Notes under the pieces: generated by a model | The model's database searches: none | What the model saw: the letters and a program-made list of their open reading frames with translations, nothing else | What the model was told of the DNA's origin: nothing | In this document: piece after piece, positions 1 through 64,000 of the stretch | Position numbering within the stretch: the first letter of the stretch is position 1 | How the letters are laid out: each line of letters begins with the position of its first letter | Program-made: the position numbers and the translations under genes | From: Pseudomonadaceae bacterium SI-3 | Lineage (GTDB): Bacteria; Pseudomonadota; Gammaproteobacteria; Pseudomonadales; Pseudomonadaceae | Length of the DNA: 64,000 nt | Direction of reading: 5' to 3' | NCBI GenBank assembly: GCA_004010935.1 | Contig: CP026511.1 | Coordinates: 2,046,001 to 2,110,000, forward strand

Positions 1-108
1 ATCGCCTTGACCTTAGTTAACCCGTCCTGAGGAAGGTGTAGGGCTTCGATCTATCATGGATCTCCAGTAGCAAAGCGCCCACCAGTCGAGGTCGAGCTGT
101 TCAGTTTT

Positions 109-552
109 TCAAGTTCGTATCGTGCCGGTTGCCAATGCCTGGTTAACCGCCAGCCAGCCATTCACCGCTTCCTCCCCAGCATGCTGGAAGGCCCGTTCGA
201 GGAGACGCACCTGTTCGCGTCGCAATGCCTGCTCTAGCTTTGCACCCTCGGCAGTGAAGCGCAGCATGCGCTTGCGCTTGTCTTCATCGGCCGTCCTGCT
301 CTCCACCAGATGCATTTCAATCAGCTGACGCAATGGCGTATTCAAGGCCTGCTTACTGACCCCCAGGTAGCTGAGTAGCTCTTTAACGCTGAGGTCGGGG
401 TAGCTTGCGATAAAAAACAGGATTCTGTGATGCACTCGGGACAGTCCGCGTCGGGCAAGCATCTCGTCCGGCTTGGCTGTAAACGCCTGATAGCCTAGGA
501 AGAAGCTCTCCATGATCTGGCGCTGAACAGTGCTTTTTTTTAGGTCAGGCAT
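109..552 (-). CDS. MarR-family transcriptional regulator
   Basis: A 147-residue protein with the layout of a MarR winged-helix repressor: an N-terminal dimerisation helix, then a helix-turn-helix around residues 55-90 (VKELLSYLGVSKQALNTPLRQL) and the wing with the family's DEDKRKR motif at about 89-95. It probably binds DNA as a dimer and responds to a small ligand, which cannot be told from sequence. It is divergent from the aminotransferase gene, with a short shared intergenic region containing an inverted repeat suitable as its operator. The MarR / aminotransferase / GST arrangement resembles the PA1653-1655 neighbourhood, which supports a local regulatory role. Family assignment is firm; the target is inferred. 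Confidence 0.9.
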   Translation of the reverse strand: MPDLKKSTVQRQIMESFFLGYQAFTAKPDEMLARRGLSRVHHRILFFIASYPDLSVKELLSYLGVSKQALNTPLRQLIEMHLVESRTADEDKRKRMLRFTAEGAKLEQALRREQVRLLERAFQHAGEEAVNGWLAVNQALATGTIRT

Positions 553-585
553 ATTGACGTATTTACAGTTGAGGGCGTAATTTTG

Positions 586-600
586 GTCAAGTAGTTTGAC
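586..600. promoter_or_regulatory. Candidate MarR operator
   Basis: The sequence GTCAA-GTAGT-TTGAC is a perfect 5-bp inverted repeat with a 5-nt spacer, in the 79-bp region between the divergent MarR and aminotransferase genes. Size and place fit a MarR dimer site. Inference only. Confidence 0.4.
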
Positions 601-631
601 TCATTTTTATTATTCCTGCATCTGGTGCCCC

Positions 632-1797
632 ATGGTCTTCTCCGAACGCATTGACCGCCTGAAAAGCTCGCTGATCCGTGAAATTCTTGCCGCTGCACAG
701 CGTCCTGAGGTGATGTCTTTCGCTGGTGGACTGCCTGCTGAATCCATGCTGCCGAAGGTCGACTGGGCGCCCATGCCGGCGAGCCTGGGTCAGTACGGGA
801 TGAGCGAAGGGGAGCCCGCACTGCGCGAGGCCATCGCGGAGGAAGCCCGAGCAATCGGTGTTTCTTGCTCGGCCAGTCAAGTGCTGATCGTCAGCGGTTC
901 CCAGCAGACCCTGGACCTCGCATCCAAGCTGTTCATCGATCGGGGCACCGAGGTGCTGCTCGAGGCGCCGACTTATCTAGCCGCCCTGCAGGCTTTTCAA
1001 TTGTTCGGAGCCGACTGTCTGGCGGTGCCGCAGGAGTCCGATGGGCCATCGCTGGTCGCGCTGCGTCGACGGCTGGAACAGCACAAGCCGGCCTTTGCTT
1101 ACCTTATCCCAACGTTCCAGAATCCCTCGGCGGTCCGTTATAGCGAGGAAAAGCGTGATGCGGTAGCCGCGCTGCTTGACGAGTTCGGCGTGACCCTGAT
1201 TGAAGATGAACCCTACCGCGAACTGGTATTCGACGAAGGTCGTGCTCGCCCAATCGTTAGCCGCTTGCGCAACGCAAGCTGGATCTACACCGGGACAGTT
1301 TCCAAGACCCTGCTTCCAGGGCTACGTGTCGGGTATCTGATCGCAACACCGGACCTGTTCCCTTATCTGTTACGTCTGAAGCAGTCAGCCGACCTGCATA
1401 CCAATCGCGTTGGTCAGTGGCAGGCGCTTCAGTGGCTCGGAAGCGAGCAGTATCGGTTGCATCTGGGTGAGCTGCGCAGTTTCTACCGCCTGCGCCGTGA
1501 TGCGATGCAGGCTGCGTTGAATGATTATTTCGCCGACCTCGCCGATTGGCAGGTGCCGCAGGGGGGCTGTTCTTCTGGCTGCAGCTGAAACAACCGATCG
1601 ACACCCGAACGCTGCTCGATTCCGCGTTGGCGCAGGATGTGGTGTTCATGCCTGGCGAGCCGTTCTTCGTCGACCCCGAGCAAAATCTCGGTTATCTGCG
1701 GCTCAACTTCAGTCATGTCGCGCCAGAGCGTCTTGATGAGGGTATTCGCCGCCTGGCGAGTGTGATTCGCGAGGCGCTAGTGGTCGAAGCGGCATAG
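632..1797 (+). pseudogene. PLP-dependent class I/II aminotransferase, frameshifted
   Basis: The first frame (632 to about 1566) encodes the N-terminal and central parts of a fold-type I aminotransferase of the 2-aminoadipate / MocR-C-terminal kind. It has the PLP-binding GSQQTLDL region, the cofactor-contacting EDEPYREL and the Schiff-base lysine in TVSKTLLPG. Translation then fails in VPQGG, but the missing C-terminus (GLFFWLQL through YLRLNFSH) continues at once in another frame to 1797. The switch coincides with a run of six G at 1561-1566; seven would restore one frame of about 388 residues. It is either a true 1-bp deletion, a slippage-prone tract or a sequencing error. The ATG at 632 was chosen because the protein family begins near MVFSERIDRL; its ribosome site is weak. 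Confidence 0.8.
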
Positions 1798-1831
1798 TTC
1801 AGATGCGGTGGATGCACCGCTGGAGGGCAAA

Positions 1832-2437
1832 ATGACATACAAGGTGTACGGCGACTATCGGTCCGGTAACTGCTACAAGGTGAAGCTGATGCTGCACTTG
1901 CTGGGGCGATCGTATGAGTGGGTTCCGGTGGATATCCTGCGCGGTGAAAGCCGTGAGGCAGCATTTCTGAAAATGAATCCCAACGGCAAGATACCGGTGC
2001 TCGAGCTGGAAGACGGTAGCTGCCTGTGGGAATCGAACGCAATCCTCAACTTCCTCGCTGAAGGAAGTGAATTCCTGCCGGCCGATGCCCGGTTGCGGAC
2101 CCAGGTTCTGCAGTGGCAGTTCTTCGAGCAATACAGCCATGAACCCTTCATCGCTGTGGCGCGGTTCATCAAGGTTTATCTGGGCTTGCCGGACGATCGC
2201 CTCGATGAATATGCAGCCAAGCAACTGGATGGTTATCACGCGCTTGATGTCATGGAGCAGCAGCTGCTACGCACGCCCTATCTGGTTGGCGAGCACTACT
2301 CGATCGCTGATGTTGCGCTCTACGCCTATACCCACGTGGCTGGGGAGGGCGGTTTCAGCCTGGCGCGGTACCCGGCCATCAGTGCCTGGCTGCAGCGTGT
2401 GGCCAGTCATCCGCGCCATGTCGGCATGTTCGATTGA
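1832..2437 (+). CDS. Glutathione S-transferase family protein
   Basis: A 201-residue cytosolic GST. The N-terminal thioredoxin-like domain (1-80) carries the probable catalytic serine in SGNCYK near residue 12, the cis-proline region KIPVLEL and the glutathione-contacting WESNAI. The all-helical C-terminal domain holds GEHYSIADVALYAY, the usual N-capping/hydrophobic staple. The ATG at 1832 is preferred over an upstream GTG because GGAGG lies just before it. It follows the broken aminotransferase on the same strand. Substrate unknown. Confidence 0.9.
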   Translation: MTYKVYGDYRSGNCYKVKLMLHLLGRSYEWVPVDILRGESREAAFLKMNPNGKIPVLELEDGSCLWESNAILNFLAEGSEFLPADARLRTQVLQWQFFEQYSHEPFIAVARFIKVYLGLPDDRLDEYAAKQLDGYHALDVMEQQLLRTPYLVGEHYSIADVALYAYTHVAGEGGFSLARYPAISAWLQRVASHPRHVGMFD

Positions 2438-2469
2438 AAAGAAGCGCGTAGCCGCGAGCTTTTTGAATG

Positions 2470-2486
2470 GTCAGCCATAAGCTGAC
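2470..2486. terminator. Possible bidirectional hairpin between convergent genes
   Basis: GTCAGC-CATAA-GCTGAC forms a 6-bp stem between the convergent GST and folE genes. There is no clear T-run, so terminator function is tentative. Confidence 0.3.
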
Positions 2487-2525
2487 AGGCTTGGTCTGCA
2501 AAGGCTTAGCGGCTAATAGCTGACC

Positions 2526-3071
2526 TTATTTTACCAGGCCGAGAAATTCACTACGCGTGGCGGCATTTTCGCGGAATTGGCCGAGCATGACCGAGGTGAC
2601 CATCGATGAGTTCTGTTTCTCGACGCCGCGCATCATCATGCACATGTGCTGCGCTTCGATCACGACTGCGACACCCCATGCACCCGTAACCTGCTGAATC
2701 GCTTCTGCAATCTCGCGGGTGAGGTTTTCCTGGATCTGCAGTCGGCGGGCATACATGTCAACAATGCGAGCGACTTTCGACAGGCCGAGCACCTTGCCGT
2801 TGGGCAAATAAGCGACATGCGCCTTGCCGATGAAGGGCAGCATGTGGTGTTCGCACAACGAATAGAGCTCGATGTTCTTGACCAGTACCATTTCGCTGTT
2901 ATCGGAGCTGAACAGCGCGCCGTTCGTGACGTCCTCGAGCGTCTGCTGATAACCCTTGCACAGGTACTGCATGGCTTTAGCGGCGCGCTTGGGCGTATCG
3001 AGCAGGCCCTCGCGGTTGACGTCCTCGCCGAGTTGGCCAAGGATCGCTGTGTAATGTGTTTCCAGGGACAT
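2526..3071 (-). CDS. folE: GTP cyclohydrolase I
   Basis: A 181-residue type I GTP cyclohydrolase, which converts GTP to 7,8-dihydroneopterin triphosphate, the first step of tetrahydrofolate or biopterin synthesis. Zinc and substrate motifs are present: [10 protein letters not shown] (Cys and His ligands) and [11 protein letters not shown] near the C-terminus (second Cys and catalytic His region), plus GLSKVARIV. Length is normal for a short Pseudomonas FolE, and the neighbourhood resembles that of P. aeruginosa folE2. It lies downstream of the Smr gene on the same strand. Confidence 0.96.
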
Positions 3072-3178
3072 GTGACTACCTGTCAGGCTTGCAAAAAAGC
3101 GCGAGTGCGAAGGTTAGGGGGTCGACGGCTGGGCTGCAAGCATGCGTCGCGCTGACCGGCTTGATTGCGGCGCTTGGA

Positions 3179-3736
3179 TTATTCGTCGCGGCCTTCGAGC
3201 ATGGTCCGTTTGAGGATTACATATACCCCGCCGGTGCCGCCATGTCTTGGTAGGCAAGAGGTGAAGCCCAATACCTGGGCGTGCTGGCGTAACCAGGTAT
3301 TAACATGGCTTTTGATCAAGGGGCGCTTACCGTCTTTTCTTGCGGCCTTGCCATGCGTCACACGCACGCAGCGAATCTCGAATTTGCACGCTTCGGCGAG
3401 AAAGTCCCAGAGCAGCACGCGGGCTTTCTCAACGCTCAGCCCATGCAGGTCCAGGCTGCCCTCGAATGGAATTTGGCCAGCTTTCAGTTTGCGTATCTGG
3501 CTGTCCTGGACACCGTCGCGCACCCAGTACAGTTCATCTTCAGCCGCAACATCAATTACGAACTGATCGGAAAGCCCATCGATCCTGGTATCGCCGTCGC
3601 TGATCGAGGCATTGGCACGTAGAGTGGCTATCTGTGCTTTGTTGCTGCGTGGTTTACCAATTTCAGCCCGGTCGTGTTCGATAGGCTTGACGCCACGCAC
3701 AGCTGATCTGAACAGGGAAAAATCATCTTCTTGCAT
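3179..3736 (-). CDS. Smr domain protein
   Basis: A 185-residue protein with an N-terminal charged segment and a C-terminal Smr domain (about residues 95-180). The domain is marked by LDLHGLSVEKAR, VTHGKAARK and the closing RHGGTGGVYVIL. Small stand-alone Smr proteins bind nucleic acids and several are endonucleases; some act in ribosome rescue. The DLHG aspartate/histidine pair is retained. The start at 3736 (MQEDDF) is preferred to one eight codons upstream because a GGAGG precedes it. Precise role unknown. Confidence 0.88.
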   Translation of the reverse strand: MQEDDFSLFRSAVRGVKPIEHDRAEIGKPRSNKAQIATLRANASISDGDTRIDGLSDQFVIDVAAEDELYWVRDGVQDSQIRKLKAGQIPFEGSLDLHGLSVEKARVLLWDFLAEACKFEIRCVRVTHGKAARKDGKRPLIKSHVNTWLRQHAQVLGFTSCLPRHGGTGGVYVILKRTMLEGRDE

Positions 3737-3828
3737 GAGGCCTCCGCTTAAGTCGGCCATTTTATCTCAAAGCTTTTGTCCAGGGCTGACTTCCCCCTCG
3801 AATGCCATGCTGGGCAAGCGCGGACAGA

Positions 3829-4146
3829 CTAACGGCGTTTTTTCAGGCGTGGCGAAAGACTCAACCCGCTCGGTGTATGCATGCGGCGGCGCACACGACG
3901 CCGCACGAATGCGCCAAGCAGCAATAGGATCAGACCCAAGGTCAATAGCGTCACCGCGGCTTCCTTGTCCAGAGGCATGCTGGCCAGGGCTCCGATACCG
4001 CTAAACAGTGACGCAACACCGGTGCCAATGAAGAGCGCGCCCGCGACGATCAGCAGCAGACCAAGTGCTGCGCCAAGGCGTGAGCCCCAGCTGCGATGTT
4101 GCCGAGGGCGGAGACGGCGAGCATCGAATCCATCGGTTCGTTTCAT
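3829..4146 (-). CDS. Small two-helix membrane protein
   Basis: A 105-residue hypothetical protein. After a basic N-terminus there are two predicted membrane helices (about residues 24-52 and 63-82, the second very leucine-rich), then an arginine-rich tail (RRRVRRRM). The positive-inside rule would put both ends in the cytoplasm. It lies between the Smr and isochorismatase genes on the same strand, in a position resembling the small protein PA1676. No function can be assigned. Confidence 0.65.
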   Translation of the reverse strand: MKRTDGFDARRLRPRQHRSWGSRLGAALGLLLIVAGALFIGTGVASLFSGIGALASMPLDKEAAVTLLTLGLILLLLGAFVRRRVRRRMHTPSGLSLSPRLKKRR

Positions 4147-4230
4147 TCCGGTTAGCTCCTCGGGAGCGGCTATCAGGCCGTTGGAAAGCGTAGACGAGGC
4201 AGGCTAGACGCTTTTCGGTGCGGTTGCGCC

Positions 4231-4824
4231 TTATGCCAGTGCTTCGGCATCAGTCACGCAAACAGCGAAGTTATCGGCGAGAATGGTCATTTCCATGCGA
4301 TGCACCTCTGCCGCGGCGATCGCGCCGTCTCCCATCGGCAGGTCACGTGTGGCGCAGGCCTTGTCAACCAGTGTACAGCGGTAGCCATAGTCCTTTGCCG
4401 CGCGGACGGTGGTGCTCACGCTCGAGTGAGTCATGAATCCGCAAACAATGAGGTCGAGGCGGCCATGCTGCTGCAGCAGCTCGTGTAGTTTTGTGCCGGC
4501 GAACGCATTAGGCAGTGTCTTGCCGATCACGGTTTCGCCTGGAAGCGGTGCCGCTTCCGGCATGATCTGGCCACGTAATCCTTGGGGGTCGAACAGCCCA
4601 CCCGGGATGCCCAGGTGATGAACATGCACGATGGGTGCGCCAGCAGCGCGGGCGGCGGCCAGCAGCTTGCTGATCTGCTCCAGCGACGAATCCAGATTTG
4701 GTAATGCCAGCGTTCCCGTCCGGTATTCTTCCTGAACGTCAATGATGACAAGGGTCGCGTTGGCCAAAGTCGCCGGTGCATAACTGCGGCCACTGAGCTG
4801 AAGCATGGTCTGTGGCTTGGACAT
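4231..4824 (-). CDS. Isochorismatase-family cysteine hydrolase
   Basis: A 197-residue alpha/beta protein of the isochorismatase-like family, which includes nicotinamidases and many amidases of unknown substrate. The catalytic triad can be placed: Asp in VIIDVQEEY, Lys in VIGKTLPNAF and Cys in the C-terminal half, where the family nucleophile is usually in VCG(F)xTH. Here that region reads IVCGFMTHSSVS, so the nucleophile position holds Met and the upstream Cys is displaced. Members with this pattern are often annotated as cysteine hydrolases anyway. The start at 4824 follows an AGGAG ribosome site. Confidence 0.85.
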   Translation of the reverse strand: MSKPQTMLQLSGRSYAPATLANATLVIIDVQEEYRTGTLALPNLDSSLEQISKLLAAARAAGAPIVHVHHLGIPGGLFDPQGLRGQIMPEAAPLPGETVIGKTLPNAFAGTKLHELLQQHGRLDLIVCGFMTHSSVSTTVRAAKDYGYRCTLVDKACATRDLPMGDGAIAAAEVHRMEMTILADNFAVCVTDAEALA

Positions 4825-5012
4825 GACTGACTCCTTGTTCTGAGAGGGGCATGATTGTGGCGCCAGTAGCGCGAGATGTGAACAGCCAATAGGCGATGAT
4901 TTGGTCATATACATCGGCGTTATGGGCGTTATGCCACCACGCAGAGCCTCAAAATTCGCGAAACGAGCGGGGCCATCAGCTAGACTTTCGCCCTTTTTAA
5001 AGGAGATGCCCC

Positions 5013-5933
5013 GTGACTGCTTCGTCTTCCCGTTTGCGCACCTTGCGTGACCATATTCGCTGGGCTGTCAGCCGCTTCCACGCCGAACAGCTGTTCTTCG
5101 GCCACGGCACGGACAACGCTTGGGATGAAGCTCGCCAGTTGGTGCTTGGTGCCTTGCACTTGCCGTGGGAGATGGCCGACAGCTACCTCGATTGTCGGCT
5201 GGAAGACGATGAGCGTGAGCATCTACAGGCTTTGCTGCACCGGCGAATCGAGCAACGCGTGCCTACCGCCTATCTGCTCGGGCAGGCCTGGTTTTGCGGG
5301 CTTCCGTTCATCGTGAACGATCACGTACTGATTCCGCGCTCGCCGATTGGCCAATTGATCGAGCGTCGCTTCGAGCCATGGTTGGCGAAGGAGCCCGCAC
5401 GGATTCTCGACCTGTGTGCCGGTTCCGGTTGCATCGGCATTGCCTGCGCCTATGAATTCCTCGATGCAGAGGTGCTGCTGGCCGACCTGTCTTTCGAAGC
5501 GCTGGAAGTGGCCAACCGCAACATTGAACAGCATGGCTTGGACGATCGGGTTTACACCGTACAGGGCGATGGGTTCGATGGGCTGCCCAAGCAGCGCTTC
5601 GACCTCATTGTCTCCAACCCACCCTATGTGGACGCTGAAGATTTCGCCGATATGCCTGCCGAGTTCCAGCATGAGCCCGCACTGGGTTTAGCCTGTGGTG
5701 ACGACGGGTTGAATCTGGTGCGAAGAATACTGGCGGAGGCGGCCGATCACCTGACCGAGACCGGCACCCTCGTCGTCGAAGTCGGCAACAGTCAGGTGCA
5801 TGTCGAAGCGCTTTATCCGGAAGTCGACTTTACCTGGCTCGAGTTCACGGACGGCGGGCATGGTGTTTTTCTGCTCGCGGCCAGTCAGTGCCGGGATCAT
5901 CAGGCGCTGTTTCGTGAACGGCTTGTGCGGTAG
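5013..5933 (+). CDS. prmB: Ribosomal protein uL3 glutamine methyltransferase
   Basis: A 306-residue SAM-dependent N5-glutamine methyltransferase. The SAM-binding motif is [12 protein letters not shown] and the catalytic SNPPY that grips the glutamine side chain is present (VSNPPYVD). A helical N-terminal substrate-recognition domain precedes it. PrmB methylates a glutamine of ribosomal protein L3 during 50S assembly. The paralogue PrmC has the same fold; PrmB is chosen from the N-terminal sequence ([12 protein letters not shown]) and from position just upstream of aroC, as in other pseudomonads. The GTG start has AAGGAGA upstream. Confidence 0.95.
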
Positions 5934-5957
5934 GCGAGGTCGAGCGGCCCTGGAGCG

Positions 5958-6746
5958 TCAGCGGGTTGCGATCCAGATCAGTAGCCCGGCCTGAAACAGG
6001 GCGAAGACGATCAGGCAGGCAATGGTGAATCGGAGGGTGCCATCCTCCCGGCGAAGCTTGCTCAAGCGTTCGTGGATATCGCGAATTTGATTTTCCCGCT
6101 CGAGCAGATTGCGATCAGCCTGCTCGAGCATCGCCGCGGCCTCTTGCAGTTCGATGATTTGCACCTTTTCGATATTCCAATCAGGCCGCAACGCACTGAC
6201 ACGACTCGCACTGTAGGTCGCCTTGAGCTGCTTGGGCTCGGTATACAGCACATCGAAACCCTGGCTGAGCAGGCAATGATCGCGCCGCAAGCGTGTGTCC
6301 TCGCCGGTTATATCTTTGACCGGCAACGCGCCGCCTTCGACCAGATAATGTGCCCAGCGCTTCTGAGCCCAGGCTGCCCCCTGCGCAAGCAGGAAGCGTC
6401 CAAGGCCACGGTTTGCCGGTTCTATATGCAGACCAGAGTCTGGGCCGAAGCGCACTTCTTTGGCTCGGTGGTCGGCCCAGATTTCCAACAGATTGTGCTG
6501 TTTAGACAGCACTTGTCCTGGTATCCGTATGAAGAGCTTCAAAAGGCTCTGCTGAGGCGTATGTCGCTCGACCTGGGCCAACTCCACGAACCGTAGCGGG
6601 CGCGCCCCGGTGTCTCGGTCAGTGGGCAATGGCGACAGGCGAAGCAGTCGGAAGCGATCCGGGACGAGTTCGGCCCAGGGGTGCGGCTGGGGCACAGCGG
6701 GCGTCAGGGCCTCGTTGTCGTTAGGTGCTGTTGTGCTGTCTGTCAT
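5958..6746 (-). CDS. Membrane-anchored GNAT-like protein with coiled coil
   Basis: About 262 residues, not a named family. The middle contains EPANRGLGRFLLAQGAAWA, which resembles the acetyl-CoA-binding RxxGxG/A loop and helix of GNAT acetyltransferases, followed by a region ending LSQGFDVLY like a GNAT beta-bulge strand. Residues about 190-235 are a charged coiled coil (IIELQEAAAMLEQADRN), and the protein ends in a single hydrophobic helix (FTIACLIVFALFQAGLLIW), so it is probably tail-anchored with the catalytic-like part in the cytoplasm. It resembles PA1679 in position. The start could be 6758 instead; neither has a strong ribosome site. Enzymatic activity is unproven. Confidence 0.7.
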   Translation of the reverse strand: MTDSTTAPNDNEALTPAVPQPHPWAELVPDRFRLLRLSPLPTDRDTGARPLRFVELAQVERHTPQQSLLKLFIRIPGQVLSKQHNLLEIWADHRAKEVRFGPDSGLHIEPANRGLGRFLLAQGAAWAQKRWAHYLVEGGALPVKDITGEDTRLRRDHCLLSQGFDVLYTEPKQLKATYSASRVSALRPDWNIEKVQIIELQEAAAMLEQADRNLLERENQIRDIHERLSKLRREDGTLRFTIACLIVFALFQAGLLIWIATR

Positions 6747-6810
6747 CTCGGCGTCCATGGGCCTGTGCGGGTCGTTGCGGCAGGCAAGGAGCGTATCGGC
6801 CGATAGCGGG

Positions 6811-7776
6811 CTAACTGGAGGCTGGCAATATGCCGTGCTCGGACAAGAATCGGCTGATCTGTTCCGTCAGTTCATGAGCGATAGGCAATTCGGGGCTGCT
6901 ATAGGAGGCCATTTGTCCGGCGCGCTCCGGCGGCGTAATGCGCAATACGTGCCCCATCCCTGATATCAGGGCCAACTCCGCGTCGGCTCTGGCTCGCTTC
7001 AGGGCCTGGGCATCTTCGCGCCCGACCTGAATGTCATGAGTGCCCTGGATAATTAACGCCGGTGCTTTGGTGCCCGCGAATGCATTGGCTGGGTCCTGGC
7101 GGAACAGCGAGATGAGATAAGGCTGTACGCTCGGGCGGAACAGAATCCGCAATGGGTCGGGCACCTGATCATGGATTCTTCCTGCCTTGAGCTCATCGAT
7201 CAGGTAGTACGCGGTTGCCAGCAGCGGCGGCGACAAGCGGCCCTGGAGTTGCTCGCGCAGCAGCGTGTCGATGGGGCGACCGCTGCCTGCAAGGCTGATC
7301 AGTGCAGCGGGTTTAACGGTAGGCTCAGCCAGGCTGGCAATTAGTGCACCTTCGCTGTGGCCGACCAGCACGACCGCCGAAAATCGCGGATCGGCTTGCA
7401 ACAGGCGCGTCCAGGCTACTGCATCGGCCACGTAATCCTTCACATCCAGTTGGCTTTCGTCAGGTGCCAGCGCGCGGCTCTGGCCGACGCCGCGCTTGTC
7501 ATAACGCACGCTGGCGATGCCGCGTTTGGCCAATGCCTGTGCCAGCCGCTTGAGACTATCGTTGTGGCCCAATGGATTGTTGCCGTCGCGGTCGGTCGGG
7601 CCTGAGCCGGCTATCAACAACGCGACTGGCAGGGTGATATCCGACTTCGGAAGCAGCAGGCTGCCATGAAGACGCCCGTCTGGCACCTGCACGGTCATCC
7701 TCTGATTCAGCAGCGTCTGGGCTTGGACTAAGGGAGCGAGCATGGTGAGCAACGTGAACACTAAAAGGAAACGCAT
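6811..7776 (-). CDS. Secreted alpha/beta hydrolase
   Basis: A 321-residue hydrolase with an N-terminal signal peptide (MRFLLVFTLLTMLAPLVQAQ). The fold is marked by the oxyanion-region GSGPTDRDGNNP, the nucleophile elbow GHSEGALIA, the acid strand ALIIQGTHDIQV and the catalytic His in GMGHVLR. This matches periplasmic serine esterase/peptidase-like proteins of the YfhR/DLH kind. The signal peptide fixes the start at 7776 rather than 7854. It is divergent from aroC. Substrate unknown. Confidence 0.88.
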   Translation of the reverse strand: MRFLLVFTLLTMLAPLVQAQTLLNQRMTVQVPDGRLHGSLLLPKSDITLPVALLIAGSGPTDRDGNNPLGHNDSLKRLAQALAKRGIASVRYDKRGVGQSRALAPDESQLDVKDYVADAVAWTRLLQADPRFSAVVLVGHSEGALIASLAEPTVKPAALISLAGSGRPIDTLLREQLQGRLSPPLLATAYYLIDELKAGRIHDQVPDPLRILFRPSVQPYLISLFRQDPANAFAGTKAPALIIQGTHDIQVGREDAQALKRARADAELALISGMGHVLRITPPERAGQMASYSSPELPIAHELTEQISRFLSEHGILPASS

Positions 7777-7930
7777 GGGCAGCAATAAACCATTGGCGAA
7801 GCGGGGCGGATACGGAGCGAGCTGACGGTTGGGCGGGTTGGCAGTATGCGCCACCGCTGTAGGCAGCGAAACCGGCGGCGGCTCGGGTATACTTCCGCCC
7901 CCTCTTTAGGTCGATCGCGGAGCGCCCTGC

Positions 7931-9022
7931 ATGTCCGGCAATACTTACGGCAAGCTGTTCACCGTTACCACGGCTGGCGAAAGCCATGGTCCGGCATTGG
8001 TCGCGATCGTCGACGGCTGTCCGCCGGGCCTGGAACTGAGCGCCGCTGACCTGCAGCGCGACCTCGATCGACGCAAGCCTGGCACCAGCCGGCATACCAC
8101 CCAGCGCCAGGAAGCGGATGAGGTTGAAATCCTTTCCGGCGTATTCGAAGGTCGTACGACCGGCTGCCCCATTGGATTGCTGATCCGTAACACGGACCAG
8201 AAATCCAAGGACTATTCGGCAATCAAGGACCAGTTCCGTCCCGCTCATGCCGACTACAGCTATCACCACAAGTACGGTCTGCGTGACTACCGCGGCGGTG
8301 GTCGCAGCTCAGCCCGCGAAACCGCCATGCGCGTCGCTGCCGGCGCCATCGCCAAGAAATACCTGGCGACGCTAGGCATCCAGGTGCGCGGCTACATGAG
8401 CCAGCTGGGTCCGATCGAAATTCCATTCAAGACCTGGGAAAGCGTTGAGCAGAACGCATTTTTCAGTCCGGACCCGGACAAGGTGCCGGAGCTGGAAGCG
8501 TATATGGATCAGTTGCGTCGTGATCAGGATTCGGTTGGTGCCAAAATCAGTGTCGTCGCCGAAGGCGTACCTCCAGGGCTTGGCGAGCCGATTTTTGACC
8601 GTCTCGATGCTGAACTGGCCCATGCCCTGATGAGCATCAATGCGGTGAAGGGCGTTGAAATCGGTGCCGGCTTCGCCAGCGTCGCCCAGCGTGGCACCGA
8701 GCACCGTGACGAGATGACGCCGGACGGTTTCCTTTCCAACAATGCAGGCGGCGTTCTGGGCGGCGTTTCGTCCGGTCAACCGATCATCGCGCATCTGGCG
8801 CTCAAGCCGACGTCCAGTATCACCACGCCGGGCCGCTCGATCGACGTCGACGGCAATCCCGTGGATGTCATCACCAAAGGTCGCCACGACCCCTGCGTGG
8901 GTATCCGTGCGACGCCGATCGCCGAAGCGATGATGGCCATCGTTTTGCTGGATCATCTGCTGCGCCATCGGGGGCAGAATGCCGATGTGCTGGTGGGTAC
9001 GCCGGTGTTGGGGCAGCTCTAA
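7931..9022 (+). CDS. aroC: Chorismate synthase
   Basis: A 363-residue protein of standard length for chorismate synthase, the last shikimate-pathway enzyme, which uses reduced FMN to eliminate phosphate from EPSP. Signature segments include [42 protein letters not shown] and [16 protein letters not shown]. It is the first gene in a rightward series (aroC, MFS, mtnB). Confidence 0.98.
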
Positions 9023-9113
9023 GCTTGCGGCTGGGAGCCTGAAGCCGGAAATCGAGCAAACCGCTCGTTCCTGCCTCTAGTCGCTTTGCTTCCAGCTACT
9101 GGCTTTTTCGCCT

Positions 9114-10262
9114 ATGGCAGCTTTGATTCCCTACTGGCGCCTGTCCGGTTTCTACTTTTTCTACTTTGCGCTACTCGGTTCGGCGGCGCCGTTTCTCGGC
9201 CTCTATTTCGACCATCTTGGCTTTTCTGCCGAGCGCATTGGCGAGCTGGTGGCCATTCCCATGCTGATGCGCTGCCTGGCACCGAACCTGTGGGGTTGGC
9301 TGGGCGATGTCACTGGCCGGCGTCTGACGATTGTTCGTATTGGAGCAGTCTGTACGCTGATTTCGTTCAGTTTGATCTTCTACAGTAAAAGTTACGCCTG
9401 GCTGGCATTGGTGATGGCGCTGCATGCGTTCTTCTGGCATGCAGTGTTACCGCAGTTCGAGGTCATCACCCTGGCGCACCTGCACGAACAAGCGTCTCGC
9501 TATAGTCAGATTCGCCTATGGGGCAGCATCGGTTTCATCGCGGCGGTGGTGGGACTTGGGGCGCTGTTCGAGCATCTGAGTCTCGACATTTATCCGGTGG
9601 CGGTGCTGACAGTCATGGTCGGGATCGTGATCAGCAGCGTATGGGTGCCCAACGCGGTGCCGGCGGAGCGCCCTGAGCCGGAGGGGCAGGGTGGTTTTTT
9701 TCGTCAGCTATGCCGTCCGGGTGTATTGGCATTCTTCGTGTGTGTCGGTCTGATGCAGGTCAGTCATGGCCCGTACTACACCTTTTTCACCATTCATCTC
9801 GAAACGCTCGGCTATGGCCGTGGCACCATCGGCCTGCTCTGGGCGCTCGGGGTCGTAGCGGAAATCCTGATCTTCCTGGTGATGGCTTCGCTGCTGGCGC
9901 GCTTTTCGTTGCGCCAGGTTCTTGCCGCTAGCTTTCTACTGGCCGCGCTACGCTGGTTGCTGCTGGGTACGCTGGCCGATCATTTGGGCGTGCTGTTGAT
10001 TGCGCAGCTGATGCACGCGGCCACGTTCGGCAGCTTTCACGCAGCGGCGATTCATTTCGTCCAGCGTAGCTTCGGCCACCGCCAGCAAGGGCAGGGGCAG
10101 GCGCTCTATGCGACCCTTGCTGGGGTTGGCGGAGCGTTGGGTGCGCTTTACTCCGGCTACAGCTGGGCCAGTCTCGGCCCTTTATGGACGTTCGCCATCG
10201 CCAGCCTGGCCTCGCTGGTCGCAGCCGTTATCATCGTTATCCCAAGCAGGAACTCGGCATGA
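9114..10262 (+). CDS. MFS transporter, HcaT/PPP-like
   Basis: A 382-residue protein with about 12 membrane helices and the compact loops of the MFS_1-like / 3-phenylpropionate transporter subfamily. Features are the N-terminal FYFFYFALLGSAAPFLGLYF, the loop-2/3 region WGWLGDVTGRR (a degenerate MFS motif A) and HAFFWHAVLPQFEVITL. Substrate is not predictable; many proteins of this type are annotated as PPP family without proof. Its stop overlaps the mtnB start (ATGA), so the two are translationally coupled, hinting at a link to sulfur or nucleoside salvage. Confidence 0.88.
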   Translation: MAALIPYWRLSGFYFFYFALLGSAAPFLGLYFDHLGFSAERIGELVAIPMLMRCLAPNLWGWLGDVTGRRLTIVRIGAVCTLISFSLIFYSKSYAWLALVMALHAFFWHAVLPQFEVITLAHLHEQASRYSQIRLWGSIGFIAAVVGLGALFEHLSLDIYPVAVLTVMVGIVISSVWVPNAVPAERPEPEGQGGFFRQLCRPGVLAFFVCVGLMQVSHGPYYTFFTIHLETLGYGRGTIGLLWALGVVAEILIFLVMASLLARFSLRQVLAASFLLAALRWLLLGTLADHLGVLLIAQLMHAATFGSFHAAAIHFVQRSFGHRQQGQGQALYATLAGVGGALGALYSGYSWASLGPLWTFAIASLASLVAAVIIVIPSRNSA

Positions 10263-10879
10263 CTGCTATCCGTGACGACCTGGCGCAGGCCATTATCGAA
10301 GCTGGCCAGTTTCTCTATAGCAAAGGTTGGTCGCCGGCCACCAGCAGCAACTATTCGGCTCGCCTGACGAGTGCTGAAGTGCTACTGACGGCCTCCGGCA
10401 AGCACAAGGGACAACTGACGGCGGATGATCTGCTGGCTGTGGATATGAATGGTCTTAGCCTGGAACTGGGCAAGAATCCTTCCGCTGAAACCCTGCTGCA
10501 CACTCAGTTGTACCGCTGGAAGTCCGAGATCGGCGCGGTGCTGCACACCCACTCGGTCAATGCGACGGTGCTCTCGCGCATATGCCACAGTGATTCGCTG
10601 GTGTTGGTCGATTACGAGCTGCAGAAGGCGTTCAGTGGGGTTTTATCGCATGAATCGCAAGTGCTGGTACCCGTGTTTGAAAACGACCAGGATATCCGGC
10701 GACTCGCCGCGCGGGTTCAGCCTTGGCTGAACGAACACCCTGATTGCGTCGGCTACCTGATACGTGGGCACGGCCTCTACACCTGGGGCGCCCACATGAA
10801 GGATGCACTGGGCCAGATCGAGGCGTTCGAGTTCCTTTTCGAGTGCGAGCTGAAGCTGCGGATGCTGCAAAGCCTGTAG
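10259..10879 (+). CDS. mtnB: Methylthioribulose-1-phosphate dehydratase
   Basis: A 206-residue class II aldolase-fold enzyme that dehydrates 5-methylthioribulose-1-phosphate in methionine salvage. The zinc site is HTHSVNATV and the distal RGHGLYTWG; the phosphate-binding region is SNYSARL. The ATG overlaps the stop of the MFS gene. It lies upstream of mtnD and mtnC, which catalyse later steps. mtnA and mtnP are not in this window. Confidence 0.96.
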   Translation: MTAIRDDLAQAIIEAGQFLYSKGWSPATSSNYSARLTSAEVLLTASGKHKGQLTADDLLAVDMNGLSLELGKNPSAETLLHTQLYRWKSEIGAVLHTHSVNATVLSRICHSDSLVLVDYELQKAFSGVLSHESQVLVPVFENDQDIRRLAARVQPWLNEHPDCVGYLIRGHGLYTWGAHMKDALGQIEAFEFLFECELKLRMLQSL

Positions 10880-10957
10880 CGGGAACACTTTTTTACGCGC
10901 CACCTCGCCGACATTATTACAACCCCGGGGCAGCTATCCCGGTCGGAGACATACAGT

Positions 10958-11506
10958 ATGAGCATTCTCAGCGTTTATCAGGACACTGCGCCCGAGCAGC
11001 CACTCAAAGTGCTCACTCATATAGAAGACATCGCTGCCACGCTGGCCGACGTCGGTGTGCGCCTGGAACGCTGGGAAGCCAGCGCGCCCATTCGCGCCGG
11101 CGCAAGTTCAGAGGAGGTGATTGCCGCCTACCGCCCGCAGATCGATCGACTGATGAGCGAACGTGGCTACGTCACGGTCGACGTCATCAGCCTGACCCGC
11201 GACCATCCACAGAAGGCAGAGCTTCGCGCCAAGTTTCTTGAAGAGCACCAGCACGCCGAGGACGAGGTGCGTTTTTTTGTTGTCGGCCGCGGGTTGTTCA
11301 CGCTGCATATCGAGGACAGGGTGTATGCCGTGCTGTGCGAGAAGAATGACCTGATCTCGGTGCCTGCCGGAACCCGGCATTGGTTCGACATGGGTGAGGA
11401 CCCTCACTTCGTTGCCATTCGCCTGTTCAACAATCCAGAAGGCTGGGTCGCGCAATTCACCGGGGCAGATATCGCCGGCGGTTTCCCGCGCCTGGAGGAT
11501 TTCTGA
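10958..11506 (+). CDS. mtnD: Acireductone dioxygenase
   Basis: A 182-residue cupin enzyme. The metal-binding motif [12 protein letters not shown] plus a distal His (TRHWFDMG) supplies the usual three His and one Glu for Fe or Ni. With iron the enzyme yields the keto-acid precursor of methionine; with nickel it gives an off-pathway product. It sits between mtnB and mtnC, sharing one base with mtnC (TGATG). Confidence 0.96.
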
Positions 11507-12189
11507 TGCCGGTCAAAGCCATCCTTACCGATATCGAAGGCACCACCAGCGCAGTGAGTTTCGTCTTCGACGTACTGTTTCCTTATGCCCGCGAACACTT
11601 GCCCGATTTCGTGCGCAACCGTTCGACAGAGCCGGCGGTGGCGGAACAGATCGAGGCGGTACGCGGTGAGAGCGGCGAGCCGGATGCGAATATCGAGCGC
11701 ATTGTTGAGATTCTGCTGGGTTGGATGGCCGATGATCGAAAGGCTACGCCCCTAAAGACACTTCAGGGCATGGTCTGGGCCGATGGCTACCGCGCTGGAC
11801 AGCTCAAGGGACACGTCTATGCGGATGCGGTGAACAGCCTGCGTCGTTGGCATGATCAGGGCTACGCGCTCTACGTCTATTCCTCCGGGTCGGTACAGGC
11901 ACAGAAGCTGATTTTCGGGTGCCCTGAGGTGGGCGACCTGACACCGTTGTTTTCCGGCTATTTCGATACCGGTAGCGGGCATAAGCGCGAGCTAGATTCC
12001 TACGTGCGAATTGCCGGGTCGATCGGCTTGCCACCCGACGAGATTCTCTTTCTTTCCGATGTCGTGGAAGAGCTGGACGCCGCGCAGCAGGCGGGCATGC
12101 ACACCTGCGGCCTGGTGCGTGAGGGTGGCGAGCTGGCTGGTCATCCTGCCGTCGCCAGCTTCGACGCGATTGACCCGCACCGCTACTGA
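11506..12189 (+). CDS. mtnC: Enolase-phosphatase E1
   Basis: A 227-residue HAD-superfamily bifunctional enolase-phosphatase that produces acireductone from 2,3-diketo-methylthiopentyl-1-phosphate. HAD motif I is TDIEGTTS (the family's D-x-E form), motif II is [11 protein letters not shown] and motif III/IV is [13 protein letters not shown]. Translationally coupled to mtnD. Confidence 0.97.
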
Positions 12190-12262
12190 GCTGATCGCAT
12201 ACTGAACCCTCAAACCAGCCAGGCATCCTAATTACGAACTCACCGTAATTTGGAGTCTTGTC

Positions 12263-12472
12263 ATGACCGATGCCTTTGGCGGTATTTTTGGCCTGCTTAT
12301 CCTGGCGCTGGATATCTGGGCAATCATCAGTGTGGTGCGTAGCGACAGCAGCACTGGCAAAAAGGCTCTCTGGGTATTGCTGATCGTCATCCTGCCGGTG
12401 TTGGGCCTGATCATCTGGGGCATCATGGGGCCGCGTGGCAATCGGCCAGATGAGCGCAACCTAAGGCCCTAA
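12263..12472 (+). CDS. Small PLDc_N-type membrane protein
   Basis: A 69-residue protein with two hydrophobic helices (FGLLILALDIWAIISVV and LWVLLIVILPVLGLIIWGI) around a short polar loop. The second helix carries the P-V-x-G-x-I-x-W pattern of the PLD-nuclease N-terminal (PLDc_N) membrane segment. Stand-alone copies like this have no established role. A GGAG lies at suitable distance before the ATG. The next gene is a sibling. Confidence 0.75.
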   Translation: MTDAFGGIFGLLILALDIWAIISVVRSDSSTGKKALWVLLIVILPVLGLIIWGIMGPRGNRPDERNLRP

Positions 12473-12475
12473 CGC

Positions 12476-12667
12476 GTGGAAGCCTGGAGCACACTGCTGG
12501 CCTTGATCGTGCTGGTGGCCGATATCGTGGCCATCGTGCAAATCTGGCGAAGTCGGATCGAGGTCGGCCGCAAGACCATCTGGAGCCTTGTCGTCGTGCT
12601 GTTGCCAGTCGTCGGGCTAATCATGTGGTTTGTTGCCGCTGGACATTTCGCCAAGGTCAGGTTGTGA
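12476..12667 (+). CDS. Second small PLDc_N-type membrane protein
   Basis: A 63-residue sibling of the preceding gene, also with two helices and the closing PVVGLIMWFV. It uses a GTG start only 3 nt after the previous stop, suggesting translational coupling. The repeat of architecture suggests a local duplication followed by divergence. Function unknown. Confidence 0.7.
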   Translation: MEAWSTLLALIVLVADIVAIVQIWRSRIEVGRKTIWSLVVVLLPVVGLIMWFVAAGHFAKVRL

Positions 12668-12668
12668 A

Positions 12669-13223
12669 TTGCGCATAGCGATTCTGGTCGCGTTGCTGCT
12701 TTCAACCTGCAGCGCCTGGGCTGGTGAAGAGGCGGCGTGGGCGGCGATGCGTGAGGGGCGCGCTGTATTGCTCATGCGTCACGCCTCGGCACCCGGAATA
12801 GGCGACCCGCCGGGCTTCGTACTCGGGGACTGCATGACTCAACGTAATCTTGACGAAGCCGGACGATTGCAGGCAAAGCGATGGGGCGCTTTGCTCCGCA
12901 AGAAGGGTATTGATGAGCCGAGACTGCTCAGCAGTCGCTGGTGCCGGGCCCTGGAAACGGCGGAGCTGCTGGGGCTTGCTCCGGTAGAACCTTTGCCAAT
13001 GCTGGACTCGTTCTTTGTCCAGGCCGACAGGAAAAGCCAGCAGACCGAAGCTTTGCGAGAATTCCTAGGCACATTGCCAGCGACACCCCCCGTCGTGCTC
13101 ATCAGTCATCAAGTCAACATCACCGCATTAACTGGGATATTTCCACGGTCCGGAGAGGCTTTGATCTTGGCGTTGCCCCTCAAGGACCGACCGCAGGTGC
13201 TGGCGAGGATTTCCCCGCCTTAG
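12669..13223 (+). CDS. Exported histidine phosphatase family protein
   Basis: A protein of about 184 residues beginning with a hydrophobic signal sequence (IAILVALLLSTCSAWA) and a phosphoglycerate-mutase-like histidine phosphatase domain. It has the catalytic LLMRHASAP, the arginine-rich SSRWCRALETAE and the second histidine in LISHQVN. A TTG start at 12669, directly after the preceding stop, is the simplest choice giving a proper signal peptide; a longer TTG start at 12630 is possible. The 3' end overlaps the opposite-strand alkA gene by 44 bp. Substrate unknown. Confidence 0.78.
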   Translation: MRIAILVALLLSTCSAWAGEEAAWAAMREGRAVLLMRHASAPGIGDPPGFVLGDCMTQRNLDEAGRLQAKRWGALLRKKGIDEPRLLSSRWCRALETAELLGLAPVEPLPMLDSFFVQADRKSQQTEALREFLGTLPATPPVVLISHQVNITALTGIFPRSGEALILALPLKDRPQVLARISPP

Positions 13224-14112
13224 CCTGCAATGAGGAAATCCCGTAGTTATCCCAGATGTACACGGCAGCGTAGGCTCGCCAGGGGCGCCACGTTTGTGAT
13301 CGGGCAAGTAACTCCCGCGTAGTGAGGCCGTTGCGGCCCCATAACGGAGCCTTCAGCAGCCCTAGGTCGGCGGCTGGAAAGGCATCTGCCTCGCCGAAGC
13401 CTCGTAACGCTATGTACTCGGCAGTCCATGGGCCAATGCCAGGAAGCTCGCAAAGACGCCGGACCAGTGCGTCCGAACCATCATCGGTATGCAACTCAAG
13501 CGCGCCGTTAGCTACAGAGGCGGACAATCGTTGCAGTGCTGCCACCCGCTTGCCGGGCATACCAATGCTGTCCAGTGCCGCGCTGGCTAGAGTTTCTGGG
13601 CGGGGAAACAGCTTGGTTAAGCTATCCGTTCTGCTTGCGGACAGGCAAAGCCATGGTTCGCCAAGCCGTTCGACCAGCCGCCGCGTAATGGTTACCGCCG
13701 CCTTCACGCTGACCTGCTGGCCTACGATCGCCCGCACGGCTTGCTCAAACGGATCGAACGAGCTCGGCAAGCGCAGCCCTGGAGTGGCAGCGACCAGAGG
13801 TCCGATGTGAGGGTCTGCAGCAAAATGCCGAGCTATGACTGTCGGATCGGTGTCGAGGTCGAACATCTTCCTAACACGCATCACCAACGCCACGGTGTGT
13901 TCGGCTAGTGAATCGCTGAGGGTTAGTTCAAGAGCGGGCTGTGTGGCGAGCGGCTGCACACTGATCCATCCAACATCGTCACCGACACGCACGGTACGGG
14001 AGTAGCGCTCGGGCTCCAGCGCCTCGAGGCCAGGTAGCAAGCGCAGCGCAAAATGCTGGTGGAACTGGGGCCAGCTCCATGGGGCAACGTAAGGAAGGTA
14101 GATTGCGATCAT
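13180..14112 (-). CDS. alkA: DNA-3-methyladenine glycosylase II
   Basis: A 310-residue AlkA-type base-excision enzyme that removes alkylated purines. The AlkA N-terminal domain precedes a helix-hairpin-helix GPD domain, with FEQAVRAIVGQQVS, the hairpin LPGIGPWTAEYIALR and the catalytic aspartate in FPAADLGL. It also has the AlkA-typical WRPWRAYAAVYIW near the C-terminus. The Met at 14112 matches the family's usual N-terminus; an upstream start at 14187 would intrude on the speE leader. It is divergent from speE. Confidence 0.93.
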   Translation of the reverse strand: MIAIYLPYVAPWSWPQFHQHFALRLLPGLEALEPERYSRTVRVGDDVGWISVQPLATQPALELTLSDSLAEHTVALVMRVRKMFDLDTDPTVIARHFAADPHIGPLVAATPGLRLPSSFDPFEQAVRAIVGQQVSVKAAVTITRRLVERLGEPWLCLSASRTDSLTKLFPRPETLASAALDSIGMPGKRVAALQRLSASVANGALELHTDDGSDALVRRLCELPGIGPWTAEYIALRGFGEADAFPAADLGLLKAPLWGRNGLTTRELLARSQTWRPWRAYAAVYIWDNYGISSLQAKAGKSSPAPAVGP

Positions 14113-14268
14113 CGGTAGACGATAGCCAGCGCTGATGGCGTTGTCTTCACCAAACGGGCTTTGGGAGCGGATGGTTCCTCCTGTCATAAGACCAAAGTAG
14201 AATGCTGCTCTTTGTCAGCTGGACAGCCTTCGGGCCTGTCTGTTACGCCATCCATCAGGGAGACACCC

Positions 14269-15129
14269 ATGAGTGACTATCAGGAAACTCTCTACGAGGG
14301 CTACGGCCAGCGCTTCAGGATCGACGACATGCTGCATGAGGTGCACACCGAGCATCAGCACCTGGTCATATTCGAGAATGCCCGCATGGGGCGCGTGATG
14401 GCACTTGACGGGGTTATTCAGACCACCGAGGCAGACGAATTCATCTACCACGAAATGCTGACGCATGTCCCGATTCTGGCTCATGGCTTGGCGCGGCGAG
14501 TCCTGATCATCGGGGGCGGTGACGGTGGCATGCTGCGTGAAGTGAGCAAGCACCGCGATGTCGAGAGCATCACCATGGTCGAAATCGACCGCACCGTGGT
14601 GGAGACATGCAAGGAATTTCTACCGGAGCATTCGAAGGGGGCGTTCGCCGATCCGCGGCTGAACCTGGTGATCGACGACGGCATGCGTTTCGTGGCAACC
14701 ACTGACGAGAAGTTTGACGTGATCATCTCCGACTCGACCGACCCCATTGGGCCGGGCGAGGCTCTGTTTTCGGAAAACTTCTATCAGGCGTGCCGTCGCT
14801 GCCTCAACGATGGCGGCATTCTGGTCGCGCAGAACGGCACACCCTTCATGCAACTGGCCGAAGTCCAGACCACTGCCAAGCGGATGACCGGCTTGTTTCC
14901 CGACTGGCATTTCTACCAGGCGGCTGTCCCTACCTATATCGGCGGCGCCATGACGTTCGCCTGGGGTGCATGTGATTCCGACAGCCGCAAGCTGACGCTG
15001 GAAACTTTGTGTCAACGTTTCGCTGGTAGCGGAATCGTGACTCGCTATTACAACCCGCACATTCATATCGGCGCGTTCGCGCTGCCTCAGTACGTGTTGC
15101 AGGCGATCAGCAAGCCCAGCAACGGCTAG
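14269..15129 (+). CDS. speE: Polyamine aminopropyltransferase (spermidine synthase)
   Basis: A 287-residue aminopropyltransferase that makes spermidine from putrescine and decarboxylated SAM, releasing methylthioadenosine. Motifs include [11 protein letters not shown] (decarboxylated-SAM binding), VEIDRTVVE and the catalytic [15 protein letters not shown]. The start [13 protein letters not shown] is standard, with GGGAGA upstream. Its by-product feeds the methionine salvage pathway whose mtnBDC genes lie about 2 kb upstream. A strong hairpin follows the stop. Confidence 0.97.
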
Positions 15130-15133
15130 TTCT

Positions 15134-15167
15134 ATCCGCGCGCTGCGACGCGTTGCAGCGCGCGGAT
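15134..15167 (+). terminator. Hairpin after speE
   Basis: A perfect 13-bp inverted repeat (ATCCGCGCGCTGC and its complement) with an 8-nt loop begins 4 nt after the speE stop. It is very stable but has no T-run, so it may act as a terminator or as 3'-end protection. Confidence 0.65.
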
Positions 15168-15500
15168 CGGTCTAGTCAATCCCGTCGTGATCGCTTCGTT
15201 TCACCGTCCCCGTTGCGGATGCGGTTTATACGTCGTATGTTCCAAGGGCAGCTGCATGCACTGAAGTGTTCAGGGCATCGGCTGCTGCCGTGTCTGGCTG
15301 AGGTTACGGTCACAGGCGTCCGATCGATGATCGGTCGAACTCCGAGGCGTCGCTGAGGCCTATTGGAAACACCGCACGGTTTCTCTTATCCGACAACCAG
15401 GCAACTTACCGCCGGCATTGTCCGGTCGCATCCGCAACGAGGTAGAGAAAGGCTTTTCCATTCCTGAAATCGTCATCCATGAGTGAGAGGAGGTTGTTTT
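15168..15500. other. Non-coding stretch between speE and the RraB-like gene
   Basis: About 330 bp with no convincing gene. It must carry the promoter of the downstream gene, whose ribosome site AGGAGG is near 15488. No tRNA, REP or IS signature was seen. Confidence 0.5.
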
Positions 15501-15842
15501 ATGAGTGCCACCTTCCATGAGGATGTAAGCAGCAACGTACTTCTTAGGATGAAGGAGGGCGGTTTCGACTTTGCCCGCGTCCATCCGATCGAGTTCTACG
15601 CTGTGTTTCCCGATCGTGAACGTGCCTGCGCGGCCGCCAGCAATTTCCGCGGCGAATGCGTCAATACCCAGATAGCGCCCCGCGACGATGGGGCCTGGGA
15701 CCTGCAGGTCAGCAAAGTGATGTATGCCACCTTCGATGGTATCGGTGACTTCGAGCAGGATCTGGAGGACCTGGTCGAGCCGCTGGGGGGTGTGCTCGAT
15801 GGTTGGGGCGTGACCCAGGAACTTTCTGGCTGCGCTGTCTGA
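15501..15842 (+). CDS. RraB-like ribonuclease E inhibitor
   Basis: A 113-residue acidic protein of the RraB (regulator of ribonuclease E activity B) fold, with HPIEFYAVFPDRERACAA and the C-terminal DLEDLVEPLGGVLDGWG typical of the family. Homologues bind RNase E and change which transcripts it cuts; that role is carried over by similarity only. The start follows a perfect AGGAGG. Confidence 0.8.
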   Translation: MSATFHEDVSSNVLLRMKEGGFDFARVHPIEFYAVFPDRERACAAASNFRGECVNTQIAPRDDGAWDLQVSKVMYATFDGIGDFEQDLEDLVEPLGGVLDGWGVTQELSGCAV

Positions 15843-15854
15843 TTGCCAATGCTT

Positions 15855-16811
15855 TCAAGCAAAGACGAGTCCGCTTTGCAGTGCCTGGTCCCAGGGTGGG
15901 ATCGGGCCAAAGCGGCTCTTTAAAAACTCCAGCAGCAAACGGCTCCTAGAATCCGCTTCCCGTGTCAGGCGCAACGCATAGATCCCGCTAGGTTCTGGTT
16001 CCGGCAGTGTGCGCTCACAGAACAAGGGCAGCAGATCGCCCCGCAGTAGCTGGTCGCTGATCAGCCAGGTCGGTAGGTGGGCGATGCCCAGTCCCGCCAG
16101 AGTGGCGGTAAGCAAGGCTTCCGCATTATTCGCGACCATCCGCAGCCGCTTCGGCTTCAACAGCTTCCGTTTGCCCTCATGTTCGAATCGCCATGCATGG
16201 GGTGGAGCCAGAGCGTCCCAGTCCACCCCATCGTGCTCCGGCAGTTCTGCGACTGTTTGCGGTACGCCTCGGCGTTTCAGGTAGGCAGGGCTGGCGCACG
16301 CGATGCGCATCATCGGGGCCAGCGGCGTTGCAACGAGGCGCGTATCGGCCAGCGGCCCGATACGTAGCACCAGATCGACATCACCGAGATGCTCGCCTTG
16401 CATATCGATAAAGCTGTCGATCAGGCGCAGCTGGATATCGACCCCCGGGTAGGCCAAAAGAAAATCAGCCAGTGCTGGCGCTAAATGTCTGCGTCCGAAG
16501 GGTGCGGGCGCATCGATACGGATACGGCCTTCCGGTGCGCTTTGCAGCGAAGTCATCTCGGCCCGTGCGAGGGTTAATTCCTGAACGATGCGTCTGGCAC
16601 GTTCGGCAAATGCCTGACCGGCAGCTGTAGGCTTGACTGCATGGCTGCTGCGGCTGACCAGCTGGCAACCCAGCGAACGCTCCAAAGCGTCTATGCGTCG
16701 TGCAACGGATGAGGGCGCGAGTGCGCGCAGGCGACCCGCCGCTGAGAAGCTGCCGGTATCGATGACATCGATAAAAAGCTTGAACTGATCGGTAAGCGCG
16801 TTGGTGTCCAT
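15855..16811 (-). CDS. LysR-family transcriptional regulator
   Basis: A 318-residue LysR regulator. The N-terminal helix-turn-helix (FSAAGRLRALAPSSVARRIDALERSLG, roughly residues 22-48) is followed by a type-2 periplasmic-binding effector domain with RIDAPAPFGRRH and LGIAHLPTWL. It is divergent from the TSUP permease gene, which is the natural candidate target. Effector unknown. Confidence 0.92.
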   Translation of the reverse strand: MDTNALTDQFKLFIDVIDTGSFSAAGRLRALAPSSVARRIDALERSLGCQLVSRSSHAVKPTAAGQAFAERARRIVQELTLARAEMTSLQSAPEGRIRIDAPAPFGRRHLAPALADFLLAYPGVDIQLRLIDSFIDMQGEHLGDVDLVLRIGPLADTRLVATPLAPMMRIACASPAYLKRRGVPQTVAELPEHDGVDWDALAPPHAWRFEHEGKRKLLKPKRLRMVANNAEALLTATLAGLGIAHLPTWLISDQLLRGDLLPLFCERTLPEPEPSGIYALRLTREADSRSRLLLEFLKSRFGPIPPWDQALQSGLVFA

Positions 16812-16844
16812 GGTTCGCTTTGCTTTGCAGATTACGCAAAACCA

Positions 16845-16862
16845 TTGTGCATGCTTGTGCAT
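16845..16862. promoter_or_regulatory. Candidate regulator site in LysR/TSUP intergenic region
   Basis: TTGTGCAT occurs twice as direct repeats with a 2-nt gap (10-bp period) in the about 100-bp region between the divergent LysR and TSUP genes. Same-face spacing suits binding of a regulator. Inference. Confidence 0.35.
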
Positions 16863-16912
16863 ATCCCTACCAGAGACCGCTGAGTAGCATTGCAGCTTTC
16901 GCTGGAGGCGTT

Positions 16913-17668
16913 ATGGACCTAGTCGGATTCGTGTTGAATGTGGTGCTGGGTTTGGCGCTGGGCACGCTGGGTGGCCTGTTTGGTATCGGCGGCGGGTTGA
17001 TCGCGATTCCGGTACTGGGTGTGATGTTCGATCTGGACCAGCAGGTCGCTCAGGGCACAGCACTGGTCATGGTTGTGCCCAATGTGCTGCTTGCGATCTG
17101 GCGTTACCACCAACGCAACCGAATCAATCTGCGCCACGCGGCAGCATTGGGCATCGCCAGCTTCTGCTTCGCCATCGCCGGTGCAGCAGTTGCCGTATCG
17201 CTCGACGCTGGGCGCATGCGTATCGCTTTTGTCGGTTTTCTCGTCGCTTTGGCTGTCTACACCTTGTCGCGTGTGTTCTTCCGGCCACCGTCCGGTGGGA
17301 CCGAGTTGCGCCATCCTTGGCCGTGGTTAGGCGTGCTGGGTGCTGGCGCGGGTGCGCTGGGCGGTTTGTTTGGCGTAGGTGGCGCAGTGCTTGCCACGCC
17401 GGTGCTCACGGCAGTGTTCGGTACATCGCAGGTCGTGGCGCAGGGCCTATCGTTGTCGCTGGCGGCACCGAGCACCGCTGTTACGCTGGCCACTTATGCC
17501 ACACATGACCAGGTGGACTGGATGCTTGGTTTACCGCTTGCCATAGGAGGGCTATTGAGCATCAGCCTCGGCGTGAAGTTGGCGCACGCGCTACCGGAGC
17601 GGCTATTGCGCCTTATGTTCAGCGGGTTTCTGCTGTTGAGTGCGGTCCTACTGGCCTTCGAAGTCTGA
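16913..17668 (+). CDS. TSUP-family sulfite/organic anion permease
   Basis: A 251-residue membrane protein of the TauE/SafE (TSUP) family with about eight helices in two repeats. Each repeat begins with the glycine-rich signature (LGTLGGLFGIGGGLIAIPVL near the start and LGGLFGVGGAVLATPVL near residue 150). TSUP proteins export sulfite or related anions. GGAGG precedes the ATG. The divergent LysR gene probably controls it. Confidence 0.9.
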   Translation: MDLVGFVLNVVLGLALGTLGGLFGIGGGLIAIPVLGVMFDLDQQVAQGTALVMVVPNVLLAIWRYHQRNRINLRHAAALGIASFCFAIAGAAVAVSLDAGRMRIAFVGFLVALAVYTLSRVFFRPPSGGTELRHPWPWLGVLGAGAGALGGLFGVGGAVLATPVLTAVFGTSQVVAQGLSLSLAAPSTAVTLATYATHDQVDWMLGLPLAIGGLLSISLGVKLAHALPERLLRLMFSGFLLLSAVLLAFEV

Positions 17669-17689
17669 ACAGCCCGCACCGAGCCAGCC

Positions 17690-19075
17690 CTAGGCTGCCA
17701 CTGGTCTCGCTCGGCGTATTTCACGTCGTGCACTGCGCACCAGTCGTATAGTCAGCAGGATCGCGGCGCAGCTCAGGCCCGCAATCAAGCCCTGCCAGAG
17801 CCCTGCCGGCCCGCTGGGTTCACCGAATCTGTCAGTCAGGCCGAGCACATAGCCCACCGGCAGGCCGATCCCCCAGTAGGCGAAAAGCGTGAATATCATC
17901 GTCATGCGGGTGTCCTGGTAGCCGCGCAGTGCGCCAGCGGCCGTCACTTGCACCACGTCCGAAAACTGAAACAGTGCAGCGTAGAAGAACAGGCTGGCGG
18001 CCACTGCAATCACAGCCGGATCCGGCGTGTAGATACGTGCGATCTGCTCGCTGAACAACAGCATGCTACCCGCCGAAAAGCAGGCATAGACCAGACTCGA
18101 TATGACACCCAGGCCCGCAACGAAGCGTGCATCCCGTGGAGCGCCTCGTCCCAGCGCCTGACCGATGCGGATGGTGATGGCCATGCCCAGCGAAAGCGGA
18201 ATCATGAAAATCAGCGACGTAAAATTGAGCGCGATCTGGTGTCCGGCGACCACGGTCGCCCCGAGGCCGCCGATCAGAAGGGCGATGACCGAAAAGATGC
18301 TGGCTTCGGCAAACACCGCAACCCCGATCGGCACGCCCACCGAAAGCAGGCGGCTTAGCACCGACCATTTCGGCCAATCGAAATGGGTAAACAGCTGGCT
18401 TGGTTGGTAGTAATCAGCGCGGCGTACCCAGAACAGCATTGCCAGTAGCATGAAAGCCATGACCAGCGCGGTAGCCCAACCACAGCCGACCCCGCCCATG
18501 GCTGGCAGGCCCAACTTGCCGTAGATGAAAATGTAATTCAGCGGAATGTTCAGCATCAGCGCGAGAATGCCCACCACCATGCTGGGCCGGGTGTGGCCGA
18601 GCCCATCGCTGTAACAACGCAGCACTTGATACAGCGCCACCGCGGGAAAGCCGCAGGCAACCGCTCGTAAATAGGCCATTGTCGGGCCGATCAGTGCCGG
18701 TTCGACTTCCATCAGATGCAGCACCGGCTCGGCGTTCCACATCAGCAGGGCGAACAGCGATCCTACACCGAGTCCCATCCATAGGGCCTGGCGCACCAGC
18801 GGTCCAATTCGTTCGTGTTGGTCACGGCCGAAGTATTGAGCAACATTGGGCGTGGTCGCCAGGATGACGCCCGTCACGAGAAGGAAAACCGGCACCCAGA
18901 TGGAATTCCCTAGCGCCACCGCTGCGAGGTCTGCCGGGCTGACGCGGCCGGCCATCAAGGTGTCGACAAAGCCCATGGCGGTGTTCGCCAGTTGAGCAAT
19001 CATCATAGGCAGGGCGAGGGCGAAGAGGGTGCGCAGTTCAACGCGAACCCGTCTGAGTCTCAGCTCAGTGGGCAT
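17690..19075 (-). CDS. MATE-family multidrug efflux protein
   Basis: A 461-residue protein with about 12 helices in two similar halves and NorM-like signatures: MIAQLANTAMGFVDTLMAGR at the N-terminus, LPAMGGVGCGWATALV and GHQIALNFTSLIFMIPLSLG in the second half. MATE transporters extrude cationic drugs using Na+ or H+. Divergent from pdxB. Confidence 0.93.
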   Translation of the reverse strand: MPTELRLRRVRVELRTLFALALPMMIAQLANTAMGFVDTLMAGRVSPADLAAVALGNSIWVPVFLLVTGVILATTPNVAQYFGRDQHERIGPLVRQALWMGLGVGSLFALLMWNAEPVLHLMEVEPALIGPTMAYLRAVACGFPAVALYQVLRCYSDGLGHTRPSMVVGILALMLNIPLNYIFIYGKLGLPAMGGVGCGWATALVMAFMLLAMLFWVRRADYYQPSQLFTHFDWPKWSVLSRLLSVGVPIGVAVFAEASIFSVIALLIGGLGATVVAGHQIALNFTSLIFMIPLSLGMAITIRIGQALGRGAPRDARFVAGLGVISSLVYACFSAGSMLLFSEQIARIYTPDPAVIAVAASLFFYAALFQFSDVVQVTAAGALRGYQDTRMTMIFTLFAYWGIGLPVGYVLGLTDRFGEPSGPAGLWQGLIAGLSCAAILLTIRLVRSARREIRRARPVAA

Positions 19076-19195
19076 TGCAGGTTATCCGGATTGTATACAG
19101 AAGCCGCCTAGTCTACGCCGCGAGTCGCACGCACGGGAAGGCAGCAGAGCGCCCCGGCGCGGTCTAGAATGGGAAATCAATGACGGAGCCCCACA

Positions 19196-20341
19196 ATGCG
19201 CATCCTTGCCGATGAAAACATTCCTCTGGTTGACGCTTTCTTCGCTGAGTTCGGCGAGATACGCCGTATGCCTGGGAGAAGTATCAACCGGGCTGCGCTC
19301 GAGCAGGCCGACGTGCTTTTGGTTCGATCTGTCACCCGGGTCGATCGCGAGTTGCTCGAAGGGAGCGCTGTGCGTTTCGTGGGCACTTGTACGATCGGAA
19401 CCGACCACCTCGACATTGATTACTTCGAGGAGGCGGGGATCAGTTGGGCTAGTGCACCGGGCTGCAACGCCCGCGGCGTCGTTGATTACGTGCTCGGCAG
19501 TCTTCTGGCCTTGGCCGAAGGTGAGGGCGTCGAGCTGGAAGGCCGCCGTTATGGCGTGATCGGCGCCGGGGAAGTGGGCGGCAGGCTGGTAGAGGTTCTG
19601 CGCGGGCTGGGTTGGGACGTGCGTGTCTGCGATCCGCCACGCCAGGCACGTGAAGTGGGCGAGTTCGTCACCCTGGATGAAATACTCACTGAGTGCGATG
19701 TCATCAGCGTGCACACGCCGTTAACGCTGGACGGCGAACATTCGACGTTTCACTTGTTGGATCAGTCTCGCCTGGAGCAGCTGCGCCCAGGCGCCTGGCT
19801 GATCAATGCCTCCCGTGGGGCGGTTGTCGACAATGCCGCCTTGCGCGAACAGCTGGCCAGGCGGACAGACATCCAGGCGGTGCTCGATGTCTGGGAGGGA
19901 GAACCTCAGGTCGATGTCGAATTGGCCGAGCTGTGTTGGATCGCAACGCCCCATATCGCCGGCTATAGCCTGGATGGAAAGTTGCGCGGAACGGAGCAGA
20001 TCTATCTGGCGTTTTGCGCGAGCAGAGGTTTGGAGCCAACGGTTGAACTGGCGGAGCTGATGCCGCCAGCGCCGCTGCGAGGGCTTGCCTTCGATGCTTC
20101 GACTAAGCCTAGAGACTTATTGGAGATAACGTGTCGGGCCGTGTATGACCCGCGACGTGACGACGCTGCATTTCGTCGCAACCTGGGCAATGACGAGGCC
20201 CAGCGCCGCGTCGGCTTCGACCAGTTGCGAAAGCAATACCCACCCCGTCGGGAAATAGACAGCTTGCAGATCGAAATCACCGGCGGCCAGCCGCAGCTGG
20301 AACAGATCGTGCGAGCCCTGGGCGCAACTGTTAAGCGCTGA
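19196..20341 (+). CDS. pdxB: Erythronate-4-phosphate dehydrogenase
   Basis: A 381-residue D-2-hydroxyacid dehydrogenase in the DXP-dependent pyridoxal-phosphate pathway. The N-terminus ([20 protein letters not shown]) and the C-terminal PdxB dimerisation domain distinguish it from other family members. NAD-binding is [12 protein letters not shown] and the active-site pieces are [13 protein letters not shown] and [12 protein letters not shown]. Confidence 0.96.
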
Positions 20342-20453
20342 CCGGGCGTTTGCAATAACAAGCTGCATCCGCCATGCAGGCGTCAGGCTGGATGCAATTT
20401 GCAGCCTGCTCCGCTAGCATTACCCGTCCTCTGCTTTATCCCGCGATGGTGTT

Positions 20454-22535
20454 ATGAGTTATCAGGTACTAGCCCGTAAATGGCGTCCGCGCTCGTTCCG
20501 CGAAATGGTCGGCCAAACGCACGTGCTCAAGGCTCTGATCAACGCACTGGACAGCCAGCGCCTGCACCATGCCTACCTGTTCACAGGTACGCGTGGGGTC
20601 GGCAAGACCACCATCGCGCGAATTATCGCGAAATGCCTCAATTGCGAGACGGGTATCAGTTCCACGCCTTGCGGGGAGTGCTCGGTCTGCCGCGAAATCG
20701 ACGAAGGACGTTTCGTCGACCTGATTGAGGTAGACGCCGCGAGCCGCACCAAGGTTGAAGACACTCGAGAGTTGCTGGATAACGTGCAGTACGCGCCTAG
20801 TCGTGGGCGCTACAAGGTTTATCTAATCGACGAGGTGCACATGCTCTCGTCGCACTCGTTCAACGCATTGCTTAAAACGCTTGAAGAGCCACCGCCCCAC
20901 GTCAAGTTCCTGCTAGCCACGACGGACCCGCAAAAGCTACCGGTGACTATCCTGTCGCGCTGCCTGCAGTTCTCTCTGAAAAACATGCCGCCCGAACGCG
21001 TAGTGGAGCATCTGACCCACGTGCTTGGTGTCGAGCAGGTCCCGTTCGAGGAAGATGCGCTCTGGTTGCTCGGCCGTGCCGCGGATGGATCGATGCGCGA
21101 TGCGATGAGCCTGACCGACCAGGCGATCGCGTTTGGAGAGGGCAAGGTACTCGCGGCCGACGTCCGCAGCATGCTGGGCACCCTTGATCACGGGCAGGTC
21201 TATGGCGTGCTGCAGGCGCTGCTTGAAGGCGATGCCAGGGCGCTGCTGGAAGCGGTTCGTCACCTTGCCGAGCAAGGCCCTGATTGGGCCGGCGTACTCG
21301 CGGAAATGCTCAACGTCTTGCACCGTGTGGCTGTCGCCCAGGCGTTGCCGGACGCGGTAGATAATGGTCAGGGCGACCGAGACCGAGTGCTTGCACTGGC
21401 GCAGGCATTGCCGGCCGAGGACGTACAGTTCTATTACCAGATGGGTCTGATTGGCCGGCGCGATCTGCCGTTGGCACCCGATCCGCGAAGCGGATTCGAA
21501 ATGGTCATGCTGCGCATGCTCGCGTTCCGACCTGCTGACAGCGATAACGCACCACGAACACCGTTAAAGACATTGGGAGTCAGTCCGGCCACGACTGATT
21601 CCAGATCAACCGAGGTGGCCGGTACTGCGGCATCGGCTGCACCGGTTCATGATCTGGCTGCAAAGCCCGTAGTGCCAGCGCCGGTCGCTGCGGTCAGCTC
21701 TCCGGTGCCGCCGCAGCCGGACCCGTTACCTGCACCCGCACCCGCACCCGCACCCGCACCCTCGCTAACAGCCCCGGCTCATGTCCAAGTTCCCGAGCCG
21801 CCGGCCGCTGCTGTGGAGGTCACGCCGGCTCCGACGCCTCAACCTGTGGCGTCGGAGCCGGTACCTTCGGTGGTCGACGTGCCGTGGAATGAGCCGCCGG
21901 CATCGTCACCGGTTGCGGTGGAAAGTGAGGCGGTAGAGCAACGGACCGCTTCGATTGAAACCGCTGAACATTTCGCTGCGGTCGTCGAGGTGAGCGAGCC
22001 TGACGATGAAGAACCCCCGTTGACTGACGAGGATTACTTCGAGGTCGAAACACAGGCTGAAGCCTACCTGGACGGGCTGGATGATCCAGCGTCGGAGCAG
22101 CAGTCTGTAGAACCGGCTCCTGCGGTCGAACCGGCGACTGGACTGGCCGCCGAGTGGCAGGATATTTATCTGAAACTCGGGTTGGCAGGACTGACCGGCA
22201 GTATCGCGGCCAATTGCACTTTGATTTCCGTTGAAGGTGATCGCTGGTTGATGCACCTGGACCCGGCGCAGAGTGCACTGTTCAATACGACTCAACATCG
22301 ACGTCTGAACGATGCTCTGAATCAGTACCATGGGCGCACCTTGCAGCTGGACATCGATTTGCAGACCCCGCAGCAGGAAACTCCGGCCCAGGCCGCGGCC
22401 CGCAGACGGGGCGAGCGTCAACGGGCCGCTGAGCAGTCGATTCAAACCGATCCCTTGGTGCAACAGCTGATGCAACAGTTCGCCGCCGTCATTCGCGACG
22501 GTACCATCGAACCCGTAGAACATTCCGAACCCTGA
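20454..22535 (+). CDS. dnaX: DNA polymerase III subunit gamma/tau
   Basis: A 693-residue clamp-loader ATPase. Domain I has Walker A GTRGVGKTT, the zinc module CLNCETG...CGECSVC, the DEAH-like LIDEVHML and the sensor/arginine-finger region LSRCLQF. After domain III (about residue 360) comes a long Pro/Ala/Glu-rich linker, including an Ala-Pro repeat near residues 425-440, and then the C-terminal tau domain that contacts the polymerase. No clear A-AAA-AAG-type slippery site was seen, so short gamma may not arise by E. coli-style frameshifting here. First gene of dnaX-ybaB-recR. Confidence 0.97.
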   Translation: MSYQVLARKWRPRSFREMVGQTHVLKALINALDSQRLHHAYLFTGTRGVGKTTIARIIAKCLNCETGISSTPCGECSVCREIDEGRFVDLIEVDAASRTKVEDTRELLDNVQYAPSRGRYKVYLIDEVHMLSSHSFNALLKTLEEPPPHVKFLLATTDPQKLPVTILSRCLQFSLKNMPPERVVEHLTHVLGVEQVPFEEDALWLLGRAADGSMRDAMSLTDQAIAFGEGKVLAADVRSMLGTLDHGQVYGVLQALLEGDARALLEAVRHLAEQGPDWAGVLAEMLNVLHRVAVAQALPDAVDNGQGDRDRVLALAQALPAEDVQFYYQMGLIGRRDLPLAPDPRSGFEMVMLRMLAFRPADSDNAPRTPLKTLGVSPATTDSRSTEVAGTAASAAPVHDLAAKPVVPAPVAAVSSPVPPQPDPLPAPAPAPAPAPSLTAPAHVQVPEPPAAAVEVTPAPTPQPVASEPVPSVVDVPWNEPPASSPVAVESEAVEQRTASIETAEHFAAVVEVSEPDDEEPPLTDEDYFEVETQAEAYLDGLDDPASEQQSVEPAPAVEPATGLAAEWQDIYLKLGLAGLTGSIAANCTLISVEGDRWLMHLDPAQSALFNTTQHRRLNDALNQYHGRTLQLDIDLQTPQQETPAQAAARRRGERQRAAEQSIQTDPLVQQLMQQFAAVIRDGTIEPVEHSEP
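21735..21758 (+). repeat. CCCGCA hexanucleotide repeat within dnaX
   Basis: Four perfect tandem CCCGCA units, flanked by degenerate ones, encode Pro-Ala dipeptides in the linker between the ATPase and tau domains. Being a multiple of three, copy-number change would alter linker length without frameshift. Confidence 0.85.
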
Positions 22536-22550
22536 TCCGAGGTAGACCCC

Positions 22551-22877
22551 ATGATGAAAGGTGGCATGGCCGGCCTGATGAAGCAGGCGCAGCAGATGCA
22601 AGAAAAGATGCAGAAAATGCAGGAAGAGTTGGCCAACGCCGAGGTGACCGGCCAGTCCGGCGCCGGCCTGGTGAGCGTTGTGATGAACGGTCGACACGAC
22701 GTCAAACGCGTCAGCCTGGACGACAGCCTCATGCAGGAGGACAAGGAAATTCTAGAAGACCTGATCGCCGCGGCAGTGAACGATGCCGTGCGCAAGATCG
22801 AGCAGAACAGCAAAGAAAAGATGTCCGGCATGACCGACGGTATGCAGTTGCCGCCCGGCTTCAAGATGCCCTTCTGA
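22551..22877 (+). CDS. ybaB: YbaB/EbfC nucleoid-associated protein
   Basis: A 108-residue DNA-binding protein of the YbaB/EbfC family, which forms tweezer-like dimers. The methionine/glutamine-rich N-terminal helix ([18 protein letters not shown]) and the VSLDDSLM segment are typical. It lies between dnaX and recR as in most gammaproteobacteria. Confidence 0.95.
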
Positions 22878-23011
22878 TGGCTTCCGAGTGCCGTTCCAGG
22901 CACTCAGCCAGCGCGGCCGATCGGCGCCGTGAATGACCTATCGCGTCATTCACAGCACGGTCTTTAGTACCGATTCAATTTACAGCCCACTGCTCCCCAG
23001 CCTGGTGACCC

Positions 23012-23611
23012 ATGTCTTTCAGCCCGCTTATTCGCCAACTCATTGACGCATTGCGCATTCTCCCTGGCGTAGGGCAAAAAACGGCTCAGCGCATGGCATT
23101 GCAGATGCTTGAGCGCGACCGCAGCGGCGGGCTGAGGTTGGCTCAGGCGCTTGCACGTGCGATGGAGGAGGTGGGCTACTGCCGCCAGTGCCGCACATTG
23201 AGTGAGGAAGAGCTCTGCCCGCAGTGCGCTGATCCGCGACGGGACGATGCCTTGCTGTGCATCGTGCAAAGTCCTGTCGATGTGTTCGCAGTGGAGCAGA
23301 CCGGCTTTCGTGGCCGCTACTTCGTACTTAAGGGGCATCTTTCCCCGCTCGATGGTCTAGGCCCAGAGGCAATAGGCATCCCCGATCTGCTCGGACGAGT
23401 GGCTGAGGGCAATTTCAGCGAGGCGATATTAGCCACCAACCCCACCGTTGAAGGCGAGGCTACTGCGCATTACATTGCTCAGCTTTTGATACCAAAAGGC
23501 TTGACCCTCAGCCGCATCGCGCACGGTGTGCCGCTTGGCGGTGAGCTTGATCTCGTCGATGGGGGCACGCTTGCACATGCGCTGGCCGGCCGGAAGACGA
23601 TCACCCTCTGA
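23012..23611 (+). CDS. recR: Recombination mediator RecR
   Basis: A 199-residue RecR. It has the N-terminal helix-hairpin-helix ([16 protein letters not shown]), a four-cysteine zinc finger (CRQCRTL...CPQC) and a Toprim domain beginning [14 protein letters not shown]. With RecF/RecO it loads RecA at single-strand gaps. Downstream of ybaB. Confidence 0.97.
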
Positions 23612-23745
23612 CTTGTTGGCAATCCGGGCCGAAAGCCATGCTGGCGGCAACCTTCTGCTTTATAACTTCTGGTTTACCGGTTATCGCCCCTAGGTAGTGC
23701 CTAGCAAGCCGGACTTCATGTAAAGTTCTAAGCCACAATCCGCTA

Positions 23746-23781
23746 ATAACCAAATGAATATAGATTTGCTCGCTTGGTTAT
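23746..23781. promoter_or_regulatory. Candidate operator upstream of the ABC importer operon
   Basis: ATAACCAA at 23746-23753 and its exact complement TTGGTTAT at 23774-23781 form an 8-bp inverted repeat 35 bp before the substrate-binding-protein gene. The AT-rich spacer may contain the promoter. The regulator is unknown. Confidence 0.35.
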
Positions 23782-23815
23782 ATGCATGGCGCTGCCTATC
23801 TACTTGAGGTCGATA

Positions 23816-24805
23816 ATGAAGGCAAAACACTGGTTGGTTCCCGCACTGCTGTTGCTGAGCGCTTTTGCGCAGGCCCAGGAAAAATTCAAAGTCGGATATA
23901 TCCGGGTGATGGATGATGCCCAGGCGATGGTTGCCTATGAGGGCGGCTTCTACAAAAAGCACGGCCTGGATGTCGAGCTGGTTGAGTTCAGTTCCGGTAC
24001 CGATCTGATTAAGGCGATCATCGGCGGGCAGTTGGACACCGGTGTTCTTGGGTTCACCAACGCGGTGGCGTGGGCGTCGAAGGGCGCAGATCTGAAGGTG
24101 GTCGGCGGCGCCCAGCAGGGCTATCACTCTATTGTGGCCCGCGAAGGAACTGGCATCGAGACGATCGCTGACCTAAAAGGGAAGATTCTGGCGTCGCAGA
24201 AAGAAGGCAGTACTGCCGATGCGGTATTGCGCGGCGTCACCTTGAAGGCGGCGGGGTTGGCACCCAGCGATGTGAACATTATGGGTACCAGCCCGGCCGT
24301 TGCGGTCCAGTCCCTCGTCTCAGGTCGTACCGATGCGGCATTTCTCTTCGAGCCCTATGATCGGATCGCCCAGCTAGTGGCACCCGTCAAACAGATCTAC
24401 GAGATCGGCGAGGTTTGGCCATTTCCCTGCATGGTGGTGATTACCGCTGGGGAAACCCTGGAAAAGCGCAAGGAGGCGGTCTGGCAGTCGTTGGACGCCC
24501 AGCGTGACGCGATTGAATTGTTAGAGAATCAGCCGGCAGAAGCGGCCAAATTGATTGCTGATTATTTTATCGCCGAGCCGACGTTGAAGACGCTCAATCG
24601 CGGTGAGCTGCCCCGTGAGGTCGTGATCGAAGAGGCCATCGCAACCCAGACCTTCGGCGCCAAGCTTGGCACTGATGATTTGGCGCGTATTCAGGAACTG
24701 GCCGATATTCTTCAGGAGCTCGGCTCGCTCAAGACTCGCGATGGCAAGCCATTCGATACCAGCGCCATTCTCGACTTGTCCTGGCAAGAAGCACGCGAGC
24801 TGTAA
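23816..24805 (+). CDS. NitT/TauT-type ABC transporter substrate-binding protein
   Basis: A 329-residue periplasmic binding protein with a signal peptide cleaved after LLLLSAFAQAQ. The NMT1/SsuA-like domain shows GYIRVMDDAQAMVAYEGGFYKKHGL, the pocket-forming GVLGFTNAVAWASKG and VWPFPCMVV. Relatives bind taurine, sulfonates, nitrate or pyrimidine precursors; the ligand cannot be chosen from sequence alone. First of a four-gene operon with ATPase, permease and another periplasmic protein. The start at 23816 has a GAGG upstream. Confidence 0.88.
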   Translation: MKAKHWLVPALLLLSAFAQAQEKFKVGYIRVMDDAQAMVAYEGGFYKKHGLDVELVEFSSGTDLIKAIIGGQLDTGVLGFTNAVAWASKGADLKVVGGAQQGYHSIVAREGTGIETIADLKGKILASQKEGSTADAVLRGVTLKAAGLAPSDVNIMGTSPAVAVQSLVSGRTDAAFLFEPYDRIAQLVAPVKQIYEIGEVWPFPCMVVITAGETLEKRKEAVWQSLDAQRDAIELLENQPAEAAKLIADYFIAEPTLKTLNRGELPREVVIEEAIATQTFGAKLGTDDLARIQELADILQELGSLKTRDGKPFDTSAILDLSWQEAREL

Positions 24806-24898
24806 ACCGCTGCAGATTGTTCCACACTGCCCGGCCACCGTGCCGGGCAGTGTCATTCCGCCCGCTGATCGGGCAGTTCTTGAGGTCTTCAAAGCGAT

Positions 24899-25642
24899 AT
24901 GCAACTCAGGTTTGAAGAAGTAGATAAGCGTTTTGGCCAGCTAGAAGTCATCAAGGGCTTCAGCGGCGAGTTCGCCCAGGGTGAGCTGGTCGCCCTCGTT
25001 GGGCCTTCTGGTTGTGGGAAATCAACCTTACTGCACCTGGTTGCCGGACTTGAAAAACCAACCGCAGGGCGCGTGCTCGCCGATGACGAGAAGATTCCTG
25101 GCCCAAGCCCTCGGCGTACGCTGGTTTTCCAAGAGCATGCGCTGTATCCCTGGCTTTCGTTACAGGCCAATGTGGCCATGGCGCTTGAGCTTCAAGGAGT
25201 CGCCAAGGCTGATGCATTCGATCAAGCAAAGGTCTGGCTCGCTCGGGTCAGCCTAGATGGCTTCGAACATTACTACCCGCATCAGGTGTCCGGCGGCATG
25301 CGTCAGCGCACGGCACTGGCTCGCGCGTTTATTGCCAAGCCGGAAGTGTTGCTACTCGATGAGCCTTTCGGTGCGCTTGATGCGCTTACACGCATGGCTT
25401 TGCAGGACGTTCTGCGAGAGCTGATCGACGAGCATCAGCCTACTGTATTGCTGGTCACCCATGACGTTGATGAAGCGTTGTATCTGGCGGATCACGTGCT
25501 GGTGTTCAGCGCCCGCCCAGCCAAAGTGCTGAAAACATTCAACTTCATCCATTGCGAGAAGAGCCACGATCTTTCCGAGTTCGCCGCTGAGCGGCGCGAG
25601 ATCCTTCGGTTGTTAGGCATTAAGACGGAGGTAGGACACTGA
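24899..25642 (+). CDS. ABC transporter ATP-binding protein
   Basis: A 247-residue ATPase of the SsuB/TauB/NrtD type. It has Walker A GPSGCGKST, Q-loop FQEHALYPWL, signature VSGGMRQRTALARA, Walker B VLLLDEPFGALD and H-loop LLVTHDVDEA. It energises the adjoining permease and overlaps its start by one base (TGATG). Confidence 0.94.
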   Translation: MQLRFEEVDKRFGQLEVIKGFSGEFAQGELVALVGPSGCGKSTLLHLVAGLEKPTAGRVLADDEKIPGPSPRRTLVFQEHALYPWLSLQANVAMALELQGVAKADAFDQAKVWLARVSLDGFEHYYPHQVSGGMRQRTALARAFIAKPEVLLLDEPFGALDALTRMALQDVLRELIDEHQPTVLLVTHDVDEALYLADHVLVFSARPAKVLKTFNFIHCEKSHDLSEFAAERREILRLLGIKTEVGH

Positions 25643-26415
25643 TGAGTCAGGGACGTCGTCTGACCGGTCCGAAGAAGTACCTCGCCGTGGTGTTGGCGAT
25701 TCTGTTCATTCTGCTGATCTGGCAAATCGCTGCATGGAGCCTTCCTGCGTTCTTGATGCCCGGCATTCCCGTTGTGTTCGAAAGGCTGCTGACCACGGTT
25801 TACGAGCCAGATTTTCGCGAAGGGCTTTACGGCAGCATGAGTCGGTTGGGGAGTGGTTATAGCTTCGCAATGCTGTTTGGTATCGGCTTTGGGTTGCTGG
25901 GGGGCGTACTGTTCTTCTTTCGCGAGATCCTGCGTTCGGCCATCGTCATATTGCAGTCAATACCATCGATCGCCTGGGTACCGCTGTTCTTGATCGTGAT
26001 GGGCTTCGGCAACCTGCCGATCATCGTCGTGGTCGCACTTGCGGCGTTCTTCCCGATGGCGTTGTCCGTCATGAATGCCACCGAAAGCGTGCAGCCGGTC
26101 CAGGTTGCCGCGGCTCGGGTAATGGGCGCATCGCGTTGGCAACTGGTGCGACGTGTTTATCTACCGGCCGTGATGCCCGAGCTGATCACCGGCGCGCAGC
26201 TGGCTTTCGGCAATGCCTGGCGGGCACTGATCTCGGCGGAAATGCTGATCGGCTTCGGCCAGGGGCTGGGACGCTCGCTTGCGTACTCCGGGGAAATTGC
26301 CGACATGGCCGGGGTGATGATGAATATTCTGGTCATCGCTATTCTCGCGACCTTGATCGATCAGGTTGTCCTGGAGAAATTCAAGCAACGGATGCTGCGC
26401 TACCAGTACGTCTGA
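25642..26415 (+). CDS. ABC transporter permease
   Basis: A 257-residue inner-membrane permease with about six helices. The cytoplasmic coupling motif ARVMGASRWQLVRRVYLPAVMPELITGAQLAFGNAW is the EAA-type loop of the binding-protein-dependent transport family. Works with the preceding ATPase and periplasmic protein. Confidence 0.94.
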   Translation: MSQGRRLTGPKKYLAVVLAILFILLIWQIAAWSLPAFLMPGIPVVFERLLTTVYEPDFREGLYGSMSRLGSGYSFAMLFGIGFGLLGGVLFFFREILRSAIVILQSIPSIAWVPLFLIVMGFGNLPIIVVVALAAFFPMALSVMNATESVQPVQVAAARVMGASRWQLVRRVYLPAVMPELITGAQLAFGNAWRALISAEMLIGFGQGLGRSLAYSGEIADMAGVMMNILVIAILATLIDQVVLEKFKQRMLRYQYV

Positions 26416-26424
26416 GAGGGCACC

Positions 26425-27132
26425 GTGAAGATACGCCTGTTACGGCTCATGCTCATGCTGGTGGTGCCGGTTGGCACCCAGGCTGGAGTCATCGAAGCTG
26501 CCCCGGTTGATGCTTACCGCCCGCTCAAGGCGGCGGAGGCCGAGTCGGTCAGGGAAGGGTTCGAGGCCGCTTGGCTTGCGCGTTTGGGCGAAGCCTTGGG
26601 CCGCGAGGTTGCCCTGATCGATGCCTCCGCAAAAGGCTACCTTCGCTTCGGTAAGCTGGATTCTGGTGCGGCTTACTATTCCAGTGAAGTCACGGCGCTG
26701 GCGGCAAACGAAGCAGGGCCTACCGATTGGCCTGATCTTGCCGGCGAGCCTTTTTGCGTGACAGAAGAAAGCCCCCACACAGACCTGGTGGTGTCCCGCT
26801 TTGGCGGTGTCGCACGAACCTACCCCAGCGCGGCCCAAGCGCTAATCGGACTGAAACTCGGAGAATGTCAGGCGGTAGTGGGAGACAGGGTGTTGCTCCA
26901 GCAGATTGCGGAACTACCCGAATGGCGTCGCTTTGATCGATTGCTGCCAAAGCTAGAGAACAAACCTCTGACATTGCGAATCGAGGCAGCCGATACAGCG
27001 CTGCAGCAGCGAATCGAACAGTTCACCGCCAGCAAGCAAGGGGAGGGGGCGTTAGCCGAGGTTACGCAACACTGGATCGACGAGATTGCCTTTCAAGCCT
27101 ACGTGCTAGCCGACACGCTTGATTGCCACTGA
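26425..27132 (+). CDS. Divergent periplasmic binding-like protein in ABC operon
   Basis: A 235-residue exported protein (signal peptide MKIRLLRLMLMLVVPVGTQAG) that resembles amino-acid-type periplasmic binding proteins in outline: the DLAGEPFCVTEESPHTDLVV and GLKLGECQAVVGDRVLLQQI segments mirror the lobe-swap regions of SBP family 3. The usual ligand-binding arginine/aspartate pattern is not obvious, so it may be an accessory or degenerate receptor. It has a GTG start 9 nt after the permease stop, so it is almost certainly cotranscribed. Ligand unknown. Confidence 0.65.
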   Translation: MKIRLLRLMLMLVVPVGTQAGVIEAAPVDAYRPLKAAEAESVREGFEAAWLARLGEALGREVALIDASAKGYLRFGKLDSGAAYYSSEVTALAANEAGPTDWPDLAGEPFCVTEESPHTDLVVSRFGGVARTYPSAAQALIGLKLGECQAVVGDRVLLQQIAELPEWRRFDRLLPKLENKPLTLRIEAADTALQQRIEQFTASKQGEGALAEVTQHWIDEIAFQAYVLADTLDCH

Positions 27133-27151
27133 GGCCTGCATCAGGTAGGAG

Positions 27152-27769
27152 TCACTTGGCCTCGATTAGCTGTGGCAAGAACTGAAGCAGCCCGTCCAGT
27201 TTCAAAGGCGCTCGGATATGCCCCCTCAGGGTCCCATTCGGGCCGACAATGGCCAGGTTGCTACTATGGCTCACGTTGTAGTCGCCTTCCATGCTCGTTG
27301 CTGCAACGAAAGGAAGCCCTAGTGCTTTAGACATTTTCTGCAGCTCTGGGATTTCGCCTGTCAGTCCTTTGAAATTCGCCCGGTAGTAACCAAGGTAGGT
27401 ACGCAGTGCTTCGGGCGTATCGCGCGCAGGATCGGCGCTGATAAGGATCACCTGCACCTGTTCACGTACGTCAGGCGGTAGCTGGCCGAGTAGGCGGCGC
27501 ATGTCGCTCAAGGTTGTAGGGCAGACGTCTGGGCAGGCCGTGAAACCGAAAAACAACAGATACCAGTGGTCGCTTAGCCCTTCGGTTGTAACAGTCTGTC
27601 CCTGCTCGTCTATGAGTTCGACATCAGGCAATTGCCGCTCGCGCGGAAGGATCAGCAGGTTAGCCTCTTCCAGCATGGCTTCGCGGTCGACCGCAAGCGA
27701 AGATGAGCAGAACGCCAGCAGGCCGAGCATTGCTGCGCAGCGTATCGCCGAGGTCCTTCTGCGGGTCAA
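27152..27769 (-). CDS. SCO1/SenC-family copper chaperone
   Basis: A 205-residue thioredoxin-fold protein with a hydrophobic signal/anchor at residues 8-27. It carries the copper-binding CPDVCP motif and the distal His in YNVSHSSN, the complete Cys-Cys-His site of SCO proteins that deliver copper to the CuA centre of cytochrome oxidases. Only 2 nt separate it from apt, placing it in an anr-apt-SCO transcription unit. The caa3 oxidase about 24 kb away is a plausible client; this link is inference. Confidence 0.92.
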   Translation of the reverse strand: MTRRRTSAIRCAAMLGLLAFCSSSLAVDREAMLEEANLLILPRERQLPDVELIDEQGQTVTTEGLSDHWYLLFFGFTACPDVCPTTLSDMRRLLGQLPPDVREQVQVILISADPARDTPEALRTYLGYYRANFKGLTGEIPELQKMSKALGLPFVAATSMEGDYNVSHSSNLAIVGPNGTLRGHIRAPLKLDGLLQFLPQLIEAK

Positions 27770-27771
27770 GA

Positions 27772-28320
27772 CTAGCGCTCGTTCAGCTCGAATGCAGTCA
27801 GGGTGAACGTGGGAATGCCCATGTCCTGCAACTTGCGAGAACCCCCGAGCTCCGGCAGGTCGATGATCGCTGCGGCTTCGTGGATCTGAGCGCCCATGCG
27901 GCGGACCAGCTGAGCAGCGGCGACCAGTGTGCCGCCCGTGGCGATCAGGTCATCCAACAGCAAAACCGAATCCCCTTCGCAGAGGCTGTCGGCGTGCACT
28001 TCAAGGTAGGCGTCGCCATACTCGGTGCGATAGGACGCCGCCAGTACGTCGGCAGGGAGCTTGCCCTTTTTGCGGAACAGAATTAATGGCCGGTTCAGCT
28101 CGTAGGCAATGATCGAGCCGATGATAAAGCCGCGGGCATCCAGCGCACCGACATGGCTAAAATCACTTTCGACGTAGCGCTGGATCAGGCTGTCCGCCAC
28201 CATGCGTAGCGCTTTCGGCGACTGCAACAGCGGCGTGATGTCACGGAACACTACGCCAGGCTTGGGGAAGTCCGGGACCGGTCTAATCAGGGTTTTGATG
28301 GCGAATTCATCAAAGATCAT
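27772..28320 (-). CDS. apt: Adenine phosphoribosyltransferase
   Basis: A 182-residue type I phosphoribosyltransferase that salvages adenine to AMP. The PRPP motif is [17 protein letters not shown] and the Apt-specific DARGFIIGS and FRKKGKLP are present. The Met at 28320 gives the normal N-terminus ([20 protein letters not shown]). It starts 10 nt after the anr stop and lies just upstream of the SCO gene. Confidence 0.96.
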
Positions 28321-28330
28321 ACGAGCTCCG

Positions 28331-29065
28331 TTAGGCGTCCATGTTTCCGCCCGCCAGGGCGCACAACCGGATCGAATCAAGAATTCGGACTTCCTTGCCT
28401 TCCGCTTCCAACAGGCCACTCGCCTGGCAGCGGGTAAATACGCGCGAAACCGTCTCTACCGCGAGACCGAGGTAGTTGCCTATTTCGTTGCGTGACATGG
28501 GCAGGCGGAACTGATTGGCGGAAAATCCGCGCGCGCTGAACCGGGCCGACAGATTGATCAGAAAGGTCGCGATGCGTTCGTCAGCTGTCTTCTTCGACAG
28601 CAGCATCATCATCTGCTGATCATCGCGAATCTCGCGGCTCATGATGCGCATTAGCTGGCGGCGCAGCTGCGGTAACAGCACGCTAAGCTCATCGAGGCGT
28701 TCGAAGGGGATTTCGCACACCGAAGTGGTTTCAAGGGCTTGTGCGGATACCGGGTAAGTTTCGGTGTCCATGCCGGACAGACCAACCAGCTCGCTCGGCA
28801 GGTGGAAACCGGTGATCTGCTCCTCGCCGGCATCCGTGACACTGAAGGTGCGTAGGGCACCGGCGCGGATGGCGAACACGGAACTGAACGCGTCACCCTG
28901 ACGAAACAGTGTTTCGCCTTTCTTCAGGGGACGTCCGCGCTTGACGATTTCGTCCAGCGATTCCATGTCCTGCATATTCAACGAAAGCGGCAGGCAGAGG
29001 CCAGAGAGGCTGCAATCCTTGCAATTAGCCTGCGGCTGCTTGCGGACCTTGATGGGCTCGGACAT
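28331..29065 (-). CDS. anr: Oxygen-sensing regulator ANR (FNR family)
   Basis: A 244-residue CRP/FNR regulator with the N-terminal cluster cysteines C15, C18 and C24 ([10 protein letters not shown]) plus C117, the four ligands of an oxygen-labile [4Fe-4S] cluster. A cyclic-nucleotide-binding-type beta-roll follows, then a dimer helix and a C-terminal helix-turn-helix with the FNR-type recognition residues in [12 protein letters not shown]. When anaerobic it binds TTGAT-N4-ATCAA; candidate boxes lie before hemN and before the distal cbb3 operon in this window. Confidence 0.97.
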
Positions 29066-29169
29066 TGCGGGATCCTGATAAACCTTACGGTGCGCAAGAC
29101 TAACTCACGCAGGCACCTTAGGCCAATCGGTACAAGGGTCGCAGTGCGGTCGGCGGCTCGGGTCGTTAC

Positions 29170-30555
29170 TCACATAGCGTGGGAAAACCGCGAGGCAGGG
29201 CGGGGCGGCAAGCAGTGGTCGAACTGCATGCACACTGCATGCGCAAGCAGCCGTCCGGCCGGCAGAATGGTCATCGCCTCCGCATTCAGTTGGATCAGCC
29301 CGTCGGCAGCCATCTGCTCCAAGGCTGGCCAGGTTTGCGCGAAATAGCTCTTGAAGCTGACGCCGAAGATGCTTTCAATCTCGTCGAAACGCAGCTCGAA
29401 ATCACAGAATAACGCCTGGATCGTGTAGCGCCGGATCTGATCGTCCTCATTGCATCGCAGGCCACGGGTAGTGGCGAGCTGACCTTGTCCCAGCGACTGC
29501 TGGTAGAGAGTAATGTCGCTGTTGTTCTGGCAGTACAAATCGCCGACCTGGCTGATCGCTGAAACGCCCAGGCCAACCAGATCGCAATGCCCATGAGTTG
29601 TATAGCCATGGAAGCTGCGTTGAAGTGCCCCATCCTCCTGGGCCATTGCCAGCTCATCGTCAGGCAGGGCGAAAAGATCCATACCGATATAGCGATAGCC
29701 GGCGCGAGTCAGCTGCTCCACGCTGTGTTGCAGCATCGTCAGCTTGTTCGGCTGGGTTGGTAGCTCTGCGGGGTTGATCTTTCTCTGCGCCATGTACCGT
29801 TCGGGTAGATGCACATAGCTGGCAACTGACACACGCTCCGGCTGCAGGGCAATCACGGCGGCCATCGTGTGAGCAAACCGCTCGGGCGTTTGCAGTGGTA
29901 AACCGTAGATTAAATCGATCTGTATTGAACGGAACTGCAGGGTTCGGGCAGCCTCGATAACCGTCTGTGTCTGTTTCAACGTCTGCATGCGGTTGATGGC
30001 TCGTTGCACATCAGGGTCAAGATCCTGCAGGCCGATATTGATGCGATTGAATCCAAGCTCCCGCAATAGCCCCATCGTTGGCCAGTCCGCTGCGCGTGGA
30101 TCGATATCGATGCTGAAATCGCCATGATCGTCGTTTTGCAGATTGAAGTGCTTACGCAAATGACTCATCAATCTGCGCAGCTCGGCATGGCCGAGAAAGG
30201 TCGGCGTGCCACCGCCGAAATGCAGTTGCTCCACAACCTGTTCCGGGCTGAGGTGGCAACCGATCAGCTCGATTTCTTTTTCCAGCCGCGTAAGGTACGG
30301 CAATGCCCGCCCACGATCTTTGGCGATGACCTTGTTGCGCTGGCAGTGATAGCAGATGTCCGCACAGAATGGCAGGTGGACGTACAGTGACAGCGGCCTG
30401 GCCGCCTGGCGGCTGCTGCGCAGTGCATGCAATAGGTCGAATGAGCCCAGTTTGCAGTTGAACTGAAGGGGTGTCGGATAAGCGGTATAGCGCGGCCCGT
30501 CCTGATCGTAACGATGAATCAGGTCGGCATCCCAGCGAATGGCGTCGAGCATCAT
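29170..30555 (-). CDS. hemN: Oxygen-independent coproporphyrinogen III oxidase
   Basis: A 461-residue radical-SAM enzyme that decarboxylates coproporphyrinogen III without oxygen. The cluster motif is FCADICYHCQ (CxxxCxxC), preceded by LSLYVHLPFC and followed by GGGTPTFL. Two adjacent ATGs at the start are equally possible. An ANR box with a well-spaced -10 element lies upstream, consistent with haem synthesis under low oxygen. Confidence 0.97.
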   Translation of the reverse strand: MMLDAIRWDADLIHRYDQDGPRYTAYPTPLQFNCKLGSFDLLHALRSSRQAARPLSLYVHLPFCADICYHCQRNKVIAKDRGRALPYLTRLEKEIELIGCHLSPEQVVEQLHFGGGTPTFLGHAELRRLMSHLRKHFNLQNDDHGDFSIDIDPRAADWPTMGLLRELGFNRINIGLQDLDPDVQRAINRMQTLKQTQTVIEAARTLQFRSIQIDLIYGLPLQTPERFAHTMAAVIALQPERVSVASYVHLPERYMAQRKINPAELPTQPNKLTMLQHSVEQLTRAGYRYIGMDLFALPDDELAMAQEDGALQRSFHGYTTHGHCDLVGLGVSAISQVGDLYCQNNSDITLYQQSLGQGQLATTRGLRCNEDDQIRRYTIQALFCDFELRFDEIESIFGVSFKSYFAQTWPALEQMAADGLIQLNAEAMTILPAGRLLAHAVCMQFDHCLPPRPASRFSHAM

Positions 30556-30611
30556 ACGGTCTCGGGTTGACTGCGGTGGCCGGATTCTAGGGCGGGTGTC
30601 GCTGCTTAGAC

Positions 30612-30625
30612 TTGACCTGTATCAA
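30612..30625. promoter_or_regulatory. ANR box upstream of hemN
   Basis: TTGAC-CTGT-ATCAA differs from the ANR/FNR consensus TTGAT-N4-ATCAA at one position. On the hemN strand a TAGAAT hexamer at 30584-30589 is centred 32 bp downstream of the box centre, the spacing of a class II promoter with the box at -41.5. It could also influence the divergent nadE. Confidence 0.75.
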
Positions 30626-30747
30626 GCGAGTCCAGACCCTGCTGCGGCGCCCGAGACCGACGGTACGCAGAAGGAGATTTATTCGCTGAATTATGGTCGG
30701 ATTAGCTACGGTCGTTCCCAGCCTTATCCAACTGCAAGGAGAAACCC

Positions 30748-31572
30748 ATGCATCGTCGTCAGCAAGAAATCGCTGCTGCGCTTAACGTTTGCGCCCCTTT
30801 CGATGGGGCAGCAGCAATACAGGCCGAGATTGATCGGCGAGTTGCCTTCATCCAGCAATGTCTGCGCGAGTCCGGTCTCAAAACCTTGGTGCTGGGAATC
30901 AGTGGGGGTGTCGACTCGACCACCGCCGGGTTGCTCGCGCAGCGTGCAGTCGAAGGAATGCGTGAAGCGGGCGAGGGTGACTACCGATTCATTGCTGTCC
31001 GGCTGCCTTATCAAGTTCAGCATGACGAAGACGAAGCGCAGCTTGCTGTCGATTCGATCAAGCCGGATGAGTGCCATACGGTCAACATCGGAGCCGCCGT
31101 GCAAGGCTTGACGCGAGCTACCGAGGCGCTTGATGACTTGACTCCGGAAAAGCGCGACTTCGTGATTGGCAATACCAAGGCGCGGATGCGCATGGTGGCT
31201 CAGTACACCATTGCCAACGCGCGACAAGGACTGGTTATCGGGACCGATCATGCGGCAGAAGCAGTGATGGGATTCTTCACCAAGTTTGGCGATGGGGCTT
31301 GCGACCTGACGCCGCTGGCCGGTTTGGTCAAGCATCAGGTCCGTGAGCTGGCGGCTGCATTGGGTGCACCTGAACAGCTGGTAAAAAAAGTCCCTACTGC
31401 CGATCTCGAAGAGCTTTCACCCGGTAAGCCGGACGAAGATGCTCATGGGGTGAGCTATCAAAATATCGATGCCTTTCTGCAAGGCCGAGCGGTACCTGAC
31501 GAGGCGGCTCGCATCATCATCGATACCTACGATAAGTCGGCGCACAAGCGCCAGCTACCGAAAGAGCCCTGA
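30748..31572 (+). CDS. nadE: Ammonia-dependent NAD synthetase
   Basis: A 274-residue single-domain NAD synthetase that amidates deamido-NAD with ammonia. The ATP pyrophosphatase P-loop is [13 protein letters not shown], followed by the substrate region [29 protein letters not shown] and [10 protein letters not shown]. There is no glutaminase domain. AAGGAG lies before the ATG. It is divergent from hemN. Confidence 0.96.
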
Positions 31573-31573
31573 G

Positions 31574-31607
31574 CGAAATGCAGGCGTGAACGGAAGCCGG
31601 CGTTTCG
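31574..31607. terminator. Possible bidirectional terminator after nadE
   Basis: CGAAATGC pairs with GCGTTTCG (one G-U) and encloses a GGC/GCC inner stem, between the convergent nadE and SafE-like genes. No strong T-run. Confidence 0.35.
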
Positions 31608-31633
31608 GTGGGCTCTCTCGGGTCAGTGGCGGT

Positions 31634-32368
31634 TCATTGATGAACGTGCGAGGGCGCTTGCTGCAGGGACGCATCACCAACATGGCCATGGCCCATCAGC
31701 CATTGCTGATGAGGGCCTGGAAGCGTCCAAAGGCCAAAAAGAATCACGGTGACACCGCCGAGCATTCGCACGCCGCGTTTACGAAGCACTGCGGTAAGTC
31801 GCTCGGCAGCCAGGCCGGTTGCCAGAAGCACTGGCCAGGTACCGATGCCGAATGCCAGCATCAATAGGGCGCTGTCGAGCGCATCGCCCTGGCTCGCCGC
31901 CCATAGCAAGGTGCTGTAGACAAGTCCGCACGGCAGCCAACCCCATAGAGCGCCGAGCAGCAACGCTCGTGGAACACTCTTAACCGGCATCAGCCGACTG
32001 GCAAATGGTTGGATATGGCGCCAAAGGCCTCGTCCAATCGCTTCGACACGGGTCAGGCCCGCCCACCAGCCGGCTAGATACAAGCCCATACTGATCAGCA
32101 GTAGTGCAGCTAGAATCCGCAATGCCATCGCAGCAGGGCTTTTGGCAACGGCCCAACCAGCCAGTCCGATCAGCAGACCGGCAAAAGCGTAGCTCAGTAC
32201 TCTCCCCAGGTTATAAGCCACGAGCAGGCGCAGTCGTTTGCCGCGCTGCTCAGCAGGGATAGCCATGGTCAGAGCACCCATCAAACCACCACACATACCT
32301 AAACAGTGGCCTCCACCGAGCAGGCCGAGTACCAGAGCCGATATCAGCAGTGGCAACAAGTCATTCAT
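31634..32368 (-). CDS. SafE/DsbD-like membrane protein linked to cbb3 assembly genes
   Basis: A 244-residue inner-membrane protein with about six helices. The first helices contain GGGHCLGMCGGLMGAL, and the second half has WGWLPCGLVYSTLLWAA, giving the paired Cys-containing motifs of the TauE/SafE-DsbD transmembrane superfamily, which moves reducing power or metals. Its C-terminus is histidine-rich (HGHVGD...HVHQ). The ATG at 32368 overlaps the end of ccoS, so it is cotranslated with cbb3 maturation genes; a role in copper or redox handling for the oxidase is inferred. Confidence 0.82.
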   Translation of the reverse strand: MNDLLPLLISALVLGLLGGGHCLGMCGGLMGALTMAIPAEQRGKRLRLLVAYNLGRVLSYAFAGLLIGLAGWAVAKSPAAMALRILAALLLISMGLYLAGWWAGLTRVEAIGRGLWRHIQPFASRLMPVKSVPRALLLGALWGWLPCGLVYSTLLWAASQGDALDSALLMLAFGIGTWPVLLATGLAAERLTAVLRKRGVRMLGGVTVILFGLWTLPGPHQQWLMGHGHVGDASLQQAPSHVHQ

Positions 32369-32570
32369 GATCAGGATTCCCTTCATCGCGACCCTTGTCT
32401 GCCTGCTCAATGCCTGCCCGGTGCTTGGGGTCCTCCTCGTCGAAAAGGATGCTATGGGCCGGGCCGTCCAGGTCATCGTACTGGCCGCTGTCGACGGCCC
32501 AGAAAAAGACCCAAATAGCCAATGCGACCAGTACCACGGCGACGGGAATCAAAATGTAAAGTGCGGCCAA
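32361..32570 (-). CDS. ccoS: cbb3 oxidase maturation protein CcoS
   Basis: A 69-residue single-helix protein (YILIPVAVVLVALAIWVFFW) with the family motif WAVDSGQYDDLDGPAHSILFDEE. CcoS is needed for insertion of haem and copper cofactors into cbb3 oxidase. It overlaps the downstream SafE-like gene. Confidence 0.94.
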   Translation of the reverse strand: MAALYILIPVAVVLVALAIWVFFWAVDSGQYDDLDGPAHSILFDEEDPKHRAGIEQADKGRDEGNPDHE

Positions 32571-32634
32571 AAATGCCTCCAGTAACGGTGGGTCAAGGCA
32601 AGCCCGAGTAGGCGCGTTACCTATCGTACGCCAG

Positions 32635-35064
32635 TCAGGGCAGACTGTCGGGGCGCCGCTGACTCGGCAGTCGGCTCAGCCGCAACGCGTTCAGCACCAC
32701 CAGCAGCGAACTGGCAGACATGCCCAGTGCCGCCCACAGCGGTGTCACCCAGCCGATAGCCGCGAATGGCAAGATCAAACCGTTGTACAGGCTCGCCCAG
32801 GTCAGATTTTCGATGATGATGTGGCGGCTGCGGCGCGCCACGCTGAATGCTTGCACGAGGCTGTCGAGACGGTTGCTTAGCAGGACAGCGTCAGCGCTTG
32901 TCTTGGCAAGATCGGTCGCTGAACCCATGGCCACGCTGATGTCGGCTGCCGCGAGGACCGGTGCATCATTAACGCCATCGCCGAGCATCAGCACGCGATG
33001 ACCTTTGGCTTGCAGTCGCTGCAGGTGAGTTAGCTTGTCGGTTGGCGTCATTCCGCCGTGTGCATCTTCGATGCCGAGCCGCTGAGCGATTTCGCCTACC
33101 ATCGGCGAACTGTCGCCGGACAACAGAACCGTTTTCCAGCCACGGGACTTGCACGCTTGCAGCAGAGCCGGGGCGTCATCACGCAAGCGGTCGTTGAGCA
33201 CCAGCCACGCCAGAGGCCCCAGAGTGTCGCCCAACAGCAACCATTGGCCCTCTTTGCTGGGAATCTCGGGCGCTGCGCCGGCATAGCCAGCCGCTACGAA
33301 ATCGGGCTGACCGATACGTAGCGTACGTTCCCCGACCGAACCTTGTAGACCCAGGCCGGGAACGCTGTTTACGGCTTCGGCTGCCTGGGGCGCTCGGCCG
33401 AACGCCCGGGCAATTGGGTGCTCGGAGCGGTTTTCCAGGGCAGCAGCCAGCTCCAGACAGGCGTTGGCATCCAGCTCAGCCAGTGGTCGCACCTCACTCA
33501 GGGTCAGGCGACCTTCGGTCAAGGTTCCGGTCTTGTCGAAAATCACCGTGTCGATGTGAGTGAGGCCTTCCAGCACATGCCCCCGGGTGAGCAACAAGCC
33601 AAGCTTGTGCAGCGTGCCAGTGGCGGTGGTCAAAGCGGTCGGTGTAGCCAGCGACAAGGCACAGGGGCAGGTGGCTACCAGCAAGGCAAGAACGATCCAG
33701 AACGCGCGTTGCGGGTCGATCTGCCACCATACGATACCAACCACAGCGGCGGTCAGCAGTACGATCACCAGGAACCACTGCGAAACCCGGTCGGCCAGCT
33801 CGGCCAGGCGCGGTTTGTCCGACTGGGCGCGTTCCAGTAGGCCGACAATCGCGGAAAGCCGAGTATTGTCGCCGAGCGCCTGCACCTCGACGGTCAGGGC
33901 GCCTTCGACGTTGAGGGTTCCCGCAGTGACGGCATCGCCAACCATTCGAGCCTGCGGCAGGTATTCGCCAGTGAGCACCGATTCATCGACGCTCGATTGT
34001 CCGCTGAGGATACGACCATCGGCCGGGATTAGCGCGCCGGGTTGAACCAGCACTCGATCGCCGAGTTGCAACTCTCGAAGCAGAATCCGTGCAGTCTGGC
34101 CATTGGCGGCCAATTTCAGGCAAGAAGCCGGCAGCAGATTTACCAGCTGTGCGGTCGCCGCGGCGGTGCGTTCCCGCGCGCGGCGCTCGAGAAAGCGTCC
34201 GGCCAGAAGAAACAGGGCGAACATGCCCACCGCATCGAAATACAGCTCGCCCTGACCGGTGACCGTCGACCAGATACCGGCGACATAGGCGCCACCAATC
34301 GCCAGCGAAACAGAAACGTCCATGGTCAGATGGCGGGTGCGTAGATCACGCAGTGCACCTTTAAAGAAATCGGTGCAGCAATAGAAGACGATCGGCGTGG
34401 TCAGCAGCAGAGCGGTCCAGCGAAGAATGCTGTCCATGCCTGGCGAGAGGTCGATGTTGAATTCGGGCCAAGTCGCCATGGTCGCCATCATCACCTGCAT
34501 CCAGAGCAACCCGGCTACGCCCAGTTGGCGCATGCTGCGACGGTTGTCCTGCGCAAGCCGCTCCGCCGCCTGGTCAGCTTGATAGGGATGAGCGGCGTAC
34601 CCGATACGGCGAAGCTCGGCGAGCAATTCGCTGAGCGGCAAGGCAGCGTCATCCCAGCGCACACGCAGGCGATGGTTGGAGAGGTTCAGGCTAGCTTCTG
34701 AAATCCCGTCGAGCCGGCGTAGGTGTTTTTCGATCAACCAACCGCAAGCGGCACAGCTGATGCCTTCGATCATCAGTGAAGCATCGGCCAGCTCACCTTC
34801 ATGGCGGACGAATGGCGCTTGCACGTCCTTGCGATCGTACAGCTCCAGCTCTTCGCTAAGCGCTTGCGGCAGGGTATCTGGATTGATAGATGCATCGCTG
34901 CGATGCGAGTAGTAGCTTTCCAGACCGCCCTTGACGATCGCCTCTGCGACCGCCTGGCAGCCAGGACAGCATAGCGCCCGCTGCTCGTTCAGCACGCGGG
35001 CGTGATATGCACTACCAGCAGGTACTGGCAGCCCGCAGTGGTAGCAGGGAATGGGGCTTGCCAT
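32635..35064 (-). CDS. ccoI: Copper-exporting P1B ATPase CcoI for cbb3 assembly
   Basis: An 809-residue P-type ATPase (CopA2/FixI type). The cysteine-rich N-terminus (CYHCGLP...CCPGCQ) precedes a heavy-metal-associated domain with ISCAACGW. Membrane copper site is [11 protein letters not shown], phosphorylation site DKTGTLTEG and hinge GDGVNDAP. It exports copper slowly for loading into the CuB site of cbb3. It lies between ccoH and ccoS. Confidence 0.96.
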
Positions 35065-35071
35065 CGTTCGG

Positions 35072-35575
35072 TCAGTAGCTCAGATCAATCGTCTGACCGC
35101 TCGCGATTTCCTCTTCCTCGAATAGTCGCCAATCCTGGTCGCCCTCTCGGCCGAGCAGCTCAACGAAACGCCTGCCGGTGACTGGCTCCTGCATCTGTCC
35201 CTGATAGAAGCCATCGCCCTGAGGCTGGAGAACGATACGACGGTCGCGTTCTGGCTGCGTAGGGGAGAGCAGGTTGAGTATTACCTGTTGCGGGCGGCTC
35301 GCACCGCTCAGTTGGAGCTCGGCGAGTCCACGTTCGTCGTTGAGGTTGAGTTGCGCCTGCATTTGCAGGCGCTCAGCGAGCTTCTCGCGTTCCAGTGACT
35401 GGTTTATACCCTTGCCAGCATCGTAATAGTTGTCGGAGACCAACGTATCGGCATTGCGGATCGCAATGGTCAGCATTGAGGTGCCGAGGATGACCGACAT
35501 CAACAGAATGCCGATCACGAACCAGGCCCAGAACTGCTTATACCAACGTGTGCTTTCGTGCTCGGAATTGCTCAT
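35072..35575 (-). CDS. ccoH: cbb3 assembly protein CcoH (FixH)
   Basis: A 167-residue protein with one N-terminal membrane helix ([20 protein letters not shown]) and a periplasmic domain, opening with WYKQFWAWF as in FixH. It contains [14 protein letters not shown], the family signature. It stabilises late cbb3 assembly intermediates. It lies between ccoG and ccoI. Confidence 0.93.
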
Positions 35576-35586
35576 GAACTACCTGT

Positions 35587-36999
35587 TTAGCGGATGCTTG
35601 GGCCAATGAAGCGGCTTTCCGCTTCATCTTCAATAGAGGAATCATCCACCGACCTGATGTGGAAGACGACTTCGTTAGTGCTCGATGGTAGCTGCTCCGG
35701 TGCCATTGACAGCTCCACTGGAACGGTAACCAGCTCGCCTGCCTCAGCACGAATCTCGTTGCGCCCCTCGTATTTCAAGCCTTCCAGGCCAACGGCTTCA
35801 ATGATGAAGGTCTGCTCGGTTTGAGCCTTGTTCATTACCTTGAGCGTATAAACGTTCTCGATCCGTCCTTGCTCATTCTCTCGATAGAGCACGCGATCCT
35901 TTAGGACGTCGAGCTTGACCAGTGCGCGATCCGAGACCGCATAGGCGAACACGCCCATCATTGCTGTCAGCGCCACGGCATAACCGATCAGCCGCGGCCG
36001 CACCAGATGGGTCTTCTGTCCGGACAGATTGTGCTCGGTGGTATAGCTGATCAGGCCACGCGGGTAATTCATCTTGTCCATGATGGTGTCGCAAGCATCG
36101 ATACACGCGGCGCACCCAATGCATTCAATCTGCAGGCCGTCGCGGATGTCGATGCCGGTAGGGCAGACCTGCACACACATGGTGCAATCGATGCAATCTC
36201 CGAGGCCCATCGCTTTGTAGTCGGCGTCCTTTTTCCGCGGGCCACGACGCTCGCCGCGACGTGGGTCGTAAGAGACGATTAGGGTGTCCTTGTCGAACAT
36301 CACACTCTGGAAACGAGCGTACGGGCACATATAGATACAGACCTGCTCGCGCAGATAGCCGGCATTACCGTAGGTGGCGAGGGTGAAGAAGCCCACCCAG
36401 AACAACGCCCAGCCGCCCACCTGTAGCGTCACAAGATCAGGCACCAAATCCCTGATCGGGGTGAAATAGCCGACAAAGGTAATGCCGATCGCCAGGGAAA
36501 CCGCCAACCAGATCGAATGCTTGGCCGCTTTACGCAAAAATTTGTCGGCGCTCATGGGAGCTTTGTCGAGCTTCATGCGCTGGTTCCGGTCGCCCTCGGT
36601 AACCTTCTCCGCCCACATGAAGACCCAGGTGAAAACGCTTTGGGGGCAGGTATAGCCACACCAGACGCGCCCGGCGAATACAGTGATGAAGAACAGGCCG
36701 AATGCGCAAATGATCAGCAGTGCCGATAGCAGGATGAAGTCCTGCGGCCAGAAGGTCGCGCCGAAGATGTAGAACTTGCGCTCTGGCAAGTCCCACCAAA
36801 CCGCTTGCCGACCGTTCCAGGTCAGCCACACGGTGCCAAAGTAGAGTACGAACAGCAGTGCCCCACCGACGAGTCGCAAGTTGCGAAACAGGCCGCTGAA
36901 GGCTCGGGTGTAGATCTTTTCGCGCGCTGCGTAGAGGTCGCCCGATGCTTCGGACTTGGAGGGAGGTGTTACGTTGCGAACGGGGATCTGCTCAGTCAT
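35587..36999 (-). CDS. ccoG: cbb3 maturation ferredoxin CcoG
   Basis: A 470-residue membrane iron-sulfur protein with about five helices. There are two ferredoxin-type clusters (CIDCTMCVQVCP and CIGCAACIDACD) and additional CGYTCPQSVF and CIYMCPYARF motifs. The periplasmic C-terminus has an immunoglobulin-like fold. CcoG acts as a cupric reductase supplying Cu(I) for cbb3 assembly. First gene of the ccoGHIS set, directly after ccoP of the proximal operon. Confidence 0.95.
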   Translation of the reverse strand: MTEQIPVRNVTPPSKSEASGDLYAAREKIYTRAFSGLFRNLRLVGGALLFVLYFGTVWLTWNGRQAVWWDLPERKFYIFGATFWPQDFILLSALLIICAFGLFFITVFAGRVWCGYTCPQSVFTWVFMWAEKVTEGDRNQRMKLDKAPMSADKFLRKAAKHSIWLAVSLAIGITFVGYFTPIRDLVPDLVTLQVGGWALFWVGFFTLATYGNAGYLREQVCIYMCPYARFQSVMFDKDTLIVSYDPRRGERRGPRKKDADYKAMGLGDCIDCTMCVQVCPTGIDIRDGLQIECIGCAACIDACDTIMDKMNYPRGLISYTTEHNLSGQKTHLVRPRLIGYAVALTAMMGVFAYAVSDRALVKLDVLKDRVLYRENEQGRIENVYTLKVMNKAQTEQTFIIEAVGLEGLKYEGRNEIRAEAGELVTVPVELSMAPEQLPSSTNEVVFHIRSVDDSSIEDEAESRFIGPSIR

Positions 37000-37028
37000 C
37001 TAGTGCGTACCACGGCGGAGGGTGAGTG

Positions 37029-37054
37029 TCCCGGTCGATACATGCCGACCGGGA
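37029..37054. terminator. Hairpin between ccoP and ccoG
   Basis: TCCCGGTCG and its complement form a 9-bp stem with an 8-nt loop in the 139-bp gap. The T-run is on the plus-strand side only, so on the minus strand it may attenuate or stabilise rather than terminate. Confidence 0.4.
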
Positions 37055-37138
37055 TCTTTTGCTTACCTGCTGCTGCGAATGGTACGCCTCGTCAGTCGAA
37101 GCAAGGTGCGACCTTGGGTCGCGCCTGGACCGATTGGA

Positions 37139-38056
37139 TCAGTCCTCCGACTCTTGCGAGAGGCTATACACATAAGCTGCCAGCAGGTGCACCTTGTCGT
37201 TTCCAAGAATGTGTTCCTGGGCTGGCATCCGGCCATTCCGACCGTAGCGTAGGGTCTGCTGAATCTGTCCGAAGCTCGAGCCGTAAAGCCAGACGTTGTC
37301 GGTCAGATTAGGCGCGCCCATGGCCTGGGTGCCTTTGCCTGCAGGACCATGACAAGCTACACAATTGGCTGCGAAGATTTTTTGACCCTGCTCAATGTCG
37401 ACGTTGATACCCTCGGGGGTATCGCGACCGGACAGGCTGCGAACGTAACCGGTTACATTGCGGATGCCATCTTCGCCGATCACGTCACGCCATGCAGGCA
37501 TGGCTGCCTGCCGTCCGCCCATGATGGTGGTCTTGATGGTTTCAGGCGCGCCGCCCCACAGCCAGTCGCCGTCGGTCAGGTTGGGGAAGCCGTAGGCACC
37601 CTTGGCATCCGAACCATGGCAGACGGAGCAGTTGGAAGCGAACAGGCGGCCACCCATTTTCAGGGCTTGCGGATCCTGAGCGACTTGCTCTACGGGCATC
37701 GCCGCGAACTTCGCATAAAGCGGACCGTACTGCTCGTCCGCCTTGTCCATTTCGCGCTGCCATTCCTTCACTTGGGTCCAGCCGCCCTCGTAGCCGGGCA
37801 GCACGCCCTTCCAGTTGCCCAGCCCCGGATACAGTGCCAAGTAACCCAGAGCGAAGATCACCGTGGCAACGAACAGCAGGAACCACCAGCGCGGGAGCGG
37901 GTTGTCGTATTCCTCGATTCCATCGTAGGAATGGCCGACGGTTTCTTCGGTGCTGTCGTGGCGTTGTCCCTTGCGAGTCGCGAGCAGCAGCCAGACCAGT
38001 GCGGCAATGGTCCCCAAGCTCAGCAGGGTGATGTACCAACTCCAAAACGAGGTCAT
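37139..38056 (-). CDS. ccoP: cbb3 oxidase dihaem subunit CcoP (proximal operon)
   Basis: A 305-residue membrane-anchored cytochrome c with two N-terminal helices and two haem-binding CxxCH sites ([12 protein letters not shown] and [12 protein letters not shown]). It passes electrons to CcoO. It starts 1 nt after the ccoQ stop. The distal-operon copy is similar but diverges in the loops. Confidence 0.97.
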
Positions 38057-38239
38057 TTATTTCTTACTCCTGGAAGCTTCTTCATCACGCTTGTTGGCGT
38101 CGGGCTCGTCCGCGAAGGGCAGGTTGGCCGCTTCGTCGAAGCTTTTCTTGCGCTTGCTGCTATAAGCCCAAAGGATGATGGCTATCATTGCGACGAAAAC
38201 GAGAATTGTGCCCAGGCCGCGAAGAGTCCCGATATCCAT
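38057..38239 (-). CDS. ccoQ: cbb3 oxidase small subunit CcoQ
   Basis: A 60-residue protein with one membrane helix (TILVFVAMIAIILWAYS) and a charged tail (KRKKSFDEAANLPFADEP) typical of CcoQ, which stabilises the complex and shields it in oxygen. It lies between ccoO and ccoP. The distal operon has no counterpart. Confidence 0.93.
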   Translation of the reverse strand: MDIGTLRGLGTILVFVAMIAIILWAYSSKRKKSFDEAANLPFADEPDANKRDEEASRSKK

Positions 38240-38245
38240 GGTGCG

Positions 38246-38857
<612 letters not shown>

Positions 38858-38869
38858 TTATCGGTTCCC

Positions 38870-40642
<1,773 letters not shown>

Positions 40643-41578
40643 TTACTGCTTGGCTACGCGTTCCGGCTTTTGCGAAAGGCTGTAAACGTAGGCGGCCAGG
40701 AGGTGCACTTTGTCGTTGCCCAGGTATTGTTCCTGCGCAGGCATCTGTCCGTTGCGGCCGTGACGAATGGTCTGCTGCAGCTGCGGCAGACTGGAACCGT
40801 AGATCCAGCCGGCAGGGTTGGTCAGTTTCGGTGCGCCCAGGGCGGCCATGCCTTCCCCATTTGCACCGTGGCAGACCGAGCAGGTCTGAGCATAGACCTG
40901 ACCACCCGCTACGGCGTCTGCGTCGCTGCCTTCTGGCAGGGGAAGACCGGCCAGACCAGTGCGTACATAGGCTGCGACGTTCTTCACGCCTTCTTCACCG
41001 ATGACCTGGCCCCAGGCCGGCATCGCTGCAACCCGACCGTGGAGGATAGTCGTCTTGATGGTCTCGGCATCGCCGCCCCAGCGCCAGTCGCTATCCGCCA
41101 GGTTCGGGAAGCCGACCGCGCCTTTGGCGTCCGATCCGTGGCAAACCGAGCAATAGTTGGCGAAGAGCCGGCCACCGATCTTCAGCGCCCGCTCGTCCTG
41201 AGCGACCTGCGCCACAGACATGGCGGAATATTTGGCAAAGATCGGACCGAATTTCGCGTCAGCCTGATCAACTTCACGCTGCCACTGCTTGTCCTGCGTC
41301 CAGCCGTCTTCATAGCCCGGCATGACCCCTTTCCAGTTACCCAGGCCCGGGTAGAGCACCAGATAGAAAATGCCGAACACCAAAGTGCCGATGAACAGCA
41401 TGAACCACCACCGGGGTAGCGGGTTGTCATATTCCTCGATACCGTCGAAGGAATGTCCCATGGTCTTGTCGGTCGTGCCTTCGGACTCGCCCTTACGGGT
41501 GGCGAAGATCAGCCAGAACAGAGCGACAATAGTGCCCAGCGTCAGCAGGGCGATGTATCCACTCCAGAATGCGTTCAT
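40643..41578 (-). CDS. ccoP: cbb3 oxidase dihaem subunit CcoP (distal operon)
   Basis: A 311-residue counterpart of the other CcoP with two haem sites ([12 protein letters not shown] and [12 protein letters not shown]), two N-terminal helices and a slightly longer loop before the second haem. It begins 99 nt after ccoO with no ccoQ between. Confidence 0.97.
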
Positions 41579-41677
41579 CTGTTACTCCTGGGCAGCCCGA
41601 ACGCTCGAACTGCCCGCGATGTTGGTTCCCTGACGGCTGCCCTGCAGCGCGTCGTTCTCGAAAGCTGGCAGTCGATA
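41579..41677 (-). other. Intercistronic gap where ccoQ would lie; possible remnant
   Basis: In this operon ccoQ is absent: the gap is 99 nt, too short for the about 180-nt gene. In the ccoO frame the gap is open right after the ccoO stop and ends with TAA shortly before ccoP. The peptide it would encode includes RLPAFENDA, faintly like NLPFADEPDA in the proximal CcoQ tail. It could be a decayed ccoQ end or chance. Confidence 0.4.
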
Positions 41678-42292
<615 letters not shown>

Positions 42293-42300
42293 TCAGCTCC

Positions 42301-43725
42301 TCAGGCGATCTGCGCGGCGGCTTCGTATTCGGCCGGCTTGGAGGCCTGCACGGTGCGCCAGGTGTTGTAGGCCATCAGCAACATGCCGGTGAAGAAGATC
42401 GCACCACCGATCATGCGCACCACAAAGCCCGGATGGCTGGCTTCAAGCGCTTCGACGAAGGAGTAGGTGAGCGTGCCGTCTTCGTTGATTGCACGCCACA
42501 TCAGACCCTGAGCGATACCGTTCACCCACATCGAGGCGATGTAGAGCACGGTGCCGATGGTGGCGAGCCAGAAGTGCGCGTTGATCAGGCCAATGCTGTG
42601 CATCTGGGTGCGGCCGAACACTTTCGGGATCAGGTGATAGAGCGCACCGATGGACACCATGGCAACCCAGCCGAGCGCACCGGCATGAACGTGGCCGATG
42701 GTCCAGTCGGTGTAGTGGGACAGAGCGTTGACGGTCTTGATTGCCATCATCGGGCCTTCGAAGGTCGACATGCCGTAGAACGCCAGCGACACCACCAGGA
42801 ACCGCAGGATCGGGTCGCTGCGCAGCTTATGCCAGGCGCCGGACAGGGTCATCATGCCGTTGATCATGCCGCCCCAGCTCGGTGCCAAGAGGATCAGCGA
42901 CATCACCATGCCCAGCGACTGCGCCCAATCAGGCAGCGCGGTGTAGTGCAGGTGGTGTGGGCCGGCCCAGATGTAGACGGTGATCAGCGCCCAGAAGTGG
43001 ACGATCGACAGGCGATAGGAATACACCGGACGTTCGGCCTGCTTCGGCACGAAGTAATACATGATTCCGAGGAAGCCAGCGGTGAGGAAGAAGCCAACGG
43101 CGTTATGGCCGTACCACCACTGCACCATCGCATCGGTCGCACCGGCATACACCGAGTAGGACTTCATCGCCGTGACCGGGATTTCCAGGTTGTTGACGAG
43201 ATGCAGAATCGCCACAGTCAGGATGAATGCGCCGAAGAACCAGTTGCCGACGTAGATGTGCTTGACCTTACGCGTGGCCAGCGTGCCGAAGAACACGACC
43301 GCGTAGGACACCCAGACGATGGTGATCAGAATGTCGATCGGCCACTCCAGCTCCGCGTATTCCTTGGAGCTGGTGAAACCCAGCGGCAGGGAGATCGCGG
43401 CGAGCAGGATGACCAGCTGCCAACCCCAGAACGTGAACGCGGCCAGTTTCGGCGCGAACAGTGTGGTCTGACAGGTGCGCTGGACCGAGTAGTAGGAGGT
43501 CGCGAACAATGCACAGCCGCCGAAGGCGAAGATCACCGCGTTGGTGTGCAATGGGCGTAGACGACCGAAACTGGTCCATGGGAGGTCGAAGTTGAGAAAC
43601 GGCCAGGCCAATTGTGCTGCGATGAAAACGCCGAGCCCCATCCCGACGATTCCCCACACCACCGTCATGATGGCGAATTGGCGGACCACCTTGTAGTCAT
43701 AGGCGGTACTGGTTGCTGTGTTCAT
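42301..43725 (-). CDS. ccoN: cbb3 oxidase catalytic subunit CcoN (distal operon)
   Basis: A 474-residue catalytic subunit paralogous to the proximal CcoN with the same ligand motifs ([36 protein letters not shown]). The start [12 protein letters not shown] at 43725 is used. An ANR box lies about 114 bp upstream, so this operon is probably induced at low oxygen. In P. stutzeri ZoBell, as I recall, the ccoQ-less operon is called cbb3-1. Confidence 0.97.
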
Positions 43726-43822
43726 GTATGGGCTTCCATCCACGGTAATGAGCATGTTTTTTGTTGCGCTGAGCAGAGATTTCTTTCAATAGAAAGCGGG
43801 GGCAAGGATGGGCACTGGGCAA

Positions 43823-44497
43823 ATGGCCGGTATTGACGCCGGTCAATACTCACAGAGCGACGAAATTCCATTCGTCCGGCGTGATCAACCGGAAGCGGAG
43901 GTTTGTGCCAGCTTGATTCTGGCGCATGGAGCGGGCGCTCCGATGGACAGTCCTTTCATGGAGCAGATGACTGAACGGCTGGTCGCGCGGGGCGTCGCGG
44001 TCTATCGCTTCGAGTTCGCTTATATGGCTGAGCGACGTCAGAGCGGGCGCAAGCGGCCGCCCAATCCTCAGGCGCAGCTGCTGCAGAAATGGCGTGCGGT
44101 TTATCGAACGGTGCGACAGCAGGCCGCAGGGCGATTGGCCGTTGGCGGCAAGTCGATGGGTGGTCGGATGGCGAGCTTGCTGGCCGATGAGCTCGCGGCT
44201 GATGCGCTGGTATGCCTGGGCTATCCGTTCTATGCCGTAGGCAAGCCGGAAAAGCCACGCGTGGCACACCTGGCGGAGCTGCAAACGCCCACACTGATCA
44301 TTCAGGGTGAACGCGACGCCTTGGGCTGCCGCAGTACCGTGGCCGGCTACGCCCTATCGCCGGCGATTCGTCTTGATTGGCTGGCTGAGGCGGACCACGA
44401 TCTCAAGCCGCTTAAGCGGTCCGGAATCACGCACGGACAACACCTGGACAGTGCCGCCGATGCCGTTGCGGCATTCCTTGGTTGTCCTTCCCGGTAA
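43823..44497 (+). CDS. Tex30/KANL3-like alpha/beta hydrolase
   Basis: A hydrolase of about 224 residues with LAHGAGAPMDSPFMEQM (oxyanion region), nucleophile elbow VGGKSMGGRMAS, acid-strand LIIQGERDALG and catalytic His in EADHDLKP, matching the bacterial group related to Tex30/KANL3. The true start is unclear: no good ribosome site precedes the ATG at 43823, and a candidate ANR box (43833-43846) would lie inside the coding region. Divergent from the distal ccoN; ends at a strong convergent terminator. Substrate unknown. Confidence 0.8.
   Translation: MAGIDAGQYSQSDEIPFVRRDQPEAEVCASLILAHGAGAPMDSPFMEQMTERLVARGVAVYRFEFAYMAERRQSGRKRPPNPQAQLLQKWRAVYRTVRQQAAGRLAVGGKSMGGRMASLLADELAADALVCLGYPFYAVGKPEKPRVAHLAELQTPTLIIQGERDALGCRSTVAGYALSPAIRLDWLAEADHDLKPLKRSGITHGQHLDSAADAVAAFLGCPSR
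43833..43846. promoter_or_regulatory. ANR box upstream of the distal cbb3 operon
   Basis: TTGAC-GCCG-GTCAA is a perfect palindrome of the ANR/FNR form (outer TTGA/TCAA intact). Its centre is about 114 bp from the ccoN start; a weak CATCCT at 43805-43810 on the minus strand has roughly the class II -10 spacing. Confidence 0.65.
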
Positions 44498-44505
44498 CAC
44501 CAAAT

Positions 44506-44532
44506 GCCCGCTACAGCGATGCTGTAGCGGGC
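44506..44532. terminator. Bidirectional terminator between hydrolase and aer
   Basis: GCCCGCTACAGC-GAT-GCTGTAGCGGGC is a perfect 12-bp stem with a 3-nt loop between two convergent genes, suiting both strands. Confidence 0.7.
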
Positions 44533-44563
44533 GCTGATGATGGCGCACCGGCGCTCGCTTCAG

Positions 44564-46132
44564 TTACCGGTTGAAGCGTTCCACCAGGCTGTATTGTGAC
44601 TGCGCAGTGGCCGCGAGGTCTTCTGACAGCAGCGCCGAGCTCTGGGCGTCGCCTGAGGTCTGATCGGCGAGCCGGGCGATGTTGCCGACGTTCTGGCTGA
44701 TCTCGTCGGCCACTGCGCTTTGCTGTTCGGTAGCGGAGGCGATCTGTGAGGTCATGTCGATGATGCGACCCACCGCCTCGCTGATGCCGACCAGCGCTTT
44801 GTCGGCGTCGACTACCCGCTTGACCCCTTGGTTTGCCTGGCTGCGCCCTTGCTCTGTCGTCTCAACCGCCTGGCGTGCCTGCTGTTGCAGTTTTTCGATC
44901 AACTGATGGATCTGCCCGGTGGCCGCTGCGGTACGTTGGGCCAGTTGACGTACTTCATCCGCCACCACCGCAAAGCCACGGCCGCTTTCACCGGCCCGTG
45001 CCGCTTCGATGGCTGCGTTCAGTGCAAGCAGGTTGGTCTGGTCGGCGATGCTCTTGATCACGTCGACCACGGTGCCGATCTCGTTGCTGTTCTGTGCCAG
45101 TGCGGAAACGGCATCACCGGTTTCGGTGACGGCCGCGGCCAACAGCTCGATGGCCTTGCGCGTATCCGAGCCAATTTTCTGGCCATGCGCGGTGAGCTGG
45201 TTGGCTTGCTCGGTTGCCTCTGCGGCCAGTGCCACATTGCTGGCGACTTCTTGTGTGGTAGCCGCCATCTGGGTAATCGCCGCAGCGACCTGTTCGGTCT
45301 CGTGATGCTGGCGCGACAGCCCTTCGGAGCAACTGTGGGCAAGTTGTTCTGCGCGCTTGGCCTGCTGTTGCAGTTGTACGGCGCTGTCTTGCAGGCGGGT
45401 CAGGCAGGTCTTCAGGCGTGCATGCTCGCTGAGCAGAGCCATCTCCAGCCGTGCTTCGTCACCCTGGCTGTCGGTGTACATCTGCGCAATCAGCGGATCG
45501 CTGTTCGACTGTTCGGCCAGACGCAACAGCCGCCTTATTCCGCGCATCTGCCAATGACGGCCGGCGAGACCGAGTGGAATCGATAGCAAAGCAGCAAGCG
45601 CGAAACCCCAGCCATGATCGTGCCAGGCGCCGATCATAAAACTGATCTGGCTAATGACGATAAAAGGCAGCCAATTAACTACGATGGGCAGCCACCTGTC
45701 GCGCTGCGGAACGCCACTCTTCCCTGCGTTGAGTCGTGCATAGAGCGCTTCGGCGCGCCCGACTTGCTCACGGGTTGGCTTGGTGCGGACCGACTCATAC
45801 CCTATGACCTTGCGCTGAACATCCAGTACCGGCGTGACATAAGCGTTGACCCAGTAGTGGTCACCGTTATTGCGTCGATTCTTGACGATCCCCATCCACG
45901 GCTTGCCATCCTTGAGCGTGGCCCACATGTGCGCGAATACGGCCGAAGGGACGTCAGGATGGCGAATCAGGTTGTGCGGCGCGCCGATCAGATCGCCACG
46001 TTCAAAACCGCTGACTTCCGCAAAGATATCGTTGCAGTAGGTGATGGTCCCGGTGAGATCGGTGGTTGAGATCAGCCGTTGCTGATCGGGAAATGCATAC
46101 TCGCGCTGGGTGACGGGCTGGTTGTTTCGCAT
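44564..46132 (-). CDS. aer: Aerotaxis receptor / methyl-accepting chemotaxis protein
   Basis: A 522-residue energy-taxis receptor. The N-terminal PAS domain (about residues 20-115) contains [22 protein letters not shown] and [23 protein letters not shown], typical of Aer. A paired hydrophobic segment anchors it near residues 150-190. The C-terminal signalling hairpin has the conserved tip [21 protein letters not shown]. Aer homologues sense redox through FAD. It sits in the respiratory block beside cbb3 and acnA. The start at 46132 ([15 protein letters not shown]) matches the family. Confidence 0.93.
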
Positions 46133-46215
46133 GAGGGGTACGCCTGGCAGTCGAGGTGGCCGTAGCCACATGTATCGTCCTGGTCCGGCCGTTTGATCGG
46201 CGTCTTCAGAGTGAT

Positions 46216-46231
46216 GTCAAATTGACGTCAA
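46216..46231. promoter_or_regulatory. Overlapping palindromes upstream of aer
   Basis: GTCAAATTGAC (46216-46226) and TTGACGTCAA (46222-46231) overlap, about 85-100 bp before aer. They share half sites with ANR boxes but lack the four-base spacer, so ANR binding is not supported. Confidence 0.3.
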
Positions 46232-46311
46232 ATCTGTGACCAGTGTGCTGAGCAACGTAACGGCTGATTTACCAAGGACTTAAGCGTCAACCCGACAATC
46301 GGCGGAAATAA

Positions 46312-46342
46312 AAAACCCGCTGCAGGCTCTGCAGCGGGTTTT
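46312..46342 (-). terminator. Rho-independent terminator of acnA
   Basis: CCCGCTGCAG-GCT-CTGCAGCGGG is a perfect 10-bp stem flanked by A and T runs, located 26 nt after the acnA stop; on the minus strand it is followed by TTTTTATTT. Confidence 0.9.
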
Positions 46343-46367
46343 GTGTGGCGCAGTAGCGGCTCGCCGA

Positions 46368-49043
46368 TCAACCTTCGATCAATTGACGAAGCACAAAGTG
46401 CAGAATGCCGCCGGCCTTGAAGTACTCCACTTCGTTGAGCGTGTCGATACGGCACAGGACCTGGAAGCTGTCGCGTGCACCGTCGGCGCGCTCGATGTCG
46501 ACGGTCAGCAGTTCGCGGGGCTTGATGTCCGCGCTCAGACCGCGGATCGATAGTTTTTCATTACCGGTCAGACCCAGTGTTTGCCGAGTCTGGTCACCTA
46601 CGAATTGCAACGCCAATACACCCATGCCGATCAGGTTCGACCGATGGATACGCTCGAAGCTTTCAGCAATAACGGCTTTCACGCCTAGCAGGTTGGTGCC
46701 TTTGGCGGCCCAGTCGCGGCTGGAGCCGGTGCCGTACTCCTTGCCCGCAATGACCACCAGCGGCACGCCTTCAGCCTGGTAGCGCATGGCGGCGTCATAG
46801 ATCGACATGCGATCCCCGTTTGGCTGGTACAGCGTGTTTCCGCCTTCCTCACCGCCGAGCATCTCGTTCTTGATGCGGATGTTTGCGAAGGTGCCACGCA
46901 TCATCACTTCATGGTTACCGCGGCGTGAGCCATAGGAGTTGAAGTCCTCCGGTTGAACGCCCAGCTCCTGAAGATAAACACCGGCCGGAGAGCTGGCCTT
47001 GATATTGCCTGCAGGGGAAATGTGGTCAGTGGTGATGGAATCGCCGAACAGGGCCAGGATCCGCGCATTCTCGACGTCCGCGGGCGGCGTCAGGCGTTGC
47101 CCGATGTCTTCAAAGAACGGCGGGTTCTGCACATAGCTGGAGTTGTTGTTCCATGTGTAGGTGTCGCCTTCGGTGAACTCGATGGACTGCCAGTGCTCGT
47201 CGCCACTGAATACATCGGCGTAGCGCGTGCGGAACATCTGTCCGTCGATCTTGCTGACCGCTTCGTCCACCTCCGCGCTGGTCGGCCAGATGTCCTTGAG
47301 ATAGACCGGCTGGTTCTGTTTGTCGTAGCCGATCGGATCCTTGTCCATGTTGATCCGCGTGGTGCCGGCCAGGGCGAAAGCCACTACCAGTGGCGGCGAA
47401 GCCAGCCAATTGGCTTTGACCAGCGGATGCACGCGGCCTTCAAAGTTACGGTTGCCGGACAGCACCGAAGACACCACCAGATCGTTGTCGGTGATGGCCT
47501 GGCCAATGGCGTCAGGTAGGGGGCCGGAGTTGCCGATGCAGGTGGTGCACCCGTAGCCGACCAGATTGAAGCCCAGCTGATCGAGGTAGGTGGTCAACTC
47601 AGCGCGTTCAAGGTAATCGGTGACCACCTTGGAGCCGGGGGCCAGCGAGGACTTCACCCATGGCGCTCGCTGCAAGCCACGCTCCAGTGCTTTCTTGGCC
47701 ACTAGGCCTGCAGCCATCAGTACGTTCGGGTTGGAGGTGTTGGTGCAAGAGGTGATGGCTGCAATAACCACAGCGCCATGCTTGAGGCCGTACTCTTCGC
47801 CGGTAACCGGGAACGATGCGTCGATCTGCTGCGTCTTGCCGCTGGTTTCCAGGAGCAGATCGAAATTCGCGCCGATGTCGCCTAGCGTTACCCTGTCCTG
47901 CGGACGCTTCGGACCGGCCAGTGATGGTTTGACTTCGGCCAGATCCAGTTCCAGCGTGGCGGTAAACACCGGATCCGGCGAGTTGGTGTCGCGCCACATG
48001 CCCTGAGCCTTGCTATAAGCCTCGACCAGGGCGATACGGTCTTCGTCACGACCGGTCAGGCGCAGGTAATCGATGGTGATCTGGTCAACGGGGAAGAAGC
48101 CGCAGGTCGCGCCATATTCGGGTGCCATGTTGCCGATGGTGGCGCGATCGGCGAGGGGGAGGTGGTCCAGGCCTGGACCAAAGAACTCGACGAATTTGCC
48201 CACGACACCGTGCTTGCGCAGGATCTGCGTCACGGTCAGCACCAGATCGGTGGCCGTCACGCCTTCGTTGAGCTTGCCGGTCAGGCGCATGCCGATCACT
48301 TCCGGGATCAGCATCGAGACCGGCTGGCCGAGCATCGCCGCTTCCGCCTCGATGCCGCCCACGCCCCAGCCGAGGACGCCAAGGCCGTTAATCATGGTGG
48401 TGTGTGAGTCAGTGCCGACCAGCGTGTCAGGGTAGGCAATGGTTTCGCCGTTCTCTTCCTTGGTCCAGACGACCTGGCCTAGATATTCCAAATTCACCTG
48501 GTGGCAGATGCCGGTGCCCGGCGGTACCACGCGAAAATTGTCGAAGGCCTGCTGGCCCCAGCGTAGGAACTCGTAACGTTCACCGTTGCGCTGCATCTCG
48601 ATATCGACATTCTGCTCGAACGCCTTGTCGGTACCGAAGCGGTCGACCATCACCGAGTGGTCGATTACCAGATCCACCGGCGACAACGGGTTGATCCGCT
48701 GTGGGTCGGCACCGGCACGGGAAACCGCATCTCGCATGGCAGTCAGATCGACCACGGCGGGCACGCCGGTAAAGTCCTGCATCAATACACGTGCCGGGCG
48801 GTACTGGATCTCTCGTTCGGAGGTATGCGTCTGAAGCCACACCGCCAGCGAGTTGAAGTCATCGGCGCGAACCGTCACGTCATCTTCCCAGCGCAGCAGG
48901 TTTTCCAGCAGCACCTTGAGCGAGGTCGGCAAACGGCTGATGTCGCCGAGCTGCTTCGCCGCTTCGGGGAGGCTGTAGTAGTGGTAGGTTTTGCCGTTAA
49001 CGTCGAGGCTGCGACGGCAATTCAGGCTGTCCAGGGATGGCAT
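46368..49043 (-). CDS. acnA: Aconitate hydratase A
   Basis: An 891-residue TCA-cycle aconitase interconverting citrate and isocitrate. The [4Fe-4S] cysteines appear in [11 protein letters not shown] and in [14 protein letters not shown], and the swivel domain has [16 protein letters not shown]. Length and N-terminus match AcnA rather than AcnB. It ends at a strong terminator. Confidence 0.97.
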
Positions 49044-49352
49044 TGGTCTCTCCTTGTGCCCGCACGGCCGGGCTGATTGAGTCGGGAGCGTTCTTTAGAA
49101 CCTAGCGCCTGGCGAAAGGGTTCGCCACGAAACTGGCCGCCAATCGAAATGGCGAAGAGTGCGGGAGTCGGGCCGCGACAGCGTGTTTGCAGCCGCCTAA
49201 AGGCGCTGCTTGCCGGGGTGCAAACGACTCCTGCAACTGTTCACTGGACCGAACCAGTAAGCCCGTGGTTCCCCACTCGGCTATCATGTGCGCCTTTTGT
49301 CGTAGGGGGTGCTGGCGCCGATGCGCTTTGCGCCGCTTATAGGGTTCGTATC
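49044..49352. promoter_or_regulatory. Divergent promoter region of acnA and rlmM
   Basis: A 309-bp non-coding region. A small inverted repeat ACTGG-N6-CCAGT (49243-49258) is the only repeat noticed. Promoters for both neighbours should lie here; none could be placed with confidence. Confidence 0.5.
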
Positions 49353-50402
49353 ATGAATACATTGCTGCTGCATTGCCGCCCCGGTTTCGAGAACGAGGTG
49401 TGCGCCGAAATCAGCGACCAGGCCGCTCGCCTCGATGTGGCCGGCTACGCCAAGGCCAAAGCCGACAGTGCCTGTGCCGAGTTCATCTGCAACGACGCAG
49501 CAGGACCAGAGCGCATGATGCGTGGTGCGCGGTTCGCTCGGCTGATATTTCCCCGGCAGTGGGCGCGCGGCGAATGGCTGGCGCTGCCGGAAACCGACCG
49601 GATCGGTGTGTTGCTCGAACGCCTCAAATCAATGCCGGTGTGCAGCAGCCTGTGGCTGGAAGTGGTGGACACCAACGATGGCAAGGAGCTTTCCAACTTC
49701 TGCCGAAAATTCGAGGGTCCGTTGCGCAAGGCGCTGGAAAAGGTTGGCAGATTGAAGGAGGGCGGTCAGGGGCCGCGCCTGTTGCTTACGTTCAAGAGTG
49801 GTCGTGAGGTCTTTGTTGGCCTGGCCGAGGCGGACAACAGCGCTATGTGGCCGATGGGTATCCCTCGGCTGAAATTCCCCCGCCAGGCGCCGAGTCGTTC
49901 GACTTTGAAACTCGAGGAGGCGTGGCACCATTTTATTCCTCGCGAGCAGTGGGATGAGCGCTTGGCCCCAGGCATGACAGCCGTTGACCTCGGCGCCTCC
50001 CCGGGCGGCTGGACGTGGCAGCTGGTCAACCGGGAAATCGAGGTAATGGCGGTGGACAACGGGCCAATGAACGAAGAGCTGCTCGAGTCCGGTCTGGTCG
50101 GCCATTACCGTGCGGATGGCTTTGCCTTTCGCCCCAAGCGCCCTGTGAATTGGATGGTTTGCGACATCGTCGAGAAGCCCGCAAAGAATGCCGCTTTGCT
50201 TGAAACCTGGATCGGCGAGGGTTTGTGCCGTGAGGCTGTGGTCAACCTGAAGCTTCCAATGAAGCAGCGCTACGCCGAGGTGAAGCGGCTCTTGGAACGC
50301 ATCGCCGACGGGCTTGCCGAACGAGGAGTGAAGGCGAGCATCGGCTGCAAACAGCTATACCATGACCGCGAGGAAGTGACTTGCCATCTGCGTCGGTTGT
50401 AA
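49353..50402 (+). CDS. rlmM: 23S rRNA C2498 2'-O-ribose methyltransferase
   Basis: A 349-residue enzyme with an N-terminal THUMP-like domain and a C-terminal SAM-dependent Rossmann domain ([22 protein letters not shown]). The catalytic lysine region [10 protein letters not shown] and [15 protein letters not shown] at the start identify RlmM. The reading frame is open upstream, but this ATG gives the family N-terminus. Confidence 0.95.
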
Positions 50403-50452
50403 CCACTGCCGCCTGCTGCGCGACAATACCGTCCTGTTTTCTGGAGCCCCTG

Positions 50453-50704
50453 ATGTCTCGAACTACCGAACTGTCCGCTGATGCGCTGCTCGATGCCAGC
50501 GGCCTCAACTGCCCTGAGCCGGTCATGATGCTGCACAACAAGGTGCGCGATCTGCCTGCGGGCGACGTCTTGAAAGTCATTGCGACCGATCCATCGACCC
50601 AGCGCGATATTCCCAAGTTTTGCGTGTTTCTTGGCCATGAGCTGGTCGACCAGCACGCTGACGACGGCACTTATCTGTACTGGATCCGCAAGAAGCTCGA
50701 CTGA
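50453..50704 (+). CDS. tusA: Sulfur transfer protein TusA
   Basis: An 83-residue SirA/TusA protein. The sulfur-carrying cysteine is in [13 protein letters not shown]; the CPxP motif is intact. TusA relays sulfur from IscS towards tRNA 2-thiouridine. It follows rlmM by about 50 nt. Confidence 0.95.
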
Positions 50705-50731
50705 ACGCCTCGCAACATACGGGCGCCTCGT

Positions 50732-51091
50732 TCAGACGCAGGGAGGCAGAAACACCAGCTGCATGCCGACGAAGACCGTCGCCAACGCCGCGATGACGTG
50801 AATCCCGGACGACACCTTGAGCACGAAAACCTGCCGATCATTTAGATCGTTGGGTTCGTGTGCCAGCTTCCAGGTCCGGCGCCCTAGCCACAGCAGCAGC
50901 ACAATCACCAGCACTGTGAACAGGCCGAAGCTTGCGTTCAGCCAGTTGAATACTCCCTGGCTGGGGTCCGGTGGCGCGATGCCGCAGACCACCGCGTGCG
51001 ATCCGTACATGGCGGCGAACCAGAGGCTCCAGATGGTTAGCCCAAACGGAATCTGAATGGGATGAAAGACGGACGTGCGGTTGTACTTCAT
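50732..51091 (-). CDS. Small membrane protein at the end of the caa3 operon
   Basis: A 119-residue protein with about three helices (FGLTIWSLWFAAMYGS, FGLFTVLVIVLLLWLG, IHVIAALATVFVGMQLVF). Its start overlaps the stop of the subunit I/III gene (TGATG), so it is translationally coupled to the oxidase. It may be a subunit IV-like or assembly protein; it is not recognisable as CtaG or CoxD. Function not assigned. Confidence 0.7.
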   Translation of the reverse strand: MKYNRTSVFHPIQIPFGLTIWSLWFAAMYGSHAVVCGIAPPDPSQGVFNWLNASFGLFTVLVIVLLLWLGRRTWKLAHEPNDLNDRQVFVLKVSSGIHVIAALATVFVGMQLVFLPPCV

Positions 51092-53622
51092 CAGGCACCT
51101 CCCCACGCATTCGGGAACAGGACAATCGCGGCGTACGCGCTCCATATCACGCCGAGGTTGTAGTACCAGAGCTGCTCGACGACCACCACTTCATAGGGCG
51201 CTTTGTCGCCAACGTAGCCGTACATCACCCGCAGGGTCTGCAGCAGCGTGAGAATCGTCGCCAGCCCGCAATGAATCAGGCCGTACGCCAGAATCACGAA
51301 GACCACCGCGTCGTGCGCCGTCTCAGTCACCTTCAGGTTCGCCGTCAGCAGCAGCCACAGCAACATGGCCCACTGCACGGCGCCTATCGCCGTGATGGCG
51401 CCAAGGTTGAGCATCAACTGTCCGCCGCTTCCCCGACGCAACCGGCCGGGCACGAGTCGCATCCACATTGTCCCAATCGTCAGCAGCACGGCACTTGCAA
51501 GCATCAGCCAGCCGTTCAGGTCGGAATGCTCCGGCACCATCCATTCGGGTGAGACTGTCCATAGGTAGAACCAGCCGAACAGCAACGACAAGTAAAGGGT
51601 GCCATTGGCCAGTAGGGTGACGCCCATTCCCCAGAGGCCGGGTCCGTCAAAGGTCCGCGAGTGCAGCGGTGGCTCGCCAGGTTGTGTTTGCGCATCGGGC
51701 GCGGCGGCGGGGTGGGCACCGTTCTCCCAGGACCAGCGGAACAGCACGATCAACGTGGCGACCGTAGCGATCAACGCGACCCAATAGAACTTGTTCAGCA
51801 GGCTCAGACAGAGCACCGCCAGGAACACCGAAGCCACGAATGGCCACCAACTGTTGCCGGGCAAATGAATGATTTCGCGGACTTTGCCGCTCAGCGGGTC
51901 CGAGCCCCAGGTTTCACGACGGCCATGGTCGATAGCCTTCAAGGAATGCTCGCCGCGGGCGATGCTGTGGGGCAGGTCGGGGTCTTTCCATAGCGGATGA
52001 CGGTCGGTGATGTCTGGCAAGCTGACGAAGTTGTACGGGCTCGGCGGCAGGCACGTGGCCCACTCCAGGGTGTCGGCATTCCAGGGGTTGGTTTTTGCCG
52101 GTTGACCGAAGCGGAAGTGCAGCACGATATCCAGCAAAATTGTGCCGATGCCGATGGCCATGATGAAGCTGCCGATCGAGGAAACCAGGTTGGGCAGGTC
52201 CCAGCCCAGACCGGTGTCGTAGGTGTAGACCCGTCGCGGCATGCCGAGCAGGCCAGTCCAGTGCATGATCAGGAACGTGGTGTTGAAGCCGATGAACACC
52301 AGCCAGAAGCCCCAACGGCCCAGACGCACAGACGGCATACGGCCAGAGAAGTGCGGCAGCCAATAGTAGAGCCCGGCCATCAACGGAAAGAACATCCCGC
52401 CCACCAGCACGTAATGCATGTGCGCGACGATGAAGTGGGTGTCATGCACCTGCCAGTCGAAGGGCACTAGCGCCACCATCACCCCGGTGAGGCCGCCACA
52501 GACGAATACGATCAGGAATCCGACCAGCCAGAGCATCGGTACGTGATAGACCGGTTTACCCAGCCATAACGTCGCGATCCAGGCAAAGATCTGCACGCCA
52601 GTGGGTATTGCCACGAGCATGCTCGCCGCGGAGAAGAACCCCAGCGCCAATGCCGGAATGCCGACGGTGAACATGTGATGCACCCACAACCCAAAACTCA
52701 GGAACCCGGTGGTCAGCACGCCAAGCACCACCCAGCGATACCCCACCAGTGGTCGCTGACAGAACACGGGTAGCAAGGTCGAGACGATGCCGGCCCCGGG
52801 CAGGAAGATGATGTACACCTCTGGGTGGCCGAACAGCCAGAACAGGTGCTGCCAAAGCACCGGATCGCCGCCCTTGGCTGGATCGAAAAACGGCATTCCG
52901 GCAGCGCGCTCCAGCTCCAGCAGAATGCTGCCCAGGATCAGTGGCGGGAAACCGAACACGATCATCAATGCCATGACCAGGATGTACCAGGCGTACAGCG
53001 GCATCTTGTGCAGCGCCATGCCGTTGGTGCGCGTGCGCAGGATCGAGACCACCAGCTCGACGCCGGCACTGACCGCAGAGATCTCCACGAAGGTGATGCC
53101 GAGGAGCCAGAAGTCCGAGTTGACGCCCGGCATGTGTGCCGAGCTCGACAGCGGCGTATACATGAACCAGCCCGCTTTTGGCGCGACGCCGAGAAACACG
53201 CTGGACAACAGGATGATGCCGCCGAACAGGTAGCAGAAGTAGCCGAGTGACGAAAGACGCGGGAAGATCAAGTCCCGTGCGCCGATCATCTTCGGAATCA
53301 GGTAGACCGCCAGGCCTTCCATCATTGGCACGGCGAAGAGGAACATCATCACCGAGCCGTGCATGGTGAAGACCTGGTTGTAAACCTCCGGCTCCATCAG
53401 CACATACCCGGGCAGGGCCAGTTGTGTGCGGATGAGCATGGCCATCAGCCCGCCAATCAAAAAGAACACGGCGCCGGTGACCAGAAAACGCAGGCCAATC
53501 GTGGTGTGGTTGACAATGGTCAGCGCGCGCCAGCCGCGCGGATTGCCCCAGACTTCGTTGAACTGGTCGTGCAGTTGATCCGGATCCGTGCTGGGTTTGC
53601 TGCTTTGGTCGAGTTGAGTCAT
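51091..53622 (-). CDS. Cytochrome c oxidase subunit I fused to subunit III (caa3 type)
   Basis: An 843-residue fusion. Residues about 1-560 are subunit I with LFGHPEVYIIFLPG (catalytic glutamate plus His-Tyr pair of the CuB site), WVHHMFTVG and HDTHFIVAHMHYVLVGG with haem a/a3 ligands. After a linker rich in Pro and Ala (about 640-660), the last 180 residues form the helices of subunit III (GLWGMGVTLLANGTLYLSLLFGWFYLW to the C-terminus). This fused gene resembles other caa3-type oxidases. Its ATG overlaps the subunit II stop (ATGA). Confidence 0.94.
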   Translation of the reverse strand: MTQLDQSSKPSTDPDQLHDQFNEVWGNPRGWRALTIVNHTTIGLRFLVTGAVFFLIGGLMAMLIRTQLALPGYVLMEPEVYNQVFTMHGSVMMFLFAVPMMEGLAVYLIPKMIGARDLIFPRLSSLGYFCYLFGGIILLSSVFLGVAPKAGWFMYTPLSSSAHMPGVNSDFWLLGITFVEISAVSAGVELVVSILRTRTNGMALHKMPLYAWYILVMALMIVFGFPPLILGSILLELERAAGMPFFDPAKGGDPVLWQHLFWLFGHPEVYIIFLPGAGIVSTLLPVFCQRPLVGYRWVVLGVLTTGFLSFGLWVHHMFTVGIPALALGFFSAASMLVAIPTGVQIFAWIATLWLGKPVYHVPMLWLVGFLIVFVCGGLTGVMVALVPFDWQVHDTHFIVAHMHYVLVGGMFFPLMAGLYYWLPHFSGRMPSVRLGRWGFWLVFIGFNTTFLIMHWTGLLGMPRRVYTYDTGLGWDLPNLVSSIGSFIMAIGIGTILLDIVLHFRFGQPAKTNPWNADTLEWATCLPPSPYNFVSLPDITDRHPLWKDPDLPHSIARGEHSLKAIDHGRRETWGSDPLSGKVREIIHLPGNSWWPFVASVFLAVLCLSLLNKFYWVALIATVATLIVLFRWSWENGAHPAAAPDAQTQPGEPPLHSRTFDGPGLWGMGVTLLANGTLYLSLLFGWFYLWTVSPEWMVPEHSDLNGWLMLASAVLLTIGTMWMRLVPGRLRRGSGGQLMLNLGAITAIGAVQWAMLLWLLLTANLKVTETAHDAVVFVILAYGLIHCGLATILTLLQTLRVMYGYVGDKAPYEVVVVEQLWYYNLGVIWSAYAAIVLFPNAWGGA

Positions 53623-54596
53623 GGAGCGAGCGTCTCCAGCCAGTCGGCAATCTGATCGAGGGTTTGCGGCGGAACGTCGTCATGCGCGGGCATACCGTTG
53701 CCGAATTTGAGCGTCTTGTGTTCACGGAGCCACTGACGCAATCCGTCATGGTCGTTGTCGATCACGCCAGCGCCGAGGCTCGGTCGTGTGGCAAGGTCCG
53801 AGAGGTCCGGTGCGCGACTGCCGTTGGTGATCCCCGCGACACGATGGCATTGACCGCAGCGCTCATCGAATACCTTGCCGGCTTCGCCCGGTGCGCGCTG
53901 GGTGAAACTGAGGTTCTCCCGCGCTGCGATCCAGTTGTCGAAACCGGCATCGTCCAGCGCTTCGACATGAAGCTTCATGTGCGCGTGTTGTAAACCGCAG
54001 AATTCCGAACACTGACCGTGGAAGACGCCGGTATGGCCCGCCTGCAGGCGAATGACGTTGGTGCGTCCTGGGATCATGTCCATTTTGCCGCCGAGTCGCG
54101 GAATCCAGAACGAATGGATGACGTCGGCGCTGGTGACGTTTACGTCTATCAGCCGTCCAGCCGGGATGATCAGCTGGTTCGCGGTCGTGACGCCGCTGTC
54201 CGGGTAGTGCACTTCCCACCACCACTGGTGCCCGGTGACCTCAACCTTCAACGGCTGCTGACCCTCGACCGGCAATGGCATCATGCTGCGCCCGGTGGGG
54301 ATGCCGAAAACCAGCAGGACGACGATGCTCAGGCTGGGCAGCACGATGCCACCACCAATGACCCAGCGTCGGTTGATTCTCACTGCCTGTTCTTTGCTGG
54401 TCTCCCGCGGCTTGCGTGCCAGTGCATAGATCCAGATGGCGCTGACTGCTACCAATACCAGCGTGGCGAAGGCAAACATGCCCCACCAGACATGAGCGAT
54501 CTGGCGTGCCATATGACTGGCTGGGTTGAGCGATGACAGCGGACCGCCGCAGGCGGTCAAAAAAGGAACTGATAGCGCCAGCGTGGTCCATTTCAA
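53619..54596 (-). CDS. Cytochrome c oxidase subunit II with C-terminal cytochrome c
   Basis: About 325 residues. It begins with a lipoprotein-type signal (LALSVPFLTACGG, Cys as lipid anchor) and has two membrane helices (HVWWGMFAFATLVLVAVSAIWI and IVLPSLSIVVLLVFGI). A cupredoxin domain carries a full CuA site (GQCSEFCGLQHAHM) and a C-terminal c-type haem domain carries CGQCH. This defines a caa3-type oxidase. The start is uncertain: no ATG fits, and a TTG at 54596 is the best guess although its ribosome site is weak. Confidence 0.9.
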   Translation of the reverse strand: MKWTTLALSVPFLTACGGPLSSLNPASHMARQIAHVWWGMFAFATLVLVAVSAIWIYALARKPRETSKEQAVRINRRWVIGGGIVLPSLSIVVLLVFGIPTGRSMMPLPVEGQQPLKVEVTGHQWWWEVHYPDSGVTTANQLIIPAGRLIDVNVTSADVIHSFWIPRLGGKMDMIPGRTNVIRLQAGHTGVFHGQCSEFCGLQHAHMKLHVEALDDAGFDNWIAARENLSFTQRAPGEAGKVFDERCGQCHRVAGITNGSRAPDLSDLATRPSLGAGVIDNDHDGLRQWLREHKTLKFGNGMPAHDDVPPQTLDQIADWLETLAP

Positions 54597-54656
54597 GAGG
54601 TTGCCGGCTCGTCTGGCTCGGCTGCCTACTCCCGAAAAATGCTGCCGGAGCGTCGA

Positions 54657-55121
54657 ATGGCCCGATACAGAGACTCCATCCACAGCCGCGCTGCGATAGC
54701 CGGCCACCCGCTGCACCCGATGCTGATCCACTTTCCAGTTGCCGCTCTGACCGGCTTGCTGCCGGTCGATCTCGCTCACCTCTGGACCCTTGACGATTTC
54801 TGGTGGCGTGCCGGCTTGTGGCTGTCCGGTGTGGGTGCACTGGGTGGCTGGGTCGCCAGCATTTTCGGTTTGATCGATCTGGTGACCGTGCGTGAGATCC
54901 GTCAGAAGATCACGGCGTGGTGTCATGCGATCCTCGCCGTGATGATGTTGTCGCTGGCTTCGCTGAACTGGCTGCTGCGCTACCAGAACGATGCCCAAAG
55001 CATGCAGCTCTGGGCGCTGTACCTGTCGGCGATCACTGCCGTACTGATTTCCCTCGCGGCGTATCTCGGCGGCCGGCTGGTCTACGAGCATGCTGTCGGG
55101 GTCGATCTGGATAAGGTCTGA
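54657..55121 (+). CDS. DUF2231 membrane protein
   Basis: A 154-residue protein with four helices and the DUF2231 signature AIAGHPLHPMLIHFPVAAL near the start. DUF2231 proteins often sit near cytochrome or redox genes, and the conserved histidines could bind haem, but no function is established. It is divergent from the caa3 operon. The start at 54657 has a CGGAG upstream. Confidence 0.8.
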   Translation: MARYRDSIHSRAAIAGHPLHPMLIHFPVAALTGLLPVDLAHLWTLDDFWWRAGLWLSGVGALGGWVASIFGLIDLVTVREIRQKITAWCHAILAVMMLSLASLNWLLRYQNDAQSMQLWALYLSAITAVLISLAAYLGGRLVYEHAVGVDLDKV

Positions 55122-55195
55122 TCCAGAATAAGACGGGGCTTGGGATCGTTCGGTCATGGGCATCTTCGAGTTGATCGAGCGGTTCGGGGCATGGG

Positions 55196-55609
55196 CTAAA
55201 AAGGCTTCGCCAGCACTAGCCAAAGCGTCGCGGTGACAAACGTTGCGGCGACTACACCGAGAAAACGACAACGAATGCTGACGCTCTGCTCAGGCGCCCG
55301 CTCAACATGCAGCACCAAAACGCCGCACAGGGCGTGGCAGAGCACCATTCCAGCCACGGTGCTGAGCTTGACGATCAGCCAGCCGGCGACCAGGCCCTGG
55401 CTCAGAAACAGCGCCGTACCCGAGCCGATGGCGACCAGGGCGGCCGGCGTTCCGATCAGGTTGAACACCATGCGCGTCAGGTGGGCATGGTCACGGTAGA
55501 AGAGTGGGTCGCTGCGTCGAGTGCCCGCGGCAATTAGCGCCGGCAGGTAGAGCAGGGTGCCGCACCAGCAGAGCAAGCCCGCGAAGTGCACCAGTTTGAG
55601 CAAGGGCAT
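55196..55609 (-). CDS. CopD/HemJ-like small membrane protein
   Basis: A 137-residue protein with four helices. LLKLVHFAGLLCWCGTLLYLPALI, RMVFNLIGTPAALVAIGSGTALF and WLIVKLSTVAGMVLCHALCG resemble the HemJ (protoporphyrinogen oxidase) / CopD superfamily, including a histidine in the first helix. Whether it acts in haem synthesis or copper handling is not decided; proximity to the caa3 operon is suggestive only. Confidence 0.7.
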   Translation of the reverse strand: MPLLKLVHFAGLLCWCGTLLYLPALIAAGTRRSDPLFYRDHAHLTRMVFNLIGTPAALVAIGSGTALFLSQGLVAGWLIVKLSTVAGMVLCHALCGVLVLHVERAPEQSVSIRCRFLGVVAATFVTATLWLVLAKPF

Positions 55610-55720
55610 GCATGTCTCCGTCCAGCCCGCGGCAAGTCAGAGGTTGTGACAACCTCGTGCCGGAGCGGTTCGGGGCCAATGCGTAGCGTCTGGTTTGAGG
55701 TTTAGTCGGAACTACCCGCT

Positions 55721-56602
55721 TCAGTCGGCTTCGGGGTCATGCGCGGTCTGGACGTTCTCGTCCTGCAGTGACTTACGACTGAATAGTTGTGTACCGCAGC
55801 GGCTACAGAACGACGCGTTGGGTTCATGGCTAAGCTTTTCGCAGCTCGGGCAGCGATAGTGAAGACTGTCCTCACGCATAGCGGTCGCCAGTTCCGCAGT
55901 GAAAATGCCCGTTGGGACGGCGATGATCGAGTAACCGGTGATCATCACCAATGTAGCCAGCGCCTTTCCCAGAGGGGTGAGGGGCACGATGTCGCCGAAG
56001 CCGACGGTCGTGAGGGTCACTACCGCCCAGTAGATACTCATCGGGATGCTGGTAAAGCCGTTGGCAGGCCCTTCTATCACGTACATCAGCGTGCCGTAGA
56101 TCAACACCATGGTGGTGACGCTAAGCAGGAACACGATAATTTTCTGCTTGCTGCCCCTAAGCGCTACCAGCAGGAAATTGGCTTGGCTCAGGTATTGCGT
56201 CAGCTTGAGCACGCGGAACACCCGAAGCATCCGGATCGCGCGAATCACAAGCAGGTATTGGGCATCAGGAAGCAGCAAAGCGATGAATGCTGGCAGTACG
56301 GAGAGCAGGTCGATCGCACCGTAGAAACTGAAGATGTACTTGCGTGGCTCTGGGTGGGTATAGATGCGCAGCAGATATTCGATGGCGAATACGGCCGTGA
56401 AGAACCACTCGAGACCCGCCAGCAGCGTCCCGTGCGCTTCTCGGTAGGCCGCAATGCTGTCGAACATTACAACCAGAAGGCTGGCCATGATGAATATCAG
56501 CAGCCAGGTGTCGAATCGCTTGCCGGCCGACGTGTTGGTAAAAAAAATGATGACGTAGAGGCGCTCGCGCCAGCCCATCGATCGGAGGGCTTCGTTATCC
56601 AT
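55721..56602 (-). CDS. Voltage-gated K+ channel-like ion transporter with C-terminal zinc ribbon
   Basis: A 293-residue six-helix channel. The S4-like helix is RAIRMLRVFRVLKL and the selectivity filter VTLTTVGFGDIVP matches potassium channels. After the pore, the C-terminus has CPSCEKL...CSRCG, a four-cysteine zinc ribbon not required for conduction and unusual for this family. The ATG at 56602 is chosen over an upstream TTG. Confidence 0.88.
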   Translation of the reverse strand: MDNEALRSMGWRERLYVIIFFTNTSAGKRFDTWLLIFIMASLLVVMFDSIAAYREAHGTLLAGLEWFFTAVFAIEYLLRIYTHPEPRKYIFSFYGAIDLLSVLPAFIALLLPDAQYLLVIRAIRMLRVFRVLKLTQYLSQANFLLVALRGSKQKIIVFLLSVTTMVLIYGTLMYVIEGPANGFTSIPMSIYWAVVTLTTVGFGDIVPLTPLGKALATLVMITGYSIIAVPTGIFTAELATAMREDSLHYRCPSCEKLSHEPNASFCSRCGTQLFSRKSLQDENVQTAHDPEAD

Positions 56603-56856
56603 CTGCTCAGGCTCCCGGTTCGGCAAAGACTTGGATTATTGTCGACTAAGACTCGCGCATTCAAAGCATCGTTGCGAACGTATCGCCAGGGGCGCCATCG
56701 AAACGGTTTGCAGGCGCTATTGCAGAGTACGCTTCCTCAGTGATGATCGGCTCTGCTTTGCACTGGCCAAAGCCCACCGTCTGGTCAGCTGGCTTTGCCT
56801 CGGATCACTTTCAGGCATAGTCTTGCGCCAAGCGCATCAATCCGCTGGAGTGCGAA

Positions 56857-57852
56857 ATGCCAGATTCGAAGTTGGTCGATCCGTTCGGCCGACGCATCAC
56901 CTACCTGAGATTGTCGGTGACCGACCGGTGCGATTTTCGTTGCACCTATTGCATGAGCGAGGACATGGTCTTCGCACCGCGCGCTCAGATCCTCACGCTA
57001 GAAGAGCTCTATGCGGTGGCTGATGCGTTTATCAGTCTGGGCGTCAAGCGTATCCGTGTGACCGGTGGCGAGCCGCTGGTGCGCAAGGGATTGCCGAGCC
57101 TGCTGAGTCGTCTGGGTGCCCGTGAAGAGCTGGAAGATCTGTCGATCACGACTAACGGCTCGCAACTGTCGACCCTCGCGCTCGTGCTTCGTGATGCTGG
57201 CGTCAAGCGTCTGAATATCAGTCTGGATTCGCTCAAGCGTGAACGTTTCGCTGAACTCACGCGCCGCGACATGCTTGCGCAGGTGATCGCTGGCATCGAT
57301 GCTGCTCGCAGTGCCGGATTCGACCGAATCAAGCTCAACAGCGTGATCCAGAAAGGCCGTAACGACGACGAAGTCCTGGATCTGGTGAATTTCGCCATCG
57401 AGCGCGGGCTGGATATCAGCTTTATCGAGGAAATGCCGCTGGGCAACGTATCCAGCCATGAGCGCGAGATTACTTTCTGCTCCAGCGAGGAAGTGCGCGA
57501 GCGTATCGAAGCCGGCCACCAGCTGGTACGAAGCAGCCACACCACCGGAGGCCCGTCACGCTATTGGCAAGTCGCCGGAAGCGATACCCAGGTGGGCTTC
57601 ATTTCGCCTCATAGCAATAACTTCTGTGGCAGTTGCAACCGGGTACGCGTCACCGCCGAAGGCAAGCTGGTGCTCTGCCTCGGTCACGAAGGCGCGCTGG
57701 ATCTCAAGACCTTGATGCGTCGCTACCCCGGCGACAGTGAGCGGCTGCGCCAGGCGTTGGTCGATGCGCTGCAGCTCAAGCCTGAGAAACATGAATTCCG
57801 CACGGACGAGCAGGTCCAGGTGGTGCGCTTCATGAGCATGACGGGCGGTTGA
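56857..57852 (+). CDS. moaA: GTP 3',8-cyclase, molybdenum cofactor biosynthesis
   Basis: A 331-residue radical-SAM enzyme, the first step of molybdopterin synthesis. The N-terminal cluster motif is CDFRCTYCM, the second cluster is FCGSCNRVRVTAEGKLVLC and the C-terminus ends MSMTGG with the conserved Gly-Gly. Intact and full length. Confidence 0.97.
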   Translation: MPDSKLVDPFGRRITYLRLSVTDRCDFRCTYCMSEDMVFAPRAQILTLEELYAVADAFISLGVKRIRVTGGEPLVRKGLPSLLSRLGAREELEDLSITTNGSQLSTLALVLRDAGVKRLNISLDSLKRERFAELTRRDMLAQVIAGIDAARSAGFDRIKLNSVIQKGRNDDEVLDLVNFAIERGLDISFIEEMPLGNVSSHEREITFCSSEEVRERIEAGHQLVRSSHTTGGPSRYWQVAGSDTQVGFISPHSNNFCGSCNRVRVTAEGKLVLCLGHEGALDLKTLMRRYPGDSERLRQALVDALQLKPEKHEFRTDEQVQVVRFMSMTGG

Positions 57853-57877
57853 GGCAGCCGGCATCGCAGACCGACAG

Positions 57878-58229
57878 TAGGGTGGGCTTCAGCCCACCTG
57901 ATAGGGCTAGCATGGGCCCGACGGCTTCTGCTTCAGCCCACGTGATACATCGTTATCGGTGGGCTGAAGCCCACCCCACGTCGCGCTTGATGCCCGGACT
58001 GCTCGTAGGGTGGATGACGCTTTTTTCATCCACCGTGGCTCATCACTCATTCCTGCCGACCCGCATTGAATTGGCTGTAAGGCGGGTGGAGCAACGCTCC
58101 GCTTCAGGCCGCCTGATATGTGATCACTGGTGGGCTGAAGCCCACCCTTGTATCTCGACTACCACGCTATGTTGGGGTGATAGTTCCCGACTGATCATCG
58201 GGGGAAGGTCAGAAAGCCGTATCCACCCT
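57878..58229. repeat. Cluster of REP palindromes
   Basis: At least four palindromes in about 350 bp. GTAGGGTGGGCTTCAGCCCACC starts at 57878; GGTGGGCTGAAGCCCACC lies at 57958-57975 and 58129-58146. An imperfect hairpin GTAGGGTGGATGAC...CATCCACC lies at 58005-58034. Degenerate copies sit near 57920-57942 and 58081-58113, and a split copy ends in ATCCACCCT at 58221-58229. These match Pseudomonas REP sequences; no gene lies in the stretch. Confidence 0.9.
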
Positions 58230-58385
58230 TAGGCTTTGAGCCTGCGACGTAGATAGCGCTGCGGCCTTCCATACTCACTCTTACAGCTCGAACGGTATCC
58301 AGAGCCCGCCTCCGGCGAGAGCTCGCATCAGCAAGGTAGAGCTGAGTGAAGTATTGATCTTTCTGAACCAGCAGGAGGAGTTCTT
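58230..58385 (+). ncRNA. Candidate bridge RNA in the IS110 left end
   Basis: IS110-group elements encode a guide RNA in this position. Folding by eye: a small 5' hairpin AGGCT-TTG-AGCCT (58231-58243), then a long stem pairing ATACTCACT (58271-58279) and CAGCTC (58284-58289) with GAGCTG and AGTGAAGTAT (58339-58354), capped by an inner stem (GAGC/GCTC and CGCC/GGCG). The internal loop has strands 58290-58301 and 58325-58338. The 5' strand contains ACGGTATC (58292-58299), identical to the right end of the element just before its core (59366-59373), as a donor guide should be. GACGTAG (58246-58252) is complementary to CTACGTC at the target side (59373-59379). Not tested. Confidence 0.5.
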
Positions 58386-59357
58386 ATGCCCAGCGTCATC
58401 GGCATCGATATCGCCAAACGCACGTTCGACATCGCCACCCAGCAGCCCAATGGCAAGTACCGCACCAAGGCCAAATTGCCTAACGAGGTGGCCGGTTTCG
58501 AAGCGCTCCAGCAGTGGCTGCTCAAGCACGCCAATGCCCAAGCCTGGATCGTGATGGAAGCGACCGGCGCTTACCATGAAGCGCTCGCGACCTGGCTTCA
58601 CGATAAAGGCTATCAGGTCTGCGTGCTCAATCCTGCACAGGTCGCCTATTACGCTCGAAGCCAGCTCCAGCGCGTAAAGACCGACAAAGTCGACGCCAAA
58701 CTCATCGCTGAGTATGGCGAGCGGCACCAGAGCGATCTGCGGGCCTGGCAGCCTGAGCCTCCCGCCGTCCGGCGCTTGAAAGCATTAGTGCGGCGCTTGG
58801 AGGATCTGCAGGAGATCCAACAAATGGAACGCAACCGCTTGGATCTGGCCGACGCTAGTGTGCAGGCTTCAATCTACTCAGTGCTGCACCATGTCGAGCG
58901 GCAGATCGGAGAGACGCTCCGTGCGATCCGAGACCACATCGATGATGACCCGGACCTGCGCAACAAACGCGACCTGCTGACCAGCATTGATGGCATCGGC
59001 GATCGTTCCGCAGCCCTGTTGCTGGCTGAGCTGGGCGATCCGTTACGCTTCGCCAGCTCACGCGCGATCACCGCTTATGCCGGGCTGAACCCCCGCCTTC
59101 AGGAGTCTGGCTCCTACAAAGGCCAGACGCGCATATCCCGCACAGGATCGTCTCGCTTGAGGGCTGGGCTCTACATGCCGGCGGTCTGCTCGCTCACACA
59201 CAACCCGGCCATTAGTGCTCTACGCGAGCGTCTGAGTGCAAAAGGAAAATCCGGAAAACAAATCGTCTGTGCAGCGATGCGCAAGCTGCTGCACATCGCC
59301 TATGGGGTACTTAAATCGGGCCAGCGTTTCGACCCTCAACTGGCCCTTGCTCGGTAA
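58386..59357 (+). CDS. IS110-family transposase (recombinase)
   Basis: A 323-residue DEDD-type transposase. The N-terminal RuvC-like domain has acidic residues D8 (GIDIAKR), E58 (VMEATGAY) and D100/D103 (KTDKVDAKL). The C-terminal Transposase_20 domain has YAGLNPRLQESGSYKG, where S241 is the likely catalytic serine, followed by RISRTGSSRLRAGLY. A coiled-coil segment links them (about 120-170). Length is normal and all catalytic residues are present, so the element may be active. A GGAGGAG precedes the ATG. Confidence 0.94.
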   Translation: MPSVIGIDIAKRTFDIATQQPNGKYRTKAKLPNEVAGFEALQQWLLKHANAQAWIVMEATGAYHEALATWLHDKGYQVCVLNPAQVAYYARSQLQRVKTDKVDAKLIAEYGERHQSDLRAWQPEPPAVRRLKALVRRLEDLQEIQQMERNRLDLADASVQASIYSVLHHVERQIGETLRAIRDHIDDDPDLRNKRDLLTSIDGIGDRSAALLLAELGDPLRFASSRAITAYAGLNPRLQESGSYKGQTRISRTGSSRLRAGLYMPAVCSLTHNPAISALRERLSAKGKSGKQIVCAAMRKLLHIAYGVLKSGQRFDPQLALAR

Positions 59358-59542
59358 TGGGGAAGACGGTATCTACGTCCAGCCTGCAAGGTCGAGATTG
59401 CTGCACTGCTACGCAGGATGCGGTAAAAGCGGCGTGATAGACTCCGCGGCTTTATGCCAGCACCCACCCGACTCCAGGACTTCCGATGTTCACGGCGACT
59501 CTGCTTGTTCATCCCTACGCTGACTGCCACGGATAGGCCTCA

Positions 59543-62500
59543 ATGCGTCTGAAAAGCATCAAGCTTGCCGGCTTCAAATCCTTCGTCGATCCCACCACGG
59601 TCAGCTTTCCCAGCAACATGGCGGCAGTGGTCGGCCCCAATGGTTGCGGAAAGTCCAACATCATCGATGCCGTGCGCTGGGTGATGGGCGAAAGCTCGGC
59701 GAAGAACCTGCGCGGCGAGTCGATGACCGATGTCATCTTCAACGGCTCGAACACCCGCAAGCCAGTGACCCAGGCCAGCATCGAACTGATCTTCGATAAC
59801 TCGGACGGTACGTTGCTGGGCGAATACGCGGCGTTCACAGAAATCTCTATCCGCCGGCGGGTCACGCGTGACGCTCAGAACACTTATTTTCTCAACGGTG
59901 TGAAATGTCGTCGGCGCGACATCACCGACATCTTCCTGGGTACTGGTCTGGGGCCACGCAGCTATTCGATCATCGAGCAAGGCATGATCTCCAAGCTGAT
60001 CGAGGCCAAGCCGGAAGACCTGCGTAACTTCATCGAAGAGGCGGCCGGCATCTCCAAATACAAGGAGCGCCGCCGCGAAACCGAAACCCGTATCCGCCGT
60101 ACTCATGAAAACCTGGCTCGCCTGACCGATCTGCGGGAAGAGCTGGAACGCCAGCTGGAGCGCTTGCATCGTCAGGCGCAGTCGGCGGAGAAATATCAGG
60201 AGTACAAAGCCGAGGAGCGCCAGCTGAAGGCCCAGCTGTCGGCGTTGCGCTGGCAGGCTTTGAACGAACAGGTCGGCCAACGCGAGCAAGTGATCGGCGA
60301 TCAGGAGGTCAGTTTCGAGGCGTTAATAGCCGAACAGCGCAACGCCGACGCCAGCATCGAGCGCTTGCGCGACGGCCACCATGACCTGTCGGAGCGCTTC
60401 AACCTGGTCCAGGGCCGCTTCTATTCCGTCGGCGGCGATATCGCCCGGGTCGAGCAGAGCATTCAGCATGGTCAACAGCGCTTGCGCCAGCTGCAAGATG
60501 ATCTGCGCGAAGCCGAGCGAGCCCGGCTGGAAACTGAATCCCACCTGGGGCATGACCGCAACGTGCTCGCCACGCTTGGCGAAGAGCTGGCCATGCTCGA
60601 GCCGGAGCAGGAAATCGCAGGCGCGACGGCCGAAGAATCTGCCGCCCAGCTCGAAGAAGCCGAGGCGGCAATGCAGCTCTGGCAGGAACAGTGGGAGCGG
60701 TTTAATCAGCAGAGCGCCGAGCCGCGCCGGGCGGCGGAAGTCCAGCAGTCGCGCATCCAGCAACTGGAACAAAGCCTAGAGCGCTTGGCAGAACGTCAGC
60801 GGCGCCTTGAGGACGAGCGCGCCTCGCTCGCCGGCGATCCAGAGGACGCCGCGGTGGCCGAGATAAGTGAGCAGCTGGCCATTGGCGAGCTGAATGTGGA
60901 AGAGCTATCCGCGGCGCAAGAACAAACCGAGCAACAGCTTGAGCTGCTCCGCGAGCAACTGCAGCAGGCGAGTCGCACCGAGCAGGAAGCGCTAGGCCAG
61001 TTGCAGCGTATGGGTGGCCGCATCGCTTCGCTTGAGGCCTTGCAGCAGGCTGCCATGGACCCGGGCAAAGGCGTTTCCGATTGGCTGCATGTGCGAGGGC
61101 TCGACCAGCGACCGCGTCTGGCCGAAGGGCTTCGCGTAGAGCCGGGATGGGAGCTTGCGGTCGAGACCGTGCTGGGCGCAGATCTGCAAGCCGTGCTGCT
61201 GGACAGCTTCGACGAATTGGACCTGAACGGCTTCGAGCAGGGCGATCTGCGTCTGGTCAGCGCCACGCAGCGTGCCGGCGTGATCAGCGGAAGCCTGTTG
61301 GATAAGGTCGAGTCCGCCACGGATCTCTCGCCTTGGCTCGGCCGGGTGCGCACTGTGGACGACCTCGATCAGGCGTTGGCTGCGCGAGGCTCGCTTGGTG
61401 ATGGCGACAGTCTGATCAGTCGTGATGGCTACTGGGTTGGTCGACATTTTCTAAGAATCAGACGGGCTGGAGAGGCCGAGTCCGGAGTGCTGGCGCGCGG
61501 CCAGGAACTGGCGCGGTTGCAAGCCGAACGTGATGAGTGCGAGGCGAGTCTTGAGCAGCTGACGGAGCAACTCGGCCAGCTGCGCGAGGCACAACGCGAA
61601 CAAGAGGAATGCCGGGAACAGCAGCGCCGTCAGCATCAGGATCTGTCTCGTCAGCAAGGCGAATTGAACGCTCGCCTGTCGGCTAGCCAGGCCAGGCTGG
61701 AACAGTTGAGCTTGCGCTGCCGCCGGCTGGACGAAGAGCTCGTCGAGCTTTCCGCGCAGCGCGCGTTGGAAACCGAGCAACTGGGCGAGTCGCGCCTGCA
61801 TCTGCAAGATGCGCTCGACGCGATGGCCGCCGATACCGAGCAGCGCGAGTCGCTGTTGGCAAGCCGTGACGGCATTCGCGAGCAGTTGGACCGGGTTCGC
61901 CAGGAAGCGCGACAGCACAAGGATCACGCGCATCAACTGGCCGTCCGAATCGGTTCGCTAAGAGCCCAGCATGATTCGATCCGCCAAGCGCTTGAGCGTC
62001 TTGAGCAGCAATTCGAGCGTGCGGTCGAACGCCGCGAACAACTGAGCTTGAATCTGGAAGAGGGCGAGGCGCCACTCGAAGAGCTGCGCATCAAGCTCGA
62101 GGAGCTGCTGGAGCGGCGCATGGGCGTTGAAGACGAGCTCAAGCTGGCACGCTTGGCCCTCGAAGATGCTGATCGCGAATTGCGAGATGCCGAGAAGCGC
62201 CGAACCCAGGCCGAGCAGCAGGCGCAGTTGCTGCGTGGCCAGCTTGAGCAGCAGCGGATGGACTGGCAGGCCCTTAGCGTTCGGCGTAAGACGGTACAGG
62301 ACCAGTTGCATGAGGAGGGCTTCGATCTGCATGGCGTACTGGCGACGCTGCCCGCCGAGGCCGGCGAGGCCGAGTGGGAAGTCGAGCTCGAGCGTCTGGG
62401 TGCCCGCATCCAGCGCCTCGGGCCGATCAACCTCGCGGCGATCGATGAATATCAGCAGCAATCGGAACGTAAACGCTACCTCGATGCACAGAACGACGAC

Positions 62501-63031
62501 CTTGCCGAAGCGCTCGATACGCTGGAAAACGTTATTCGCAAGATCGACAAGGAAACGCGAAATCGCTTCAAGGAGACGTTTGATCAGATCAACAGTGGTC
62601 TGCAGGCGCTTTTCCCAAAGGTTTTCGGCGGCGGCAACGCTTATCTGGAACTTACCGGGGAAGATTTACTCGATACCGGGGTGGCGATCATGGCGCGACC
62701 ACCCGGGAAGAAGAACAGCACCATCCACCTCCTGTCTGGCGGTGAGAAGGCACTGACCGCGCTGGCATTGGTGTTTGCGATCTTTCAGCTCAACCCGGCA
62801 CCGTTTTGCATGCTGGACGAAGTGGACGCGCCTTTGGACGACGCTAACGTCGGGCGCTATGCGCGTCTGGTCAAGGAGATGTCGGAAAAGGTGCAGTTCA
62901 TTTACATCACGCACAACAAGATCGCGATGGAAATGGCCGACCAGCTGATGGGAGTCACCATGCACGAGCCGGGTTGTTCACGGCTGGTCGCGGTTGATGT
63001 GGAGCAGGCGGTGGCGCTCGTGGAGGCTTGA
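59543..63031 (+). CDS. smc: Chromosome partition protein SMC
   Basis: An 1162-residue SMC protein. Walker A VGPNGCGKSN in the N-terminal head, a long coiled coil (about residues 170-490 and 650-970) with a hinge near 500-630, and a C-terminal head with signature LLSGGEKALTALALVFA and Walker B FCMLDEVDAPLDD. It is an ATP-driven loop extruder acting in chromosome organisation. Its promoter must lie in the about 168 bp left by the IS insertion, or be provided by the element. Upstream of zipA as in other pseudomonads. Confidence 0.96.
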   Translation: MRLKSIKLAGFKSFVDPTTVSFPSNMAAVVGPNGCGKSNIIDAVRWVMGESSAKNLRGESMTDVIFNGSNTRKPVTQASIELIFDNSDGTLLGEYAAFTEISIRRRVTRDAQNTYFLNGVKCRRRDITDIFLGTGLGPRSYSIIEQGMISKLIEAKPEDLRNFIEEAAGISKYKERRRETETRIRRTHENLARLTDLREELERQLERLHRQAQSAEKYQEYKAEERQLKAQLSALRWQALNEQVGQREQVIGDQEVSFEALIAEQRNADASIERLRDGHHDLSERFNLVQGRFYSVGGDIARVEQSIQHGQQRLRQLQDDLREAERARLETESHLGHDRNVLATLGEELAMLEPEQEIAGATAEESAAQLEEAEAAMQLWQEQWERFNQQSAEPRRAAEVQQSRIQQLEQSLERLAERQRRLEDERASLAGDPEDAAVAEISEQLAIGELNVEELSAAQEQTEQQLELLREQLQQASRTEQEALGQLQRMGGRIASLEALQQAAMDPGKGVSDWLHVRGLDQRPRLAEGLRVEPGWELAVETVLGADLQAVLLDSFDELDLNGFEQGDLRLVSATQRAGVISGSLLDKVESATDLSPWLGRVRTVDDLDQALAARGSLGDGDSLISRDGYWVGRHFLRIRRAGEAESGVLARGQELARLQAERDECEASLEQLTEQLGQLREAQREQEECREQQRRQHQDLSRQQGELNARLSASQARLEQLSLRCRRLDEELVELSAQRALETEQLGESRLHLQDALDAMAADTEQRESLLASRDGIREQLDRVRQEARQHKDHAHQLAVRIGSLRAQHDSIRQALERLEQQFERAVERREQLSLNLEEGEAPLEELRIKLEELLERRMGVEDELKLARLALEDADRELRDAEKRRTQAEQQAQLLRGQLEQQRMDWQALSVRRKTVQDQLHEEGFDLHGVLATLPAEAGEAEWEVELERLGARIQRLGPINLAAIDEYQQQSERKRYLDAQNDDLAEALDTLENVIRKIDKETRNRFKETFDQINSGLQALFPKVFGGGNAYLELTGEDLLDTGVAIMARPPGKKNSTIHLLSGGEKALTALALVFAIFQLNPAPFCMLDEVDAPLDDANVGRYARLVKEMSEKVQFIYITHNKIAMEMADQLMGVTMHEPGCSRLVAVDVEQAVALVEA

Positions 63032-63213
63032 GGGGAGCGCAGTTTAAAGCGCAGTAGAAGGTGTTCATTGACCAATAAAAGAGCCGCGCCGGGCGGTGCA
63101 AATCTACCGTTCGTCGTGATAGTTTAGAGCGCAATTTTTACGATGCGCAGATGAGCCTGTTCAGCGGCTGTGAATCTGCGTCTTTATCATCGATTTCAGG
63201 GGTTCAAGCATTA

Positions 63214-64000
63214 ATGGATATCGGTCTGCGCGAGTGGCTGATCGTCATCGGCATCATTGTCATCGCCGGCATTCTTTTTGACGGCTGGCGGCGGATGCGT
63301 GGTAGCAAGGGCAAGTTGAAATTCAAGCTGGACAGCAATATCGCGAGCAATCTTCCTGATGAAGACGAGCCGAACGAGCTGTTGGGCCCGCCGCGTGTCG
63401 TGAGTCGCAACAACGAGCCCTCACTGGACGAAACCGATCTTCCCTCGATGAGCGCACGTGAGACCGGTAAGCGTCGCACTGCAGAACCACGCCAAGGCGA
63501 CCTGCATTTTTCCAGCGATGATGCCCCAGTCCCTACGCTGCTTGACCCGGTAGCGGATGATGAAAACAAACTCAGCGAGCCCAATGAGGACCTGCCTCCG
63601 GTAGAGGAAGTGCTGGTTATCAATGTGATCTCCCGCGATTCGCATGGCTTCCGTGGTCCCGCTCTGCTGCAGAATATTCTTGAAAGCGGTTTGCGCTTTG
63701 GCGAGATGGACATCTTCCATCGCCACGAGAGCATGGCGGGTAACGGTGAAGTGCTCTTCTCCATGGCCAATGCGGTCAAGCCTGGAACCTTCGATCTGGA
63801 CGACATTGACCATTTCACTACGCCAGCCGTGAGCTTCTTCCTAGGTCTGCCCGGTCCGCGTCATCCGAAACAGGCTTTCGATGTCATGGTCGCCGCCGCT
63901 CGGAAGTTGTCGCAGGAGCTGAACGGCGAACTCAAGGATGATCAGCGCAGCGTGCTGACAGCTCAGACCATCGAGCATTATCGCCAGCGCATCGTCGATT
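63214..64000 (+). CDS. zipA: Cell division protein ZipA, partial
   Basis: The first 262 codons; the gene runs past the right edge. An N-terminal membrane helix ([20 protein letters not shown]) is followed by a basic, then acidic/Pro-rich linker and the start of the FtsZ-binding domain, with [23 protein letters not shown] and [12 protein letters not shown]. ZipA tethers FtsZ at the division site. Lies 182 bp after smc. Confidence 0.95.

What the first reader, a model, noticed from the sequence alone, without database searches (positions are those of the whole stretch)
58230..58385. Candidate bridge RNA with guide-like loop strands
Seen: a stem with a large internal loop, whose 5' strand holds ACGGTATC, exactly the 8 nt at the element's other end before the core (59366-59373). 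A 7-nt segment GACGTAG is complementary to CTACGTC spanning core and right target. Established: IS110 bridge RNAs have two loops, one guiding to donor and one to target DNA. Inference: this non-coding end encodes such an RNA with REP specificity. Weak point: the second donor strand match and the left target guide were not found clearly.
Basis: partly seen in the sequence, partly recalled or inferred. Interest (0 to 1): 0.72.

Follow-up and report, generated by a model that had tools for sequence, protein, structure and literature searches.

The report
Bridge RNA of an IS110 insertion element
A jumping DNA element in a Stutzerimonas-like bacterium carries a small guide-RNA gene whose two loops match the element's own ends and the repeated genomic site where it lands; across relatives the guide and the landing site change together, so it is a clear natural example of a recently discovered system rather than a new one.

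Summary
The finding holds. Window 58147-59374 is an IS110-group insertion sequence whose recombinase is a relative of IS621 (233 bits, five catalytic residues aligned). Its left end encodes a bridge RNA at about 58172-58348, wider at the 5' side than reported. All four guides are present at nearly IS621 spacing. Ends were fixed by six copies and by empty sites with one CT. The fold is supported by 20 pairs with compensatory change. The left target guide tracks the target: 254 of 308 positions against a shuffled maximum of 200. The left donor guide equals the donor in 91 of 91 copies whose right end was found, including a change shared by both in two genomes. No promoter was recognised; transcription could not be tested. 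A new member of a known kind, with clean natural retargeting.

The parts
58140..58146 (+). left target (non-core part), GCCCACC, one arm of a REP-like palindrome
   Evidence: junction alignment of six copies; guide match 7 of 9 incl. core at this copy
58147..58148 (+). left CT core
   Evidence: empty sites of other copies hold a single CT
58147..58153 (+). right donor, CTTGTAT (start of left end, with core)
   Evidence: nearly invariant in relatives
58186..58202 (+). 5' stem-loop of the bridge RNA
   Evidence: helix 1 (100% of cells paired); RNA 5' end put at about 58172 by IS621 numbering (inference)
58203..58270 (+). target-binding loop with its closing stem
   Evidence: helices 2-4; fold
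58221..58229 (+). left target guide ATCCACCCT
   Evidence: tracks the left target across relatives
58231..58243 (+). inner hairpin of the target-binding loop
   Evidence: helix 4
58249..58252 (+). right target guide GTAG (at this copy complementarity runs 58246-58252)
   Evidence: pairs with CTAC in 85-87 of 87 copies per position; position +3 in 60 of 87; extension weak
58253..58254 (+). putative handshake guide AT, complementary to donor positions 6-7
   Evidence: position by analogy with IS621 (PMC11208158, passages); A invariant, T nearly so; not tested by covariation
58276..58348 (+). donor-binding loop with its stem
   Evidence: helices 5-7
58292..58299 (+). left donor guide ACGGTATC
   Evidence: equal to left donor in 91 of 91 copies with a right end found, two letter types
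58302..58324 (+). inner hairpin of the donor-binding loop
   Evidence: helix 7
58327..58335 (+). right donor guide AT-[CA]-GCAAG, nine RNA bases for seven donor bases
   Evidence: same gapped pairing as IS621; letters; one relative (L060) with compensatory change
58386..59357 (+). IS110-family recombinase, 323 aa
   Evidence: PF01548, PF02371; NF033542 240.5 bits; IS621 8wt6 233.5 bits, ISCro4 9t56 229 bits
59366..59373 (+). left donor ACGGTATC (short right end, includes first core base)
59373..59374 (+). right CT core
59375..59376 (+). right target AC (complementarity at this copy runs to 59379)

Best explanation
Window 58147-59374 is an IS110-group insertion sequence. Its left end is transcribed into a bridge RNA of about 175 nt with a 5' stem-loop, a target-binding loop and a donor-binding loop. 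The recombinase (58386-59357) binds this RNA. [quoted passage not shown] The recombinase then exchanges strands at the shared CT, leaving the element flanked by CT inside a REP. Shown here: anatomy, exact ends, fold covariation, left-target and left-donor guide tracking. Inferred from IS621: transcription, RNA binding, circle intermediate, strand choice and catalysis.
For: Recombinase family and catalytic residues D8, E58, D100, D103, S241 aligned to IS621 D11, E60, D102, D105, S241 (IS621 residues from passages of PMC11208158). Six copies with constant ends and changing flanks. Empty sites: joined flanks of own copy L004 align over nearly their whole length, without the element, to G053 (93%), G048, G055 and G049; those of the G053 copy to G026 and, for query 148-442, to the own genome; five of these six sites read ATCCACCCTAC with one CT, the sixth (G048) ATTCACCCTAC. 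Fold: 40 pairs, 96.8% of cells paired against 28-46% when slid, 20 pairs with changes on both sides against 10.0 in shuffles, 0 of 500. LTG-LT: 95 of 98 non-core positions over 14 types from 20 relatives, 0 of 100000 shuffles as high; 254 of 308 over 44 types, 0 of 20000. LDG = LD in 91 of 91. Spacing: with LTG numbered 50-58 as in IS621, LDG is 121-128 (IS621 123-130) and CAAG of the RDG 161-164 (IS621 162-165). Natural retargeting: recombinases 97.2% identical, LTG different at 3 of 7 positions against 10 of 228 in the rest of the left end, and the target follows in 7 of 7 G095 copies.
Against: No sigma-70-like promoter in the left end and none better than 8 of 12 across the joined circle ends, although IS621 is described as rebuilding one there. 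No Rfam match. One of the five covariation measures (further pair types, 37 against 35.2, 113 of 500) is not above shuffles. This copy itself has two LTG mismatches; G169 copies match the LTG only 6-8 of 9 and FFL34 copy L041 6 of 9. Right-guide tracking at +3 to +5: 91 of 5000 shuffles as high, 242 of 5000 without G169, and nothing at +5 alone (2334 of 5000).
Confidence: 0.96

Rival explanations
1. The left end is only a structured 5' untranslated region that restrains recombinase translation, as shown for ISPpu9, and the guide-like matches are incidental.
For: The modelled RNA region ends 26 nt before the ATG; ISPpu9 tnp has a 244-nt 5'-UTR and regulatory sRNAs (PMC8450116, passages).
Against: A regulatory leader does not predict that a 9-nt stretch equals the flanking genomic target and changes with it, or that an 8-nt stretch equals the far end of the element in 91 of 91 copies. 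Both roles could coexist.
Confidence: 0.02
2. The recombinase reads REP DNA directly; the LTG-like stretch is a REP fragment captured from an earlier target.
For: Many relatives target similar REP arms, so part of the LTG-LT identity is shared background (shuffle mean 163.9 of 308).
Against: Sliding by one base drops 95 matches to 30 or 41. The stretch sits in the structural place of the IS621 LTG. Recombinases 97.2% identical use different targets according to the LTG.
Confidence: 0.02
3. Refinement compatible with the best explanation: target choice is set by total pairing, so a long right-guide match pays for left-guide mismatches, and that is why the window copy landed in a two-mismatch REP arm.
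For: The window copy is the only one of six with LTG mismatches and the only one with a full 7-nt right match. G169 copies have loose LTGs and a full CTACGGG match in 8 of 9. Spearman -0.45 over 87 copies; within-element r = -0.36, p = 0.04, n = 33. Extended RTGs are described for IS621 (PMC11208160, passages).
Against: Copies of one element are not independent and the within-element effect is marginal. GCCCACCCTACG arms are abundant (57, reversed control 1), so one off-consensus landing needs no special cause.
Confidence: 0.3

Closest known systems
IS621 (E. coli; IS110 group) bridge RNA and recombinase, PDB 8wt6
   Same: Recombinase homology over query residues 4-317 with the five catalytic residues; RNA in the left end; LTG 9 nt, RTG 4 nt, LDG 8 nt, RDG with two skipped bases; CT core; REP target ending CT-AC; near-identical spacing
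   Different: Target letters (ATCCACC-CT-AC against ATCAGGC-CT-AC as printed in PMC11208160); no junction promoter recognised here
ISPpu10 and other Pseudomonas REP-targeting IS110 elements
   Same: REP insertion with 2-bp repeats (PMC1525189, passages); ISPpu10 is one of six elements with a published predicted bridge RNA (figure legend in PMC11208160)
   Different: I held no sequence known to be ISPpu10, so kinship to this element was not tested
seekRNA elements: ISEc21 (IS110) and IS1111-family members (PMC11187229)
   Same: Non-coding RNA next to the transposase gene that matches both target strands (passages)
   Different: IS1111 elements carry the RNA downstream and have subterminal inverted repeats; here it is upstream with a very short right end

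Membership tests
IS110-group bridge RNA element | DEDD RuvC plus Tnp-domain recombinase with catalytic serine | tested here: met
IS110-group bridge RNA element | long left end with the RNA, short right end | tested here: met
   237 nt from core to ATG, 15 nt from stop to core
IS110-group bridge RNA element | CT core present once in the empty site and twice after insertion | tested here: met
   six empty sites examined
IS110-group bridge RNA element | two-loop RNA fold conserved by covariation | tested here: met
IS110-group bridge RNA element | LTG complementary to bottom-strand left target, covarying | tested here: met
IS110-group bridge RNA element | RTG complementary to top-strand right target, covarying | tested here: inconclusive
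   complementary at CTAC in 85-87 of 87 copies but nearly invariant there; tracking beyond CTAC weak except G169
IS110-group bridge RNA element | LDG equal to left donor, covarying | tested here: met
   91 of 91; two letter types, the rarer in two genomes
IS110-group bridge RNA element | RDG pairing discontinuously with right donor | tested here: met
   complementarity pattern only; compensatory change in one relative (L060)
IS110-group bridge RNA element | sigma-70-like promoter rebuilt at the circle junction | tested here: inconclusive
   none found by consensus
IS110-group bridge RNA element | RNA expressed, bound by recombinase, directing recombination | not testable with these tools
   needs RNA sequencing and assays
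IS1111 group | RNA downstream of the gene in a long right end | tested here: not met
   the right end has 15 nt between stop and core

The most novel reading that the evidence does not exclude
In this Pseudomonadaceae lineage the bridge RNA works on a pairing budget: elements either keep a near-perfect 9-nt left guide with a short right guide, or relax the left guide and lengthen the right one (genome G169: CTACGGG in eight of nine copies, CTACAGG in the ninth), and a few LTG changes let almost unchanged recombinases move between REP families. The element's own guide DNA would escape attack because it lacks AC after the CT (0 of 44 genome-LTG combinations have AC there).
Probability: 0.25. Interest if true: 0.5.

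Novelty: new member of a known kind. Interest (0 to 1): 0.3.

Why it matters
It is an independent, sequence-only confirmation of bridge RNA logic in a lineage with many genomic copies and visible empty sites. Natural pairs of nearly identical recombinases with different left guides (97.2% and 98.5% identity) are ready-made material for asking how few guide changes retarget an element. The long-right-guide element of G169 may be a useful natural variant for specificity studies.

Tried and rejected
Rfam scan of 55-62 kb gave only a match far below its gathering score (mir-4873, 57874-57982), which is a REP palindrome. Promoter scans found nothing convincing in the left end or across the joined circle ends. 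The empty site of the window copy itself was not shown cleanly: in the nearest held relative (G039) the DNA between the flanking REPs is inverted, though an intact GGTGGGCTGAAGCCCACCCTAC is present; I therefore used other copies. For those I examined six matched loci; weaker full-length matches (G050, G036, G040, G012) were not read. I considered that the truncated bridge RNA matches in G031 and G009 might be RNA-only mini-elements; the two that I fetched (L210, L211) stop at contig ends, so I take them as assembly breaks; the others were not read, nor was a weak match in G034 (32.3 bits). No match in the phage collection. The plasmid search, cut at 5000 records, gave one record of 60-80% identity (Xanthomonas sacchari, 64.6%) and otherwise relatives under 60%; their left ends were not examined. 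I held no IS621 DNA, so the covariance model was not tried on it; the comparison rests on published numbering.

Rows and choices. The 20 rows of A1 were chosen by me from the loci to limit near-duplicates (L001, L008 and L009 are still close). Of 112 rows, one repeat of L060 and L039 (same contig as L155) were dropped and L201 had no recognisable left junction: 109 were used. These include two truncated tandem left ends of L132, two cut at contig ends (L210, L211) and two distant rows with uncertain junctions (L208, L209). Rows L143, L190 and L191 were read one base off in the model alignment and count as mismatches in the fixed-register figure. Only 87 of 109 had a readable right target, 91 a right end. 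Left donors were located by the motif ACGGTATCT with up to two mismatches, so more divergent donors would be missed. Loci lacking the left end were not used in the guide tests.

Full report
What is there. The window holds one IS110-family insertion sequence between a moaA gene (56857-57852; TIGR02666, 370.6 bits) and an smc gene (59543-63031; TIGR02168, 1187.8 bits). The recombinase is 58386-59357, 323 aa, with both IS110 Pfam domains, the NCBIfam model 'IS110 family RNA-guided transposase' at 240.5 bits, and PDB matches to IS621 (8wt6, 233.5 bits) and ISCro4 (9t56, 229 bits). Counting along that alignment, IS621 D11, E60, D102, D105 and S241 fall on D8, E58, D100, D103 and S241 (residue roles from passages of PMC11208158).

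Ends. The 4.84-Mb genome has six copies, this one included, 99-100% identical. Aligned on the gene, their flanks diverge just outside ...CCACC-CT|TGTATCTCGAC and GACGGTAT|CT-AC.... The joined flanks of own copy L004 align over query 1-442 or nearly so, without the element, in G053 (93%), G048, G055 and G049. The joined flanks of the G053 copy do so in G026 (10-442) and in the own genome (148-442). In five of these six the site reads ATCCACCCTAC with a single CT; G048 reads ATTCACCCTAC. So the core is CT (58147-58148 and 59373-59374), the target is ATCCACC-CT-AC and the donor is GACGGTAT-CT-TGTATC. The genome has 36 uninterrupted ATCCACCCTAC sites, 20 of them in ten close opposed pairs as expected of REP palindromes, against 0 for the reversed pattern.

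The RNA. Twenty left ends from relatives (recombinase about 60-100% identical) align over 175 columns. The fold has a 5' stem-loop, a first loop and a second loop. Forty pairs give 96.8% standard cells, against 28-46% when partners are slid by 1-3 columns; 20 pairs change on both sides, against 10.0 in shuffles, 0 of 500. One of the five measures, the number of further pair types, is not above shuffles (37 against 35.2, 113 of 500). A structure derived from the same alignment favours itself somewhat.

Guides. LTG: ATCCACCCT, 58221-58229. RTG: GTAG, 58249-58252. LDG: ACGGTATC, 58292-58299. RDG: AT, two skipped bases, GCAAG, 58327-58335, i.e. nine RNA bases for seven donor bases CTTGTAT, with G facing T as in IS621 (G161 and dT12). 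If the LTG is numbered 50-58 as in IS621, the RTG is 78-81 (IS621: 77-80), the LDG 121-128 (123-130) and the RDG ends at 164 (165).

Do guides track targets? Read by alignment column, the LTG matches the left target 9 of 9 in 17 of 20 elements, 8 of 9 in two and 7 of 9 in the window copy. Over 14 distinct types 95 of 98 non-core positions match; shuffling targets gives a mean of 55.9, a maximum of 83 and 0 of 100000 as high; shifting by one base gives 30 or 41. A covariance model built from these found bridge RNAs in 36 of 298 Pseudomonadaceae genomes at E <= 1e-6, at most nine candidates being scored per genome. I fetched 80 stretches and read guides from the model alignment. Of 112 rows, 109 were used. 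By copy, 63 of 109 match 9 of 9, 30 match 8, 9 match 7, 4 match 6 and 3 are misread in register. Targets differ widely, e.g. GCAGCGGCT (L050), GCCGCTCCT (L046), TTCGCCCCT (L155), GTACGCCCT (L179), CTCGGCTCT (L060).

Natural retargeting. L179 (genome G095, seven copies) and L040 (P. mendocina FFL34) have recombinases 97.2% identical. Their left ends differ at 3 of 7 LTG positions and 10 of 228 others. All seven G095 copies sit in the G095 target 9 of 9 and L040 in its own 9 of 9; a second FFL34 copy, L041, matches only 6 of 9. In genome G165 two elements 98.5% identical carry LTGs ATCCATCCT and GTCCACCCT; the single copy of the second is 9 of 9, the eight copies of the first are each 8 of 9.

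Right target guide. CTAC is paired in 85-87 of 87 copies per position but hardly varies. Position +3 matches in 60 of 87. At element level, shuffled guides do as well at +3, +4, +5 and all three together in 127, 314, 2334 and 91 of 5000 shuffles; together without G169 in 242 of 5000. This copy is the only one of six with left-guide mismatches and the only one with full right extension, and G169 shows loose left guides with CTACGGG paired by CCCGTAG in 8 of 9 copies. The correlation is -0.45 over all copies but r = -0.36, p = 0.04 within elements (n = 33), so I treat it as a lead. A 7-nt extended RTG is already described for IS621 (PMC11208160, passages).

Donor guides. LDG equals the left donor in 91 of 91 copies whose right end was found: 85 ACGGTATC and 6 ATGGTATC, the latter in G172 and G187; the base just outside differs (A against G or C) in 91 of 91. 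The RDG shows one compensatory case, L060, with donor CTTGTGT and guide AC-TC-ACAAG.

What is not shown. No promoter consensus is convincing. No transcript, RNA binding, circle or recombination was observed. Steps from transcription to strand exchange are inferred from homology and anatomy.

Known or new. Bridge RNAs in left ends of IS110 elements were described in 2024 (PMC11208160, PMC11208158; passages seen), with a parallel seekRNA description (PMC11187229; passages). REP targeting by Pseudomonas IS110 elements was described in 2006 (PMC1525189; passages), and ISPpu10 is among the elements with a published predicted bridge RNA. Of the papers listed, seen as titles and abstract openings, none is presented as being about this element; ISfinder and paper supplements were not available, so whether the element already has a name is unknown. 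I rate it a new member of a known kind.

Noticed in passing
57876-58146: A cluster of REP-like palindromes between moaA and the element; one exact guide target (ATCCACCCTAC, minus strand, 58005-58015) lies about 130 bp upstream of the insertion and was not used.
   Followed up: partly
L213 positions 1326-1495 (genome G039): In the nearest held relative the DNA between the two flanking REPs is inverted relative to the window and no element is present there, which suggests inversion between opposed REPs.
   Followed up: partly
   Followed up: partly
L165-L173 (genome G169): Nine copies of a related element with a loose left guide match (6-8 of 9) and a long right guide CCCGTAG fully matching CTACGGG in 8 of 9.
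   Followed up: partly
44 genome-LTG combinations: The two bases after the guide-plus-CT in the element's own DNA are never AC, so the bridge RNA gene is not a complete target for itself; hairpin constraints may explain this equally, and the misregistered rows L143, L190 and L191 were read one base off.
   Followed up: no
57874-57982: Sub-threshold Rfam match to mir-4873 (25.1 bits, gathering 100) overlies a REP palindrome and is not evidence of a microRNA.
   Followed up: partly
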